Below, piece by piece: positions 1-64,000 of a DNA stretch of 64,000 nt. Both the position numbers and the translations under genes were made by a program. The stretch's first letter is position 1; each line of letters opens with the position of its first letter. The notes below the pieces were generated by a model. The model had not been told where the DNA came from and ran no database searches. It saw only the letters and a list, made by a program, of their open reading frames with translations. Source of the DNA: Betaproteobacteria bacterium (GTDB taxonomy: Bacteria; Pseudomonadota; Gammaproteobacteria; Burkholderiales; Casimicrobiaceae); NCBI GenBank assembly GCA_016192065.1, contig JACPUX010000021.1, positions 62,001-126,000 on the forward strand, read 5' to 3'.

Positions 1-204
1 GATCCCCTGGTGGGCTTCACCTTCAAGCCTGGTCTTGGCGGTGATCTGAATTTCCAAATCGGTCGCCGTGAAAGAGAGGACTCCCCCTTGCTGCTCGACC
101 AGTACGTTGGACAATACTGGTAGTGTCTGGCGGCGTTCAACGATGCCGGATACCGCCGACAGGGGTTTGAGCAATGCATCCCTTGGTACAGACGTTAATA
201 GCAT
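1..204 (-). CDS. dnaN: DNA polymerase III beta subunit (sliding clamp), N-terminal part only
   Basis: This is the beginning of a gene read on the minus strand; the window edge cuts it after 68 codons. The visible protein starts MLLTSVPRDALLKPLSAVSG and continues through LPVLSNVLVE and FTATDLEIQI, which is the typical first domain of the beta clamp that tethers the replicase to DNA. It lies directly downstream of dnaA in the same direction, the usual dnaA-dnaN order. The ATG at 204-202 is the natural start because it gives the canonical family N-terminus. The rest of the protein lies outside the window. Confidence 0.93.
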   Translation of the reverse strand, partial: MLLTSVPRDALLKPLSAVSGIVERRQTLPVLSNVLVEQQGGVLSFTATDLEIQITAKTRLEGEAHQGI

Positions 205-446
205 ATTTCAAACCTTAAGACTAATGATAAGTGAATGGTTTGTTGGTGCAGAAGAGCCGCTTCTTCCTTTGGAACAGCTGCTTAGACTTGGGATAGGTAT
301 GTGCAGGACTCCAGGGAGGGTTCTGGGACAACTTGTGCATAAGTTTCCGAACTTGCCCTTGGCTTGCTGTAATCAACAAATTATAGCCCGATTGTCCTTT
401 CGAGTCTCTGTCGTGGGTTGGGGAGGGAAGCGGAAGCGGGGTATGG
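205..446. other. dnaA-dnaN intergenic region, possible part of oriC
   Basis: No gene is seen in these 242 bases. The dnaN-proximal part (about 205-245) is AT-rich compared with the surroundings, and one good DnaA box lies at 334-342. I find no cluster of boxes, so this region is at best part of the replication origin. The location between dnaA and dnaN is a common place for bacterial oriC. Confidence 0.4.
334..342 (-). promoter_or_regulatory. DnaA box (TTATGCACA)
   Basis: The minus strand reads TTATGCACA, matching the relaxed DnaA-box consensus TTWTNCACA. It lies between dnaA and dnaN. A single box does not prove an origin, but it would allow DnaA control of dnaN or form part of oriC. Confidence 0.5.
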
Positions 447-1814
447 CTAGCTGCGCAAGACTTGAAGAAGGAAGTTGACGTCGTGGTTAAGCGTTGGTAA
501 GACCTCTCGCAACTTGGCTATTTGACGGCAGGCGTGCAGAACGGTGGTGTGGTCGCGTCCCCCGAAACTGGCGCCGATTTCGGGGAGTGATAGCGGTGTA
601 AGCTCCTTGGCCAAGGCCATCGCGACCTGGCGAGGTCGAGCGATGACCCGGGAGCGCTTGCGCGAATGCATTTCGGTCAGCTTGATTTTGTAGTAATCGG
701 CGACGGTCTTCTGAATGTTCTCGATCGAGATCTGGCGATTCTGGTGGGCGAGCAGGTCTTTCAAGGCATCTTTGGCGACGGCTAGGGTGATTTCCTGGAT
801 GTGGTTGAAACCGACGTAAGCGAGGACGCGCTTGAGGGCTCCTTCGAGCTCGCGCACATTGGAGCGAATGTGCTTGGCGATGAAGAAAGCGACATTTTCG
901 TCGAGGGAAAAGCCGAGCGCTTCGGCCTTGCTCAAGAGAATCGCGACGCGCATTTCCAGTTCGGGGGGCTCGAGGGCGACGGTAAGTCCCCAACCGAAAC
1001 GCGAGATCAGGCGCTCTTCAAAACCCGAGATTTCCTTGGGATAAGTATCGCAAGTGATCACCACCTGCTTGTGGGAATCGAAGAGGGTATTGAAAAGATA
1101 GAAGAACTCCTCCTGGGTGCGGGTCTTGCCGGTAATGAACTGGATGTCGTCGATAAGCAGGAGGTCGAGGGAGCGGTAGAAGCGTTTGAATTCGTCAAAG
1201 GCCTTGTGTTGATAGGCGCGAACTACGTCGGAGACATAACGCTCAGCATGGATGTAAAGTATGTTGAAGGCGGGATGGTGTTCACGGACCCGATTGCCAA
1301 TCGCTTGCACCAGGTGGGTTTTGCCCAGTCCGGAGCCGCCGTATATAAACAAAGGGTTATACGCATGCCCGGGATTCTCGGCGACTTGCAGGCCCGCAGC
1401 ACGGGCGAGTTGGTTGGCCTTGCCAGTGACGAAGTTGGAAAAAGTGAACGCCGTGTTTGGGGTTCCCGGTTCCTGACCGGTAGGCAACGCGGTCCCATTG
1501 GAGGTGGTCTGCGGCGCGCGGGCCACCGCCACTACAGAGGGCTCCTTCGGCGGTGGCGCGCTGGCCTCCAGGGCTTCTTGCACAGCGAGGGAAATCGGGA
1601 CTGGAAAGCCGAAAGACAAGCGTGCAGCTTCTTCAATACGCTGCAGGAACCGGTCGCGGATCCACTGCATGTGGAAACGATTGGGTGCCAGCAAACGCAA
1701 ACCCTCCGAGCTACCCTCGAGCAATAACGGCCGGATCCAGGTGTTGAATTGCTGGGGAGTAAGCTCCTGCTCGAAAAGGGTCAGGCAATGCTGCCAAAAT
1801 GCACTTCCGTTCAT
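447..1814 (-). CDS. dnaA: Chromosomal replication initiator DnaA
   Basis: 455-residue AAA+ initiator that binds DnaA boxes and opens oriC. Domain I covers roughly residues 1-80 ([21 protein letters not shown]), followed by a Pro/Ala-rich linker (about 85-125). The ATPase has Walker [11 protein letters not shown] near 159-168 and Walker [10 protein letters not shown] near 218-226. The C-terminal DNA-binding domain carries [14 protein letters not shown] and the signature [11 protein letters not shown]. Length and domain order are normal. It is transcribed away from rpmH, with dnaN following on the same strand after 242 bp. The ATG at 1814 gives the usual short N-terminus. Confidence 0.98.
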
Positions 1815-1910
1815 GGGGGCTTGGTCGAGGTGAAGTATTGCGAGCGGGAAGGGACAACATTCTAGTCGTCCCTGGAGGGGCTCGCCGTACTAGCGCCGAA
1901 AAATATTGCC

Positions 1911-1940
1911 TTGACGCTGCCTTGCCTTTCAAGGTCTAAT
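1911..1940 (+). promoter_or_regulatory. Sigma-70 type promoter for rpmH-rnpA
   Basis: TTGACG (1911-1916), an 18-base spacer and TCTAAT (1935-1940) match the sigma-70 consensus at 5 of 6 positions in each box. The site is 40 bases before the rpmH start and reads away from dnaA. The -10 box overlaps the palindrome CTAATATTAG. Confidence 0.6.
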
Positions 1941-1979
1941 ATTAGGCTTTTTTTCTTTCGCAAGTGATTGGGGCAAAAG

Positions 1980-2114
1980 ATGAAACGAACTTATCAACCT
2001 TCTGTGGTGCGGCGCAAGCGCACGCATGGTTTTCGAGCCCGCATGAAGACCGTGGGCGGACGCGCGGTTCTGCGCGCGCGCCGCGCCAAGGGCCGGGTGC
2101 GGCTGGCGGTTTGA
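1980..2114 (+). CDS. rpmH: 50S ribosomal protein L34
   Basis: Short gene of 44 codons plus stop. The protein begins [18 protein letters not shown] and ends [11 protein letters not shown], which is unmistakable L34, a small, very basic protein of the large ribosomal subunit. It opens the rpmH-rnpA-yidD-yidC-mnmE series found next to dnaA in most proteobacteria. A good promoter lies just upstream. Start and length match the family. Confidence 0.97.
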
Positions 2115-2152
2115 AGGCGACACGGACCTGGTAGGATGCCTAGCGATCTGGC

Positions 2153-2485
2153 ATGACCAACCGAAAGTCCCGCTTGAAGAGCGCGGGCGAGTTCGAGCGA
2201 GTCTTTCGGGAGGGCAAGCGGCGCCAGGGGCGGTGGCTGGGTCTTTGGTTTCTGCCGTCGGCGACGGAATCAGCGCGTTTGGGTTTGGTGGTGAGCAAGC
2301 GCTGCGCCAAGCGGGCGGTGGACCGCAACACCGTGAAGCGTATTCTGCGCGAGGTTTTCCGCGATCAAGCGCTTAGCTTGCCAGGCATCGACGTGGTCTT
2401 TCGCTTGCGCCAGCAATGGCCGAGCGAAGAACGTAAGGCGTTGGCTGAGGAGGCGAGGGGGATGCTGCGGGGACTCCTAGCGTGA
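2153..2485 (+). CDS. rnpA: Ribonuclease P protein component
   Basis: 110-residue basic protein that binds the M1 RNA and assists tRNA 5' maturation. The family hallmark is RNTVKRILREVFR (about residues 58-70), part of the RNR motif that contacts the RNA and metal ions; VFREGKR near the N-terminus and the preceding SKRCAKRAV are also typical. It follows rpmH by 38 bases and its end overlaps yidD by 4 bases, suggesting translational coupling. Confidence 0.95.
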   Translation: MTNRKSRLKSAGEFERVFREGKRRQGRWLGLWFLPSATESARLGLVVSKRCAKRAVDRNTVKRILREVFRDQALSLPGIDVVFRLRQQWPSEERKALAEEARGMLRGLLA

Positions 2486-2808
2486 GCGGCGCGACCGCAA
2501 TGCTGCGAGGGGTCGTGCGCGGCTACCAGCTGGTTTTCCGACCCATGTTAGGGCAGAACTGTCGCTTCTTTCCTAGTTGTTCCGACTACGCTCTCGAAGC
2601 GCTGGGGCGGCATGGAGCGATGAAGGGGATGTGGCTTGCCGGGCGGCGGATTTGCCGATGCCACCCCTGGAACCCGGGCGGGTTCGATCCCGTGCCGGAT
2701 GGTCAGGGGGCCGCCGCCGATGCAGAGCCCCGCGATGACGCTAAACAGGGACCGGCTCGAAAGCGAAGTGCAGCTTTGTGGGCGAGCGGCCCGAGCGATA
2801 AGCCCTAA
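2482..2808 (+). CDS. yidD: Membrane protein insertion efficiency factor YidD
   Basis: 108 residues. The central core GQNCRFFPSCSDYALEAL followed by CRCHPWNPGGFDPVP is the conserved YidD signature with its cysteines. YidD is a small, membrane-peripheral protein thought to help the YidC insertase. It starts with GTG overlapping the rnpA stop. After the conserved core (about residue 75) the tail is hydrophilic and not conserved in the family; such variable tails are normal. Confidence 0.93.
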   Translation: MSGATAMLRGVVRGYQLVFRPMLGQNCRFFPSCSDYALEALGRHGAMKGMWLAGRRICRCHPWNPGGFDPVPDGQGAAADAEPRDDAKQGPARKRSAALWASGPSDKP

Positions 2809-2921
2809 AGAAACCCGAGAGGCGGCGGCAATACTTTGGTTTCGCGGGATGGAGCGCGGAGGCTCTGAGGGAACCGCCCCGATTAGCGCAATCACCTGAT
2901 TTGAAGCGATCAAAAAACGTC

Positions 2922-4619
2922 ATGGACACTCAACGCTTGATCCTCTTCGTCATCTTCTCGATGTCGGGGTTTTTTCTTTGGCAGGCTTGGGAGTCCGAGC
3001 GCAACCCGCGCTCGGCGCCGGCCACGGTTGCCATCTCCCAAGGCAAGGAGGGTGAACCAGCCGCTTCCGGTCACGTGCCGGATGCGCCAAGCCCCGGCAA
3101 GACGATGAAAGCTCCGGCCGAGGAAGTACCCGCGCCCACTGGTGTCATGCCGGTGAGCAAGGGAGAACGGATTAGGCTGAGCACCGATGCCTTGGAAGTC
3201 ACCATCAATACCGAGGGTGGGGTGATCGAAAGGGTGGCGCTCTTGAAGCACAAGGACACCCTGGACAAGAGCCGGCCCTATACCTTACTGCAAAACGGGG
3301 ACGGTCATACGCACCTCGCCCAGTCCGGCCTGCTGGGTGAGAACCTCCCGAATCATCGGACGATGTTTACCGCGCAGCCTGGCGCGCGGTCCTTAGGGAT
3401 GGGTGCGGATCGTCTGGAACTGCGGCTCGAGGCGCCCACCGTGGATGGAATCCGCGCGAGCAAAGTATTCACCGTACGCCCTGACAGCTATCTGATCGAG
3501 GTGGGGTTCGAAGTCGTGAACGGCAGTAGCAAAGCGATCGATACACATGCTTATTTTCAGCTTCTGCGCGACGGGAACCCGCCGGCGGGGCAGCACTCGA
3601 TGGTTCCAAGCTACACCGGAGCGGTGGTTTACAGCGAGCAGGACAAGTTCACCAAGCTCGAGTTTGCCGACATTGACAAAGGCAAGACGCGGTTCACCAA
3701 GACCACGGACAACGGCTGGGTCGGCATGCTGGAACACTACTTCGTCGCCGCGTGGTTGCCGCGGGACGGAGAACCGAAGCTAATGCGGGAGTTCTACGCC
3801 AAGAAAAGCAGCGGCGATGGGGCACACTACATCGCCGGTGTCTTGGTGCCTCTGGCGAGCGTCGCCCCTGGGGGGACGGCTCGCGTTGCGGTACCGCTGT
3901 ATGCCGGCCCGCAGGAGCAAGAGAAGCTCGCGGCCTTGGCCAAGGGCTTGGATCTCACCACCGACTACGGGATTTTTACCGTGATCGCGGCACCGCTCTT
4001 TCTAGCGCTCCAGTGGCTATATAAGCTGGTGGGCAATTGGGGTTGGGCGATCGTGTTGTTGACCGTGCTGCTGAAGCTGGTCTTTTACCCGCTCAATACT
4101 GCGGCCGCCCGGTCCATGGGAAAAATGAAGCTGGTCGGGCCAAAACTCAAGGCACTTCAGGAGCAGTACGCGAACGACAAACAGCAGCTCCAGATTCGCA
4201 TGATGGAGCTCTATAAGACCGAGAAGATCAATCCGCTTGGGGGCTGTTTGCCGATCCTTGTGCAAATGCCCGTCTTCCTCGCGCTCTACTGGGTGCTGCT
4301 GGCCGCGGTGGAGCTTCGGCACGCGCCTTGGCTGGGGTGGATCACCGACCTCTCGGGGCCTGACCCGTTCTACGTCCTGCCGGTGGTGTACGCAATTACC
4401 GCTTATGCGCAAGTAAAGCTTTCCCCGACTCCGGTCACGGACCCGATGCAAGCGCGAATGATGCAGATCATGCCGATCGCCTTTTCGGTGATGTTTATAT
4501 TCTTCCCTTCAGGCCTGGTCCTCTACTGGCTGGTCAACAACGTGCTAAGCATCGGCCAACAGTGGCATGTCAACCGCCTGCTCACCCGTGAGCAGGCAAG
4601 CGCCAGCGCCAAGCGCTGA
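2922..4619 (+). CDS. yidC: Membrane protein insertase YidC
   Basis: 565 residues if started at the ATG giving MDTQRLILFVIFSMSGFFLW, the canonical proteobacterial N-terminus; an upstream in-frame TTG would add seven non-conserved residues. After the first membrane helix there is a large periplasmic domain (about residues 30-340), then the conserved insertase core with helices around YGIFTVIAAPLF, NWGWAIVLLTVLLKL, LGGCLPILVQMPVF and PSGLVLYWLVNN. YidC inserts inner-membrane proteins alone or with SecYEG; one well-known substrate is the F0 c subunit, encoded further along this window. Confidence 0.97.
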   Translation: MDTQRLILFVIFSMSGFFLWQAWESERNPRSAPATVAISQGKEGEPAASGHVPDAPSPGKTMKAPAEEVPAPTGVMPVSKGERIRLSTDALEVTINTEGGVIERVALLKHKDTLDKSRPYTLLQNGDGHTHLAQSGLLGENLPNHRTMFTAQPGARSLGMGADRLELRLEAPTVDGIRASKVFTVRPDSYLIEVGFEVVNGSSKAIDTHAYFQLLRDGNPPAGQHSMVPSYTGAVVYSEQDKFTKLEFADIDKGKTRFTKTTDNGWVGMLEHYFVAAWLPRDGEPKLMREFYAKKSSGDGAHYIAGVLVPLASVAPGGTARVAVPLYAGPQEQEKLAALAKGLDLTTDYGIFTVIAAPLFLALQWLYKLVGNWGWAIVLLTVLLKLVFYPLNTAAARSMGKMKLVGPKLKALQEQYANDKQQLQIRMMELYKTEKINPLGGCLPILVQMPVFLALYWVLLAAVELRHAPWLGWITDLSGPDPFYVLPVVYAITAYAQVKLSPTPVTDPMQARMMQIMPIAFSVMFIFFPSGLVLYWLVNNVLSIGQQWHVNRLLTREQASASAKR

Positions 4620-4646
4620 TAGCATCTCGCGACGGAGTCGCAGCGC

Positions 4647-6008
4647 ATGAGCCCGGCGACGGGTCTGGAGCCTGGTGGTGACACCATCGCTGCCGTCGCC
4701 ACGGCGACGGGGCGGGCCGGCGTCGGCATCGTCCGCGTGTCCGGTCCGATGGCGCGCGCGGTCATGCGTGGAATTGCCGGAGTCGAGGCGCCAGCGCGCC
4801 AGGCGACCCTAGCGTCGTTCATGACCGAAGACGGGAACAGCATTGACCGCGGTCTGGTGCTGTTCTTTTCTGCGCCCGGTTCCTACACAGGCGAGGACGT
4901 AGTCGAGTTGCACGCGCACGGGGGCACGGCCCTATTGAGCCTGCTCCTGGCCCGCTGTCTTGCGCTCGGTGCGCGCGTGGCGAGCCCCGGGGAGTTCACC
5001 CAACGAGCGTTTCTCAACGGCAAGCTCGATCTAGTACAGGCGGAGAGTGTCGCGGACTTGATCGAGGCGGCCACGGCCACCGCGGTACGCGCGGCGGCAC
5101 GCAATCTCGAAGGCTTCCTCTCAACAGAAGTGGAACGGCTCGCCCAAGGGTTGATGGAGTTGCGTGCGCTGGTCGAGGCCGCGATCGATTTTCCAGACGA
5201 GGAGGGTGTGGACCTCGTTCCTGAGGAACTCTTGCGCGAGCGCTTGTCCCTACTGCAGGGCGCGCTGGACAAGTTGCGCCGCCAAGCCGCGCAGGGACAC
5301 CTTCTGCGCGAAGGCCTGCATGTGGTTTTGGTGGGCGCTCCAAACGTCGGCAAGTCGAGTCTTCTCAATCGTTTCGCGGGCCGGGACGTAGCGATCGTAG
5401 CCTCAGTTCCGGGAACGACTCGGGACGCCCTGAAGGAGGCCCTAGAAGTGCGCGGGGTACCTTTGCATCTGGTCGATACGGCGGGCTTGCGCGCGACGCA
5501 AGACGAAGTCGAGGCGCTGGGCATCGAAAGAACCCGACGCGCTATTGGTCATGCGGATCTAGCCTTGCTGGTGATCGCGCCGCCCGAGGCGCAGGACGCA
5601 CTGCCGGGGTTGCTCGCCGAGCTGCCGGACGGATTGCCCCACATCGTGGTCTGCAACAAGGTCGACTTGGACGGGTCTGTCGCCGGGCCCCGTGCTGGAA
5701 GGGCCGGGCCCGAGTTCGGCGTCTCTGCCCGGACAGGGGCGGGAATCGAGGCGTTGAGTGAGCACATGCTGGAGCTGGTTGGCTGGCAGGCGGGGACCGG
5801 GGAAGTCGTCTTGGCGCGCACTCGGCACCTGGATGCCCTGGCGCGGGTTGCCACCCACCTCACGGCCGGCGGCGCGGAGATCACCCGCCGCGAGCTTTTT
5901 GCTGAGGAACTTCGACTGGCTCAGCAGGCGTTGGGGGAGATCTGCGGAGCGACCTTGCCTGAGGACTTGCTGGGCGAGATCTTCGGGCGATTCTGTATCG
6001 GGAAATAG
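4647..6008 (+). CDS. mnmE: tRNA modification GTPase MnmE
   Basis: 453 residues. The N-terminal folate-binding domain begins at DTIAAVATATGRAGVGIVRVSG, a helical domain follows, and the embedded G domain has P-loop GAPNVGKSS (about 230-238), DTAG, and NKVD. The protein ends in FCIGK with the conserved cysteine motif. MnmE works with MnmG (encoded at 9776) on the wobble uridine of certain tRNAs. It follows yidC by 27 bases. Length is normal. Confidence 0.97.
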   Translation: MSPATGLEPGGDTIAAVATATGRAGVGIVRVSGPMARAVMRGIAGVEAPARQATLASFMTEDGNSIDRGLVLFFSAPGSYTGEDVVELHAHGGTALLSLLLARCLALGARVASPGEFTQRAFLNGKLDLVQAESVADLIEAATATAVRAAARNLEGFLSTEVERLAQGLMELRALVEAAIDFPDEEGVDLVPEELLRERLSLLQGALDKLRRQAAQGHLLREGLHVVLVGAPNVGKSSLLNRFAGRDVAIVASVPGTTRDALKEALEVRGVPLHLVDTAGLRATQDEVEALGIERTRRAIGHADLALLVIAPPEAQDALPGLLAELPDGLPHIVVCNKVDLDGSVAGPRAGRAGPEFGVSARTGAGIEALSEHMLELVGWQAGTGEVVLARTRHLDALARVATHLTAGGAEITRRELFAEELRLAQQALGEICGATLPEDLLGEIFGRFCIGK

Positions 6009-6053
6009 CGTGCGTGTGTATCGCGAAGCGGTCGTAAAAACAGGGCGCCGGTG

Positions 6054-6082
6054 TTGGGTCGCGCGGCAGAACGTGCTAAAGT
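6054..6082 (+). promoter_or_regulatory. Possible promoter for pckG
   Basis: TTGGGT, 17 bases, then TAAAGT, 45 bases before the pckG start. The match is only moderate (roughly half the -35 box and 4 of 6 in the -10), so this is a candidate only. Confidence 0.3.
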
Positions 6083-6127
6083 GCGGGGCGCATTTGTTCC
6101 ACCATCTCTTATTTCTCCCTTATCGAC

Positions 6128-7972
6128 ATGAATCAGCCTAATGCACTGGCTATGCTAGCCGCAGCGGTCGGCGCGCCGACTTTCGTCCGACACGCGGATC
6201 TTCTATCTTGGGTGCGGCGGATCGCCGAGCTCACCAAACCGCAGCGGATCCACTGGTGCGATGGCACGCAGGAAGAATACGAAGCCCTATGCACCGAAAT
6301 GGTTGCGGCGGGCACCTTGAAGAAACTGAATTCGGAAAAGCGACCGGGGTGCTACTTGGCGTGGTCCGACCCCTCCGACGTTGCGCGGGTGGAGGATCGA
6401 ACCTTCATTTGCAGCGAACGCCAGGAAAGCGCCGGGCCGACTAATAATTGGGTCGCCCCCGAGGAGATGCGCAAAACGCTTTCCGGGTTGTTCGAAGGTT
6501 GCATGATAGGGCGTACGCTCTATGTGGTGCCTTTTTCCATGGGTCCGCTGGGTTCACCGATCGCTCATGTGGGGATCGAACTGACGGATTCGCCCTATGT
6601 GGTGGTCTCGATGCGGATCATGACCCGTATGGGCAAGGCGGTCTACGACGTTCTGGGGGCTGACGGCGGGTTCGTGCCCTGCCTTCATTCGGTCGGCGCA
6701 CCGCTCGCACCCGGGCAGAAGGACGTTTCGTGGCCGTGTAATAGAGACACCAAGTACATTGTGCACTTCCCGGAAACCCGGGAGATCTGGTCCTACGGCT
6801 CAGGATACGGCGGCAATGCGCTGCTGGGCAAGAAGTGCTTTGCCTTGCGCATCGCTTCGGTCATGGGTCGAGACCAGGGTTGGCTGGCCGAGCATATGCT
6901 GGTGCTGGGCGTAACCGCGCCGGATGGCGAGAAGACCTATGTGACGGCAGCGTTCCCGAGCGCCTGCGGCAAGACCAACTTCGCCATGGTGATCCCACCC
7001 GAAGGATTCGAGGGGTGGAGAGTCAGTACCATCGGCGATGACATCGCCTGGATCAAGCCTGGTCCGGACGGGCGCTTCTACGCCATCAATCCGGAGGCAG
7101 GCTATTTCGGCGTGGCACCAGGTACTTCGGAGGAATCGAACCCGAATGCGATGGCAATGCTGCGGGAAAACGCGATTTTCACCAATGTCGCGCTGACCGA
7201 GAATGGTGATGTGTGGTGGGAAGGCATGAGCAAGACCCCCCCGGGGCGCCTTACCGACTGGACTGGGCAAGCCTGGGAGCCTGGATGCGGCCGCAAGGCG
7301 GCACACCCAAACTCCCGGTTTACCGTGCCTTCGACCAATTGCCCGTCGCTGGATCCGGAGTGGGACAATCCCGACGGAGTGCCGATCAGCGCATTTATTT
7401 TTGGTGGTCGGCGCAGCGATACCACGCCCTTGGTGGTGCAGGCCTTCAGCTGGGACGACGGGGTATACAAAGCCGCCACCATGGGCTCGGAAATGACCGC
7501 AGCCGCCGCGGGGAAGGTCGGTGAAGTTCGGCGCGACCCGTTTGCGATGCTGCCGTTCTGTGGCTACCACATGGGCGACTATTTTCAGCATTGGCTTAAT
7601 ATGGGCCAGAAGGTCAAGCATCTACCCCGCATCTTCAATGTAAATTGGTTTCGTACCGATGAGCATGGCAAATTTGCATGGCCTGGCTTCGGGCAGAACA
7701 TGCGTGTGTTGAAATGGGTTGTTGACCGTTGCCAAGGGCGCGCCAAGGCAACCGAGACCGCCCTGGGCTGGCAACCGGAGTACCACGAAATTGAGTGGCG
7801 CGGCCTGGAGAACTTCAGCCATGGCCAGTTCTGGAGCATCATGTCGGTCGACGCGCAAGCTTGGGAACGCGAGCTGAAATCGCACGACGAGTTTTTCGCC
7901 AAGATCGGGGACAGGCTGCCTAAGGCGATTCGGCTCCAACGCGAGCTTCTGGGTTTGCGGCTCGGGGCCTGA
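6128..7972 (+). CDS. pckG: Phosphoenolpyruvate carboxykinase (GTP)
   Basis: 614 residues, the usual size of the GTP-dependent enzyme, which converts oxaloacetate and GTP to phosphoenolpyruvate. The P-loop [12 protein letters not shown] lies near residue 276, followed by GDDIAWIK, the kinase-2-like metal-binding segment; [11 protein letters not shown] and [10 protein letters not shown] are conserved C-terminal stretches. It appears to be its own transcription unit, with 119 bases before it and a hairpin after it. Gluconeogenic or anaplerotic role is from family knowledge. Confidence 0.97.
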
Positions 7973-7995
7973 GCGCGGCGCCGCGGAGGGGGAGC

Positions 7996-8018
7996 AGGGG
8001 GCGGGGCTACCGCCCCTT
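7996..8018 (+). terminator. Hairpin after pckG, possible terminator
   Basis: GGGGCGG (7998-8004) pairs with CCGCCCC (8010-8016) across a five-base loop, with two further weaker pairs outside. The following TTGCTATTT is only moderately T-rich. It stands between pckG and the next gene. Confidence 0.5.
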
Positions 8019-8041
8019 GCTATTTCGGACGGGGGCGCGGA

Positions 8042-8800
8042 ATGGAGTTCGCGGTACTGGTAGGGGTGGCTTTTTTTGCCGGCTGGGTTGACGCGGTGGT
8101 CGGCGGCGGCGGTCTGCTTCAGGTACCGGCACTCTTTGCCGCGTTTCCTTCGGGTTCGCCGGCAACATTGTTCGGCACGAACAAGATTGCCTCCATAGCG
8201 GGGACCAGTGTGGCGACGGTGCGCTACTTGCGCGCCGTTTCGGTGCCGCTACGCGTGCTCCTGCCGGCTTTTCTGGCGGCACTGCTCGGAGCGTTCCTGG
8301 GAGCGAAAGCGGTGGCGGTGCTCCCGGTAGCTTGGGTCCGTCCGGTCATTCTGGTGCTGTTGGTGGCCGTGGCTACCTACACCTTCTGGCATGGTGAGTT
8401 GGGCAAGCGGCATGCGCCGCGCCTGAGCCCGCGCGCTGAACTGGCATGGGCCGCTGTCGTGGGGGTGGTGTTGGGTTTCTATGACGGATTCTTTGGCCCT
8501 GGAACTGGCACCTTTCTGATATTCATCTTTGTGCGAGGATTCGGGTACGATTTCCTGAGCGCCTCGGCGGCGGCCAAAGTCGTCAATTTCGGCACCAATC
8601 TCGCGGCTCTGGCGTATTTTGTGCCGTCTGGGTATGTGATGTGGGCGCTGGGTTTGGGCATGGCGGCGGCGAACGTCGCCGGTTCCGTTTTGGGCACACA
8701 TTTGGCGCTGGCACACGGGAGTGGGTTTGTGCGGCGCGTGTTCCTTGGGCTGGTGGTGGCGTTGATCGGGAAGTTTGCTTATGACACGGTTGCTTTGTAG
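8042..8800 (+). CDS. TSUP (TauE/SafE) family membrane permease
   Basis: 252 residues, almost entirely hydrophobic with about seven or eight membrane segments. The N-terminus has the family pattern AGWVDAVVGGGGLLQVP and FGTNKIASIAG, and a second half repeat reads GFYDGFFGPGTGTFLIF. Members export or import sulfite, sulfoacetate and other organosulfur or organic anions; the substrate cannot be inferred here. It overlaps the following hydrolase gene by 20 bases, so the two are probably co-transcribed. Confidence 0.88.
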   Translation: MEFAVLVGVAFFAGWVDAVVGGGGLLQVPALFAAFPSGSPATLFGTNKIASIAGTSVATVRYLRAVSVPLRVLLPAFLAALLGAFLGAKAVAVLPVAWVRPVILVLLVAVATYTFWHGELGKRHAPRLSPRAELAWAAVVGVVLGFYDGFFGPGTGTFLIFIFVRGFGYDFLSASAAAKVVNFGTNLAALAYFVPSGYVMWALGLGMAAANVAGSVLGTHLALAHGSGFVRRVFLGLVVALIGKFAYDTVAL

Positions 8801-9614
8801 CGGCTTGGCTCTTTGGCTCTGGGCGGCACTCGGCTGGGCGCAATCACGAGAGGTGGTGCTGGAGGCTGGAGCCTTGCGACTGCCCGCAGTGGTGTACGAG
8901 CCGGCGGGGACGGGCCCTTTCGCGGCGGTGGTGATGCTCCATGGGTGCTCTGGGATGCGTACGCGCACGGGGGAGATTGGCGCAATCTATCGCGTTTGGG
9001 CCGAGCGACTGGCGCAGGCGGGGTACCTGGGGGTGGTGCTGGACAGCTTTAGCGGGCGAGGGATCGAAGAAATATGCACCCAGCAGCAACGCACGCTCAG
9101 TGCCGCCAGGGATCGAGCAAGAGACGCCTATGTGGCTCTGGATTGGCTACTGACGCAGGAGCAGGTCGACGGCAAGCGGGTGTTTCTGCTCGGGTGGTCA
9201 AACGGAGGCGTCGCGGTGCTCGGTGCTATGGATGCAAAATCGGCGGTCGGGGCGGGGCGGGAACGGGGGTTCCGCGCGGCGCTGGCGATGTACCCAGGGT
9301 GCCGCGGTTTCGGCCAGGGTCAGGGTTATCGGCCACGAGCCCCGTTGTTGATTCAGATTGGTGCGGTCGATGACTGGACCCCCGCGGAGCGTTGCCGAGA
9401 GTTGCTGGCCGGCGTACCGGTCGGCAGTCCACCGGTTGAGGTAGTCGTCTATCCCGGGGCCCAGCATGCGTTTGATCGTCCCGGGAGCCGGACGGTGTTC
9501 CGGGCGGAGGTGTGGAATGCCGGGCGTGGCAGTCGGGGAGCAACCATCGGGGGACACCCGGAGGCACGAGAGGCAGCGCTGGAGAGAGGTTTGGCGTTCT
9601 TCGCGCAGTTCTGA
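8781..9614 (+). CDS. Secreted dienelactone-hydrolase-like alpha/beta hydrolase
   Basis: 277 residues from the ATG at 8781, giving a signal peptide [20 protein letters not shown] with likely cleavage after GWA. The hydrolase core shows HGCSG (oxyanion region), the nucleophile elbow GWSNGG (Ser near 140), an Asp in DDW (197-198) and His in AQHAF (229). True dienelactone hydrolases use Cys; here it is Ser, so this is a serine esterase of the DLH superfamily with unknown substrate, acting in the periplasm. A TTG six bases upstream is an alternative start. It overlaps the TSUP gene. Confidence 0.8.
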
Positions 9615-9622
9615 GCGGCACT

Positions 9623-9638
9623 GGTTTCACGTGGAACG
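9623..9638. promoter_or_regulatory. parS: parS-like site (degenerate)
   Basis: GGTTTCACGTGGAACG matches 13 of 16 bases of the bacterial parS consensus TGTTTCACGTGAAACA and keeps the CACGTG core. It lies 34 bases from a much better site (start to start) and 2.7 kb upstream of parAB, which supports real function as a second ParB-binding site. Confidence 0.65.
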
Positions 9639-9656
9639 CCCCGCGAGCGGACGACC

Positions 9657-9672
9657 TGTTTCACGTGAAACC
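9657..9672. promoter_or_regulatory. parS: parS centromere site
   Basis: TGTTTCACGTGAAACC matches the near-universal parS sequence at 15 of 16 positions; only the last base differs. ParB (encoded at 13150) loads here with CTP and spreads; ParA then segregates the origin region. Location between the hydrolase gene and mnmG, in non-coding DNA near parAB, is the expected one. Confidence 0.93.
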
Positions 9673-9775
9673 CGGGGTCGGCCGAGATAACGGTCGCCAG
9701 GCCAAGAGTCTCGTGCCGCATTGCTCTGCCCAAGACGCTCACGTATCATGCGCGCTCTTTTCCGCGAGTATCGAA

Positions 9776-11686
9776 ATGCACTTCCCCAAGCGCTTCGACG
9801 TTATCGTCGTTGGTGGCGGCCATGCCGGCACTGAGGCGGCGCTCGCCGCGGCGCGCATGGGTGGGGAAACGCTGCTGCTCACCCACAATGTTGAAACCCT
9901 GGGGCAAATGTCTTGCAACCCCTCGATCGGGGGCATCGGCAAAGGGCATATGGTGAAGGAAGTGGATGCCCTTGGGGGCGCCATGGCCTTGGCCACCGAC
10001 GAGGCAGGGATTCAGTTCCGCATCCTCAATTCCAGTCGCGGGCCGGCGGTCAGGGCAACACGCGCGCAGGCCGACCGGCTGCTTTACAAGCGGGCGATTC
10101 GAAGTCGTCTAGAGAACCAGCCCGGGCTCTCGATTTTTCAGCAAGCGGCGGACGATATTACACTTGAGGCTGGCCGCGTCAGCGGCGTGGTGACCCAATC
10201 GGGTGTGCGCTTTTCGGCCAGCGCGGTGGTCCTGACCGTTGGTACGTTTCTCGCGGGGCGGATCCACATCGGCCTGGAGAACTACCCTGCCGGGCGCGCA
10301 GGTGACCCCCCCGCGACTCGGCTCGCCGCGCGGCTGCGGGAATTGGAACTGCCCGCCGGGAGGCTTAAGACCGGAACTCCGCCGCGCCTGGATCGGCGCA
10401 GCATCGACTTCTCGGCAATGGAGGTTCAGCCCGGCGACACTCCTCCACCAGTGTTTTCCTATCTCGGCAGCCGCGGCATGCATCCAGCCCAACTGCCCTG
10501 CTGGATCACCCACACCAACGCCAAAAGTCATGAACTGATTCGCGGAGCGCTCGACCGCTCGCCGATGTACACCGGTGTCATCGAAGGCATCGGTCCGCGT
10601 TATTGCCCATCGATCGAAGACAAGGTGGTTCGCTTTGTCGGGCGCGACGCCCACCAGGTGTTTCTTGAGCCTGAAGGCCTATCCAGCAACGAAATCTACC
10701 CCAACGGCATCTCCACGAGCCTGCCCTTCGACGTGCAGCTGGCGATCGTACGCTCGATCCGCGGTCTCGAACAGGCGTTCATCGTGCGCCCCGGTTATGC
10801 CATCGAATACGACTATTTCGACCCGCGCAGGCTTAAGCCGACCCTGGAGACTAAAACCATAGGCGGCCTGTTCTTCGCCGGGCAGATTAATGGCACCACC
10901 GGCTACGAAGAAGCCGCCGCCCAAGGACTGCTCGCTGGCCTCAACGCCGCGCGCCAGGCGCAGGGCCGCGAGGGCTGGTTTCCCCGCCGCGATGAAGCCT
11001 ATCTGGGTGTCCTGGTCGACGATCTGGTCACCCGCGGGATCACCGAACCGTATCGCATGTTCACCAGCCGGGCCGAGTATCGGCTCCAGTTACGCGAGGA
11101 CAACGCCGATTTGCGCCTAACCGAGACCGGACGGACGCTTGGGTTGGTGGGCGATGCCCGTTGGGAGATCTTCTCGCGCAAGCGCGAAGCGGTTGCCCGC
11201 GAGTTGGAGCGGCTCAAAACCACCTGGATCAACCCACGCCTTTTGGACCCGTCGCCGGCAGAGCGCTTGCTGGGGCAGATGCCCGAACAGGGTGCCACCC
11301 TGGAAGAACTTCTCCGTCGGCCCGGGGTGGACTATGCCAGCCTCCACGTTTTGGTCGGCGTCAGACCGGAGCAGACTGATCCCGCTGTCGCCGAACAAGT
11401 GGAGGTTCAGGTCAAGTACCAAGGCTATATCGAGCGCCAGAAAGACGAGATTGCACGCAGTGCGCGGCTTGAAGACACGCCGCTGCCTGCCGATCTTGAC
11501 TACCAGCAGGTGAGGGGGCTTTCCAACGAGGCGCGGCAGAAGCTGCAACAGCATCGGCCGGCGACACTGGGCCAGGCTGGACGCATCTCCGGCATGACCC
11601 CGGCGGCGATCGCCCTGCTGCAGGTCCACCTGCGCCGCTTGGGCGGAACCAATTCCGGCTCTGAGCCGGGGCGGCTGCGCGCGTGA
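9776..11686 (+). CDS. mnmG: tRNA uridine-5-carboxymethylaminomethyl(34) synthesis enzyme MnmG
   Basis: 636 residues from the ATG giving [20 protein letters not shown], with the FAD-binding GGGHAG motif right at the N-terminus as expected; the frame is open further upstream across the parS sites, but that part is non-coding. [22 protein letters not shown] is the MnmG signature. The C-terminal helical domain (about 550-630) binds MnmE. MnmE and MnmG form the complex that modifies wobble uridines. The rsmG start overlaps its stop by 4 bases. Confidence 0.97.
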
Positions 11687-12321
11687 ACCTTGCCGATAAA
11701 CTGGCTGGAGGCATCGCGGCGCTGGGACTGGCCCTGAATCAGTCCCAACAGGTCACATTGTTGGCCTATCTGGCGCTCTTGGCGAAGTGGAATCGTGTTT
11801 ACAATCTCACTGCGGTGCGCGAACCCGAGCGCATGCTGACGCTGCATGTATTGGATTCATTGGCGGTTCTGCCCGTGCTCGACGGTCTTCCCGGGGCCGC
11901 CCGGGTGCTTGACGTCGGCAGTGGCGGGGGGCTCCCCGGGATACCTCTGGCGATTGCCCGCCCAGAGTGGCGGGTCACCCTCCTCGATGCCAATCAGAAA
12001 AAAGCGAGCTTTCTGCGCCAGGCAAGCACCGAGCTCGGCTTAAATGCCCAGGTCGTCCAGGACCGGATCGACGCTTTTCCGGCGCGAGGTGGTTTCGACT
12101 TGGTCATTTCACGCGCTTTCGCCGATTTGAATGATTTCCTGCGTGCGGCCCTGCCTTTCGCCGCGCCCCGCGGCAAGGTCGCCGCCATGAAGGGTGTACA
12201 CCCCTACGAGGAGCTCGCGCAGCTCGCCCCGGAAACACCCCGCGACCCCATCATCGAGCGCTTGAAGGTGCCCGGGCTCGATGCCGAACGCCATCTCATC
12301 GTGTTTACAAGCCGCCCATGA
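11683..12321 (+). CDS. rsmG: 16S rRNA (guanine(527)-N7)-methyltransferase RsmG
   Basis: 212 residues starting with GTG that overlaps the mnmG stop. The SAM-binding motif [16 protein letters not shown] is followed by [16 protein letters not shown], both typical of RsmG (GidB). [17 protein letters not shown] near residues 34-50 is the conserved N-terminal signature. It methylates G527 of 16S rRNA. It overlaps parA by 4 bases, so mnmG-rsmG-parA-parB forms one tight operon. Confidence 0.96.
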
Positions 12322-13136
12322 CCAAAATCATCGCCATCGCCAACCAGAAGGGCGGGGTCGGTAAGACCACCACCAGCGTCAATCTTGCAGCCAGCCTGTG
12401 CGCCATGAAGCGGCGAGTGCTCTTGGTCGACCTCGACCCGCAGGGCAATGCCACCATGGGCAGCGGCGTGGACAAGCGCGCCCTCGAGGCCACGGTCTAC
12501 CATGTGCTGCTGGGGGAAAAGAAGATCCGCGAGGTGCGGCTGTCCTCGCCGACCGGTCAGTTCGACCTCGTTCCCGCCAACCGCGAACTGGCCGGTGCCG
12601 AAGTTGAACTGGTGGACCTCCCGGAGCGTGAAACCCGGCTGCGCGACGCCCTGGGCGAGGCCCTATCACAAATTCGCGAAGCCCTGACCGAGGTGGTCGA
12701 GGACTACGATTTCGTCTTACTCGACTGCCCGCCGGCCCTGTCCCTGCTCACTCTGAACGGGCTGTGCGCCGCGGACAGCGTGCTGATTCCCATGCAGTGC
12801 GAGTACTACGCCCTCGAAGGTCTGTCCGATCTGGTGCAAACCATCAAGCGGGTGCGGGCCCACCTCAACCCCAAACTGGAAATCGAGGGCCTGCTGCGAA
12901 CCATGTTCGACCCGCGCAACACCCTGGCGCAACAGGTTGCGGCGCAATTGCAGCAGCACTTCGGGGACAAACTCTACCGCACGGTGATCCCCCGCAACAT
13001 CCGTTTGGCCGAGGCACCGAGCTATGGCGTACCCGCGTTGCATCTGGACCGAACTTCCAAGGGTGCCCAGGCCTATCTCGCCCTGGCGGGGGAAATGCTG
13101 CGCCGCGAGGAACCCGACTTGACCCTGCCGGCTTGA
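12318..13136 (+). CDS. parA: Chromosome partitioning ATPase ParA
   Basis: 272 residues. The deviant Walker A KGGVGKTTTSVNLAASL lies at about residues 11-27, preceded by IIAIANQ; DLDPQGNATMGSG and LLDCPPALSLLTLNGL (Walker B region) complete the ATPase core. ParA forms the nucleoid-bound gradient that moves ParB-parS complexes. No DNA-binding N-terminal domain is present, as expected for chromosomal (Soj-like) ParA. It overlaps rsmG and is 13 bases before parB. Confidence 0.97.
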   Translation: MTKIIAIANQKGGVGKTTTSVNLAASLCAMKRRVLLVDLDPQGNATMGSGVDKRALEATVYHVLLGEKKIREVRLSSPTGQFDLVPANRELAGAEVELVDLPERETRLRDALGEALSQIREALTEVVEDYDFVLLDCPPALSLLTLNGLCAADSVLIPMQCEYYALEGLSDLVQTIKRVRAHLNPKLEIEGLLRTMFDPRNTLAQQVAAQLQQHFGDKLYRTVIPRNIRLAEAPSYGVPALHLDRTSKGAQAYLALAGEMLRREEPDLTLPA

Positions 13137-13149
13137 AAGGAAAAAACCC

Positions 13150-14019
13150 ATGGTGAAACTCAAAGGGCTGGGTCGCGGCCTTGACGCCCTGCTTGATGGC
13201 GATACTTCGGAACCCGGTCGGGAGCTGTTGAAAACCCTCAAGACCGAGCATCTTCGCCCCGGCAAGTATCAGCCGCGTAGCCACATGGACCAGGCTTCCC
13301 TGGCCGAACTGGCCGCGTCGATCAAGGAGCAGGGGGTGATGCAGCCGATCTTGGTGCGCCCGGTCGCGGCTCAGCGCTACGAGATCATCGCCGGTGAGCG
13401 ACGCTGGCGCGCGGCGCAAATTGCCGGGCTCACCGAAGTGCCCGCCCTGGTGCGCGATGTCCCCGACCGTGCTGCTTTGGCCTTGGCGCTGGTGGAGAAC
13501 ATTCAGCGCGAGGATCTCAATCCACTTGAGGAAGCCCAGGGCCTGCAAAGATTGATCGAGGAGTTTGGGCTCACTCACGAAGATGCGGCGCAATCGGTGG
13601 GGCGCTCAAGAAGCGCGGTGAGCAACCTTCTGCGCCTTCTGCAATTGGCCAAACCGGTCCAGGAGTTGTTGCTTACTTCGCGACTCGACATGGGCCACGC
13701 GCGCGCGCTCCTACCGTTGCAAGCCGGGCAACAAGTGCTGCTCGCCGGGCAGATCGTGCAGCGCGGGCTTTCGGTGCGGGAAGCCGAGCGGTTGGCGGCG
13801 CGCGCTGTCCAATCTGGGACCGGTTCGGTGAAAGGGCAGGCCGCCAAGTCCAAGAAAGTCGATCCCGACGTGGCGCGGCTCCAGGAAGAATTGGCTGAGG
13901 CCCTGGGGGCAGAAGTTCAGTTGGAACCCAAACGAGGCGGTCGCGGGCGACTCGTCATTGCCTACGGTAGCCTCGATCAGCTGGACGGCATCGTTCAAAA
14001 GCTTCGTCTTTCGCGCTAG
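13150..14019 (+). CDS. parB: Chromosome partitioning protein ParB
   Basis: 289 residues. The N-terminus (LKGLGRGLDALL) is the ParA-interacting tail. The CTPase/ParB domain has GKYQPRSHMD and GERRWRAAQIAGL, then a helix-turn-helix region (THEDAAQSVGRSRSAVSNLLRLL) that reads parS, and a C-terminal dimerisation domain. A run of Lys-rich linker (KGQAAKSKK) lies before it. Its targets are the parS sites at 9623-9672. A GGA-type ribosome site (GAAAGGA) precedes the ATG. Confidence 0.97.
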   Translation: MVKLKGLGRGLDALLDGDTSEPGRELLKTLKTEHLRPGKYQPRSHMDQASLAELAASIKEQGVMQPILVRPVAAQRYEIIAGERRWRAAQIAGLTEVPALVRDVPDRAALALALVENIQREDLNPLEEAQGLQRLIEEFGLTHEDAAQSVGRSRSAVSNLLRLLQLAKPVQELLLTSRLDMGHARALLPLQAGQQVLLAGQIVQRGLSVREAERLAARAVQSGTGSVKGQAAKSKKVDPDVARLQEELAEALGAEVQLEPKRGGRGRLVIAYGSLDQLDGIVQKLRLSR

Positions 14020-14267
14020 CCGCGGGCACTCCTGCGGCGACGATTCGCCCGCCTGAGGGGCGGGGTGGCAAGAAGAACCTGATCAAATCAGGATTCGTCA
14101 TCCCGACGGGATCCGCCGACCAGGCAATTCAACATCCCCGCCACCGGCCGTCGTCGGTGCCCGGGGCAAATGAGCGGTTTCTCAGTTTTCGACCGTCGGG
14201 TGTTGGCCCAAGCGAAGTTCCTAACCTATTGATTAACGACATGAAGCAGTCGACGCCCGGGGGGGGC

Positions 14268-14285
14268 TGTTGGCAGCCGCCAACA
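14268..14285. repeat. Perfect inverted repeat (7-bp stem, 4-base loop)
   Basis: TGTTGGC and GCCAACA flank AGCC. It follows a run of G residues and is not followed by T residues. It could be a protein-binding site or an RNA hairpin; function unknown. Confidence 0.55.
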
Positions 14286-14330
14286 ATCGAGCCGCCTCAG
14301 GCACGCCCCACTGACTGCGCAAGAGATTGA

Positions 14331-14339
14331 TTATGCACA
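14331..14339 (+). promoter_or_regulatory. DnaA-box-like sequence (TTATGCACA)
   Basis: Same nine bases as the box between dnaA and dnaN. It lies in the non-coding region after parB. As a lone nine-mer match it may be chance. Confidence 0.35.
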
Positions 14340-14426
14340 ACTAAGAGCATCTGGCACGCGGGTTGCGTAAGTCGAATCGTTGGCGGCAGTAGGCCGCTTT
14401 GATCTTGCCGATTCCAGGAGCCCACC

Positions 14427-14828
14427 ATGAAACCGCGTGTTCTGTTCCCAGTTCTTGCGCTGCTGTTTGCGCAAAGCGTACTTGCTACCGACCCTGAGCA
14501 TCCGCGCGCCAGCTTCGAGCGTATGCTGCAACACACCCCGTATACCGGCGTAACCACGGTAACCACTGACCGGAGCGAGCGGGATCCGTTGGAGCGAAGC
14601 TTCGCCCAGCTGCCGAAGAGCGATCCGGGGGCGGTGGTGCGCGGTTTGGACCCTTATGGGCAGAGCATTGGCGAGTCCTTTGCGCGCATGTTTGAACATG
14701 CCCCCCATCCTGGGCCGACCGGTACCACGGTCGCGCGCACAGCAGACCATACCGTCGATCGCTTGGTGCTGATGGCGACTCAAATTCCGGGACGCGCCCA
14801 GGTCCACTTGGCAGCCCACACCAGATAG
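14427..14828 (+). CDS. Small secreted protein with an internal repeat, unknown function
   Basis: 133 residues. A clean signal peptide (MKPRVLFPVLALLFAQSVLA) with cleavage likely after VLA is preceded by a good ribosome site (AGGAG, 8 bases before ATG), so this is probably a real periplasmic protein. The mature part has two related segments: ASFERMLQHTPYTGVTTV (about 28-45) and ESFARMFEHAPHPGPTGTTV (about 83-102). I recognise no domain. It sits between parB and the atp operon, where most relatives have no gene, which suggests a lineage-specific insertion. Confidence 0.6.
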   Translation: MKPRVLFPVLALLFAQSVLATDPEHPRASFERMLQHTPYTGVTTVTTDRSERDPLERSFAQLPKSDPGAVVRGLDPYGQSIGESFARMFEHAPHPGPTGTTVARTADHTVDRLVLMATQIPGRAQVHLAAHTR

Positions 14829-14954
14829 AAGCCCACCCCGCAAGACGGTCCAATGCTGCGACGAGGGCCGGTCCGAGTCCGTCGCGCCAAGCCACGAACC
14901 GCTCGAACCGTCCCGCGGACCCCGCATAAGAGCACTCTGAACCAAGCCTCCACT

Positions 14955-15155
14955 ATGTGCGACGAAAACACCAAACCGAAGTGGTCCCAATGCCCCGCGC
15001 CAACGCCCGCTCAGGCGGGCGCGACCTACTCCGCGGCCTCGCTCCCGCCCACTGATCTGGGGGCACGGCGCGCGTTCGAGCGCCGCTATCTGCTGAACCT
15101 GCTTGACCACTACGCCAAAGCGCAGGCGGACCGGAGAGAACCCCAAGAACCTTAG
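14955..15155 (+). CDS. Possible small protein of unknown function
   Basis: 66 residues from the ATG at 14955 (MCDENTKPKWSQCPAPTPAQ). The frame is open upstream to 14853, but that part is Arg-rich and unlike a protein start. Pro/Ala-rich N-terminal half, then a probable helix (ARRAFERRYLLNLLDHYAKAQADRR). No ribosome site is convincing. Its stop overlaps the end of the convergent peroxiredoxin gene by 4 bases. It may be spurious. Confidence 0.3.
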   Translation: MCDENTKPKWSQCPAPTPAQAGATYSAASLPPTDLGARRAFERRYLLNLLDHYAKAQADRREPQEP

Positions 15156-15658
15156 GCCAACTCCTTGAGCATCACCTGCGCGCTGGACACCTCGAGTTTG
15201 CCTCCGCCCTCCAGGTTCAGGCGGCGCACGACGCCATCCTCGACCAACATCGAAAAGCGCTGACAGCGAATCCCCAGGCCCTTTTCGGTCAGATCCAGGG
15301 TCAATCCCAGGCGCTTGGTATAGACCGCGCTGCCGTCGGCCATCATGCGCACTTTCCCGGTGGCTCCGTTGGCTTTCCCCCAAGCCGCCAGGACAAAGAA
15401 ATCATTGACGGCAAAACACCAAATTTCGTCGATGCCTTTGGTCCGGAACTTCTCGAAATTCTCGACATAGCCCGGTAGGTGCTGCTCCGAGCAAGTCGGG
15501 GTAAAGGCGCCCGGTACCCCGAAGATCACCACACGCTTACCTTTCGTGAGGCTCTGCACTTGGTGAACATTGGGTCCCAGGGCGCACCCCTCGGTCGGGG
15601 ACTCGACAAACTCACTGAGAGTGCCCTCGGGCAGGCGATCGCCCAGTTGAATCGACAT
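15152..15658 (-). CDS. Peroxiredoxin, Prx5 type
   Basis: 168 residues with the redoxin core GVPGAFTPTCSEQHLPGY; Cys56 in PTC is the peroxidatic cysteine. Other cysteines are at about 25, 81 and 132, so a resolving partner cannot be assigned from sequence alone. Prx5-type enzymes reduce hydrogen peroxide and alkyl hydroperoxides with thiols, often glutathione or glutaredoxin. A strong ribosome site (AAGGAG) precedes the ATG and TATACT (minus strand, 15711-15706) is a possible -10 box. It is transcribed away from the atp operon. Confidence 0.92.
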   Translation of the reverse strand: MSIQLGDRLPEGTLSEFVESPTEGCALGPNVHQVQSLTKGKRVVIFGVPGAFTPTCSEQHLPGYVENFEKFRTKGIDEIWCFAVNDFFVLAAWGKANGATGKVRMMADGSAVYTKRLGLTLDLTEKGLGIRCQRFSMLVEDGVVRRLNLEGGGKLEVSSAQVMLKELA

Positions 15659-15804
15659 GTGTGACTCCTTTCTTAGAAGTGATGTAAGTCAAGGAACAGG
15701 ACTCCAGTATAGCCTGATAATCCGGTCCGCAAGGCTCGTTGCGGACCGCTTGGGGAGCCGCGAAAACAGGCGCTTGCGTCGATGATGCGGCGCAGCATTT
15801 CTCC

Positions 15805-15833
15805 TTGACCCTAGGGTAATCCCCAAGTACAAT
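15805..15833 (+). promoter_or_regulatory. Promoter of the atp operon
   Basis: TTGACC (15805-15810), 17 bases, TACAAT (15828-15833): 5 of 6 matches in both boxes and ideal spacing. Transcription would begin near 15840, some 17 bases before the atpI ATG. Confidence 0.75.
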
Positions 15834-15856
15834 CGGCAAGTTTGCTCCTTGGCACG

Positions 15857-16234
15857 ATGGGCGGACAAGATTCGCCGGGCAAACCGGTGCGCTTACTGTT
15901 GCGGCTGCAGGTCGCCGCGACCCTGATCCTGACCGCCGCTGCTGCGGTGGTGGGGGACAGGCAGGATGCACTCTCAAGTCTGATCGGGGGATCCATCGGC
16001 TTCGCGGGTAGCCTCGTCTATGCGGTGGTGGCATTGTCGGTGCGCACCAATGATCCGCAACAGGCGTGGCGCGCGCAGGTACTCGCGGAGGCCTGCAAGT
16101 ACGCGGTGACGATCCTCGCTTTCGTGCTGGTTTTCGTGGTGTATGGGACGGTGCGGCCTCTGCCTTTGTTCGTGGCTTTCATCCTGACCATGCTGCTTTA
16201 TTTCGTGCCTTTGGCGCGGGTGCGCCAGGCTTAG
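15857..16234 (+). CDS. atpI: ATP synthase subunit I (AtpI)
   Basis: 125 residues with four hydrophobic segments (around LQVAATLILTAAAAVV, LIGGSIGFAGSLVYAVVAL, YAVTILAFVLVFVVYG and LPLFVAFILTMLLYFVPL). It stands first in the atp operon, as AtpI usually does, and helps assemble the c-ring or move magnesium. An in-frame TTG at 15842 would lie almost at the predicted transcription start, so the ATG at 15857 is preferred; no clear ribosome site is visible, so the leader is short and translation may be weak. Confidence 0.8.
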   Translation: MGGQDSPGKPVRLLLRLQVAATLILTAAAAVVGDRQDALSSLIGGSIGFAGSLVYAVVALSVRTNDPQQAWRAQVLAEACKYAVTILAFVLVFVVYGTVRPLPLFVAFILTMLLYFVPLARVRQA

Positions 16235-17339
<1,105 letters not shown>

Positions 17340-17368
17340 TTCACCCTCTACCCTTCTAGGAGTCTAGC

Positions 17369-17839
17369 GTGAACATTAACGCTACATTGATCGGTCAGGC
17401 GATCTGGTTTGCATTCTTCATCTGGATCACGATGAAGTTTGTCTGGCCGCCGCTGCAGCGGGCCATGCAGGAGCGCCAGAAGCAGATCGCCGACGGGCTT
17501 GCCGCGGGCGAGCGCGCCAAAGCCGATTTGATTCAGGCTGAACACAAGGCCGCCGCCGCCTTGACCGAGGCCAAAGGTCGCGCCACCGAGATCATTGCGC
17601 TCAGCGAGAAACGCGCCGCGCAAATCGTCGAGGAGGCGAAGACCGCCGCCAAGGGCGAGGGCGAGCGCATCATCGCTTCCGCCAAGGCCGAGATCGAACA
17701 GGAGGTCTTCCGCGCCAAGGAGGCGCTGCGCAATCAGGTCGCCGATTTGGCGGTCGCCGGCGCCGGCAAGATCCTCATGCGCGAAGTCGATGCCAAGGCT
17801 CACACCGAGCTTCTGGCCCAGCTCAAGCGAGAGCTGTAA
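17369..17839 (+). CDS. atpF: ATP synthase F0 subunit b
   Basis: 156 residues: one N-terminal membrane helix ([18 protein letters not shown]) followed by a long charged coiled coil rich in Ala, Glu and Lys. This is the peripheral stalk that holds F1 against rotation. The start of atpH overlaps its stop by one base (TAATG). Length equals that of E. coli AtpF. Confidence 0.96.
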
Positions 17840-18375
17840 TGGCCGAACTCACCACCATCGCCCGGCCTTACGCGGAAGCAGTCTTCGCCATCGCCCAGGA
17901 GCAAGACGCCCTGGACCGGTGGTCCGCGATGCTCGGCTTCGCGGCGACGGTCGCCGCCGATCCGACCATGTTGGCGGTGCTCGAAAACCCGCGCCTGTCT
18001 GACGTCCAGAAAGCCGTTCTGTTCTTCAAGATTGCCGGCGATCAGCTCGACGAAGGCGGCAAGCGCTTCCTGCGCGTGCTGATCGACGCTGGTCGGGCCA
18101 AAGTGTTGCCGCAGATTCGGGCGCTGTTCGAGCAGCGCAAGAACGAGGTGCAACGCGCCGCCAGGGCCGAGATTACCTCCGCCCAGCCACTCGACGAGCG
18201 CGAGCTCGCCGATCTGAAAGCAGCGCTGGAGCGCCGCTTCAAACTGAAGATCGCGGCCGAACTCAAAGTGGATTCGGCATTGATCGGCGGCGTGCGAATC
18301 GTGGTCGGCGACCAAGTGGTGGACGCTTCGGTGCAAGGCAAGCTCGCGGTGATGAACCGGGAGTTGCGCGCCTGA
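17839..18375 (+). CDS. atpH: ATP synthase F1 subunit delta
   Basis: 178 residues. TIARPYAEAVFAIA at the N-terminus and GVRIVVGDQVVDASVQGKL near the C-terminus are the two conserved ends of the delta (OSCP) family. It links the b stalk to the alpha3-beta3 head. It overlaps atpF by one base. Confidence 0.96.
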   Translation: MAELTTIARPYAEAVFAIAQEQDALDRWSAMLGFAATVAADPTMLAVLENPRLSDVQKAVLFFKIAGDQLDEGGKRFLRVLIDAGRAKVLPQIRALFEQRKNEVQRAARAEITSAQPLDERELADLKAALERRFKLKIAAELKVDSALIGGVRIVVGDQVVDASVQGKLAVMNRELRA

Positions 18376-18432
18376 GTTCGGGCGGGAAAAGCATTTAACC
18401 TCAGTCCGCGGCACGCGGAGAGCGGAGAAATC

Positions 18433-19974
<1,542 letters not shown>

Positions 19975-20035
19975 GTCGCGCGCGGCGTGCTCGTGAGAGC
20001 CGCCGCGGTCGCAGACTCCGGGCTCGGAGACGACG

Positions 20036-20908
20036 ATGCCGGGTAGTAAAGAAATCCGCATGAAGATCCGAAGCGTGCAGAACACGCGGAAGATCACCAA
20101 GGCGATGGAAATGGTCGCCGCCTCGAAGATGCGCAAAGCGCAGGAGCGCATGCGCGCCGCGCGACCCTACGGCGACAAGATTCGCAATATCGCCGCGCAT
20201 CTCGCCCACGCCAATCCGGAGTACAAGCACCCCTTCGTGGTCAAGCGGCCGCAGCTCAAGGGCGTGGGCATTATCGTGGTGACCTCGGATAAGGGCTTGT
20301 GCGGGGGCCTCAACACCAATGTGCTGCGCATGGCGCTGGCGCGGATGAAGGAATGGGAAACCGGCGGTGCGCAATTGCGAGTCACGGCCATCGGCAACAA
20401 AGGTTATGGCTTCGTCCAGCGCATCGGCGCGAACGTCGCCTCGCATCTGGTGGGCATCGGCGACACGCCGCACCTCGACCGCCTGATCGGGCCGGTGAAG
20501 GTGCAGCTCGACGCTTACTCCAAGGGCGAGATCGACGAGCTCTACATTTGCTACACGCGCTTCGTCAATACCATGAGCCAGGAGCCCGTGCTCGAGCGCC
20601 TGCTGCCCCTGCCGGCCGATCGACTCAAGGAAGACGCGACCACGGGCGCAGCGTGGGACTACATCTATGAGCCTGATCCCAAGGTGGTCCTGGACCAGCT
20701 TCTGGTGCGCTACGTCGAACACCTCATCTACCAATCGGTGGCCGAGAACATTGCCTCGGAGCAATCGGCGCGCATGGTGGCCATGAAGGCCGCCAGCGAC
20801 AATGCCGGCGAAGTGATCGACCAGCTCACGCTGATCTACAACAAGGCGCGCCAGGCGGCGATCACCAAAGAGCTGGCGGAAATCGTCGGCGGCGCCGCGG
20901 CGGTGTAA
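20036..20908 (+). CDS. atpG: ATP synthase F1 subunit gamma
   Basis: 290 residues. [27 protein letters not shown] is the signature of the N-terminal helix of the central rotor shaft, and [19 protein letters not shown] is the matching C-terminal helix. [12 protein letters not shown]-like [14 protein letters not shown] marks the globular part. It sits between alpha and beta as in all proteobacterial operons. Confidence 0.97.
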
Positions 20909-22345
<1,437 letters not shown>

Positions 22346-22395
22346 CCCGGAACGGGCGCGCCCGCGCGCCCGCGCCCAGCCGAGAAGGATTTGGC

Positions 22396-22815
22396 ATGAC
22401 ATCGACCATACATGTGGACGTGGTGAGCTCCGAGGCGGAACTGTTCTCGGGCGAGGCCGAGTTCGTGGTGGCACCGGGCGAATCGGGCGAGCTGGGCATT
22501 TATCCCCGCCACACCCCTTTGCTCACGCGCCTCAAACCCGGTTCGGTCCGCCTGAGCATCGCCGGCAAGCCTGAAGAGGAATTGATATACGTTTCCGGCG
22601 GCATGCTCGAAGTGCAGCCCGGGCGCATCACCATTCTCTCGGACACCGCCATCCGTGGCCACGACCTCGACGAGGCGCGCGCTCAGGAGGCAATGCGCGC
22701 TGCCCAAGAAGCGCTGAATAACCGCACTTCGCAAATCGAATACGCCCAGGCCCAGATCGAACTGGCTCAGGCGGCGGCCCAGTTGGCGGCCATCCGCAAG
22801 CTGCGCAAGAGCTGA
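22396..22815 (+). CDS. atpC: ATP synthase F1 subunit epsilon
   Basis: 139 residues. The N-terminal beta-barrel contains [20 protein letters not shown], and the C-terminal two-helix hairpin (from about residue 90) is full length, so the usual inhibitory up-conformation is possible. Last gene of the operon, followed 20 bases later by a strong terminator. Confidence 0.96.
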
Positions 22816-22834
22816 GGCGCCACGCGCCGATAAA

Positions 22835-22860
22835 CAAAAGGCGGCTACGGCCGCCTTTTG
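22835..22860 (+). terminator. Intrinsic terminator of the atp operon
   Basis: CAAAAGGCGGC pairs perfectly with GCCGCCTTTTG across the loop TACG: 11 base pairs and a tetraloop. The A and T runs in the stem allow it to work in both directions, but no gene converges here. Confidence 0.88.
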
Positions 22861-22947
22861 TGCTTGGTGCCATTGCCACACTCAAGCGCAGGCTTTCAAG
22901 GCATAATCGTTCCTACCGAGTCGAGCATCAAACCATCGGAGGAGACC

Positions 22948-23901
22948 ATGATCGTTCGTATTTCGCGTGCCCTGGGCGTGGGCGCAGCCGCTTTGTTGTT
23001 GGCGTTACCGGCGCAGGCCCAACAGTTCATCAACGTGCTTACCGGCGGCACCAGCGGCGTGTATTACCCCCTGGGGGTGGCGCTGTCGCAGATTTACGGC
23101 AAGGCTTTGCCCAACACTAAAACCGCGGTGCAGGCCACCAAAGCGAGCGCCGAGAACCTCAACCTCCTACAGGCGGGGCGCGGCGAAGCGGCGCTCACCC
23201 TGGGCGACTCGCTCTCCGACGCCTGGAAAGGCGACGAAGAAGCCGGCTTCAAGACGCCTCTCAAGAAATTGCGAGGCATTGCCGCGATGTACCCCAACTA
23301 CATCCATCTGGTCGCCAGTGCCGACTCGGGCATCAAGAGCCTGGCTGACCTCAAAGGCAAGCGGGTGGCCGTCGGAGCCCCCAAGTCGGGTACTGAGCTC
23401 AACACCCGCGCCATCCTCAAGGGTGCCGGCATGAGCTACAAAGACCTCGGCAAGGTCGAATACCTGCCCTTTGGTGAATCGGTGGAGCTGATGAAAAACC
23501 GCCAGCTCGATGCCACGCTCATTTCCGCGGGCCTGGGTGTCGCGGCGGTGCGCGACCTCGCCACCGCGGTGAAAATCGTCATCGTGCCGATCGGCGCCGA
23601 GGTCATCGCCAAAATCGGCGATCCCGCCTACCAGCCTGCCAACATCCCCGCCAACACCTACACCGGCCAAGTTGATGCCGCGGCCACGGTGATCATCCCC
23701 AACTTCCTGGTCACCCACGAAGGCGTGCCGACCGACACGGTCTACACCATGACCAAGTCGATGTTCGAGAACCTTGACCAGATGGTCGCTGCGCACGCCG
23801 CCGCCAAGGCGATCAAACGCGACAATGCCACTCAGGGCATGCCGGTGCCACTGCATGCCGGGGCAGAGAAGTATTATCGCGAGGTGGGCCTCATCAAGTG
23901 A
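22948..23901 (+). CDS. TRAP transporter solute receptor, TAXI family
   Basis: 317 residues from the ATG behind a good ribosome site (CGGAGGAGACC). Signal peptide MIVRISRALGVGAAALLLALPAQAQ is cleaved probably after AQA. FINVLTGGTSGVYYPLGVALSQIY is the TAXI signature; LKGKRVAVGAPKSGTE is the second conserved strand. It is the periplasmic ligand-binding protein for the permease encoded next. TAXI receptors bind organic acids such as glutamate or alpha-ketoglutarate; the ligand is unknown here. Confidence 0.93.
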   Translation: MIVRISRALGVGAAALLLALPAQAQQFINVLTGGTSGVYYPLGVALSQIYGKALPNTKTAVQATKASAENLNLLQAGRGEAALTLGDSLSDAWKGDEEAGFKTPLKKLRGIAAMYPNYIHLVASADSGIKSLADLKGKRVAVGAPKSGTELNTRAILKGAGMSYKDLGKVEYLPFGESVELMKNRQLDATLISAGLGVAAVRDLATAVKIVIVPIGAEVIAKIGDPAYQPANIPANTYTGQVDAAATVIIPNFLVTHEGVPTDTVYTMTKSMFENLDQMVAAHAAAKAIKRDNATQGMPVPLHAGAEKYYREVGLIK

Positions 23902-23921
23902 GGCTGCGCTTGTAACAGCGG

Positions 23922-23956
23922 GGCCGTGCCGAATTCGCGCACGGCCTCTTTGTTTT
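23922..23956 (+). terminator. Hairpin with T-rich tail between TRAP receptor and permease genes
   Basis: GGCCGTGC (23922-23929) pairs with GCACGGCC (23939-23946), followed by TCTTTGTTTT. The form is that of an intrinsic terminator, but it lies inside what should be an operon, so it probably works as a partial terminator or as a 3' stabiliser that leaves more receptor than permease mRNA. Confidence 0.72.
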
Positions 23957-23971
23957 GGGTGGGGGAGCACT

Positions 23972-26032
23972 ATGTCTCAGGCCGAGGCCGAATTTTCCGA
24001 GCATGGCGTACAGCGCCGCTTGGGCAATGCCGCCGCGCGTTTGGTCATTGTCGTGGCGTTGGCCTTCTCCACTTATCAATTGGTGATGGCCGCGTTTCAC
24101 CCGCTCTCCAGCCTGGTGATGCGCTCGCTCCACGTGAGCTTTCTGGTGCTACTCACCTTTTTGCTCTACCCCATGTTCAAGGGGGGCAAGCTCACCCGCA
24201 TTCCGTGGTATGACTGCCTGCTGGCGGTGTTGGGTTTTGGTCTGGGCTTCTACCAATGGATATTTGAAGGCGATTTGATCCAACGCGCGGGCGATCCGAC
24301 CACCGCCGATCTGGTGGTCGGCACGATCATGGTGCTGCTGGTGTTCGAAGCGGCGCGGCGCATCCTCGGCCTCGCCTTGCCGCTCGTGTGCGCGGCTTTT
24401 CTGCTCTTTGGCCTCTTTGGTCAGTACCTTCCCGAAGCGATCGCTCACCGCGGCTATAGTTTTGCCCAGATCGTCGATCAGCTGGGCTTCGGCACGGAGG
24501 GCATCTACGGTATTCCGACCTTGGTATCGGCGACCTACATTTTTCTGTTCATTCTTTTTGGCGCTTTTCTGGAACACGCCGGAATGATCAATCTCTTCAA
24601 TTCCCTGGCACTGGGCTGCGTCGGGCACACCAAAGGCGGACCGGCGAAAGTTTCGGTGATCTCCTCGGCCTTGATGGGCACCATCTCTGGATCGGGGGTG
24701 GCCAACGTGCTGACCACGGGGCAGTTCACCATTCCGCTGATGAAACGCTTCGGCTACTCGGGGGTGTTCGCCGGCGCGGTGGAAGCGACTTCCAGCATGG
24801 GCGGGCAGATCATGCCGCCGGTGATGGGCGCCGTGGCCTTCATCATGGCCGAGAACCTCAATGTGCCCTATGCCGAAATCGTCAAGGCGGCGGCGATCCC
24901 CGCCATCCTGTACTACGTCACGGCCTTCTGGATGGTTCACCTTGAGGCTGGCCGCATGAATCTTCTTGGCCTGCCCAAGGATCAGTGCCCAGACCCCTGG
25001 TGCGCCATTCGGGAAAGCTGGTACCTGGTGCTGCCGCTGGCAGCGCTGGTCTGGATGCTCTTCAATGGCTTTACGCCCATGTTCTCCGGCATGGTCGGAT
25101 TATCGCTCACCGCCATTCTCATTCTCGGCGTCGCGTTCGCCGCGCGCATCTCAGGCACGGCCTTTCGCGTCGTCTTCTGGATCGTCGTCGGGCTGGGCGC
25201 CTCCGCGTTTGCGAAATGGGGCATTTACCCGGTCTTGGCGCTCATCGGGCTCCTGGTCGCCGCCTGCTGGCGCATCAAGGGTGGCCACAAGACCCTGCAC
25301 ACCATGAAAATGAGCTTGGTCGATGGCGCCAAACAAGCGCTGCCGGTAGGCGTGGCCTGCGCGGTGGTGGGTGTCATCATCGGCATCCTTACGCTGACCG
25401 GTGCGGCTTCGAGCTTCGCGGGCTTCATCCTGCAAGTGGGCGAGAAAAGCCTCTTCCTGTCGCTGCTGCTTACCATGCTGGTGTGCTTGGTGCTGGGCAT
25501 GGGCATCCCGACCATCCCCAACTACATCATCACCAGCGCCATTGCCGCACCCGCGCTGCTAAAGCTCGGCGTGCCCCTGATCGTGAGCCATATGTTCGTG
25601 TTTTACTTCGGCATCATGGCCGACCTCACACCGCCGGTGGCGCTGGCGGCGTTTGCGGCGTCGAGCATCGCCAAAGAGCCACCGATGAAAATCGGCTTCA
25701 AGGCGGTGCAAGTGGCCATCGCCGGCTTCGTCGTGCCCTATATGGCGGTCTACGACAATGCCCTAATGCTGCAAGGCGAGTGGACGGTGCTGGCGGTCGC
25801 CTACATCGTTTGCAAAGCGGTGATTTCCATCGCCCTATGGGGCGCGGCGGCGATCGGCTATCTGTTTGCCCCGCTTCAATGGCCCGAGCGGTTTTTCGCC
25901 GCGGCGGCCGCCTTCTTTTTGGTCGCCGCGGTGCCGCTGACCGATGAAATCGGCTTCGGTCTGGCCGCCGCATTCCTCGTTTGGCATGTGTGGCGTTGCC
26001 GGCGCGCGACGCAAGGGCAAGGTGCTGCGTGA
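23972..26032 (+). CDS. TRAP transporter permease, fused small and large subunits (4TM/12TM)
   Basis: 686 residues, starting MSQAEAEFSEHGVQRRLG. The first four membrane segments (about 30-170) form the DctQ-like part and the rest the DctM-like part, as in TAXI systems. GAFLEHAGMINLFNSLALGCVGHTKGGPAKVSVISSALMGTISGSGVANV (cited only in part: SALMGTISGSGVANVLTTG) and ATSSMGGQIMPPVMGAVAFIMA are conserved transport loops; VLGMGIPTIPNYIITSAI is the second-half equivalent. Uptake is driven by an ion gradient. Overlaps the DUF1850 gene by 4 bases. Confidence 0.93.
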   Translation: MSQAEAEFSEHGVQRRLGNAAARLVIVVALAFSTYQLVMAAFHPLSSLVMRSLHVSFLVLLTFLLYPMFKGGKLTRIPWYDCLLAVLGFGLGFYQWIFEGDLIQRAGDPTTADLVVGTIMVLLVFEAARRILGLALPLVCAAFLLFGLFGQYLPEAIAHRGYSFAQIVDQLGFGTEGIYGIPTLVSATYIFLFILFGAFLEHAGMINLFNSLALGCVGHTKGGPAKVSVISSALMGTISGSGVANVLTTGQFTIPLMKRFGYSGVFAGAVEATSSMGGQIMPPVMGAVAFIMAENLNVPYAEIVKAAAIPAILYYVTAFWMVHLEAGRMNLLGLPKDQCPDPWCAIRESWYLVLPLAALVWMLFNGFTPMFSGMVGLSLTAILILGVAFAARISGTAFRVVFWIVVGLGASAFAKWGIYPVLALIGLLVAACWRIKGGHKTLHTMKMSLVDGAKQALPVGVACAVVGVIIGILTLTGAASSFAGFILQVGEKSLFLSLLLTMLVCLVLGMGIPTIPNYIITSAIAAPALLKLGVPLIVSHMFVFYFGIMADLTPPVALAAFAASSIAKEPPMKIGFKAVQVAIAGFVVPYMAVYDNALMLQGEWTVLAVAYIVCKAVISIALWGAAAIGYLFAPLQWPERFFAAAAAFFLVAAVPLTDEIGFGLAAAFLVWHVWRCRRATQGQGAA

Positions 26033-26400
26033 GCGTGTGTCTCGCGGCTGGCGCTCTGCTGGCTACGCTCGTCGGGAACGATTTCACCTTGGCCTGGACG
26101 CATTCCATCGAAAAAATCCGTTGGGAAGAGGATTGGCGCGCCGAAGGCGGGGCCCTGAAGATCATCGAGGCGCGGATTCGGGGTTCGGGGGCAGGCATGG
26201 AAGCGCCCGAGGGCGCTCTGCTCCAAGCGGGTGTTTGGCATTACCAGCCCAAGCAGGCGCCCCAAACCCAATTGCTCCTGGCCCATTCGCCCTACACTGC
26301 GCCCTACGAATTGTGTTCGGGCGGCAGTTGTCGCCCACTTTCGGCCTGGCTTCCCGGCCTGCCGGCGAGCGCCACGGTTGCGCTTCGGGCCTGCCCTTAG
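26029..26400 (+). CDS. DUF1850 family protein, TRAP-TAXI partner
   Basis: 123 residues from the GTG that overlaps the permease stop. One N-terminal hydrophobic segment, then FTLAWTHSIEKIRWEEDWRAEGG, the DUF1850 core, and SGAGMEAPEGA. Two cysteines (ELCSGGSCRPL) may form a disulphide outside the membrane. DUF1850 genes regularly follow fused TRAP permeases; their role is not established. Context strongly supports a role in this transporter. Confidence 0.85.
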   Translation: MSVCLAAGALLATLVGNDFTLAWTHSIEKIRWEEDWRAEGGALKIIEARIRGSGAGMEAPEGALLQAGVWHYQPKQAPQTQLLLAHSPYTAPYELCSGGSCRPLSAWLPGLPASATVALRACP

Positions 26401-26441
26401 TCCGAGGAACTGCCTAAACCCAACGCCTTTGGAGCAAGCCA

Positions 26442-27017
26442 ATGACACTACTCATCGCCGGTCTGGTCCTGTTCTTCGGAGTACATTCGCTGCGCATCTT
26501 CGCCGAAGATTGGCGCGCCCGTCAGATTGCCGCGCGGGGACTCAATCCCTACAAAGGTTTCCATTCGATCAGCTCGGCGCTGGGCCTGGCGCTGATCGTT
26601 TGGGGCTACGCCCTGGCGCGCGCCGAACCGACGGTGCTTTGGGTGCCGCCGTTGTGGACACGCCATCTGGCTGCGACGCTCATGTTGCCCGCGTTCATTT
26701 TGCTCACCGCAGCCTACGTGCCCGGCAACCACATCAAAGCGCGCCTCGGGCACCCCATGCTGCTGGGCACCAAAGTCTGGGCCCTCTCACACCTCTTGGC
26801 CAACGGCAACCTCGCCGACGTCTTATTGTTCGGGAGCTTCCTTGCCTGGGCCATACTCGATTTTCGCAGCGCGCGGCGAAGAGACCGCGCCGCAAACAGA
26901 ACTTACCCTGCCGCGGGCTGGGGGCGGGATCTTGCGGCCGTCGTGGTCGGTTCCGGGGTTTGGGCCTTCTTCTTGTTATACGCGCATCTGTGGCTGATGG
27001 GGGTCAGGCCGTATTGA
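26442..27017 (+). CDS. NnrU-like membrane protein
   Basis: 191 residues with about five hydrophobic segments. It begins LLIAGLVLFFGVHSLRIFAEDWR and contains LNPYKGFHSISSALGLALIVWGY and RLGHPMLLGTKVWALSHLLANG, all characteristic of the NnrU family, which is linked in other bacteria to nitric oxide or nitrite metabolism. No denitrification genes are nearby, so the role here is open. It lies 41 bases after the TRAP operon and may be co-transcribed. Confidence 0.85.
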   Translation: MTLLIAGLVLFFGVHSLRIFAEDWRARQIAARGLNPYKGFHSISSALGLALIVWGYALARAEPTVLWVPPLWTRHLAATLMLPAFILLTAAYVPGNHIKARLGHPMLLGTKVWALSHLLANGNLADVLLFGSFLAWAILDFRSARRRDRAANRTYPAAGWGRDLAAVVVGSGVWAFFLLYAHLWLMGVRPY

Positions 27018-27083
27018 GGCGGTGGGACGCTCGGGTGGGCCGTCGCTTTGACCCTCAACCTGGGGGCGGGTAGCACGCGCCAA

Positions 27084-27112
27084 TTGACCATACCCTAATT
27101 GGGCACTACCAT
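27084..27112 (+). promoter_or_regulatory. Promoter of the MNT-HEPN operon
   Basis: TTGACC (27084-27089), 17 bases, TACCAT (27107-27112). The first operator-like palindrome fills the spacer and the second begins on the last -10 base, so a bound repressor would block polymerase. Transcription would start near 27119-27120, at the start codon itself. Confidence 0.55.
27091..27105. promoter_or_regulatory. Operator-like site 1
   Basis: TACCCTAATTGGGCA, an imperfect inverted repeat of the form TACCC-N5-GGGYA. Its centre is 21 bases (two helical turns) from that of site 2. Likely target of the winged-helix domain of the adjacent regulator. Confidence 0.55.
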
Positions 27113-27126
27113 ACCCATTATGGGTA
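27112..27126. promoter_or_regulatory. Operator-like site 2, overlapping the start codon
   Basis: TACCCAT-T-ATGGGTA is a perfect 7-bp inverted repeat whose right arm contains the ATG of the regulator gene. Same pattern as site 1. Confidence 0.6.
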
Positions 27127-27737
27127 CGCTCTCCAACGTACAGCTGCTGCGGGTCAACCTGGCAGACGCGCTCTTCTCGGGCACGCAACAGCGTGTGCTG
27201 GGCTGGCTCTTCGGCCAGCCGGAGCGCAGCTTTTACGCCAAGGAACTAATCGGGCTGGCCGGGGCGGGTTCGGGCGCCGTGCAGCGCGAGCTGAAGCGGT
27301 TGGAGCACAGCGACCTAGTCACGGTGCACCGGGTCGGCAACCAGAAGCACTACCAGGCCAACCCGGAGTCGCCGATCTTTGCCGAGTTGTGCGGCATCGT
27401 GCAGAAGACAGTTGGGCTGGCCGAGCCCTTGCGCCTCGCGCTGGCGCCGCTGGCGAAGAAGATCCGGGCGGCCTTCATTTACGGCTCGGTGGCGAAACGG
27501 GAAGACACGGCCAGGAGCGACATCGACCTGATGCTGATCGGCGACAAGCTCACCTACGCGGATGTTTTCGCGGCGCTGGAAGCGGCCGGCGCCCGCCTGG
27601 GCCGCACGGTCAACCCGACCATCTACACACGCAAGGAGCTCGTCAGGCGCCGCGACGAAGACAACGCTTTCGTCACGCGCGTGCTGGCGCAGCCCAAGAT
27701 CTGGTTGATCGGGGGGGAGCATGACCTCGCCGCTTGA
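27120..27737 (+). CDS. Winged-helix regulator fused to a minimal nucleotidyltransferase (MNT), probable antitoxin
   Basis: 205 residues. Residues about 14-80 form a winged helix (LFSGTQQRVLGWLFGQPERSFYAKELI, then SGAVQRELKRLEHSDLVTVHR). Residues about 110-200 are an MNT domain with GSVAKREDTARSDIDLMLIG, where GS and the DID aspartates are catalytic. Such proteins pair with HEPN toxins, and MNT partners can inactivate them by nucleotidylation. The gene overlaps the HEPN gene by 17 bases. Two matching palindromes sit at its promoter, pointing to autoregulation. The start at 27120 leaves almost no leader, so the mRNA may be leaderless. Confidence 0.82.
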   Translation: MGTLSNVQLLRVNLADALFSGTQQRVLGWLFGQPERSFYAKELIGLAGAGSGAVQRELKRLEHSDLVTVHRVGNQKHYQANPESPIFAELCGIVQKTVGLAEPLRLALAPLAKKIRAAFIYGSVAKREDTARSDIDLMLIGDKLTYADVFAALEAAGARLGRTVNPTIYTRKELVRRRDEDNAFVTRVLAQPKIWLIGGEHDLAA

Positions 27738-28149
27738 GAACCTGGCCGGGCCCGGCAAACCGCTTAAGGCCGAGCCGCCGGATGCGAAGGAGTTCGCCGG
27801 CCTGAAGCGCTCCGGCCTGGCACGGCTGGCGGACGCGGCCAACGCGACGCTTTCGCTGGAGAGCCGCTTCGATCTGGCCTACAACGCCGCGCATGCGCTC
27901 TGCTTGGCGGCGCTACGTCGGCACGGCTACCGCTCGGTCAATCGCTACATCGTGTTTCAGCTTCTGCCACACACGCTTGGCCTCGGGCCGGAGGTCTGGC
28001 GCGTGCTGGCGAAAGGCCATGAGGTGCGCAACCGGAGCGAATACGGCGGCCTGTCCGATGTGGACGAGCGTATCGTCATCGACCTGATTGCCGCCTGCCG
28101 CAGCATTGCCGCAAAGCTCGATGCGCTGCCGCTGGATGGGGGCTCGTAA
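27721..28149 (+). CDS. HEPN domain protein, probable toxin or partner of the MNT protein
   Basis: 142 residues, all helical in appearance. RFDLAYNAAHALCLAALRRHGYR is the conserved first part of a HEPN fold and GHEVRNRSEYGG (residues 99-110) matches the RNxxEY form of the HEPN active-site motif, as opposed to the more common Rx4-6H. HEPN proteins are often RNases; the Tyr is a plausible site of modification by the MNT partner. The 17-base overlap with the MNT gene indicates coupled translation. Toxicity is inferred, not shown. Confidence 0.72.
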   Translation: MTSPLENLAGPGKPLKAEPPDAKEFAGLKRSGLARLADAANATLSLESRFDLAYNAAHALCLAALRRHGYRSVNRYIVFQLLPHTLGLGPEVWRVLAKGHEVRNRSEYGGLSDVDERIVIDLIAACRSIAAKLDALPLDGGS

Positions 28150-28287
28150 ACGCCGCTTTTTCCCCCAGTTCTCCCAGAACTCTTCCATTCCCGTGCCTGA
28201 GCAAGCTGTGCGGACAAATGTTGGCGACGCCCGGCGGAAAACCTAATGGGCGCAAGCAGAAATCACCGTCCTCTTGCGGGTCACGAT
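28150..28287. other. Short non-coding gap after the HEPN gene
   Basis: No gene is visible. It holds the inverted repeat AGTTCT-CCC-AGAACT at 28167-28181, without a T-run. It may separate the convergent HEPN and efp transcripts. Confidence 0.35.
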
Positions 28288-28311
28288 AAAAACGGGGACC
28301 GCAGCCCCCGT
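28288..28311 (-). terminator. Terminator of the earP-efp transcript
   Basis: On the minus strand ACGGGG pairs with CCCCGT and is followed by TTTTT (28292-28288). It is 25 bases after the efp stop. Confidence 0.75.
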
Positions 28312-28335
28312 CTTTTGGAAATCCCTCAACGACGC

Positions 28336-28896
28336 TCAGGCGCTCACGCGCTTGCGATACTCCGCGGTGCGGGTGTCGATTTCGATCTTGTCGCCGGTGG
28401 CGCAAAAGAGCGGGACCTGGATTTCGAAGCCGGTGGAGATCTTCGCGGGCTTCAAGACCTTGCCGGAGGTGTCTCCGCGCACCGCGGGTTCGGTGTAGGT
28501 GATTTCGCGCACCAGGCTGTTGGGCAGCTCCACGGAAATCGGGCGGCCCTGGAAGAACACCACTTCGCAGGCCAGGCCGTCTTCGAGGTAATTGAGCGCG
28601 TCGCCCATGCTTTCGGCGTCGATTTCGAACTGATTGTATTCGCCGTCCATGAACACATAGGAAGGATCGGCGAAGTAGGAATAGCTGACTTCCTTGCGGT
28701 CAAGGATGATGTCGTCGAACTTGTCGTCGGCGCGATAGACCTGTTCGGTCACCGAGCCGGTGAGAACGTTCTTCAACTTCATCTTCACGACGGCTGCGTT
28801 GCGGCCGGACTTGTTGTATTCGGCCTTGAGCACGACCAGGGGGTCATTGCCCATCTGGACGACGTTGCCGGTGCGGAGTTCCTGGGCGAGTTTCAT
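28336..28896 (-). CDS. efp: Elongation factor P
   Basis: 186 residues, standard three-domain EF-P. The modified loop reads [11 protein letters not shown] with Arg32 at the tip, the form that is rhamnosylated by EarP; E. coli-type EF-P has Lys there. EF-P rescues ribosomes stalled at polyproline stretches. The neighbouring earP gene lies 16 bases upstream on the same strand, so enzyme and substrate share an operon. Confidence 0.97.
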
Positions 28897-28912
28897 GGCG
28901 AATCCTGGGTGT

Positions 28913-30073
28913 TCAGAGACGAGGAGAACCGCGCATTATAGCCATTTTTTCGGCAAAATCAACCAGTTGTCGGCATAGATCGGGTTGTCCGGCGAGGTGC
29001 GACGCCCAGGCCTTGGCGCCCGGCAGATAAACCTCGCCTTGGGCGGCAAATCGCGACCAGGCATCCTGCACGTGCTTCCCGCCAGACCAAGCGTGCGAAA
29101 GGTCCGCCAGCGCCTTCCCTGCCGATTCCGGAAAATACGCTCCCTGCCGCAGCAAAAAAGCGGCGAGCTTGGCGAGGTGTGCGTTTTCGTCCTGCCGGTA
29201 GGGCTGCCAAATCATCGGCCGCGCCGCCCACTGGGCGCGCACGAAGGAATCTTCGCCGCGCACGAAATTGAGGTCACAGGCCCAGAGCAGCGTGTCGAAG
29301 ACGTCTTGCGCGAGGAAAGGAAACACCCTGAGGGTCAGCGCGCCGCGGTGCTCCTGCGCCCCGCAGGGCAGTGCCGTCCGACCCCAAAACGAGGCACAGG
29401 CCGCGGCCACCGGCCCCTGGGGAACGAGGCAAAAAATCTCCTCCGTCCCGGCGGACCAGGCCTCTAAGAGTTCGAGCACCGGGCTCTCGGGATAACAAAA
29501 CAAGGAGACCTTACGCCCCACGGGTTCGCCCGCGAGCCCGAGCGTCTCCCAGAATCGCCAACGCGCTGCCGGGTCGCGCTGAAAAGCGTCGCGTCGCGCC
29601 AGCAGGTCGCGCTCGCGCAGAAGGCCGCCGGTGGCGGGCGTAAAGCCGGGGAAGAAGAAGTGTTTGGTGAGCGGCAGCCGCGGGTGGCGCGAGGGCAAAC
29701 CGTGGTGCTCCTCGACCCAGGATTCCGCCGAGAGGTATTCGAGGTTGATCCACACCGGTGCCGGGCTGGCCCGCGCCATGGCGTTCAGCACCCCATCGGG
29801 CAGCGCGCAGCCGAAGGCTTCGATCACCACCCGGCCGGGCTCGACCTCGGCCCAGGGCTGCGGCCAGCGGCGCACTTCCACACCTGCCCGGTGCTGCATC
29901 ATCGCCTCACGGTCAAAATCCGGCATCAAAGGCGCGAGTGCTCCGGGCTCGTCGATCCACAGGCGCACGCCAAACCCGTACTCCGCGGCGAGCTGACGCG
30001 CCAAGCGCCAGCAAACGCCAGCGTCGCCGAAGTTGTCGATGACTTTGCAGAAGATCTCCCAGGGTTTGCTCAT
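28913..30073 (-). CDS. earP: Protein-arginine rhamnosyltransferase EarP
   Basis: 386 residues from the ATG giving [29 protein letters not shown]. This N-terminus with Asp13 and Asp17 is the EarP hallmark; [15 protein letters not shown] and [24 protein letters not shown] (quoted in part: [10 protein letters not shown]) belong to the dTDP-rhamnose-binding half. It transfers rhamnose to Arg32 of EF-P, encoded just downstream. A longer upstream reading exists but is not conserved. Confidence 0.96.
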
Positions 30074-30117
30074 GCGCCCACTACCCTTGTGCCGATCGGC
30101 CATCATGCCATACCCCG

Positions 30118-30123
30118 TATAAT
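30118..30123 (+). promoter_or_regulatory. -10 box ahead of pdxA
   Basis: A perfect TATAAT lies 46 bases before the pdxA ATG. No good -35 box is found at normal spacing, so activation or a weak promoter is likely. Confidence 0.4.
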
Positions 30124-30168
30124 CACCGCATTTGCCCCTGGCTCCGGGCAAACGCGCCACTCACTGCC

Positions 30169-31164
30169 ATGTCCATCCACCCCCTTCCTGTGATCGCGGT
30201 CACCTCCGGTGAACCGGCGGGCGTCGGCCCAGAACTGTGCGCCCGGCTGGCGGAGGCACACGCCGAACGAGCCTGGCCGGTACGTCTGGTGATCTTGGGC
30301 GACGAGGGCCTTTTGCATGAACGCGCGACGCCCAACGCGGCGATCTTTGCGCCTTACGGCGAGGCGCTCGGCGGCGAAGTGCTGGAGCTGCTGCACTGCC
30401 CGCTGGCGAGGGTCGCCGTGCCCGGCCGACTGGACCCCGGCAATGGCCGCTACGTCCTCTCCTTGTTGCAGCGCTCGCTCTCGGGGTGTCTCAGCGGCGA
30501 GTTCGCGGCGGTGGTGACCGCGCCGGTACACAAGGGCGTCATCAACGATGCGGGCGTGCCTTTTACCGGGCACACCGAGTTTTTCGCCGAGGGCTCGAAC
30601 ACACCCCGAGTGGTGATGATGTTGGTGGGCGGCGGTCTGCGCGTGGCGCTGGCCACTACCCACTTGCCGCTGGCCGCCGTGCCGCGCGCCATCACCCGGG
30701 AGAGCTTGGGCGCCACGCTCGATATCTTGGTGCGCGATCTCCACGAGAAATGGGGTATTGCGCGGCCGCGCATCGCCGTCTGCGGTCTCAACCCGCACGC
30801 GGGCGAGGGCGGCCATCTGGGGCGCGAGGAAATCGAAGTCATCGAGCCGGTGCTCGCTGCGCAACGCGCTTTGGGGCGCGACCTGGTCGGTCCGGCGCCG
30901 GCCGATACACTGTTCGTGCCCGCGCATCTCGAAGGCATCGATGCGGTCTTGGCCATGTATCACGACCAGGGCCTGCCGGTATTGAAGCGTGCGAGCTTCG
31001 GGCAGGGCGTCAACGTGACGCTGGGCCTGCCTTTCGTGCGGACTTCCGTGGATCATGGCACGGCACTCGATTTGGCAGGCAGCGGCCAAGCCGATCCCGG
31101 CAGCCTATTCGCCGCGGTGGAACTGGCGATCGACATCGTTGCGCGGAAGTCTGCAAGGCGATGA
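30169..31164 (+). CDS. pdxA: 4-hydroxythreonine-4-phosphate dehydrogenase
   Basis: 331 residues, normal length. VTSGEPAGVGPELC (residues about 8-22) and the metal-binding histidines in FTGHTEFFA and YHDQGLPVLKR define PdxA, an NAD-dependent enzyme of pyridoxal phosphate synthesis. The C-terminal FVRTSVDHGTALDLAGSG is also diagnostic. It precedes rsmA, as in many proteobacteria, but the usual lptD-surA upstream neighbours lie elsewhere (53-57 kb), and a repeat array separates pdxA from rsmA. Confidence 0.97.
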   Translation: MSIHPLPVIAVTSGEPAGVGPELCARLAEAHAERAWPVRLVILGDEGLLHERATPNAAIFAPYGEALGGEVLELLHCPLARVAVPGRLDPGNGRYVLSLLQRSLSGCLSGEFAAVVTAPVHKGVINDAGVPFTGHTEFFAEGSNTPRVVMMLVGGGLRVALATTHLPLAAVPRAITRESLGATLDILVRDLHEKWGIARPRIAVCGLNPHAGEGGHLGREEIEVIEPVLAAQRALGRDLVGPAPADTLFVPAHLEGIDAVLAMYHDQGLPVLKRASFGQGVNVTLGLPFVRTSVDHGTALDLAGSGQADPGSLFAAVELAIDIVARKSARR

Positions 31165-31202
31165 AGGCGCGTCCTTGAAGTGACCAGGTGCTCCCTCCAT
31201 TC

Positions 31203-31510
31203 CTTGCGGGCCACAACCTGCTGGCGCAGTTTAGCCTGCTCCGAAACTGCGGGTTTGAGAGCCGTGAAGTGAAGCACACCCCACGCCGCCGTTTTGGTTC
31301 CGGCCGGCCCTTGCGGGCCTTAACCTGCTGGGGCAGGTTAGCCTGCACCCATACTGCGGGTTAGAGAGCCGTGAAGTGAAACACACCCCACGCCGCCGTT
31401 TTGGTTCCGGCCGGCCCTTACGGGCCTTAACCTGCTGGCGCAGGTTAGCCTGCGCCGAAACGGCGGGATTGCGAGCTGGGCTATGAAGCACACCCCCCGC
31501 CGCCGTTTTG
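31203..31510. repeat. 107-bp tandem repeat, three copies, running into the rsmA gene
   Basis: Three head-to-tail copies with an exact period of 107 bases (about 31203-31309, 31310-31416, 31417-31510). Each contains two hairpins (GGCCC/GGGCC and, in copies 2 and 3, TAACCTGC/GCAGGTTA) and ends with the sequence of the first ten rsmA codons (MKHTPRRRFG). In the first two copies this start is GTG; in the third it is the true rsmA ATG. The stretch has no other gene and fills most of the pdxA-rsmA gap. Confidence 0.93.
31376..31486 (+). CDS. Possible leader peptide coupled to rsmA
   Basis: 36 codons from a GTG in repeat copy 2: MKHTPRRRFG, the same first residues as RsmA, then an unrelated Arg/Leu-rich tail ending in LRAGL. 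Its TGA overlaps the rsmA ATG as ATGA, the arrangement used for translational coupling. No strong ribosome site precedes it. It may be an accident of the duplication. A similar 31-codon frame (31269-31364) exists in copy 1 but stops well before rsmA. Confidence 0.25.
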   Translation: MKHTPRRRFGSGRPLRALTCWRRLACAETAGLRAGL

Positions 31511-32265
31511 GGCAGAATTTTCTCGTGGATGCGCATTATCTCGAGCGCATCGTCGCGAGCATTGCGCCGAAAGTCGGAGACAATCTGGTGGAGATCGGGC
31601 CGGGGATGGCCGCACTCACCCGGCGCTTGATCGCGCGCTGCGGGCGCGTAATCGCGGTGGAGATCGATCGCGATCTGGTGGCGCATTTGCGCGCCGAGTT
31701 TCCGCCTGAAGCACTCGAACTGTTTGAAGCCGACGCGCTGGCTTTTGACTTCGCAAGTCTCGGCAAAGATCTGCGTATCGTCGGCAATCTGCCTTACAAC
31801 ATCTCCACGCCCATCCTCTTCCACCTGGCGGGTTTTGCGCCCCGCCTGCGCGACCTGCACCTCATGCTGCAAAAGGAAGTCGTGCTGCGCATGGCCGCTG
31901 CGCCGGGTACCGCGGACTATGGGCGGCTGTCGGTCATGCTGCAAGCGAGTTTTGCCGTGGAGAAGTTGTTTACCGTGCCGCCGGGGGCTTTTCGGCCGGC
32001 ACCCAAAGTCGATTCCATGGTCGTGCGTCTCGTGCCGCTCGCGGAACGCGCGCCGCACATCGCGGACGCCAAGTTGTTTGCGGCGCTGGTGGCCGCAGCC
32101 TTCGGTCAACGGCGCAAGACCTTGCGCAACACCTTGGCGCCTTGGTTCGATGCCGCTGGTCTCGAGGCCTTGGAAGTGAATCCTGGTGCGCGGGGCGAGA
32201 CGCTTTGCGTGGCCGATTACGTGCGCTTGGCCAACGCAGTTATGCTCAAGCCGGCGGCTCTTTAG
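31483..32265 (+). CDS. rsmA: 16S rRNA (adenine(1518)-N6/adenine(1519)-N6)-dimethyltransferase
   Basis: 260 residues. HTPRRRFGQNFLVD is the invariant KsgA/RsmA start, followed by the SAM-binding VEIGPGMAALTRRL and the catalytic NLPYNISTPILF. The C-terminal domain is complete. The enzyme dimethylates two adenosines near the 3' end of 16S rRNA, a late checkpoint in small-subunit assembly. The start at 31483 is set by the conserved N-terminus. Its end overlaps the convergent ampG gene by 20 bases. Confidence 0.97.
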   Translation: MKHTPRRRFGQNFLVDAHYLERIVASIAPKVGDNLVEIGPGMAALTRRLIARCGRVIAVEIDRDLVAHLRAEFPPEALELFEADALAFDFASLGKDLRIVGNLPYNISTPILFHLAGFAPRLRDLHLMLQKEVVLRMAAAPGTADYGRLSVMLQASFAVEKLFTVPPGAFRPAPKVDSMVVRLVPLAERAPHIADAKLFAALVAAAFGQRRKTLRNTLAPWFDAAGLEALEVNPGARGETLCVADYVRLANAVMLKPAAL

Positions 32266-33514
32266 CGGGTGTCGGCGCTTCTTCCCGCCACGGTGCGACC
32301 TTCAGGAGCAGCAACATCCCGGGCACGGCCAGGACCGTGCAGAGCAGGAAGAAGTTCAACCAGCCCATCTGCTCCACGATCCAGCCGGTGGTGGCATTGA
32401 TCAGCGTGCGGGGGATGGCCATGAAGCTCGTGAACAAAGCGAACTGCGTGGCCGTATAGGGCGGATGCGTGGCTCGGGCGATAAAGGCCACGAACGCGGC
32501 CGTCCCCAAACCTACACCGAGGTATTCCGCGCCGATGACCAGGCCCAAGTCCCAGCCGCTGGGCTGGGGCAGCGAAGCGAGCCAGGCAAAGCCCAGGATG
32601 GTCACCAACTGCACCACGCCGAAAACCCACAAAGCGCGGTTGATGCCCAGTTTCAACATCCAAATCCCGCCCAACAGGCCACCCACCACCGTGGCCCAGA
32701 GGCCGACGTTCTTGGCGATCAAGCCGATGTCGGTTTTGCTGAAACCTTTTTCAAGATAGAACGGGGTGGACAGCGCCGTGGCCATACTGTCGCCCAGCTT
32801 GTAGAGAAAGATGAAGGCGAGGATGGTGAGCGCAGCCGCCCAGCCCGAGCGCTGGACAAATTCGCGGAACGGTTCGACCACCGCTTCCCGCAGCGTCTTG
32901 GGGCCTTCTTTGGCGAGCTCTGGTTCGCCCACCAACAGCGTCATGGCGATGCCGGGCAACATGAACAAGGCGGTAATGAAGAACACCGATGACCAAGGCA
33001 GATGGTCAGCGAGGATCAGCGACAAGGCACCGGGCACCAGCCCCGCAATGCGATAGGCGTTGATGTGCAGTGCATTGCCCAGGCCCAGTTCGGCGTCGGG
33101 TAAAATCTCGCGCCGAAAAGCGTCGAGCGCGATATCTTGAGTGGCACTGAAAAAGGCCACCGCGGCGGCGAGATAGGCGATGGCCCACAAATCCCGGCCG
33201 GGCGAGAACGCGCCCAGGGCGGTGATGGAGGCGAGCAGCGCGATTTGTGTGGCCAACATCCAGCCGCGACGGCGGCCCAGCGGCAGGGCATAACGATCGA
33301 TAAAAGGCGACCAGAGAAACTTCCAGGTGTAGGGTAGTTGCACCAGAGCGAAGAGACCGATGGCCTTGAGATCGATCTGTTCGGTCTTCAACCAAGCCGG
33401 TACCAGGTTGATGAGGAGATACAGCGGCAGTCCGGAGCTAAAGCCCGTAAATAGGCAAATCAACATGCGGCGGTTGAACAACGCCTCACGCAGTGTCTGG
33501 CCCGAAGCGCTCAT
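32246..33514 (-). CDS. ampG: Muropeptide permease AmpG (major facilitator)
   Basis: 422 residues with about 12 membrane segments. MLICLFTGFSSGLPLYLL, LPYTWKFLWSPFIDRYALP and FFSATQDIALDAFRREIL match AmpG well. AmpG imports anhydromuropeptides from cell-wall turnover; the AmgK/MurU pair at 57-58 kb uses the MurNAc released from them, so the two loci belong to one recycling pathway. Third gene of the metX-metW-ampG series, overlapping metW by 4 bases. Confidence 0.9.
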   Translation of the reverse strand: MSASGQTLREALFNRRMLICLFTGFSSGLPLYLLINLVPAWLKTEQIDLKAIGLFALVQLPYTWKFLWSPFIDRYALPLGRRRGWMLATQIALLASITALGAFSPGRDLWAIAYLAAAVAFFSATQDIALDAFRREILPDAELGLGNALHINAYRIAGLVPGALSLILADHLPWSSVFFITALFMLPGIAMTLLVGEPELAKEGPKTLREAVVEPFREFVQRSGWAAALTILAFIFLYKLGDSMATALSTPFYLEKGFSKTDIGLIAKNVGLWATVVGGLLGGIWMLKLGINRALWVFGVVQLVTILGFAWLASLPQPSGWDLGLVIGAEYLGVGLGTAAFVAFIARATHPPYTATQFALFTSFMAIPRTLINATTGWIVEQMGWLNFFLLCTVLAVPGMLLLLKVAPWREEAPTPAKEPPA

Positions 33515-34104
33515 CGACCAAGCGCCCGGCGGATGCGATACACGGCCAAAGTGCCCAAGCAGTTGGGCAGCAGCTTAACTTCCTGTCCGTCATGCAGCAC
33601 GCGCCTATCCAAAACTTCGAGTCGCCGCTGGGCGCAGAAATCGTCGAAGTCGTGCACGGTGCATAGGTGGATGTTGGGCGTGTCGTACCATTGGTAAGGC
33701 AGATCCTTGGAGACCGGCATGTGCCCGCGCAGAATTTGCCAGCGGTGCTTCCAATGGCCGAAATTGGGAAAGCTGACGATGGCCTCGCGCCCAACACGCA
33801 GCATCTCCAGCACGATTTCTTCGGTGTGGCGCATCGCCTGCAGCGTCTGCGAAAGAACCACGTAATCGAAGGAGGCGTCTTCGAAACCGGAGAGCCCGGC
33901 CTCGAGGTTGCTTTGTACCACCGAGACCCCGTTCTTTACGCAAGCGAGTACCGAGGCGTCGTCGATTTCCACCCCATAACCGGAAATCTGGCGGTGCTCA
34001 CGCAAATAGGCGAGCAGGCCGCCGTCGCCGCAGCCCAAGTCCAGGACCTGCGCACGGGGGCGGATCCATTCGGCGATCAAGGAATAATCGGGGCGGATGT
34101 TCAT
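33511..34104 (-). CDS. metW: Methionine biosynthesis protein MetW
   Basis: 197 residues. [26 protein letters not shown] has the SAM-dependent methyltransferase fold motif, and [24 protein letters not shown] plus [11 protein letters not shown] are MetW-specific. MetW is always paired with MetX in such bacteria and is needed for full acyltransferase function. It overlaps metX by 4 bases (ATGA). Confidence 0.95.
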
Positions 34105-35252
34105 GACGAAAGCTCCGCCGCAATGCGGTCGAAGTAAGCCCGCACCAGAGCGTGGTAACGCGCGTCGTCCAGTAGAAAGGCGTCGTGGCCGTGGGGTGCG
34201 TCGATTTCGGCGTAGCTCACGTCGCGGCGGTTGTCGATCAGGGCTTTGACGATTTCGCGTGAGCGCTGGGGCGAGAACCGCCAGTCGGTGGTGAAGGCAA
34301 CCACCAGGAAGCTCGCGCGCGCGGCTTCCAGCGCTCGGCGCAAATCGCCTCCCGTGGCCGCGGCAGGATCGAAATAATCGAGCGCCTTGGTGATGCGCAA
34401 ATAGGTGTTGGCGTCGAAGTATTCCGAGAACTTGTCGCCTTGGTAGCGCAAATAGGATTCGATCTGGAATTCCGGCTCGAAGGTGTAGCGCAGTCCATTG
34501 CGCAACTGCCGACCGAATTTCTCGGCCATCTGATCGTCGGAAAGATAGGTGATGTGGCCAATCATGCGCGCCACGCGCAAGCCGCGCCGGGGCTTGACGG
34601 CGGCATCGTAAAAATGTCCGGCATGGAACTCCGGGTCGGTCATAATGGCGGCGCGCGCCACCTCGTTGAAGGCGATGTTCTGCGCCGACAAGTTGGGTGC
34701 CGCGGCGATCACCAGCGCATGCGCCACGCGCTGCGGGTGACGGATGGTCCAGGCCAGCGCTTGCATGCCACCGAGGCTGCCGCCCATCACCGCAGCGAAG
34801 CGCTCGATGCCCAGATGATCGGCGACGCGCACCTGGGCATCGACCCAGTCTTCCACCGTCACCACGGGAAAGTCCGCGCCATAGGGTTTACCGGTCGCCG
34901 GGTGGAGATCCATCGGTCCGGTGGAGCCAAAACACGAGCCCAGATTGTTCACCCCGACGACGAAGAAGCGATTGGTATCCACCGGCTTGCCTGGACCGAC
35001 CATGTTATCCCACCAACCCTCGCTGTTGGCTTGATCGGCGTACACGCCGGCCACGTGATGCGAGGCGTTGAGCGCATGGCAGATCAAAACCGCGTTGTCG
35101 CGCGCCGCATTCAGTTCGCCATAGGTTTCGATCATCAGGTGATAGGGGCCGAAGGCGCGCCCGCAGGCCAGCGGCAGCGGCTCTTCAAAATCGACGCGCT
35201 GCGGCGTGACCTCACCCACAGTCGCGTTCGGAAAGGGTGGAGCAGGGGGCAT
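34101..35252 (-). CDS. metX: Homoserine O-acyltransferase MetX
   Basis: 383 residues, alpha/beta hydrolase fold. The nucleophile lies in [13 protein letters not shown], and DGHDAFL-like [10 protein letters not shown] near the C-terminus carries the catalytic His. It acylates homoserine in the first committed step of methionine synthesis; proteins of this MetX/MetW type often prefer succinyl-CoA, which cannot be decided here. Upstream lie a SAM-II-like aptamer and a terminator, so expression should fall when SAM is plentiful. Confidence 0.95.
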
Positions 35253-35263
35253 GGATATCCCAA

Positions 35264-35296
35264 CAAAAAAGCCCGACCAGCTTGGCTAATCGGGCT
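35264..35296 (-). terminator. Intrinsic terminator in the metX leader
   Basis: On the minus strand AGCCCGA (35296-35290) pairs with TCGGGCT (35276-35270), followed by six T residues. It ends about 12 bases before the metX ATG, so it must be conditional: it is the likely expression platform of the riboswitch just upstream. Confidence 0.85.
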
Positions 35297-35301
35297 TCTC
35301 A

Positions 35302-35378
35302 CCTCGCTTTAGCAGTTTTTGCGGCGACCCGACGCTCCGGCCACCGCGCGCCCGCAAGCTGATCTCAAATCGGCGCCC
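35302..35378 (-). ncRNA. SAM-II-like riboswitch aptamer upstream of metX
   Basis: The minus strand shows the SAM-II core in order: P1 5' strand GCGCC, then GATTTGA, GCTTGC, P1 3' strand GGCGC, an A-rich segment GCAAAAAC and GCTAAA. Between the P1 3' strand and the A-rich segment there is an extra hairpin (GGTGGCC/GGTCGCC with two G-U pairs). Position before metX, predicted start of transcription exactly at P1 and a terminator right after all support the call. I identified it by motif memory, not by a covariance search. Confidence 0.65.
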
Positions 35379-35383
35379 CGCAA

Positions 35384-35412
35384 AGTTAACCGGTGCAGGG
35401 GGCGGTTGTCAA
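35384..35412 (-). promoter_or_regulatory. Promoter of the metX-metW-ampG operon
   Basis: Perfect TTGACA (35412-35407), 17 bases, then TTAACT (35389-35384, 3 of 6). Transcription would begin near 35377, precisely at the first base of aptamer stem P1, which supports both calls. Confidence 0.55.
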
Positions 35413-35453
35413 TTGCAAATGACCGCAAAAGATCGGCGGGTTTGGGCCACGCG

Positions 35454-35482
35454 TTGACCGGTTGCGGTCCTGCGCATAAACT
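35454..35482 (+). promoter_or_regulatory. Promoter for the IPTL-CTERM gene
   Basis: TTGACC (35454-35459), 17 bases, TAAACT (35477-35482). It lies 88 bases before the start codon and diverges from the metX promoter. Confidence 0.5.
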
Positions 35483-35569
35483 GCAAAGCTGGTGCGGGAG
35501 ATGAAGAGTCCATAAAGCGAACACCCAACGAATAACTATCGCTGTTTTCCTACCTAAAGAGGAGGAGTC

Positions 35570-36325
35570 ATGCGTGCAAAGTTCTTCTGGTTCTTGCTGA
35601 GTGTGGTGCTGTTTTCAACCGGGGCGAAAGTCGCTCAAGCGCAGTCGAGCTGGGCCACCTTTGCCTATAGCGGCTTTGCCGCAGACTGTGGCGGCAGTTG
35701 CGACACCCAACTCCAGCTCGCCACCAACACGGGCCCGGTTACCTTGACCGCCACCAACCGCGGTTGGGTGAGTTCCACGGGTTCCAATAACGGCTCGAGC
35801 GCAACCAACAGTTACATCGCCGGTTTCTGCAGTAGCACCGATAGTTGCACCGGAGGAAACACGCTCTGGCGCAACTGGTTCGCGTTCGCCCTCCCGGTGG
35901 GCGGTTTCGCCACGATTTCGTCGGCCACGCTTTTGCTCGATGTGCCCGCACCTACAGCTCCGCCGCAAGGGGTCTACAACTTCGGCGGAACGCTCACCTA
36001 TACCGTGTGGGACGTGAGCAGCGCCCCTGCGACGTTTACTAGCAGTGCCGCGGGGCTTGCCGAATACACCGACATCGGGACCGGCACGGCTTATGGATCG
36101 CGCGTGTACGTCCGCGCCGACGAAGGAACGGTAACATCGGTGCCGCTCAATGCCGCGGCGCTGGCCTGGCTCAATACCCAGATCGGCCAGACGGTCGTGG
36201 TGGGGGGCGCCGCGGACTTGGCGCCCTACGGGGCGATACCGACGCTTTCTCCCGCCGCCCTTGCGCTGCTCGCCCTGCTGGTGATGGTGGCCGCAGTTCT
36301 GGTGCGACGGCGCAGTCGAGGCTGA
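35570..36325 (+). CDS. IPTL-CTERM sorted surface protein
   Basis: 251 residues behind a strong ribosome site (AGGAGG). Signal peptide MRAKFFWFLLSVVLFSTGAKVAQA, a Thr/Ser/Gly-rich beta-type domain with cysteine pairs (DCGGSCDT and FCSSTDSC), and a C-terminal sorting signal: IPTLSPAAL, then a hydrophobic helix LALLALLVMVAAVLV and RRRSRG. This tripartite tail is the IPTL-CTERM pattern, recognised by a dedicated sorting enzyme not found in this window. The middle part resembles no enzyme I know; likely an extracellular or exopolysaccharide-associated protein. Confidence 0.85.
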   Translation: MRAKFFWFLLSVVLFSTGAKVAQAQSSWATFAYSGFAADCGGSCDTQLQLATNTGPVTLTATNRGWVSSTGSNNGSSATNSYIAGFCSSTDSCTGGNTLWRNWFAFALPVGGFATISSATLLLDVPAPTAPPQGVYNFGGTLTYTVWDVSSAPATFTSSAAGLAEYTDIGTGTAYGSRVYVRADEGTVTSVPLNAAALAWLNTQIGQTVVVGGAADLAPYGAIPTLSPAALALLALLVMVAAVLVRRRSRG

Positions 36326-36459
36326 GCCGGCCCGTATCGGCCAACAAGACCCGCCAGGCGGGCCAGGCCTGTTCCCGCCGCGATCCGTCGTTCACGAATC
36401 GGCAACAGGCGAGAGTTTGTTTCGGCTGCCGCCGCTTCAGTGTGTGAACGGCGGCCCCT

Positions 36460-38196
36460 TCACCCTGCGTTGATCTTTTCCATCAGCACCTGGATGCGCA
36501 GGCTGTCGTCAGTCTTCAAGAGCCGGTTCACCAGCTCTTCGAGCGTCGGCACGTTGGCGGTGAGCACCCGCTGTTTCACCGTCAGCAGATGCGAAGGATG
36601 CATGGAAAACCCCCGCAGGCCCAGCCCAAGCAGCAAGCGCGTGAAGGCGAGGTCACCCGCCATTTCGCCGCACACCGAAATCGGCACGCCCGCCTTGTGC
36701 GCGCCGCGAATCGCCTGGGCGAGGAGCTTGATGATGGCCGGGTGCAACGGGTCGTAGAGGTGCGAGACCGCATCGTCGGCGCGATCCACCGCCAGGGTGT
36801 ATTGGATCAGATCGTTGGTGCCGATCGACAGAAAATCCAGCCGCCGCGTGAACATCGACATCGCCATCACCGCCGCGGGTACTTCGATCATGCCGCCGAC
36901 CTCCACTTCCGGGTCGAAAGGCAGATTCTGTTCGCGCAGGCTGTCCTTGGCCTGCTCGATCGCCACCAGCGATTGTTCCATTTCCTGCGCGTTGCAGAGC
37001 ATCGGCAGGAGGATCTTCACCTTGCCGTAGTGCGAGGCGCGCAGGATGGCCCGCAATTGGGTCTGGAAGAGTCGGGGTTCGGCCAGGCAAAAGCGCACGG
37101 CGCGTAAGCCCAGGGCCGGGTTCTGCGCCATACGGGTGAGCCCACCCAGGCCATCCTTGTGCTTGTCCGCGCCCAGGTCAAAGCTGCGGATCACCACCGG
37201 CAGCCCCGCCATGCCCTCGGCCACGGCACGGTAGGCTTCGAATTGCTCCTCCTCGCTGGGTAGGCCCTGCCGGTTGAGGAACAGGAACTCGCTGCGGAAC
37301 AGGCCAATGCCGGTGGCACCGTTGTCGAGCACTTCCTCGAGATCCTGCGGCAACTCGATATTGGCGTGTAGTTCCACGTGCTGGCCATCGAGCGTGGTCG
37401 CGGGCGTGAATTTGAGGCGTTTGAGCTTCTGCTTTTCGAGCTCCAGCTCGTGCTGGCGCAGCCGGTATTCCTGCAACACCGCGCGGTCCGGGTTGACGAT
37501 GACCAGATGGTTGCCGCCATCGACGATCAGCGTTTCGTTCTCGCGAATCAAGTTGCGCGCATCGTGCAGCGCCACCACCGAGGGGATTCCCAGGCTGCGC
37601 GCGACGATCGCGGTATGCGAGGTGATGCCGCCGAGGTCGGTGAGAAAGCCGGCGAAGTGGTGCCGCTTCAATTGAATCACGTCGGCGGGGCTCAAATCGT
37701 AGGCGACCAGAATGGTCTTCTGCTCGGGGTTCACCGGCCGAACCTCGCCGGGCTTGCCCAGCAAGAGTTTCAATACGCGCTCGACCACTTGCACCACGTC
37801 GGCCTTGCGCTCGCGCAGGTAAGCGTCCTCGATCTGATCGAACTGTTCGATCAGCACATTCATCTGCTGGGTCAGCGCCCACTCGGCATTGCAGTGCTGG
37901 CTGGCGATGATCTCCTTGGGCACCTCGGCGAGCGTCGGGTCGTTGAGGATCAGCCAGTGCACATCGAGAAACGCGCCGAACTCGGCGGGCGCGTCGCCGC
38001 GGGTCATGCTGGTGTGCAGGCCTTCGAGCTCCTTTTGCACGCCCTTGACCGCGGCCACGAAACGCGCCACTTCCTCGGGTATGCGCGCCGCGGCAATGCG
38101 GTAATGAGCGACTTCGAGCGTGGCATGCGAAATGAGCTGGGCCCGCCCGATGGCGATGCCGCTGGCCACGCCGATCCCGTGCAGTACAAAACTCAT
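36460..38196 (-). CDS. ptsI: PTS enzyme I (phosphoenolpyruvate-protein phosphotransferase)
   Basis: 578 residues. The active-site histidine is His194 in GGITSHTAIVARSLGIPSVV; the PEP-binding barrel has GIGLFRSEFLF, RSFDLGADK and FLSIGTNDLIQYTLAVDR. It moves phosphate from PEP to HPr (encoded 34 bases upstream). No sugar permease (EIIB/EIIC) is present in the window, so this is probably the regulatory PTS seen in many betaproteobacteria. Confidence 0.97.
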   Translation of the reverse strand: MSFVLHGIGVASGIAIGRAQLISHATLEVAHYRIAAARIPEEVARFVAAVKGVQKELEGLHTSMTRGDAPAEFGAFLDVHWLILNDPTLAEVPKEIIASQHCNAEWALTQQMNVLIEQFDQIEDAYLRERKADVVQVVERVLKLLLGKPGEVRPVNPEQKTILVAYDLSPADVIQLKRHHFAGFLTDLGGITSHTAIVARSLGIPSVVALHDARNLIRENETLIVDGGNHLVIVNPDRAVLQEYRLRQHELELEKQKLKRLKFTPATTLDGQHVELHANIELPQDLEEVLDNGATGIGLFRSEFLFLNRQGLPSEEEQFEAYRAVAEGMAGLPVVIRSFDLGADKHKDGLGGLTRMAQNPALGLRAVRFCLAEPRLFQTQLRAILRASHYGKVKILLPMLCNAQEMEQSLVAIEQAKDSLREQNLPFDPEVEVGGMIEVPAAVMAMSMFTRRLDFLSIGTNDLIQYTLAVDRADDAVSHLYDPLHPAIIKLLAQAIRGAHKAGVPISVCGEMAGDLAFTRLLLGLGLRGFSMHPSHLLTVKQRVLTANVPTLEELVNRLLKTDDSLRIQVLMEKINAG

Positions 38197-38230
38197 GGCG
38201 TGCTGCCTGCCCGCTGGCCTGGCATGAGCT

Positions 38231-38500
38231 TCAGCCCCCCTCGCCGAAATAATCCTGGACCAGCGCCACCAAGGCCCTCATGGCCTCGACTTCGTCGGCC
38301 CCGGAGGTTTCGAACTCCACCTTCGAGCCCTTGCCGGCGGCCAGCATCATCACCCCCATGATGCTCTTGGCGTTGATGCGGCGACTGTTGCGCGTCATCC
38401 ACACCTCGCACTGGTGACGGCTGGCGAGCTGGGTGAGCTTGGCCGCGGCGCGGGCATGGAGCCCGAGCCGGTTGACGATTTCAACTTCCTGTTTTTGCAT
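38231..38500 (-). CDS. ptsH: PTS phosphocarrier protein HPr
   Basis: 89 residues from the ATG giving MQKQEVEIVNRLGLHARAAAKL. His15 (LGLHARA) is the phosphorylation site and Ser46 in INAKSIMGVM is the regulatory serine used by HPr kinase; hprK is not in the window. It overlaps the EIIA gene by 20 bases and precedes ptsI. Confidence 0.96.
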   Translation of the reverse strand: MQKQEVEIVNRLGLHARAAAKLTQLASRHQCEVWMTRNSRRINAKSIMGVMMLAAGKGSKVEFETSGADEVEAMRALVALVQDYFGEGG

Positions 38501-38894
38501 GCTGGGGTTCCACGTCGATGTGCAGCACACCCTCGCAACCGCCGCTCACCGCCTTCTTGACCATGGTCTCCAGCCCCTTGTTGCGGTAAGTGAAGGCGCG
38601 GACCAGCATCGGCAGGCTGACCCCGGAAATGCCTTCGATGTGCCCGGGTTTGAGCAATTTGCAGCAGAGGTTACAAGGGGTCGCGCCAAAAAGGTCGCTC
38701 ACGACCAGGACGCCGTCGCCATCGTCGAGCGCCGTGATCATCGCCTGGGCGCGGGGCAGCAGATCGCGCGGATCATCGCCGGGTTGCACCGCCAGGGCCT
38801 CGAACTTGGGCTGGCGCGCTCCCAGCACATGAGTGACGCAGCGGATCAGGCTGTCGCCGAAATCCTCATGGGCGATGATCAGTACGCCGATCAT
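38481..38894 (-). CDS. PTS EIIA component, mannose family
   Basis: 137 residues from MIGVLIIAHEDFGDSL; His9 is the phosphorylation site. LVVSDLFGATPCNL and GVSLPMLVRAFTYR match the EIIA-Man fold. In the absence of EIIB/C/D it is likely to end a regulatory phosphorelay. Order of transcription EIIA-HPr-EI, with EIIA and HPr frames overlapping. An upstream extension of 11 codons is open but not conserved. Confidence 0.93.
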   Translation of the reverse strand: MIGVLIIAHEDFGDSLIRCVTHVLGARQPKFEALAVQPGDDPRDLLPRAQAMITALDDGDGVLVVSDLFGATPCNLCCKLLKPGHIEGISGVSLPMLVRAFTYRNKGLETMVKKAVSGGCEGVLHIDVEPQHAKTGS

Positions 38895-38972
38895 CGCCGA
38901 TCCTCGCCAAGCCGCGGCGGGTTCCACCCAGGACCCGCGGTCGAGCGCATCGGCACGGCCTGGCGCTGGGTC

Positions 38973-40052
38973 TCAGGGGACGACCCGCAGCGGACCATTC
39001 TTGTCGTCCCAGATCAAGCGCGCGCGCATCGCCTCGGTCGCCACCGCTTCACCCTCAATGGGCAGCACCAGCGCATGGGTGACACCGATCTTCCTGGCCA
39101 TCAGCGGCCATTCGGCGCGACCGGCGATGAACAGCGGCTTGCTGGTCCAATCCGAGAACGTGCCGGCATCGGGGCGGGGTGTCACGAGCACCGTGACGCT
39201 GGCCAGATCGTTGCCCGGCTGGCCATTGCGCGGGTCGATGAGGTGCGAGTAACGCCTGGAGCCCACTTCGAAATAGCGTTGGTAGTCCCCGGAGGTTCCC
39301 ACCGCTTCTCCATCCAGAAGCGCAATCGCGGCCATAGACGAGGGCCGGCGCGGATGCTGGATTCCGACCCGCCAGGCTTCACCACCCTTGCTGCCGATGG
39401 CCAGCACATTGCCGCCGATGTTGATCAGTGCGCCCGGCACGCCCGCCTGGCGTAGCAACTGCGCGGCGCGATCCAGGGCATAACCCTTGGCGTACCCGCC
39501 GAGGTCGATTTGCACCGCGGGGTTGCTGCTGCTGAGGCGATTCTCAGTGATCTTGAGGTCAGTCATGCGGGGTTGCGCCTTGACCAGGGCGTCCACGGCC
39601 TCGGGCTTGGGCACCACCTTGCCCGGCGTGTCGGCGTGAAACCCCCAGAGCGTCACCAGTTTGCCGATCGCCGGGTTGAAGAGCTGATCGCTCTGCGCCG
39701 CGGCGGCGCTGGCGTCCCGCAGCAGGCGGGCGATCTCCGGATCGACCGCGATGTCTTGCTTGCCGGCGGCGATGGCGGCGTTGAGTTCGGCCATCGGGCC
39801 AGGCTGCCAGGGGTGCAGCAGGCGATGCTCGCGCTCCAGTTCGGCGAATACCTGGTTGGCCAATTCGCGCCCGCGCGGCGGCTCTTCGCCCCAGATGCTG
39901 ATTTCCACCATGGTGCCGAAGATGAAAGCCATCTGTTGCACGTAAGGAGACTTTTTCTTGCAGCCCGCCAGACTCACCGCGAGCACGACTGCCGCCAGCA
40001 GGGCGAGGAACCAGGCGGGGCGCGCCAGGGTGGTGAAAGCGGAGCGATTCAT
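38973..40052 (-). CDS. apbE: FAD:protein FMN transferase, ApbE family lipoprotein
   Basis: 359 residues. The N-terminus has a lipobox (AVSLAGC), so it is anchored to a membrane. FIFGTMVEISIWG, VQIDLGGYAKGYALDRAA, GALINIGGN and YSHLIDPRNGQP are ApbE motifs. It attaches FMN to threonine in targets such as Rnf/Nqr subunits. No such target is seen in the window. It ends the gshB-apbE pair on this strand. Confidence 0.94.
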   Translation of the reverse strand: MNRSAFTTLARPAWFLALLAAVVLAVSLAGCKKKSPYVQQMAFIFGTMVEISIWGEEPPRGRELANQVFAELEREHRLLHPWQPGPMAELNAAIAAGKQDIAVDPEIARLLRDASAAAAQSDQLFNPAIGKLVTLWGFHADTPGKVVPKPEAVDALVKAQPRMTDLKITENRLSSSNPAVQIDLGGYAKGYALDRAAQLLRQAGVPGALINIGGNVLAIGSKGGEAWRVGIQHPRRPSSMAAIALLDGEAVGTSGDYQRYFEVGSRRYSHLIDPRNGQPGNDLASVTVLVTPRPDAGTFSDWTSKPLFIAGRAEWPLMARKIGVTHALVLPIEGEAVATEAMRARLIWDDKNGPLRVVP

Positions 40053-40079
40053 GGGCGTTGCGCTACCAGGGATGAGGGT

Positions 40080-41021
40080 TTAGGGGCAGGCCGCTTCGAG
40101 CGCGTCGAGGAACATGCCGGCCACATTGAATCCGGTCTGCTCAGAGATTTCCACGAAACAAGTCGGGCTGGTCACATTGATCTCGGTGAGGTAATCGCCG
40201 ATAACATCGATGCCAACCAGGAACAGACCTTTTTCCCACAGCTTGGGGCCGAGCGTCTCGGCGATTTCCGCGTCGCGCGGGGACAGCGGCTGCGCCGCCC
40301 CGGTGCCGCCCGCGGCCAGGTTGCCGCGGCTCTCTCCCGGGCGGGGAATACGCGCCAGAGAGAAGGGCACGGGTTCGCCCGCGATGAGCAGAATACGCTT
40401 GTCGCCTTGGGCGATTTCCGGGATAAAGCGTTGCGCCATGATACTGCGGGTGCCGCGCCGGGTCAGCGTTTCGATGATGACGTTGAGGTTGGGGTCGCTG
40501 GGCGAAACCCGGAAAATCGATTCTCCGCCCATGCCATCGAGTGGTTTGAGGACCACTTCGCGTTGTTCCGAAATGAACTCGCGCAGCAATTCCTCGCGCC
40601 GGGTCACCAGCGTGGGGGCGATGAACTCGGGGTGCCTTGCCAGCGCCAGCTTCTCGTTGTGATCGCGGATTGCGCGAGGGTCGTTGAACACCCGTGCGCC
40701 CTGGGCCACCGCCGCTTCCAGGAGGTAGGTGCTGTACACATACTCCATGTCGAAGGGCGGGTCCTTGCGCATCACGATCGCGGCGAAGGACTCGGGCGCG
40801 CGCACCTGGGGTTCGGCCGGCAGGTACCAGGCGTCGCTGTGCTCCAGCAGCTCGATCGGCGTCACCCGCGCTTCCAGCCGTCCCTCGCGCCAACACAGGT
40901 CCTCCTGCTGCAAGGCGTGCAGGCTGTGGCCGCGCCTAGCCGCCTCGCGCATCATCGCGACGGAGGAGTCCTTGTAGGTTTTGAGCGTATCCAGAGGATC
41001 GACGAGAAAAGCGAAATCCAT
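40080..41021 (-). CDS. gshB: Glutathione synthetase
   Basis: 313 residues, ATP-grasp enzyme joining gamma-glutamylcysteine and glycine. RKDPPFDMEYVYSTYLLE, VLKPLDGMGGESIFRV (ATP-binding Gly-rich loop) and FVGIDVIG-like FLVGIDVIGDYLTEINVTSPT are diagnostic. gshA, often just upstream, is absent; the 383 bases before it hold no gene. Glutathione made here could serve the peroxiredoxin and glutaredoxin-like proteins in the window. Confidence 0.97.
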   Translation of the reverse strand: MDFAFLVDPLDTLKTYKDSSVAMMREAARRGHSLHALQQEDLCWREGRLEARVTPIELLEHSDAWYLPAEPQVRAPESFAAIVMRKDPPFDMEYVYSTYLLEAAVAQGARVFNDPRAIRDHNEKLALARHPEFIAPTLVTRREELLREFISEQREVVLKPLDGMGGESIFRVSPSDPNLNVIIETLTRRGTRSIMAQRFIPEIAQGDKRILLIAGEPVPFSLARIPRPGESRGNLAAGGTGAAQPLSPRDAEIAETLGPKLWEKGLFLVGIDVIGDYLTEINVTSPTCFVEISEQTGFNVAGMFLDALEAACP

Positions 41022-41404
41022 GGCTTGGTCTAGGGCCGGCAGACCGGCATTCTACCGCGCCCGGCGGGGCGAGGGCGAACTGGCTTGCCGGAGCGCGCAT
41101 GGGCACCCCTGGCGCCGCGGCGGGGCCAAGCTGGACCCCCGGGGGCGATGCCAAGGAGAACGCTTGCTTCCAGGCCGCGCTCCTGCAGGCGCGATTCCCG
41201 CATCCCCCAATTGTGCGATGTGCAGTAACCACGTTTGCTTTAGTCTGAATCCTGGCCGCTTGCTCCCTCTGTTGGTCCAGGGGCAGGGGGAGTCGGCGGC
41301 CAATCCAGGGGGCCCCGAAACGCGCATCACTTAGGCCGGCGCCGCGGGCCGATACTTGATCCACCAAGCGCGGGCCCTGGGTGCCCGTGCGGCGTTCGCC
41401 GCGA
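41022..41404. other. Non-coding stretch between the split gene and gshB
   Basis: 383 bases. I see no gene with codon structure or known family, no tRNA and no convincing terminator. It would contain the gshB promoter. Confidence 0.4.
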
Positions 41405-41949
41405 CTATCGATGCAGCCGCAATTCCAGCGCGGCGTCGCGCCCGCCGCGGTTGCTCCACATCCAGCAGTACTCCTGGGCCACCGGGAGCTGCAAGGTTTC
41501 GGGGTGGGTGGTGCGCGCCTCGTGCCGAGCCGGGTAAACTACGCGCTCGCCCTCGTGATAGTGAACATTCGACTCCAGCGGCGCGCTGGCGCTGAAGGAC
41601 CACTTCACCCGCGTCTGGGCGGGGAGCTTGCCGCAGACTTCGACGCTCTGCCCAGGGCGCAGAGTGGTTTGACGCTGAAAGCCGCCTTCGGTGTCCCAGT
41701 GCAGGGGCACCAGCTCGGCCGCTAGTGTCTCAACCCATAAGTTTGCGTACCTGCCGAGACGCGTATCCGCGCGCCGAGGGCGCGAAGCGAACCGCAGCCA
41801 TAGCCGTAGCTATGGCGAGGATGAGCGACCAAGCCATCGGCGATGCCGGACGCGTCGAACATAGCGAAACTTATGGGTTGAGACACTAGGACTGCCGGCG
41901 CGGTCAGCAGCAGCATGCTTGCGAAAAGGGGCATCAGAGCCTTGCTCAT
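41405..41949 (-). pseudogene. Small secreted protein gene split by a MITE
   Basis: The minus strand starts MSKALMPLFASMLLLTAPAVL, a clear signal peptide, then runs into the mobile element at 41722-41889, whose end supplies a TAG stop. On the far side the frame resumes as ELVPLHWDTEGGFQRQ and ends in ALELRLHR. Removing 160 bases plus one CTAG gives a continuous 126-codon gene with junction AVLAAELVP and a proper signal-peptidase site. The mature domain (VKWSFSASAPLESNVHYHEG, EYCWMWSNRG) is a small beta-type domain I cannot name. It overlapped the aminotransferase gene by 4 bases, so it was part of the dacA operon. Confidence 0.88.
41722..41889 (+). mobile_element. MITE-like element, copy 1 (160 bp plus CTAG on each side)
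   Basis: Terminal inverted repeats TGTCTCAACCCATAAGTTT match perfectly (41726-41744 and 41867-41885). CTAG flanks both ends as a target duplication. Inside are two hairpins, CGCGCC-GAG-GGCGCG and GCCATAGC-CGTA-GCTATGGC. No transposase is encoded, so it depends on an element elsewhere, perhaps IS5-like given the CTAG target. It interrupts a small secreted-protein gene. Confidence 0.93.
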
Positions 41950-42785
41950 CCGGCCACGCCGCGCGCTTGTTTGAACAGGGCATGCATCTGGCGAAATATC
42001 GGCCCAGGAGTCCCCGAGCCCACCGGGGCGCCGTCGAGGCGCGTGACCGCGAGCACCTCCTTGGTGGAGGAGGAAAGCCAGACTTCCGCGGCGGCACGGA
42101 CTTCGGCTTCCGGGATGTCACGCATCTCGAAGGGTAGTCGGGCTTCGTTGGCGAAGTCGTACACCGCGCCGTAGGTGATACCGGGAAGAATGCGCCAGTC
42201 CTTCTTGGGGGCAATGATGCGGCCGTCCTGGACGATCAGGGCATTGGCCGCCGAACCTTCGGTCAGCAGGCCCTCGCGGAACAGGATGGTCTCGGCGGCG
42301 CCCTGGTCCACCGCCAACTGGCGCAGGAGCACGTTGCCCAAGAGCGAAGTGGTCTTGAGGTCGCAATGCCGCCAGCGGTCATCGGGCGCGGTGATCGCGG
42401 CCACCCCGTGGGCGATCTGTTCAGCGCTGGGCAGGGGCAGAGGGTTGCTCATCAGGAATACCGTGGGCGCCACGCCGGCGGGGAAACTGTGATCGCGCTT
42501 GGCGACACCGCGGGTGATTTGGAGGTACACCGCCTGATCATCGAATGCCTGTTTGGCACATATCGCCGCGATAATCTCGCCCCAGCGTTCATGAGTGCAG
42601 GGGTTGGCGAGACGAATGCCGGCGAGGCTGTAGTCGAGACGGGCCAGATGCGCGCTCAGCCGAAAAGGCCGGCGCCCATACACCGGGATCACTTCGTAGA
42701 CGCCGTCGCCGAAAATGAAGCCGCGGTCGAGCACCGGAATGCGCGCCTCTTCGAGGGGCAGGAATTCACCGTTGAGGTAGATCAT
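41946..42785 (-). CDS. dat: D-amino acid aminotransferase (class IV)
   Basis: 279 residues. IYLNGEFLPLEEARIPVLDRGFIFGDGVYEVI, quoted only in part here as VLDRGFIFGDGVYEV, is the class IV start; Lys144 in DLKTTSLLGN binds pyridoxal phosphate, and EGSAANALIV completes the cofactor site. It makes D-glutamate or D-alanine for peptidoglycan. It follows dacA by 21 bases. The usual next genes (ybeD-lipB-lipA) are absent. Confidence 0.9.
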   Translation of the reverse strand: MIYLNGEFLPLEEARIPVLDRGFIFGDGVYEVIPVYGRRPFRLSAHLARLDYSLAGIRLANPCTHERWGEIIAAICAKQAFDDQAVYLQITRGVAKRDHSFPAGVAPTVFLMSNPLPLPSAEQIAHGVAAITAPDDRWRHCDLKTTSLLGNVLLRQLAVDQGAAETILFREGLLTEGSAANALIVQDGRIIAPKKDWRILPGITYGAVYDFANEARLPFEMRDIPEAEVRAAAEVWLSSSTKEVLAVTRLDGAPVGSGTPGPIFRQMHALFKQARGVAG

Positions 42786-42806
42786 CGCGCTCTGTGCTCC
42801 GATCGA

Positions 42807-43949
42807 CTATTTGAACCACAATCGTGCCGCGTCCCAAGTGCGCGACAGCCAGGAGCCGAGTGCTACTTCCTCGAGGGCGAGGAGCGGGAATTCGGCGAAG
42901 GGACGGCCGTCGAGGGCGACCTTCACGGTACCCAGGCGCTGGCCGACGGTGATTGGCGCCAGCAGCGGCTGGGTTTTTTCGAGCGTGACCTTGAGCTGTT
43001 CTCGCGTGCCGCGCGGTAGGGTGAGAAACACGTCGCCAGCGAACCCCGCCTTGACCTCACGGGTCGCGCCTTTCCACACCTCGAGGCGGGCGACCGTCTG
43101 GTTCCTTTCATAGAGCCGCGTGGCCTCGAAGAACTGGAACCCAAAATTGAGCAGCTTCTGGCTCTCGCTGGCGCGCAACTTCTCCGAGCCTGCCCCCAAT
43201 ACCACCGCCAAGAGCCGTCGCGAGTCGCGCTTGGCGGAGCTGATGAGGTTGTAGCCAGCCTTTTCGGTAAAGCCGGTCTTCATCCCGTCAACCGATGGAT
43301 CGGACCACAGCAGACGATTGCGGTTGTATTGTGACACATTGCCGTACCGGTATTCGCGCAGGGAATAGAGCGGATAGAACTCGGCGAAGTCGCGAATGAT
43401 CGCCGCCGCCAGTCGCGCCAGATCACTCGCCGTGGAGTAGTGCTCGGGGTGGGAGAAGCCGGTGGCATTGGCGTAGCGGGTCTGCTTCAGGCCCAGGCGT
43501 TCGGCCTCCCGGTTCATCATCTGGGCGAAGGTCTCCTCGCTGCCGCCCACCAGTTCGGCCAGTGCGATCGAGGCATCGTTGCCCGATTGCACGATCATGC
43601 CGCGCAGCAGCTCACCGACACTCACCGCCCGCGCGGGCTCGATGAACATGCGCGAACCCTCGGCACGCCAGGCGCGCTCCGAGACCTTGACCATCTGGCT
43701 CGGCGCGATGTGCTGGTCCCGGATCGCCGCGAAGGCAAGATAGGCGGTCATCAGTTTGGTGAGCGAAGCCGGGTCGCGCCGCTCTTCGGCGTTCACCGAG
43801 ACCAGGGTTTGCCCGCTGGTGAGGTCGATCAGAAGATAGGATTGCGCGGCGATCATGGGCGCCGGCACCGTCGCTGCGGGTGATGGAGCCTGCGCCTGGA
43901 CGGAGCAGACCGCCAACAGGGCGAAGGTGAAGAAGAGGAAACGGAGCAT
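42807..43949 (-). CDS. dacA: D-alanyl-D-alanine carboxypeptidase (PBP5/6 type)
   Basis: 380 residues with signal peptide (cleavage near VQAQA). The three penicillin-binding motifs are SLTK (62-65), SGN (122-124) and KTG (224-226). The last residues (LGSWLSRTWDAARLWFK) form the amphipathic helix that anchors PBP5 to the inner membrane. It trims the terminal D-Ala of stem peptides. First gene of the dacA-dat-(split gene) operon. Confidence 0.96.
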   Translation of the reverse strand: MLRFLFFTFALLAVCSVQAQAPSPAATVPAPMIAAQSYLLIDLTSGQTLVSVNAEERRDPASLTKLMTAYLAFAAIRDQHIAPSQMVKVSERAWRAEGSRMFIEPARAVSVGELLRGMIVQSGNDASIALAELVGGSEETFAQMMNREAERLGLKQTRYANATGFSHPEHYSTASDLARLAAAIIRDFAEFYPLYSLREYRYGNVSQYNRNRLLWSDPSVDGMKTGFTEKAGYNLISSAKRDSRRLLAVVLGAGSEKLRASESQKLLNFGFQFFEATRLYERNQTVARLEVWKGATREVKAGFAGDVFLTLPRGTREQLKVTLEKTQPLLAPITVGQRLGTVKVALDGRPFAEFPLLALEEVALGSWLSRTWDAARLWFK

Positions 43950-44048
43950 GGGAACCGGAATGCTGGGGACGAGAGATTATACGCGCAGGCCTCGGCCCGG
44001 ACGGGGCGCTTGCTCCGCCGACGGAGTTGCGCCGGCGGCGCGAGCGTC

Positions 44049-44516
44049 TCAAGTCAGCGGATGGCTGTGGTGATGCGGGTCGCCTTGGTCATGGTGGCGA
44101 TGCGGTGTGTCCAGGGCCACTGGAATCATATGCAGTTTGCCGTGTCGTACGCCGCGTTCGGCGATGGTGGCGTCGGCGAAATGCCGCACCGCCTGCACCG
44201 GCCCGCGCAGCAGTACGGCTTCGAGGCAGTTCTCGTGGTCGAGATGCACATGCTGGGTGGCCAGGGTCAGGTCGTGGTGTTCGTGGTGGTGGTGGGCGAG
44301 TCGGCTGGCCAGGCCGAGCTGATGGTGGTTGTAGACGTAGGACAGCGTGGCCACGCAAAACCCGCCGCCATCATGCGCCAGGCGCTGCTGTTCCAGTGCG
44401 GCACGAATCAGGTCACGCACCGCCTCCGAGCGGGTGCCATAGCCGCGCTGGGCGACCCAGTGGTCGAATTGGTGGGCGAGGTCTTCGTCGAGGGACACCG
44501 TGAATCTTTCGGTCAT
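44049..44516 (-). CDS. nikR: Nickel-responsive regulator NikR
   Basis: 155 residues from MTERFTVSLDEDLAHQFD, a ribbon-helix-helix DNA-binding domain. The metal-binding ACT domain has the nickel ligands His78, His89, His91 and Cys97 at the E. coli spacing. An extra His-rich tail (HRHHDQGDPHHHSH) could bind more metal. Ribosome site GAAGGAG precedes the ATG. No nickel transporter or hydrogenase gene is in the window and I see no NikR operator nearby. Confidence 0.94.
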   Translation of the reverse strand: MTERFTVSLDEDLAHQFDHWVAQRGYGTRSEAVRDLIRAALEQQRLAHDGGGFCVATLSYVYNHHQLGLASRLAHHHHEHHDLTLATQHVHLDHENCLEAVLLRGPVQAVRHFADATIAERGVRHGKLHMIPVALDTPHRHHDQGDPHHHSHPLT

Positions 44517-44618
44517 GTCAAAAGCTCCTTCGGGAGTCGCCAGCGCTTGGGGCTTTCGGCGCAAGCTGTGATGATGTTCCTTCGCTGGCCTGATGCCTCG
44601 GGAAGGTGGGGCCGGGCG

Positions 44619-46787
44619 CTACTCATCTTCGGCCGGTTCCAACTCCAGCCGATCGAGTTCGGCGTGGACCTCCAGCCAGTCGTGTTCGGCAGCTTCGATC
44701 GCCTGCGCTAATTCCCCCTGGCGCTTCACCAACTCTGGCAAGCGCCCGCGTCCGGCTTCGGCATAGGCTTCGGGCGACGCCAGCCAGGCCTCATTGGCTT
44801 GCTTTTCGCGGGTGAGTTTGGCGATTGTGTGCTCCGCCGCCGTCAGCCTGGCGCGCAGCGGCTTCACTTGCGCGCCGCGTCGCGCCCGCGCTTGTGCGTC
44901 GAGGCGGCGCTGGGTTCGTCGATCGGTGGCGATGCCCCCCGGCTTGGCCTTAGCACCAGCGCTCGCGGTCGCGCTGCGCCGTGCCGCCACCCAGGCCCGG
45001 TAGTCGTCGAGATCGCCCTCGAACAGGGAAACTCCGCCGTCGGCCACCAGCCAGAAGCTGTCGGTGGTGGCACGCAGCAAATGCCGATCGTGTGCCACCA
45101 CCACCAACGCGCCGGTGTACTCCTGCAGCGCTTCGGTGAGGGCTTGACGCATCTCCAGGTCAAGGTGGTTGGTGGGCTCGTCGAGCAAGAGCAGATTGGG
45201 TTTCTGCCAGACCAGCAGCGCCAACGTCAGGCGTGCTTTCTCACCGCCGGAAAACTCCCCCACCGGCGCCAGCACCCGTTCGCCCCGAAAATCGAAACCG
45301 CCCAGGAAGTCGCGCAGCTCCTGTTCACGCACTTGGGATGCTAGGCGCTGCAAGTGCCACAACGGGGTTTCGGTGAGCCGCAATTGCTCGACCTGGTGCT
45401 GGGCGAAGTAGCCGATGGCCAGCCCCTGTCCCACATGGCGCCGGCCGGAAAGCGGGGCAAGCTGTCCGGCGATGGCCTTGAGCAGGGTCGATTTGCCCGC
45501 GCCGTTGGCGCCCAGCAGACCCACTCTCTCCCCGGCCAACAGGCTCCAGCGTACCTCGCGCAGGATCGGCGCGGCGGCGTCATAGCCCAGCGCGGCATGG
45601 TCGAAGCTCACCAATTGGCGCGGTGCCTGCGCCGGCTCCCGAAAACTGAACTGAAATGGCGAATCGACGTGCGCCGCGGCGATGCGCTCCATCCGCTCCA
45701 GCGCGTGCAGCCGGCTTTGCGCCTGGCGCGCCTTGCTGGCCTTGGCGCGGAAGCGATCGACGAAAGCCTGCAAATGCTCGATTTCTCTTTGCTGACGGTT
45801 GTACATCGACTGTTGGAGCGCGAGCTGCTGGGCACGCTGGTTCTCGAAAGTGGCGAAGCTGCCGGGGTAACTCTTCAGTTGGCCGCCGTCGAAGTGCACG
45901 ATGGTGTCCACCGTGGCGTCGAGAAAGTCGCGATCGTGGCTGATCAACAGCAACGTGCCCGGGTAGGTTCTGAGCCAGTCTTCGAGCCAGAGCACGGCTT
46001 CCAGGTCGAGGTGATTGGTCGGTTCGTCGAGCAACAGGAGATCCGAGGGGCACATCAGCGCTTGGGCGAGATTCAGGCGCATGCGCCAGCCCCCCGAGAA
46101 GCTTGCCACCGGCCGGCGCGCCTGGTCTTCGCTGAAACCCAGACCGGCTAGCAACGCCGCCGCCCTTGCCGGCGCGGCATAGCCTCCGGCCACTTCGAAA
46201 GCATGGTGCAATTCGGCCAGGGCCTCACCGGTAAGCTCGCTGGCGCACCTTTCCCCCGTCCCCCTTCCAGGAGAAGGGGCTGAGTGTGGTTCGCCGGCCG
46301 CGCCCGCTCCATGTCGTTGACTGGGCCCCCCTGCGGTCGGCGGGGCGGGGGGCTCATGGCTGTGCCTTTCCCCCGCCCCCCTTCCAGTGGAAGGGGGTGA
46401 GTGTGGTTCGCCGGCTGCGCCCTCTCCATGTGGTTGACTGAGCCCCCCTTCGGACGGCCGGGCGGGGGGCTCATGGCTGGCGTCGGCCGCGGCCAGCCGC
46501 GCTTCGAGCTCGCGCAAGTGACGGTCGCCGTCGCGCACGTACTCGATCGCGGGCGCGTTCGTGGTCGGCGATTCTTGCGCCACCGTGGCGATTACCCACG
46601 AAGCCGGCAGGCTGATGTCGCCGGCTTCCGCCAGCAGTTCGCCGCGCAGCACCGCCAAAAGGCTTGACTTGCCGCAGCCGTTGGCACCGATAAGGCCGAT
46701 CTTTTTCTTCGGCGCGACCGCGAGCGAAGCCTCGGACAGCAGCACCCGCGTGCCGCGGCGGAGCGTCAGTTGGCTGAGGCGAATCAC
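44619..46787 (-). CDS. ABC-F family ATPase with a repeat-derived insertion
   Basis: 722 residues from the GTG that overlaps the exonuclease stop. Two ATPase domains: Walker A GANGCGKSS (34-42) with signature SFSGGWRMRL, and Walker A GANGAGKSTLL with signature FSGGEKARLTL. A charged C-terminal coiled coil follows. Closest to the Uup/YheS group of ribosome-associated ABC-F proteins. Residues about 105-182 are two 39-residue Pro/Gly/His-rich repeats absent from relatives, inserted after LEARLAAAD, in the region of the arm of the first domain; see the repeat entry. Confidence 0.92.
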   Translation of the reverse strand: MIRLSQLTLRRGTRVLLSEASLAVAPKKKIGLIGANGCGKSSLLAVLRGELLAEAGDISLPASWVIATVAQESPTTNAPAIEYVRDGDRHLRELEARLAAADASHEPPARPSEGGLSQPHGEGAAGEPHSPPSTGRGAGERHSHEPPAPPTAGGPSQRHGAGAAGEPHSAPSPGRGTGERCASELTGEALAELHHAFEVAGGYAAPARAAALLAGLGFSEDQARRPVASFSGGWRMRLNLAQALMCPSDLLLLDEPTNHLDLEAVLWLEDWLRTYPGTLLLISHDRDFLDATVDTIVHFDGGQLKSYPGSFATFENQRAQQLALQQSMYNRQQREIEHLQAFVDRFRAKASKARQAQSRLHALERMERIAAAHVDSPFQFSFREPAQAPRQLVSFDHAALGYDAAAPILREVRWSLLAGERVGLLGANGAGKSTLLKAIAGQLAPLSGRRHVGQGLAIGYFAQHQVEQLRLTETPLWHLQRLASQVREQELRDFLGGFDFRGERVLAPVGEFSGGEKARLTLALLVWQKPNLLLLDEPTNHLDLEMRQALTEALQEYTGALVVVAHDRHLLRATTDSFWLVADGGVSLFEGDLDDYRAWVAARRSATASAGAKAKPGGIATDRRTQRRLDAQARARRGAQVKPLRARLTAAEHTIAKLTREKQANEAWLASPEAYAEAGRGRLPELVKRQGELAQAIEAAEHDWLEVHAELDRLELEPAEDE
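46248..46481 (-). repeat. 117-bp tandem duplication inside the ABC-F gene
   Basis: Two copies with a period of exactly 117 bases (46248-46364 and 46365-46481), keeping the frame (39 codons each). Each copy holds two long palindromes, for example CCCCCTTCC/GGAAGGGGG and AGCCCCCC/GGGGGGCT in the second. This looks like an extragenic palindromic repeat element that entered a coding region and was kept because it stays open. Confidence 0.9.
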
Positions 46788-47560
46788 GGCCGGTAGTCGA
46801 TCAAGAGCGGGGCGTGGTCCGAAAAGCGCGCGGCCTTGTACACCTGGGCGCGGTGGGCCCGCGTGGCGATGCCGGGGGTAGCGATCTGGTAGTCGATGCG
46901 CCAGCCGACATTCTTCTCCCAGGCCGCGCCACGATTCGACCACCAGGTGTAGGCCTCGCCCGTGGCCTCGGGGTGCAGGCGGCGATAGACATCGACCCAG
47001 CCCTGCTCCTCGAACACACGGCTGAGCCAGGCGCGCTCTTCGGGCAGAAAGCCGGAGTTCTTCTGGTTGCCCCGCCAGTTCTTGAGATCGATTTCATGGT
47101 GGGCGATGTTCCAGTCCCCGCAGAGCACGACTTCCCGCCCCTCGCGGCGGAGCGCCGCCAAGTGCGGGAAAAACGCCGCGAGGAAGCGGAACTTCGCCGC
47201 CTGGCGTTCCGGCGAGCTCGAACCGGAGGGGAAATACACGCTGATCACGCTCAAGTCGGCAAAATCCACCCGCACATAGCGCCCCTCGGCATCGAATTCT
47301 TGGTTGCCGAAGCCCGTGAGCACGCGCTGGGGGCGACGCCGAGAATACAAGGCGACGCCACTGTAGCCCTTCTTCAGGGCGAAATGAAAATGACCCTTGG
47401 CGCGGTTCAGGGCGAGGAGTTCCGCCGGCAGGTCGGGCTCCTGGGCCTTCACCTCTTGCACGCAAAGCACATCCCAGCGCGGAGGCAGCGCCAGCCACTC
47501 GGCCAAACCCTTTCTGGCGGCCGAGCGCAGGCCGTTGACATTGAGGGAGATGATGCGCAT
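46784..47560 (-). CDS. Exodeoxyribonuclease III family AP endonuclease (first paralogue)
   Basis: 258 residues. MRIISLNVNGLRSAARKGL, LCVQEVKAQ, GDWNIAHHEIDL and the C-terminal FSDHAPLLIDY carry the metal and catalytic residues (Asn, Glu, Asp-Asn, Asp-His). It belongs to the ExoA-like branch, distinct from the protein at 61284. It repairs abasic sites. Its stop overlaps the ABC-F start. Confidence 0.95.
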   Translation of the reverse strand: MRIISLNVNGLRSAARKGLAEWLALPPRWDVLCVQEVKAQEPDLPAELLALNRAKGHFHFALKKGYSGVALYSRRRPQRVLTGFGNQEFDAEGRYVRVDFADLSVISVYFPSGSSSPERQAAKFRFLAAFFPHLAALRREGREVVLCGDWNIAHHEIDLKNWRGNQKNSGFLPEERAWLSRVFEEQGWVDVYRRLHPEATGEAYTWWSNRGAAWEKNVGWRIDYQIATPGIATRAHRAQVYKAARFSDHAPLLIDYRP

Positions 47561-47791
47561 GGCGAGCGGGACGGCGCTGGAAAACGGCGAAGCTTAACAC
47601 CATTCGAGCGCCGACGCGGCATGCCCGACGCGGTGTCGGGGCCCGCCCGCCGCACCGGGCGGTCCCACTGCGCTATACTTGTTCACCTGTATCAACAGCA
47701 AGGGCGCGCAAGCCAGTCGCCGGACTGAGCCCGGCGCGCGAAGCACACTCGTTCCCTTCCGCCGGAAGGGGGATGAAGGAAAGGGACACCA

Positions 47792-48433
47792 TTGAGTGAT
47801 TTTCGGCGGGACTTCCTGGCCTTCGCCCTGGCACAAGATGTGCTGAGGTTCGGCGAGTTCGTTACCAAGGCGGGGCGCCAGTCTCCCTATTTTTTCAACG
47901 CGGGTTTGTTCAATGACGGCGCAAGCCTGCGACGGCTGGGCCAGTTCTACGCCGAAGCGAGTCTGGCCGCGGGGGTCGCCTTCGACCAATTGTTCGGGCC
48001 GGCCTATAAGGGCATCACCCTGGCCGCGACTACGGCGGTGGCGCTTGCCGAAAAAGGGCACAATCTGCCCTTTTGCTACAACCGCAAGGAAGCCAAGGAT
48101 CACGGCGAAGGCGGCAGCATCGTCGGCGCGCCTTTGCGCGGGCGGGTTCTGATCGTGGATGATGTGATCAGCGCCGGAACCTCGGTGCGGGAGTCGGTGA
48201 ATCTGATCGAGGCGCATGGTGCGCAGGTAGCGGGGGTGCTGATCGCCCTTGATCGCATGGAGCGTGGCGGCGCAGAGCTGTCGGCGGTGCAGGAAGTCGA
48301 AGCGCGGTTCGGTATTCCTGTAGTGGCCATCGCCAACTTGCGCGACCTCCTCGCGTTCTTGCACGGCCAGCCCGAGTTGGCCGCGCACCAGGCGGCGGTG
48401 GAAGCGTACCGCGCGCGGTACGGAGTCGGTTGA
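47792..48433 (+). CDS. pyrE: Orotate phosphoribosyltransferase
   Basis: 213 residues starting with TTG behind AAGGAAAGGG. The PRPP-binding motif is [17 protein letters not shown]; the start [21 protein letters not shown] and [10 protein letters not shown] match the family. Makes orotidine 5'-phosphate in pyrimidine synthesis. A TATACT box at 47674-47679 is a possible -10. It diverges from the exonuclease gene. Confidence 0.96.
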
Positions 48434-48457
48434 ACAACAACACAGGGGCCGAGGAGC

Positions 48458-49093
48458 ATGGACATGAGGACCACTTCATTTACCCTCGCCGCGGGCGTGC
48501 TGCTGATGCTGGTCGGCACGGCCCCGGCATCGGCCAATATGTACAAGTGGGTAGATGAAAAAGGGGTCGTCCATTACGGCGACACCATTCCGCCCGAGTA
48601 TGTCAAAGGCGGGACCACCGAACTCAATCGTCAGGGCAGGGCGATCAAGCGGACCGCTCCGGCGCTGACGGAAGCGCAAATACGCGCCCAGGAGGAAGAG
48701 AAAACGCGGCGCCTGGAAGACGAAAAGACTGCCCGCGAACAGAAGCGCAAGGACGATGCGTTGCTTGCCACCTATACCAGCGTCAAGGAAATCGACCAAT
48801 TGCGCGCGCGCAGCGTCACCGCGGTCGAGGCGGTGGTGAAGGGGGCGCAGAACCGCATCGCCGAGCTGAAGAAGCGCAAGACCGAAATCGATGCCATGGA
48901 AAAGAGCAAGCAGCGCATCAGCGCGGAAATCCGGCGCGAGCAGAAATCGATCGAGCAGGAACTGCCGGTGCAGCAGGGGCTGGTGGAGCAAAAGAGCAAG
49001 GAGCTCGTGGCCATCAATGTCAAGTTCGACACCGAGCGTCGGCGCTTCGAGGAAATCAAGCTGCGCGAAGGCGCTGCAGGCAAGGCCAAATGA
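48458..49093 (+). CDS. DUF4124 protein with long coiled coil
   Basis: 211 residues. Signal peptide ([26 protein letters not shown]), the DUF4124 domain [22 protein letters not shown], then about 130 residues of highly charged coiled coil ([15 protein letters not shown] onward). Probably a periplasmic structural or scaffold protein. A second start codon lies six bases downstream. It is 24 bases after pyrE. Confidence 0.85.
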
Positions 49094-49103
49094 GCCGCGG
49101 CGG

Positions 49104-50576
49104 ATGAGCTATCGCGATTTGCGCGAATTCATTGCCGGTCTCGAGGCGCAGGGGGAACTGAAGCGCATCGGCGTGGCGGTCGACCCCCGTCTGGAAATCA
49201 CCGAAATCTGCGACCGTGTGCTGCGCCGCGCCGGGCCGGCGCTCTTGTTCGAGCGACCCAAGGGCCACGAGATCCCGGTGCTCGCCAACCTCTTCGGCAC
49301 TCCCTTGCGCGTGGCCCGCGCCATGGGTCAGGATTCGCTCGGCGCCCTGCGCGAAGTGGGCAAGCTTCTGGCCGCGCTCAAGGAGCCCGAACCGCCGCGC
49401 GGGTTGAGGCAGGCCTGGGAACAGACCCTGCCAATGTTGAAACGCGTGCTCGACATGGCGCCGAAGGAGGTGCGTGGCGCGCCCTGTCAGGAACTGGTTT
49501 GGGAAGGCGCCGACCTCGATCTGGCGCGCCTGCCGATCCAGACCTGCTGGCCCGAGGATGCCGGGCCACTCATCACCTGGGGCCTGGTGGTCACCCGCGG
49601 GCCGCGCCAGGCCCGCCAGAACCTTGGCATCTACCGCCAACAGGTGCTCGGCCCAAATCGTCTGATCATGCGCTGGCTGCCGCACCGCGGCGGCGCGCTG
49701 GATTTTCGCGACCATCAGCAAGGGTGTCGCGGCGAGCCCTTTCCCGTCGCGGTGGTGCTGGGTGCGGACCCGGCCACGCTGCTGGGCGCGGTGACCCCGG
49801 TGCCGGACACGCTCTCCGAGTACCAGTTCGCCGGGCTGCTGCGCGGCGCGCGCACCGAAGTGACCAGGTGTATCGGTTCCGACCTGAAGGTGCCGGCCCG
49901 TGCCGAAATGGTTCTCGAAGGCCACATCCATCCCGACCAGAGCGCCGCCGAAGGCCCCTTTGGCGACCACACCGGCTATTACAACGAAGTCGAGCGGTTC
50001 CCGGTGTTCACCCTCGAACGCATCACCTTACGCCGCGACCCGATCTATCACAGCACCTACACCGGCAAGCCGCCGGACGAGCCGGCGGTGCTGGGCGTGG
50101 CGCTCAACGAGGTGTTCGTGCCTCTCCTGCAGAAACAATTTCCGGAAATCGCCGATTTCTACTTGCCCCCCGAAGGCTGCTCTTATCGCCTCGCGGTGGT
50201 CAGCATCAAAAAGCAATACCCCGGCCACGCCAAGCGGGTGATGTTCGGCGTCTGGAGCTTCTTGCGCCAGTTCATGTACACCAAAATTATTGTGGTGGTG
50301 GACGAGGACATCGCCATTCGCGACTGGAAAGAAGTGATCTGGGCCTGGACCACCCGCTGCGACCCGGCGCGCGACACCCTGCTGGTGCCCAACACGCCGA
50401 TCGATTATCTCGATTTCGCCTCGCCCGTTTCAGGTCTGGGCTCGAAAATGGGCATCGACGCGACCAACAAATGGCCCGGCGAAACCAGCCGTGAATGGGG
50501 CCGCCCCATCGCCATGAGCGAGGCGGTGAGGAACCGGGTCGATGCGCTTTGGGGCGAGTTGGGTTTGGGGCACTAG
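49104..50576 (+). CDS. ubiD: UbiD family decarboxylase (3-octaprenyl-4-hydroxybenzoate carboxy-lyase)
   Basis: 490 residues from [49 protein letters not shown] and [13 protein letters not shown] are UbiD motifs; the last region holds the residues for prenylated FMN and catalysis. Takes part in ubiquinone synthesis; the UbiX partner is not in the window. Its TAG stop codon is part of the CTAG target of MITE copy 2, so the insertion leaves the protein intact. Confidence 0.96.
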
Positions 50577-50740
50577 TGTCTCAACCCATAAGTTTGCGTA
50601 CCGGCCCAGACGCGTATCCGCGCGCCGAGGGCGCGAAGCGAAGCGCAGCCATAGCCGTAGCTATGGCGAGGATGAGCGACCAAGCCATCGGCGATGCGGG
50701 ACGCGTCGGACATAGCGAAATTTATGGGTTGAGACACTAG
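50573..50740 (+). mobile_element. MITE-like element, copy 2
   Basis: 160 bases (50577-50736) flanked by CTAG. It aligns to copy 1 end to end with about six substitutions (96 percent identity), including one in the right inverted repeat. It lies between the convergent ubiD and GGDEF genes and regenerates the ubiD stop. Confidence 0.93.
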
Positions 50741-50747
50741 CCCCTCG

Positions 50748-51791
50748 CTACGCGGCGTCTTCCTGCCTGGCAAATAGCGCAAAGAACTCCCGATCGGCGC
50801 GAAAAAGGTGTCGCGCCACCACCTCCCCAGCCACGAATTCCACCACCCCGCCCAAATGAACTTGGCCGGCTTGGAATGCACCGCGCAATTCTTGGGCGCG
50901 CTGCAAGAGCCGGGCATGGAGGCGCCGATGGGCTTCGAGTTTGGCGTAGCCGTGCCGCTCCAGGATCAATTCTTCATCGGCAAAATGAGCCGCCACATGC
51001 TGCATGAGCCGGTCAAACACCGGCGCGATGCGGGCGAATTTCTCCTCGCCCGATAGAAAAGTGTCCAGCAGTTCATTGGCGCGATCGAAGAGTTCGTGGT
51101 GTTCACGATCGATCGTGGGTTCGCCGCTTTCGTAGCCTTCCTGCCAGTTCAAATGCAAGGCCGAGCTCGCTTGCGTGCTCGCCCACTGATCGGAATTGCC
51201 GCGCGTATCGACCCGCACCCGGTTGCGCCCACCGCGTTTGGCCGCGTAGAGCATGGCATCGGCGCGCTGAAACCACTCCGCCGCGCTCTCTTCGCCCAGG
51301 TGTTCCGCCACGCCAAGGCTGATCGTGAGCTGCCCGGCCGCGGGAAAACGATGCGCCGCAATCGCGGTGCGCAGGTTCTCGGCCTGCCGGCTGGCGTTTC
51401 GGTGGCCGGTGGCCGTCGCCAGCACCACGAACTCCTCGCCGCCCCAGCGAAAGAGCGCGTCCGAGGAGCGGATGAGCCCGGAAGTGACTTGCGCCATTTC
51501 GCGCAGTACCGCGTCGCCCGCCGAGTGGCCAAACTGATCGTTGATGAGCTTGAAGGCGTCGATGTCAAGCAGGATGAGAGACACCGGCTGGCGATGGCGC
51601 AGGCTGCGGTCGATCTCGGTCTCCAGTACCTGGTCGAAGTGTTTTCGGTTCCACACGCCCGTGAGCGAATCCATCGCCGCCGAGCGCTCCAGTTGCGCAA
51701 GCTGCTCGGCCAACTGGTGCCGGATGACGCACGACTCCTGCGCCAGGCAGGGGTAGGGCGGGGGCGGTGCATTCGAGGCGGCGGGCGTCAT
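50748..51791 (-). CDS. Diguanylate cyclase with C-terminal hemerythrin domain
   Basis: 347 residues. GGDEF domain about 40-205 with active-site GGEEF (117-121) and an intact inhibitory RxxD (108-111), so it should make cyclic di-GMP and be feedback-controlled. Residues about 215-340 form a hemerythrin domain with the full iron ligand set (HHELF, HVAAHFADEE, HRRLH, HLFRAD). Likely links oxygen or redox state to cyclic di-GMP. No membrane segment: cytoplasmic. N-terminal 40 residues are Pro-rich then helical. Confidence 0.93.
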   Translation of the reverse strand: MTPAASNAPPPPYPCLAQESCVIRHQLAEQLAQLERSAAMDSLTGVWNRKHFDQVLETEIDRSLRHRQPVSLILLDIDAFKLINDQFGHSAGDAVLREMAQVTSGLIRSSDALFRWGGEEFVVLATATGHRNASRQAENLRTAIAAHRFPAAGQLTISLGVAEHLGEESAAEWFQRADAMLYAAKRGGRNRVRVDTRGNSDQWASTQASSALHLNWQEGYESGEPTIDREHHELFDRANELLDTFLSGEEKFARIAPVFDRLMQHVAAHFADEELILERHGYAKLEAHRRLHARLLQRAQELRGAFQAGQVHLGGVVEFVAGEVVARHLFRADREFFALFARQEDAA

Positions 51792-52002
51792 GTGTTTGTT
51801 TCAGCTCCGAGACCCAGACAGGGCGAATTTGTAGCACGTTTTTGGGTGGCCGGCCATGCGCATCGAAGCGCGAGGAGCGCGGCCCCCCGACCGAGGACGC
51901 GCTTTGCGGCGACCAGGCCAGGAGCTTTTCGGCTGGCTGGCGCGAGCCCCGCCCGTCAACGCCGAGAGAAAACGGCGGGTGCGATGCCAATCGGTCGGTC
52001 GC
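51792..52002. other. Upstream region of the GGDEF-hemerythrin gene
   Basis: 211 bases between the cyclase start and the selD stop, both on the minus strand. I see no gene and no clear terminator; it should contain the cyclase promoter. Confidence 0.35.
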
Positions 52003-53070
52003 TCAACGAACCTCGACGCTCACGCGGCCGTCGCCCAGGACACCAATCTCCGTCGCCCCAAAGCCTTCCTCGCCAAAGATGGCGAGTACTTGCGCCACCG
52101 CCTCCGGAGCGCAGGAAACGAGCAGACCGCCACTGGTTTGCGGGTCGGTCAGGAGCGCCTGGGCCAGGGGGTCGAGGCTCGCGGCGACGGACACCTCGCC
52201 GCCGTAGCTGGCCCAATTGCGCGCCGACGCTCCGGTGATGTGGCCCTCGCGGGCGAGGTCGAGCACCCCAGGCAAAAGCGGTACGCGAGCCCACTCGAGC
52301 CGCGCCTGGAGTCGCGAAGCGCGGCAGATTTCGAGCAAATGGCCGAGGAGGCCGAAGCCGGTGACATCGGTGAGGGCATGCACGTCGTGCAGGGCGGCAA
52401 AGCGCTGGCCTGGCGTATTGAGCTGAGTGGCGCTGGCGAGCATCGCCGCGTAGCCCGCAGCGTCGAGCCGGCCCTTCTTGAGCGCGGCACTGTAGATACC
52501 CACGCCCAGCGGTTTGCCGAGGATCAGCCGATCGCCGGCCAAGGCGCCGCGGTTCGTTTTTACTTGCGCGGGGTCGACGAGACCCAGGGCCACCAGGCCG
52601 TAGATCGGCTCGATGGCGTCGATGGTGTGTCCGCCCGCCACCGGAATGCCCGCGGTCCGGCATACGCTGGCACCGCCTTCGAGAATGGCGCGGATGGTTT
52701 CGATGGCGAGCTTGTCGAGCGGCATACCCACCAACGCCAGCGCCAGGATAGGCCTGCCGCCCATGGCGTAGACGTCGGACAGGGCATTGGTGGCGGCGAT
52801 GCGCCCGAAGTCGAAAGGATCGTCGACGATGGGCATGAAGAAGTCGGTGGTCGCCACCAGCGCCTGGTGTTCATTGAGTTGATACACCGCGGCGTCGTCG
52901 GCCGTGTCGGCTCCCACCAGAAGTTCGGGCGGGATAATGCCCGGCGCGGCGTTGGCGAGAATCTCTTGCAGTACCCCGGGGGCGATCTTGCAGCCGCAGC
53001 CGCCGCCGTGCGAGAGCGCGGTCAGACGGACCGCGGGGGCGCCCGCCGCGGGGGCGGGGGCTCCTGACAT
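52003..53070 (-). CDS. selD: Selenide, water dikinase (selenophosphate synthetase)
   Basis: 355 residues from MSGAPAPAAG. The active-site region is LTALSHGGGCGCKI with cysteine where some relatives have selenocysteine; TTDFFMPIVDDPFDFGRIAATNALSDVYAMGG is split here as DDPFDFGRIAAT and ALSDVYAMGG, both SelD hallmarks. Produces selenophosphate for selenocysteine or selenouridine; no selA, selB or mnmH lies in the window. The start overlaps the surA stop by one base (TAATG). Confidence 0.95.
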   Translation of the reverse strand: MSGAPAPAAGAPAVRLTALSHGGGCGCKIAPGVLQEILANAAPGIIPPELLVGADTADDAAVYQLNEHQALVATTDFFMPIVDDPFDFGRIAATNALSDVYAMGGRPILALALVGMPLDKLAIETIRAILEGGASVCRTAGIPVAGGHTIDAIEPIYGLVALGLVDPAQVKTNRGALAGDRLILGKPLGVGIYSAALKKGRLDAAGYAAMLASATQLNTPGQRFAALHDVHALTDVTGFGLLGHLLEICRASRLQARLEWARVPLLPGVLDLAREGHITGASARNWASYGGEVSVAASLDPLAQALLTDPQTSGGLLVSCAPEAVAQVLAIFGEEGFGATEIGVLGDGRVSVEVR

Positions 53071-54371
53071 TACTTCTCGTCCAGGCGGTATTCCACAAAA
53101 GCGCGGTCGCGCACCTGGCGCAGCCAGTCCTCGTAACCTTCTTCGATCTTGCGCGCGCGCACCGCCTGGCGCGCCAGTTCGCGGCTCTTGGTCTCGGTCA
53201 CGTCCTGTCGGCGGCGCTCCAGGGGCTGAATCAAATGCCAACCGAAAGGCGTGCGCACCGCTTCCGAGACTTCATTGAGCTTCAGGCCGTTCATGGCCTT
53301 TTCGAATTCCGGTACGGTGTCGCCGGGAGAGACCCAACCCACCTCACCGCCCTTGGCGGAACTAGGATCTTCGGAATTCAGTTTGGCCAGTTCGGCGAAA
53401 TCCTCGCCGGCCGCCACGCGGCCCCGCAGACGCTCCAGTTTGGTCTTGGCTTCAGCTTCGGAGACCGTTTCGCTCACCCGCAACAGGATGTGCCGCACGC
53501 GCGTTTGGTCCACGAAGGTCTGGCTGTCCTTGCCGCGCTTCTCCAGCAGCTTGAGGATATGAAAACCGTTGGCGCTGCGCAGCACCTTGCTGGTGTCGCC
53601 GGCCTTGAGTTCCGTCACCGTTTCGGCGAATACGTTGGGGATGCGTCCGGCGGGGCGCCAGCCCAACTCGCCGCCTTTCAGGGCATCGCCAGCATCGGAG
53701 TAGCCCGCCGCCACTTGGGCGAAATCAGCGCCAGCGCGGATTTGGCGCAGCGCCTCCTCGGCGCGGGCTTGCTTGGCGCCGATTTGCTCGGGCGAAGCCT
53801 GCTCCGGCACCAGCACCAGAATGTGGGCGAGGCGGTATTCATCCTGCTTGCCGGCCCGCGCCTCGTTGGTGGCGAGATAGTGGTCGATCTCCGCGTCGCT
53901 CACCACGATGCGGCTGTCGACCTCGCGTTCGCGCAGGCGGCTCAAGATGATTTCGCTGCGGATGTCCTCACGGTACTTGGCGTAAGTGACGCCATCCTTG
54001 GCGAGCATCTCGCGCAACTGGGTCAGGGTGATCTTGTTGTCTTCGGCGATGCGCGCGATGGTTCGTTCGACGAAAGCGTCATCGACGCGGATGCCGTTTT
54101 CCTTGGCGAAATGTAATTGCGCGCGTTCGGTGAGGAGCCGTTCGAGCACCTGTTTCTCCAGCACGTCGGGGGCGGGCAGGGGGGTGCCCTGCCTCTTGAG
54201 TTGGCCCAGGATCAAGCCCTTGCGCGCCTCGAGTTCGTTGCGGGTGATCACCTCATCGTTGACCACCGCCACGATGCGGTCGATCAGAACCACCGCCCCG
54301 CTGGCAGGGATCTGCGCCAGAGCGGCGCCGGTGAGGAGAGTCAGGGCGAACAAAGAAAGCCGGATGATCAT
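53070..54371 (-). CDS. surA: Periplasmic chaperone SurA (peptidyl-prolyl isomerase)
   Basis: 433 residues with signal peptide MIIRLSLFALTLLTGAALA. N-terminal chaperone part (IVAVVNDEVITRNELEAR), two parvulin domains (about 170-270 with RLAHILVLVPE, and about 285-385 with RVRHILLRVSE and GGEVGWVSPGD), then the C-terminal helix. Escorts outer-membrane proteins, including LptD, encoded just upstream. Confidence 0.96.
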   Translation of the reverse strand: MIIRLSLFALTLLTGAALAQIPASGAVVLIDRIVAVVNDEVITRNELEARKGLILGQLKRQGTPLPAPDVLEKQVLERLLTERAQLHFAKENGIRVDDAFVERTIARIAEDNKITLTQLREMLAKDGVTYAKYREDIRSEIILSRLREREVDSRIVVSDAEIDHYLATNEARAGKQDEYRLAHILVLVPEQASPEQIGAKQARAEEALRQIRAGADFAQVAAGYSDAGDALKGGELGWRPAGRIPNVFAETVTELKAGDTSKVLRSANGFHILKLLEKRGKDSQTFVDQTRVRHILLRVSETVSEAEAKTKLERLRGRVAAGEDFAELAKLNSEDPSSAKGGEVGWVSPGDTVPEFEKAMNGLKLNEVSEAVRTPFGWHLIQPLERRRQDVTETKSRELARQAVRARKIEEGYEDWLRQVRDRAFVEYRLDEK

Positions 54372-54431
54372 GCTGCACCTCAAAAGAATCGCAAAAAGCC
54401 GCGCGCCGCGGGGCGCATCAGCCACGGTCCA

Positions 54432-56828
54432 TCAATAGTCGGGTTGGTACCACGGGGAGCGCACCGCCGCTTCGGCTTCACGCGTCAGCTCACTGCCGCG
54501 CTGATAGCCCGGAATATTCCGGCGCAGAACCTCAAGGGGGTTGGTGCCGATGCGCGACAAGCCAGTCAGGTCGAGTTGCAGGAACACGGCATTGGTAGCG
54601 CTCTTGGTGGCGGTGGCGATGCGCTGCCCGACGACGCGGAAAGCCCAGCAGCCGCCATTGTACTCAAGCCCGGCGACCGCCTCCAGAACTTTGTGATCGT
54701 AGAGCGAGAAGTTCCACCGCCCCTGCGCCGACCAATTGGCGCTGATCGGCCATTGCGCGACCAAATCGATCTGCCGCAGTTGGGTGGTCAGACCCTCGGC
54801 GTCGATCATCTGCCTCAGATAACGGTAGCCGCCTTGCAGCAGGCGTCCTGGTTCCGGGTGATAGCGCAGGCTGAAATTGAGGCGCTCGGCGTGCCGCTGG
54901 TTGGGGTCGTATTGCACTCCGCCGTCCACCAGCCAGCGCTGGTTCAGTCGCCCGGTACCGACGAACACCAAGTCCGAGTGCTTGGCCGTGCGCAAGGGCT
55001 CGTTCAGCACCACCCGCTGCGATTCGAAGTAATAGCGCTGCGCCAGCCCCAGGCGCAGGCGTTCGTCGCCGCTTTCCGCGTCCAGAAAGCGCGTCGCCGC
55101 GCCGACCGCCAGGAGGTTGGCATCGTTGATGCGGTCATGACCGAAATATTTGTTCTCGGTGAAGATCTGCTCAAAGCTCAAATCCGCCAGCGCCGAATCG
55201 AAAACCGGAATCTGGGTCTGCTCGCGGAATGGAATCTTTACGTAGAGCAGGCGCGGTTCGAGCGTCTGGATGAGCGCGCGGTCGAAGAGCCGCACTTCGC
55301 GTTCCAGGGTGGCGCCGGCATCGATGCTGGCGATCGGCAACTGGCGGCGGGTGTCGGAATAGACCGGCACGTCCACGTTCTGGTTGAGGCCGGTGCCGGG
55401 GTCGAGATGGTAGGCGGTCCAGTGGTATTGCACCTTCGGGGTGACGAAGACGCCGCCCCGGCGCAGCGGGTAGGCGATGCTCGGGTTGAGCACGGCGCGC
55501 TGCCCGGTGATCATGCTGGGGTGGCGGAACCGCACGTATTCGGCGGCCAGGCGCAGGTCTAGGCCGAGCCAGTCCGCTTTGGCGAAATTGCCGAGCACTT
55601 GCGGCGCGCGTTCGTAGGGTGGCAGGATCGGCGCGGCCGGGTCTTGCAGAGTCTGGAAGCGCTGGACCCGTGCCAGCAGGCCGCCCCAGGGCAGGTTGTA
55701 GTTGAGCGCCACTTCACGTGGCAGGGTGGTCTGCGAGGTCGCGCTGATGCGATCGGCGAAATCGACGAAGTAGTTGTCGTCCGAGACCTTGTTCAGATTG
55801 ATACTTGCCCGTAGCCCCGGAGCCAGGTTCTGGCTGTGGCGCCAAGCCAGGCCGTAACGGTCCTGGTTGGTGGGGCGGTCGCGCAGGATGCCTTCGGCGT
55901 CGAGCTCGCCGGCGTAGTCGGCTTGCAAATAGCGGAACTGGCCATTGAGCATGAGGCCGCGCTTGGTCATCAGGCGGCTGGTGAAGGTGGCGTCGTAATT
56001 GGGGGCGATGTTCCAATACCAGGGCAGGCTGACTTCCAGACCGCGTCTGCCGGTACTGCCGAAACTGGGCGTGAGGAAGCCCGACTTGCGTGCATTGGAC
56101 AGCGGAAAGTCCAGCCAGGGCGTATAGAGTATGGGGACATCCAGGAAGAACACCGCGGCATGGTGGGCGGTGCCCACCTGGCGTTGCTGATCGATGTCCA
56201 GGTCGCCCACACGCAAATACCAGTCCGGGTTTTCGGCCCGACAGGTGGTGTAGGTGCCAGCGCTCATCAAGTAGCGCTCAGGTCCGACAAACTCGATGCG
56301 CTTGGCTTCGCCGAAGCTTTCCATGCGGCCGAAGGCCTCGGCTGGCGAGCGGGAGCGCATTTGCGCCTGCGCCAGAGCCTCGGCCGGGGTGTGGGGCGCG
56401 GCCGCCGGGTAGGGCGCCATCGCCGGTTGACTGCGCGGCGCGAGGTGGTAGCGGGCATCGCGGGCGAACCCGGTCTCCGTTCGGCGCTGGTAGCGGATCT
56501 CGGGAGCCATCAACCAGTCGCGGTCGTGGCGCATGCGGACCTTGCCGGTGGCATGGATTTCGTCTTGGTCGGGGTCGTAACGCAGCCAATCGGCGAACAC
56601 CGTCTCGCGCCAGGTGCGCATTTCCACCGCGCCCTCGGCCAACACTTCCTTGCCTTGCTGGCCGCTCAGGCGATCGGCATAAAAGAAGGCCGTGCCGGCC
56701 TCGCCGAGCACCGGCGGGCGCAGCACCCGCTCCGGCTTCAGGGGCAGCGCCTGCGGCTCGGCTTGGGCGAGGCCACTCCAAAGGAGCGCCAGAACACAGG
56801 CAAGCAGGGTCGGGCGGGGCGGGGACAT
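54432..56828 (-). CDS. lptD: LPS-assembly outer-membrane protein LptD
   Basis: 798 residues. Signal peptide MSPPRPTLLACVLALLWSGLAQA, an OstA/LptA-like beta-jellyroll (about 50-170), and a large C-terminal beta-barrel. Cysteines in TTCRAEN and NGGCWAF are placed like those that form the disulphides needed for LptD function. With LptE it inserts LPS into the outer leaflet. Operon lptD-surA-selD; the pdxA-rsmA part of the classical operon lies 22 kb away. Confidence 0.96.
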   Translation of the reverse strand: MSPPRPTLLACVLALLWSGLAQAEPQALPLKPERVLRPPVLGEAGTAFFYADRLSGQQGKEVLAEGAVEMRTWRETVFADWLRYDPDQDEIHATGKVRMRHDRDWLMAPEIRYQRRTETGFARDARYHLAPRSQPAMAPYPAAAPHTPAEALAQAQMRSRSPAEAFGRMESFGEAKRIEFVGPERYLMSAGTYTTCRAENPDWYLRVGDLDIDQQRQVGTAHHAAVFFLDVPILYTPWLDFPLSNARKSGFLTPSFGSTGRRGLEVSLPWYWNIAPNYDATFTSRLMTKRGLMLNGQFRYLQADYAGELDAEGILRDRPTNQDRYGLAWRHSQNLAPGLRASINLNKVSDDNYFVDFADRISATSQTTLPREVALNYNLPWGGLLARVQRFQTLQDPAAPILPPYERAPQVLGNFAKADWLGLDLRLAAEYVRFRHPSMITGQRAVLNPSIAYPLRRGGVFVTPKVQYHWTAYHLDPGTGLNQNVDVPVYSDTRRQLPIASIDAGATLEREVRLFDRALIQTLEPRLLYVKIPFREQTQIPVFDSALADLSFEQIFTENKYFGHDRINDANLLAVGAATRFLDAESGDERLRLGLAQRYYFESQRVVLNEPLRTAKHSDLVFVGTGRLNQRWLVDGGVQYDPNQRHAERLNFSLRYHPEPGRLLQGGYRYLRQMIDAEGLTTQLRQIDLVAQWPISANWSAQGRWNFSLYDHKVLEAVAGLEYNGGCWAFRVVGQRIATATKSATNAVFLQLDLTGLSRIGTNPLEVLRRNIPGYQRGSELTREAEAAVRSPWYQPDY

Positions 56829-56882
56829 CGGGGCGTGAATGGTAAAATGCGCTAGTTTACCTGTTTCCGGAGTGCTTTCTCC

Positions 56883-57893
56883 GTGACCCCACCCGCCGCT
56901 GATTCACGCCTGGCCGCTTTGCGTTCCTGGCTGCCCGAGGTTTTGGGCGAGTCCGACTTCGCCCTCGCGCCGGCCTCGGCCGACGCCAGTTTTCGGCGCT
57001 ATTTCCGGGTGAGCCATACCAACGGGACCGCCATCGTCATGGACGCCCCGCCCGAACACGAGGATTGCCGGCCGTTCATCAAAGTCGCCGGGCTCCTGCG
57101 CGCCGCCGGGGTAAACGCCCCGGAAATCCTGGCCCAGGATCTCGAACACGGCTACCTGCTGCTCACTGATCTGGGCAACACTTCCTACCTGCAGGCCCTC
57201 GATGCCGAAACTGCCGACCGCCTGTTCGGCGACGCGATCGGCGCGCTGTTGCGCTGGCAGCAAGCCAGCAAGCCCGGCGTGTTGCCACCCTACGACGAAG
57301 CGCTCCTGCGCCGCGAACTTCAACTTTTTCCCGACTGGTACCTCGCCCGCCACCTCGGCCTGGTATTAAGCGACGCGCAGCGCGCGGCGCTGGAGCACCT
57401 GTTCGCGCAGATCCTCGCCAACAATCTCGCCCAGCCCACGGTGTACGTGCATCGCGATTACATGCCCCGCAACCTCATGGTGTGCGAGCCCAATCCCGGC
57501 GTGATCGATTTTCAGGACGCGGTGTATGGCCCCATCAGCTACGATTTGGCTTCGCTCTTTCGCGACGCCTTCATCTCCTGGGAGGAAGAGCGCGTGCTCG
57601 ACTGGTGCGTGCGTTATTGGGAAGGAGCCCGCAAAGCCGGCCTGCCGGTGCGCGTCGATTTCGCCGACTTCTACCGCGACTTCGAATGGATGGGCCTGCA
57701 GCGCCATCTCAAGGTGCTGGGCATCTTCGCGCGGCTCAACTACCGCGACGGCAAGGCGAACTACCTCGCCGACACGCCGCGCTTTCTGGCTTACGTGCGC
57801 CACGCCGCCACCCGCTACCGCGAGCTGACGGCGCTGGCGCACCTGCTCGACCAGTTCGAAGGCCGCGTCGCCGAGCGCGTTTATTCCTTTTGA
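56883..57893 (+). CDS. amgK: N-acetylmuramate/N-acetylglucosamine kinase AmgK
   Basis: 336 residues, GTG start, aminoglycoside-phosphotransferase fold. VYVHRDYMPRNLMV is the catalytic loop (HRD-like) and VIDFQDAVYGPISYDLASL the metal-binding DFQ loop; SADASFRRYFRV is the family N-terminus. It phosphorylates MurNAc for recycling that bypasses de novo UDP-MurNAc synthesis. Overlaps murU by 4 bases. A TAAAAT at 56843-56848 could be its -10 box. Diverges from lptD. Confidence 0.93.
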   Translation: MTPPAADSRLAALRSWLPEVLGESDFALAPASADASFRRYFRVSHTNGTAIVMDAPPEHEDCRPFIKVAGLLRAAGVNAPEILAQDLEHGYLLLTDLGNTSYLQALDAETADRLFGDAIGALLRWQQASKPGVLPPYDEALLRRELQLFPDWYLARHLGLVLSDAQRAALEHLFAQILANNLAQPTVYVHRDYMPRNLMVCEPNPGVIDFQDAVYGPISYDLASLFRDAFISWEEERVLDWCVRYWEGARKAGLPVRVDFADFYRDFEWMGLQRHLKVLGIFARLNYRDGKANYLADTPRFLAYVRHAATRYRELTALAHLLDQFEGRVAERVYSF

Positions 57894-58585
57894 AAGCTAT
57901 GCTGCTGGCGGCCGGGCGCGGCGAGCGCATGCGGCCCCTCACCGATCACCGGCCCAAGCCCCTGCTTACCGTCGGCGGCCGCGCCCTGCTCGATTGGCAC
58001 CTGGAGAAGCTCGCGCAGGCCGGCGTGGGCGAAGTGGTGATCAATGTTGCCCATGGCGCCGCGGCGATCATGGAGCATTGCCGCGAGGGCGCGCATTTTG
58101 GCCTGGCGATCCGCTACGCGGTAGAGGCGCCGGCCCTGGAAACCGCTGGCGGCATCGCCTCTGCCCTGCCCTTGCTGGGCGACGGCGTGGTGCCGATTCT
58201 CAGCGCCGACCTTTACACCGACTACGATTACCGCGCGCTGGTCGAGCGTGCCCGGCGCATGACCGCGGAGCCGAGCCTGCCCAGGCTGCACCTAATCATG
58301 GTGAACAACCCGGATTTCCATGACCAAGGAGATTTTGGCCTCGGCGATGGGAAACTCTTCCTGAACCAAGGCGAGCGCCTGACCTTCGCCAGCCTCGGGG
58401 TCTATGACCTGGCCCTCTTTCGAGGCTTGCCGCGCAACGCCAGGATGAAACTCACCCCCTTCTATCGCGAATGGATCGCCCGCGGTCTGGCCAGCGGCGA
58501 GCGCTACGATGGGACCTGGCACAACCTGGGCACGCCGGAACAACTGGCTGGCCTCAATGCCCAACTTGCCTCACCCAATTACTGA
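57890..58585 (+). CDS. murU: N-acetylmuramate alpha-1-phosphate uridylyltransferase MurU
   Basis: 231 residues if started at the TTG overlapping the amgK stop, which gives the canonical [20 protein letters not shown]; the ATG at 57899 would lose three residues. The nucleotide-binding loop AAGRGERMRPLTDHRPKPLL is cited in part. It makes UDP-MurNAc from MurNAc-1-phosphate made by AmgK. Together they confer the fosfomycin-tolerant recycling route known from other bacteria. Confidence 0.93.
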   Translation: MKAMLLAAGRGERMRPLTDHRPKPLLTVGGRALLDWHLEKLAQAGVGEVVINVAHGAAAIMEHCREGAHFGLAIRYAVEAPALETAGGIASALPLLGDGVVPILSADLYTDYDYRALVERARRMTAEPSLPRLHLIMVNNPDFHDQGDFGLGDGKLFLNQGERLTFASLGVYDLALFRGLPRNARMKLTPFYREWIARGLASGERYDGTWHNLGTPEQLAGLNAQLASPNY

Positions 58586-58596
58586 AGCCGATACCC

Positions 58597-60624
58597 ATGG
58601 ATAACCCTTTGCTGGATTTTCGCGGCCTGCCGCGCTTTGCTGAATTCGCCGTGGCCCACGTCACCCCCGCCATCGAGTCCTTGTTGGCCGAAAACCGTGC
58701 CGTGGTGGCGCAGGTGGCCAGCGCGAGCACGCCCCCCACTTGGGACAACTTCGTGCAACCTCTGGAAGACGCAGGCGAAAAACTCTCCCGCGCCTGGGGG
58801 CAGGTGGCGCATCTCAACGCCGTGAAGAACTCGCCCGAACTGCGCGAGGTGTACAACGCGCTTTTGCCCAAGCTTACCGAGTTCTACACCGAGATGGCGC
58901 AGAACGAAGCGCTCTACCGCCGTTACAAGGAGCTGGCCGCTTCGGCCGAATTCGCACGCCTCGACGCCGCGCAGCAGCGCATCGTCGGCAACGAACTGCG
59001 TGACTTCCGGCTCGGCGGCGCTGAACTCGCGGCCCCCGCCAAGGAACGCTTCAAGGCCGTGCAGGAAGAACTGGCAAACCTCGCCGCGCGCTTCGAACAG
59101 AACGTGCTCGACGCCACCGACGCCTACGGTTTGGTGATCGACGACGCCTCGCGGTTGGCTGGTCTGCCGCAGGACCAGATTGAAGCCGCCCGGGCCGAAG
59201 CCGAACGCGCCGGAGTCGGCGGCTGGCGGTTCACCTTGCACGCGCCTTCGTATCTGCCGGCCTTGCAATACGCCGATGATCGCGAGCTGCGCGCCACCCT
59301 CTATCGCGCATATGTCACGCGCGCCTCTGAATTCGGCCCCGCCGAACACGACAACACCGCGCTATTGCGCCGCATTCTCGAACTGCGTCAGGAAGAAGCG
59401 CGCGTCCTGGGCTATGGCAACTACGCCGAAGTTTCGCTGGTGCCCAAGATGGCGCAAACCCCGGCCGAGGTACTCGAGTTCCTGCGCGAATTGGCGCGCA
59501 AGGCCCGCCCCTATGCCCAGCGCGACCTGGCGGAACTCCAGCAATTCGGGCGCGGCCTGGGCTTTGCCGAAGTCGCCGCCTGGGATGTCGCCTATCTGAG
59601 CGAAAAGCTGCGCAAAGCGCGCTACGACTTCTCCGACCAGGAGGTAAAAGAGTACTTCCCCGAAGATCGCGTCATCGCCGGCATGTTCCGCGTGGTCGAA
59701 ACCATTTTCGGCATTCACATTCGCGAAACCGCGGCGCCGGTTTGGCACGACACCGTGCGCTTTTTCGAAATCGAAGAGGCCGGCCGGCCGGTGGGGCAGT
59801 TCTATCTCGACCTCTACGCCCGGCCCCATAAGCGCGGCGGCGCCTGGATGGACGACGCCATCAACCGCCGCAGCACCGGCCAGGGCACGCAGCGGCCCGT
59901 CACCTATCTCACCTGCAACTTCTCCGCGCCGGTGGGCGGGCGCCCGGCGCTGTTCACCCACGACGAAGTGCTCACCTTGTTTCACGAGTTCGGCCACGGC
60001 CTGCATCAGCTCCTCACCGAAATCGACCACTTGGGCGCTTCCGGGCTCGCCAATGTGGAGTGGGACGCGGTCGAACTGCCCAGCCAGTTCATGGAGAACT
60101 TCTGCTGGGAGTGGGACGTGCTCAAGCACATGACCGCCCGCGTCGACATTGGCACGCCGCTGCCGCGCGCGCTTTTCGACAAGATGCTCGCCGCGCGCAA
60201 TTTCCAGAGCGGTTTGCAGATGCTGCGCCAGCTCGAATTCTCGCTCTTCGATTTCCTGGTTCACGGCGACTACGATCCCGCCGGAGATCTCACTCCGCTG
60301 GGCATGCTGGAGCGCGTGCGCCAAGAGGTGGCGGTGCTCATGCCGCCCGAGTTCAACCGCTTCCCCAACACCTTCACCCATATTTTCGCCAGCGGGTACG
60401 CTGCCGGCTACTACAGCTACAAGTGGGCCGAAGTGCTCTCGGCTGACGCCTACAGCCTGTTCGAAGAGCTGGGCGCGCTCTCGCCCGAGGCCGGCCGGCG
60501 CTTTCGCGGCGAGGTGCTGGCCCGGGGGGGCAGCCGCCCGGCGCTCAGCTCCTTTGTCGCTTTTCGCGGACGCCCCCCCCGCATCGACGCCTTGTTACGG
60601 CATAATGGTATGACCTCGGCATGA
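58597..60624 (+). CDS. prlC: Oligopeptidase A (M3 family metallopeptidase)
   Basis: 675 residues from MDNPLLDFRGLPRFAEF. The zinc motif is FHEFGHGLHQL (His463, Glu464, His467) with the third ligand glutamate in NVEWDAVELPSQFMEN. Cytoplasmic oligopeptidase that degrades signal peptides and short peptides. 11 bases after murU, likely co-transcribed. Length is typical. Confidence 0.96.
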   Translation: MDNPLLDFRGLPRFAEFAVAHVTPAIESLLAENRAVVAQVASASTPPTWDNFVQPLEDAGEKLSRAWGQVAHLNAVKNSPELREVYNALLPKLTEFYTEMAQNEALYRRYKELAASAEFARLDAAQQRIVGNELRDFRLGGAELAAPAKERFKAVQEELANLAARFEQNVLDATDAYGLVIDDASRLAGLPQDQIEAARAEAERAGVGGWRFTLHAPSYLPALQYADDRELRATLYRAYVTRASEFGPAEHDNTALLRRILELRQEEARVLGYGNYAEVSLVPKMAQTPAEVLEFLRELARKARPYAQRDLAELQQFGRGLGFAEVAAWDVAYLSEKLRKARYDFSDQEVKEYFPEDRVIAGMFRVVETIFGIHIRETAAPVWHDTVRFFEIEEAGRPVGQFYLDLYARPHKRGGAWMDDAINRRSTGQGTQRPVTYLTCNFSAPVGGRPALFTHDEVLTLFHEFGHGLHQLLTEIDHLGASGLANVEWDAVELPSQFMENFCWEWDVLKHMTARVDIGTPLPRALFDKMLAARNFQSGLQMLRQLEFSLFDFLVHGDYDPAGDLTPLGMLERVRQEVAVLMPPEFNRFPNTFTHIFASGYAAGYYSYKWAEVLSADAYSLFEELGALSPEAGRRFRGEVLARGGSRPALSSFVAFRGRPPRIDALLRHNGMTSA

Positions 60625-60669
60625 TGCCGGCGGTGTGGCAAACCCCGTAAAGCAAGAGAAGGAGCCTCT

Positions 60670-61266
60670 ATGTCCGCCCCCCATCCGCGTGCCCGCAGCC
60701 TCGCCCTGGGCCTGCTGCTGATCGCCGCGCCCGTGCTGGCGCAGCAAATGTATCGCTGGACCGACGCCGAAGGCCGGGTGCATTACTCCGACCAGCCTCC
60801 CCCCAAGGACGCCAAGAACATCCAGAGCAAAAACCTCAGCGCCAACGTCGTCGAAACCGATGCCCTGCCCTACGCCACCCAGGTGGCGCGCCGCCGCAAC
60901 CCGGTCACGCTGTATGCGTTCGAGTGCGGCGATGTCTGCAGCCAAGCCAAGAATCTGTTGCGCGGGCGGGGCGTGCCCTTCAGCGAAATCGATCCGCGGC
61001 AGCCGGCCAACGCTGAAAAGCTCAAGACCCTCACCGGCGGCACTGACGTGCCGGTGCTGCAAGTCGGCGAAACCGTGGTGAATGGATTTGAAACCGGGCG
61101 CTGGCAAACCGCGCTCGACAATGCCGGTTACCCCGCCAGCGCTTCCAGCCGGCAGGTCGGCGCGGCGAGCAAGGCGAGCGGCCCGGCCGCCGCCCCCGCG
61201 GCGCCCACCCAGGAGGCCGCCGAAGCGGGCGGCACACCGCAGAAAGTGCCCGCTGTCGCTTATTGA
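60670..61266 (+). CDS. DUF4124 and glutaredoxin-like domain protein
   Basis: 198 residues. Signal peptide ([14 protein letters not shown]), DUF4124 domain [20 protein letters not shown], then a glutaredoxin-like fold from about residue 78 ([35 protein letters not shown]). The cysteine pair is Cys86 and Cys90 with three residues between, not the usual CxxC. The last 45 residues are Ala/Pro-rich. A periplasmic redox role is inferred. Good ribosome site (AGAAGGAG). Confidence 0.85.
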
Positions 61267-61283
61267 AGCCGCGCGGCCGGGCG

Positions 61284-62048
61284 ATGAAACTAGCCACCTG
61301 GAACGTCAACTCGCTCAAGATTCGCCTGCCGCAGTTACTCGAGTGGCTGCCCGTCGAGCAACCCGACGTGGTGTGCCTGCAAGAGACCAAGACCGAGAAC
61401 GCCGGTTTTCCCGAGGTCGAACTGCAAGCCGCCGGCTATGCCGCCCTCTACTCCGGCCAGAAAACCTATAACGGCGTAGCCATACTCAGCCGACAAGCCG
61501 GTGCCCAGCCGCAAGCTGGCATTCCGGGCTTCGCCGACGAACAAAAGCGCGTACTCGCCGCCACCGTGGGCGAAGTCCGCGTCGTCTGCATCTACGCCCC
61601 CAACGGCCAGGCGGTGGATTCCGACAAATACCGCTACAAGCTCGCCTGGTATGAAGCGCTGACCGCCTGGTTGAAGGAAGAACTGGTGTGCTGGCCCAAG
61701 CTTGCCGTGCTGGGTGACTTCAACATCGCCCCGGAAGACCGCGACGTCTGCGACCCGGTCGCCTGGGCGGGCCAAGTGCTAGTGAGCGAGCCCGAGCGCG
61801 CCGCGTTCAAACAACTGCAAGCCCTGGGCCTCGCCGACGGCTTCCGCCTCTTCGAACAGGCGCCCAAGCTCTATAGCTGGTGGGACTACCGCCAGCTCGC
61901 TTTCCAGAAAAACCAGGGCCTGCGCATCGACCACATTCTCCTCAGCCCGGCCCTGGCCAGCCGCGCCAAGGCCTGCCGCATCGACAAAATCGCCAGAAAG
62001 CGCGAACGCCCCTCGGATCATGCGCCGGTGGTGGTGGAGGTTACTTGA
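61284..62048 (+). CDS. xthA: Exodeoxyribonuclease III (second paralogue)
   Basis: 254 residues from [19 protein letters not shown], the usual XthA start. [21 protein letters not shown], and [11 protein letters not shown] hold the catalytic and metal residues; WWDYR and LRIDHIL are typical. AP endonuclease and 3'-5' exonuclease for base excision repair. An upstream TTG (61263) is open but would extend beyond the family start. Confidence 0.96.
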
Positions 62049-62231
62049 ACCTTGGACCTGCGCTGCCGCTTGCGGGAATAGGGAGGGTCTGAAGGAAGGC
62101 GCGTCAGGCAAACGGCAAAAATACACATGCTTGTCACGTGCACCGGACACCTCCACATGTTGTTACAATAACAGTCGCGAGCGCGAAATAGCCGCGCCGC
62201 GCGTGAGCAACTTTCAAATAGGGGAATCTAG
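62049..62231. other. Gap upstream of the beta-helix gene
   Basis: 183 bases without a gene. A TACAAT at 62164-62169 could be a -10 box for the following gene, but no -35 box is seen at normal spacing. Confidence 0.3.
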
Positions 62232-63212
62232 ATGAAGCGGGTTCGATTTGTTTTGCTGGTGGCGGGGCTGCTGGCGGCTGCGCTTGGGCATGCCCAGGCG
62301 CAGCGTGTGTTTGTGTCCGCAAAGAACGGGAATGACGCCAATACGACGGCCAGCTGCGCTTTGGCGACACCCTGCCGCATGTTCAGTGCGGCGCTGCAGG
62401 TCGTGCATGAGGGGGGCGAGATTGTCGTCCTCGATAGCGGTGCTTATGGAGCCGTTCTAATCGACAAGCCCGTATCCATCATTGCCCCCGATGGCGTGTA
62501 TGGCGGCATTACCGCATTTAGTGGGGATGGGATCACGGTCACGGCAGGTTCGGGAGGAGTGGTGTTGCGCGGGCTGAGCATCAACGGCATAGGTGGCGTA
62601 AACGGCATTGCGGTCACCGGAACCGCTGATGTCAACATTGACCGTTGTTCCCTGGGCGGATTCAGCGGCAGCGGGATTCGCGTGAGCAATGCCGCGCGGG
62701 TGCGTATTCTCAACACGCGCATAGAGCGCAGCGGCCACGGTGTCTACGCGAGCGATGGCGCTAGCGCGGTTCTTTCCAACAGTAGCGTGGTCGGCGGTTT
62801 CTGGGGCGTCTATTTGGAAGGAAGCATGTCCGCGGACTCAGCGCTAGTCGTCGAGGGAAGTCTTATTACCGGGAGTGACTACGCCGTTCAGGTTTTGGGT
62901 GCTTATGGTAAAGCGACCCGCCTGGCGGTGAAGGACAGTACTGTTTCTGAGAACCGATTTCACGGCATCGACGCGATGGGCGACTTTGGGCCTGTGGAGG
63001 CGACCGTGAGCAACAATCTGGTATCCGGGAGTTTCACGGGGGTTCGCACCCAGGGCGGCGGGGCGGCCTTGGTCGCAAGTGGGAACACCATCACGCAGAA
63101 CACCTATGGGATGATGCATTCCGGCGGAACGCTCACATCCATGGGAGACAACACGGTTCGCGGCAACGTCAATGACACCTCGGGAACAATCACCTCCGCA
63201 AGCAGGATCTGA
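62232..63212 (+). CDS. Secreted right-handed parallel beta-helix protein
   Basis: 326 residues. Signal peptide MKRVRFVLLVAGLLAAALGHAQA, then VFVSAKNGNDANTTASCALATPC, a motif that often begins such proteins, and many short repeats with patterns like GIRVSNAARVRILNTRIERSGHGVYASDG (quoted in part: RIERSGHGVYASDG) that give a pectate-lyase-like beta-helix. No catalytic residues or sorting tail are recognised. Probably secreted and carbohydrate-related. Ribosome site AGGGGAAT is present. Confidence 0.8.
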   Translation: MKRVRFVLLVAGLLAAALGHAQAQRVFVSAKNGNDANTTASCALATPCRMFSAALQVVHEGGEIVVLDSGAYGAVLIDKPVSIIAPDGVYGGITAFSGDGITVTAGSGGVVLRGLSINGIGGVNGIAVTGTADVNIDRCSLGGFSGSGIRVSNAARVRILNTRIERSGHGVYASDGASAVLSNSSVVGGFWGVYLEGSMSADSALVVEGSLITGSDYAVQVLGAYGKATRLAVKDSTVSENRFHGIDAMGDFGPVEATVSNNLVSGSFTGVRTQGGGAALVASGNTITQNTYGMMHSGGTLTSMGDNTVRGNVNDTSGTITSASRI

Positions 63213-63388
63213 TACTCCGAGACTCGTGAGAGATCGCGGCGCCGCGACCAGAGCAGCCCCTGAATGCCAGGCGGTGCCGTTAGATGTTAAAGGAACAAAG
63301 GAAAGCAGGAACGAGAAAGAAGGAAAGGCAGGAAAGGGGCCACAGGAAAGGGGCCAGGCTCGAATATTTCTGTTAAGATGGGTCAACC
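63213..63388. other. Purine-rich gap before the transposase gene
   Basis: 176 bases, purine-rich on the plus strand from about 63290 to 63360, with a 14-base tandem repeat and then GGCTCGAATATTT. No gene is visible. Confidence 0.4.
63329..63356 (+). repeat. 14-base tandem repeat, two copies
   Basis: CAGGAAAGGGGCCA occurs twice in direct succession, 33 bases before the transposase start. It may belong to the leader of the RAYT element. Confidence 0.7.
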
Positions 63389-64000
63389 ATGCCCCGCCGC
63401 CCGCGTATCCACCTCAACAATGTCCCCCTGCACATCGTTCAGCGGGGCCACAATCGCGAGCCGTGCTTCTTTGGCGAAGAGGACTATCAAACCTACCTGC
63501 ACTGGCTGGGCGAAGCACTCAAAAGGGAAGGCGGCGTGCTTCATGCCTATGCTCTCATGACCAATCACGTGCACTTGCTGCTGACCCCGGCCAAGGCCGA
63601 GGCCGTGCCCCGCATCATCATCGCCTTGGACCGGCGTTACGTGCAATACGTCAACACCAGCTACCGGCGCACCGGCACGCTGTGGGACAGCCGCTACAAG
63701 TCCTCGCTCATTCAGGCCGAAACCTATCTCCTGACCTGTCAGCGCTACATCGAGCTCAATCCGCTGCGGGCGGGGCTGGTGGACGAGCCGGCGCATTACC
63801 GCTGGACGAGCTACCGGCACAACGCGCTCGGGCAGCCCAACGCCCACCTCACCCCGCATGCGGTCTATCTGGCCTTGGGTCGCAGCGAAAAGGAAAGACA
63901 AACGGCCTACCGTGGACTATTCCGGGCGCAATTGGACCAAGAGGCCATCGACGACATACGTCTGGCCTTGAACCAGAACCAGCCGCTGGGGAACAACCGC
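63389..64000 (+). CDS. REP-associated tyrosine transposase (RAYT, IS200-like), cut by the window end
   Basis: 204 codons are visible and the frame is still open at the last base. It starts MPRRPRIHLNNVPLHIVQRG. LMTNHVHLLL contains the HxH metal motif (His60, His62) and the likely catalytic tyrosine is Tyr120 in CQRYIELNPLRAG. These are Y1-transposase features of the RAYT type, which are domesticated to mobilise palindromic REP sequences. No stop codon or frameshift in the visible part, so it could be active. Confidence 0.9.
   Translation, partial: MPRRPRIHLNNVPLHIVQRGHNREPCFFGEEDYQTYLHWLGEALKREGGVLHAYALMTNHVHLLLTPAKAEAVPRIIIALDRRYVQYVNTSYRRTGTLWDSRYKSSLIQAETYLLTCQRYIELNPLRAGLVDEPAHYRWTSYRHNALGQPNAHLTPHAVYLALGRSEKERQTAYRGLFRAQLDQEAIDDIRLALNQNQPLGNNR

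Follow-up and report, generated by a model that had tools for sequence, protein, structure and literature searches.

Riboswitches of the SAM-II class were described with near-consensus promoters just before the P1 stem and with many terminators, and Bordetella bronchiseptica was listed among their carriers (Corbino 2005, PMC1273637). Its members occur most often among the Alpha-, Beta- and Gammaproteobacteria (Meyer 2009, PMC2704228). Terminators accompany it in both alpha- and betaproteobacteria, the mechanism being called not yet experimentally established (Barrick & Breaker 2007, PMC2258182); for the metZ copy of Sinorhizobium meliloti, termination with SAM is predicted, and more of the short RNA is present in rich medium (PMC9373788). 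Two further descriptions concern the same genes in the same group of bacteria. The metXZ element was described as new in 35 betaproteobacterial genomes and as separate from SAM_alpha (Leyn 2014, PMC4239095), and a transcript of Bp2_Cand287, now RF02424, was detected by RT-PCR (Khoo 2012, PMC3521395). The initial annotation of the locus discussed here presented SAM-II in a betaproteobacterium as a surprise, which was mostly known already (Corbino 2005; Barrick & Breaker 2007; Meyer 2009); the promoter by P1 and the terminators were likewise published between 2005 and 2009, which makes this a find of an ordinary kind. What the locus adds is a small extra hairpin and an on/off pairing with the terminator, the pairing being well supported.

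The window, a stretch of 64,000 nucleotides from a betaproteobacterial contig (JACPUX010000021.1), carries on its minus strand a complete SAM-II core (35376-35308) upstream of a terminator and the genes metX, metW and ampG (Table 1). Inspection of the sequence finds GATTTGA, GCTTGC, GGCGC, an A-rich strand and GCTAAA in the order initially claimed. The leader begins with TTGACA-17 nt-TTAACT-TTGCGGG, followed by GCGCC GATTTGA GATCA GCTTGC G GGCGC, and continues through the hairpin GCGGTGGCC...GGTCGCCGC and AAAAACT GCTAAA to the terminator GAAGCCCGATTAGC CAA GCTGGTCGGGCTTTTTT; the metX start codon lies 12 bases past the terminator T-run.

Table 1. Features of the metX leader and downstream genes in the window.
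Feature	Position	Strand	Remarks
Promoter	35383..35412	-	-35 TTGACA 35412-35407; -10 TTAACT/TAACTT 35389-35383; transcript predicted to begin at P1 or immediately ahead of it
P1 5' strand GCGCC	35372..35376	-	covariance model alignment
Conserved L1 GATTTGA	35365..35371	-	ATTTG invariant in 37/37 aligned relatives
Loop tail and P2 5' strand GATCAGCTTGC	35354..35364	-	TTGC invariant; 35364-35355 doubles as first strand of the candidate antiterminator
GCTTGC	35354..35359	-	read from sequence
P1 3' strand GGCGC	35348..35352	-	covariance model alignment
Inserted hairpin, 9 bp	35321..35347	-	35347-35339 paired with 35329-35321, two G-U
A-rich L3 strand AAAAACT	35314..35320	-	shorter than usual NNNANAAATNCN; comparison with relatives
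P2 3' strand GCTAAA	35308..35313	-	invariant among aligned relatives; GCTAA can pair with terminator TTAGC
Intrinsic terminator, 14-bp stem and T6	35265..35298	-	RNAfold -21.6 kcal/mol
Terminator segments TTAGC and CAAGCTGGTC	35285..35289 and 35275..35284	-	complementary to P2 strands
metX	34101..35252	-	best model homoserine O-succinyltransferase MetX, NF047916 (NCBIfam)
metW	33511..34104	-	4-base overlap with metX
ampG-family muropeptide transporter gene	32246..33514	-	4-base overlap with metW

The -35 hexamer of the promoter is perfect and the -10 hexamer weak, and a simple promoter/terminator scan of 35200-35560 called neither element on the minus strand; the terminator was probably missed because the extension of its stem consumes the T-run. 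The placement of the predicted transcription start at P1 finds backing in the relatives: about 46 of 72 have strict -10-like hexamers 12-22 nt upstream of P1, the remainder of the region being unconserved. Another promoter-like site (35454-35482) lies near a divergent open reading frame (35570-36325, plus strand) encoding a secreted-type protein; the protein ends in IPTLSPAALALLALLVMVAAVLVRRRSRG, which we take to resemble an IPTL-CTERM sorting tail.

Rfam model SAM_alpha (RF00521) scores the element at 15.0 bits, under its cut-off of 36, because the inserted 9-bp hairpin sets P1 and the A-rich strand apart; the cut-off is a threshold of the database and no structural feature. Searches of the whole window at the Rfam gathering thresholds and at an E-value of 0.01 returned no match, and no match to the SAM-II long loops (RF01726) or SAM-V (RF01826) models was reported on 35100-35600 at E up to 5, nor for the test loci. 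Conservation of the core in relatives stood: of 80 metX loci chosen by protein similarity alone, 71 carry it ahead of the gene. Relatives free of the hairpin match SAM_alpha well (43.1 bits in L002 and 44.3 bits in L084), and 36 of 200 Burkholderiales genomes have an RF00521 match above the cut-off, against no match in 14 control genomes. A model of betaproteobacterial copies scores the P1 part of the window element at 31.2 bits (E 2e-7), and model R1, built from such copies only, reaches E 0.001 in 140 of the 200 Burkholderiales genomes. R1 matches, found in 58 of 299 genomes in all, reach other classes of the phylum. They include alphaproteobacterial-type copies with the typical P1 GTGGC/GCCAC (L110 and L118, followed by genes that look metZ-like by eye) and a copy before metK (L108). 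Since RF00521 finds betaproteobacterial copies and the beta-only model finds alpha-type SAM-II, the assignment holds both ways. Limnobacter-type metX loci (L013, L014, L061, L067 and L078) have no SAM-II core, and metX is probably regulated otherwise there.

The P1 stem covaries, its outer pair alternating between A-U, C-G and U-A, with a covariation score reached by none of 500 shuffles; a variant P1, GCGTC/GACGC, occurs in L108 and L170. The two strands of the P2 pseudoknot, TTGC and GCTAA, are both present and never vary in the alignment, so the evidence for P2 is its identity to the SAM-II class and not covariation. The letters of the ligand pocket (ATTT, TTGC and GCTAAA) are conserved in the relatives and present in the window; in the crystal structure of SAM-II, these are presumably the positions in contact with SAM. 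In most core-bearing metX relatives the segment from P1 to GCTAA is exactly 12 nt long, with the consensus NNNANAAATNCN; the crystallised SAM-II metX aptamer has UGAUAAAUGUA there. The L3 strand of the window is shortened, and affinity could therefore be reduced. A genome of the same genus (MetX 96% identical) shares the short L3 and retains the aptamer, the hairpin and the terminator. Taken together, these comparisons bear out the initial assignment: judged by its sequence, the element is a genuine SAM-II riboswitch that carries an inserted hairpin, is ordinary in function and presumably binds SAM.

The additional stem outside the minimal pseudoknot is present as initially proposed, with a length of 9 bp instead of 7 bp and a z-score of -3.4 against dinucleotide shuffles. 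Most core-bearing metX relatives lack it. About 25 relatives carry a hairpin at this site; a long stretch separates P1 from GCTAA in 25 leaders, and in almost every one it forms a single hairpin there (median z -3.2). The covariation sought in related leaders was found in 14 distinct Paraburkholderia/Burkholderia copies, where two stem positions vary on both sides (U-A/G-C and C-G/U-A) and pairing holds in 92% of cells, compared with 20-51% after sliding; 11 of 1000 shuffles score as high. In the same-genus relative the hairpin has one A.C mismatch and one G-U pair improved to G-C. A MAFFT alignment of the hairpin-bearing leaders was misaligned, with the window slice ending before GCTAAA, and is excluded from these counts. 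A search for evidence of a regulatory role of the hairpin found none beyond tolerated insertion, and we take it to be a tolerated add-on between P1 and L3. Insertions of this kind push real SAM-II copies under the Rfam cut-off.

The terminator announced after the aptamer is there and is kept in the same-genus genome. An intrinsic terminator is found nearby in 147 of 170 distinct leaders, which lends comparative support to control by transcription termination. Both strands of the P2 pseudoknot are complementary to this terminator. In the window, GATCAGCTTG, comprising the tail of L1 and the P2 5' strand (35364-35355), can pair with CAAGCTGGTC, which spans the terminator loop and 3' arm, in a 10-bp helix that includes one G-U (E -16 kcal/mol, z -5.2). 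GCTAA of the P2 3' strand is complementary to TTAGC in the terminator 5' arm, giving a second helix that is nested with the first and adjacent to it. Over the set of leaders, the P2 5' strand attains a helix score of 14.9 with its own terminator against 9.2 for stem-preserving shuffles, and the P2 3' strand 8.0 against 2.2. The motif TTRGC occurs in 63 terminators, compared with 27 for its reversed, 7 for its complemented and 12 for its reverse-complemented form. Aptamers and terminators score 1203 with their own partners and 1100 +/- 24 with permuted ones, none of 500 permutations being as high. None of these figures is corrected for the relatedness of the leaders, so that the p-values overstate independence. 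Compensatory pairs are seen in GTTCAGC/GCTGAAC of L088 and GATCAGC/GCTGATC of L126, and in GCTAAATC/GATTTGGC of L063 as against GCTAAAGA/TCTTTGGC of L071 and L080. The P2 strands are thus complementary to the terminator beyond chance, a well-supported result that makes them a concrete candidate for the antiterminator.

In the mechanism we propose, transcription would begin at P1 or immediately ahead of it. When SAM is present, P1 and the P2 pseudoknot (TTGC with GCTAA) would close around the ligand, the downstream terminator would fold and the operon would be off; with SAM absent, the freed P2 strands would pair with the terminator (GATCAGCTTG/CAAGCTGGTC and GCTAA/TTAGC), block its folding and let transcription continue. 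Energy calculations favour the terminator fold of the full-length leader over the antiterminator by 10 kcal/mol, even ligand-free, and the antiterminator ranks first only at a transcript length of about 104 nt, so that switching of this kind must be kinetic, decided during transcription. We consider it probable that the SAM-II riboswitch controls transcription of metX-metW-ampG by such P2/terminator antitermination; most likely, abundant S-adenosylmethionine makes it switch off this operon for methionine synthesis.

The complementarity might instead be a by-product in a SAM-II riboswitch whose terminator works without this antiterminator, the switch being set by P2 alone or by a helix between CTTGC and GCGAGG, which sits just after GCTAAA. 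The minimum free energy fold of the full leader does contain a helix around CTTGC/GCGAG together with the terminator, and about half of the leaders, L092 of the same genome among them, have no significant antiterminator of the proposed form. Own partners nevertheless outscore permuted and shuffled ones, and the compensatory pairs recur in several leaders, which makes this account unlikely. We give considerably less credence to a diverged relative of SAM-II that binds no SAM, or another ligand such as SAH, the hairpin having altered L3. The shortened L3 and the low Rfam score would agree with such a change, but the core letters are unchanged, the element is conserved within the genus with the same L3, and it precedes a methionine operon.

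Least probable of all is that the DNA encodes a trans-acting or antisense small RNA on the plus strand and no riboswitch, as the RF02424 family would have it. Its model matches the window at 27.7 bits, against a cut-off of 70, on the strand opposite the aptamer, and the candidate has its RT-PCR transcript; that experiment relied on oligo(dT) cDNA (Khoo 2012), which we take as no proof of strand. RF02424 exceeds its cut-off only once in 200 genomes (L170, 1501-1703), and the other strand of this match holds a SAM-II core, a hairpin and a terminator, located between purF-like and metZ-type genes. Most of the weaker matches also sit opposite R1 hits, among the R1 hits listed. We rejected the antisense reading because RF02424 matches oppose SAM-II cores in this way. 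The metXZ element and RF02424 both appear to be the SAM-II riboswitch, RF02424 having been called on the opposite strand. Among the papers searched, none equates either of them with SAM-II, which is no proof that none exists.

The source genome contains three SAM-II copies. Besides the one in the window, a copy precedes a cystathionine gamma-synthase family gene (NF004609; L093, C2:28148-28201), and another, with a terminator, precedes a threonine ammonia-lyase gene (TIGR01127; L092, C61:32040-32093). Both recur in the same-genus genome (L181 and L180, the latter being the threonine ammonia-lyase copy). Threonine ammonia-lyase would not usually be expected under the control of a SAM switch. 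In Burkholderiales, R1 finds as many as 3-4 copies in one genome, and the genes downstream are methionine and SAM genes: among 78 copies of the order sorted by their next long open reading frame, 36 have a Cys/Met-metabolism PLP enzyme in that place, 13-17 have metX, 10 a metH-type gene and 2 metK, some of these picks being in the wrong frame or distant. At four copies (L220, L221, L233 and L259) the longest downstream frame encodes a MATE-family transporter about 600 nt off, with another gene between. We lean, by a narrow measure, towards a large betaproteobacterial SAM-II regulon that would comprise metX, metZ/Y-type, metH-type and metK genes, and threonine ammonia-lyase in the source genus, with a shared antiterminator, the metXZ element and RF02424 being the same RNA, and a hairpin gained inside the aptamer in some branches. 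In such a regulon the two strands of the SAM pocket would each pair with one half of the terminator, and the ligand pocket and the terminator hairpin would be mutually dependent.

The extension of control to ampG, suggested in the initial annotation, is plausible from the 4-base overlaps that join metX to metW and metW to ampG, and from an ampG-like gene downstream on the same strand in 24 of 70 relatives.

Compared with the systems already described, the locus shares with SAM-II (RF00521; Corbino 2005) the P1 stem, the GATTTG loop, the P2 strands, the A-rich L3, the promoter by P1, the terminator and the methionine genes, and differs from it by the hairpin between P1 and L3, the shortened L3 and the resulting low score. 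SAM-II long loops (RF01726; Weinberg 2010, PMC2864571) and SAM-V (RF01826; Meyer 2009) are likewise variants of the SAM-II fold, reported from Bacteroidetes/marine and from marine bacteria, respectively. New here are the apparent identity of metXZ and RF02424 with this riboswitch, the P2-terminator antiterminator with its compensatory changes, which offers a precise and testable switching mechanism for SAM-II terminators, and the two further copies in the source genome. An unplaced element and a probably wrongly stranded Rfam small RNA are thereby tied to a known riboswitch class. The metXZ element has the same site before metXW or metZ in betaproteobacteria and comprises six conserved regions and a terminator, but was published with other pairings and one copy per genome (Leyn 2014). 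RF02424 (Bp2_287) covers the same DNA before metX or metZ in Burkholderiales, but is listed as an sRNA of the other strand (Khoo 2012).
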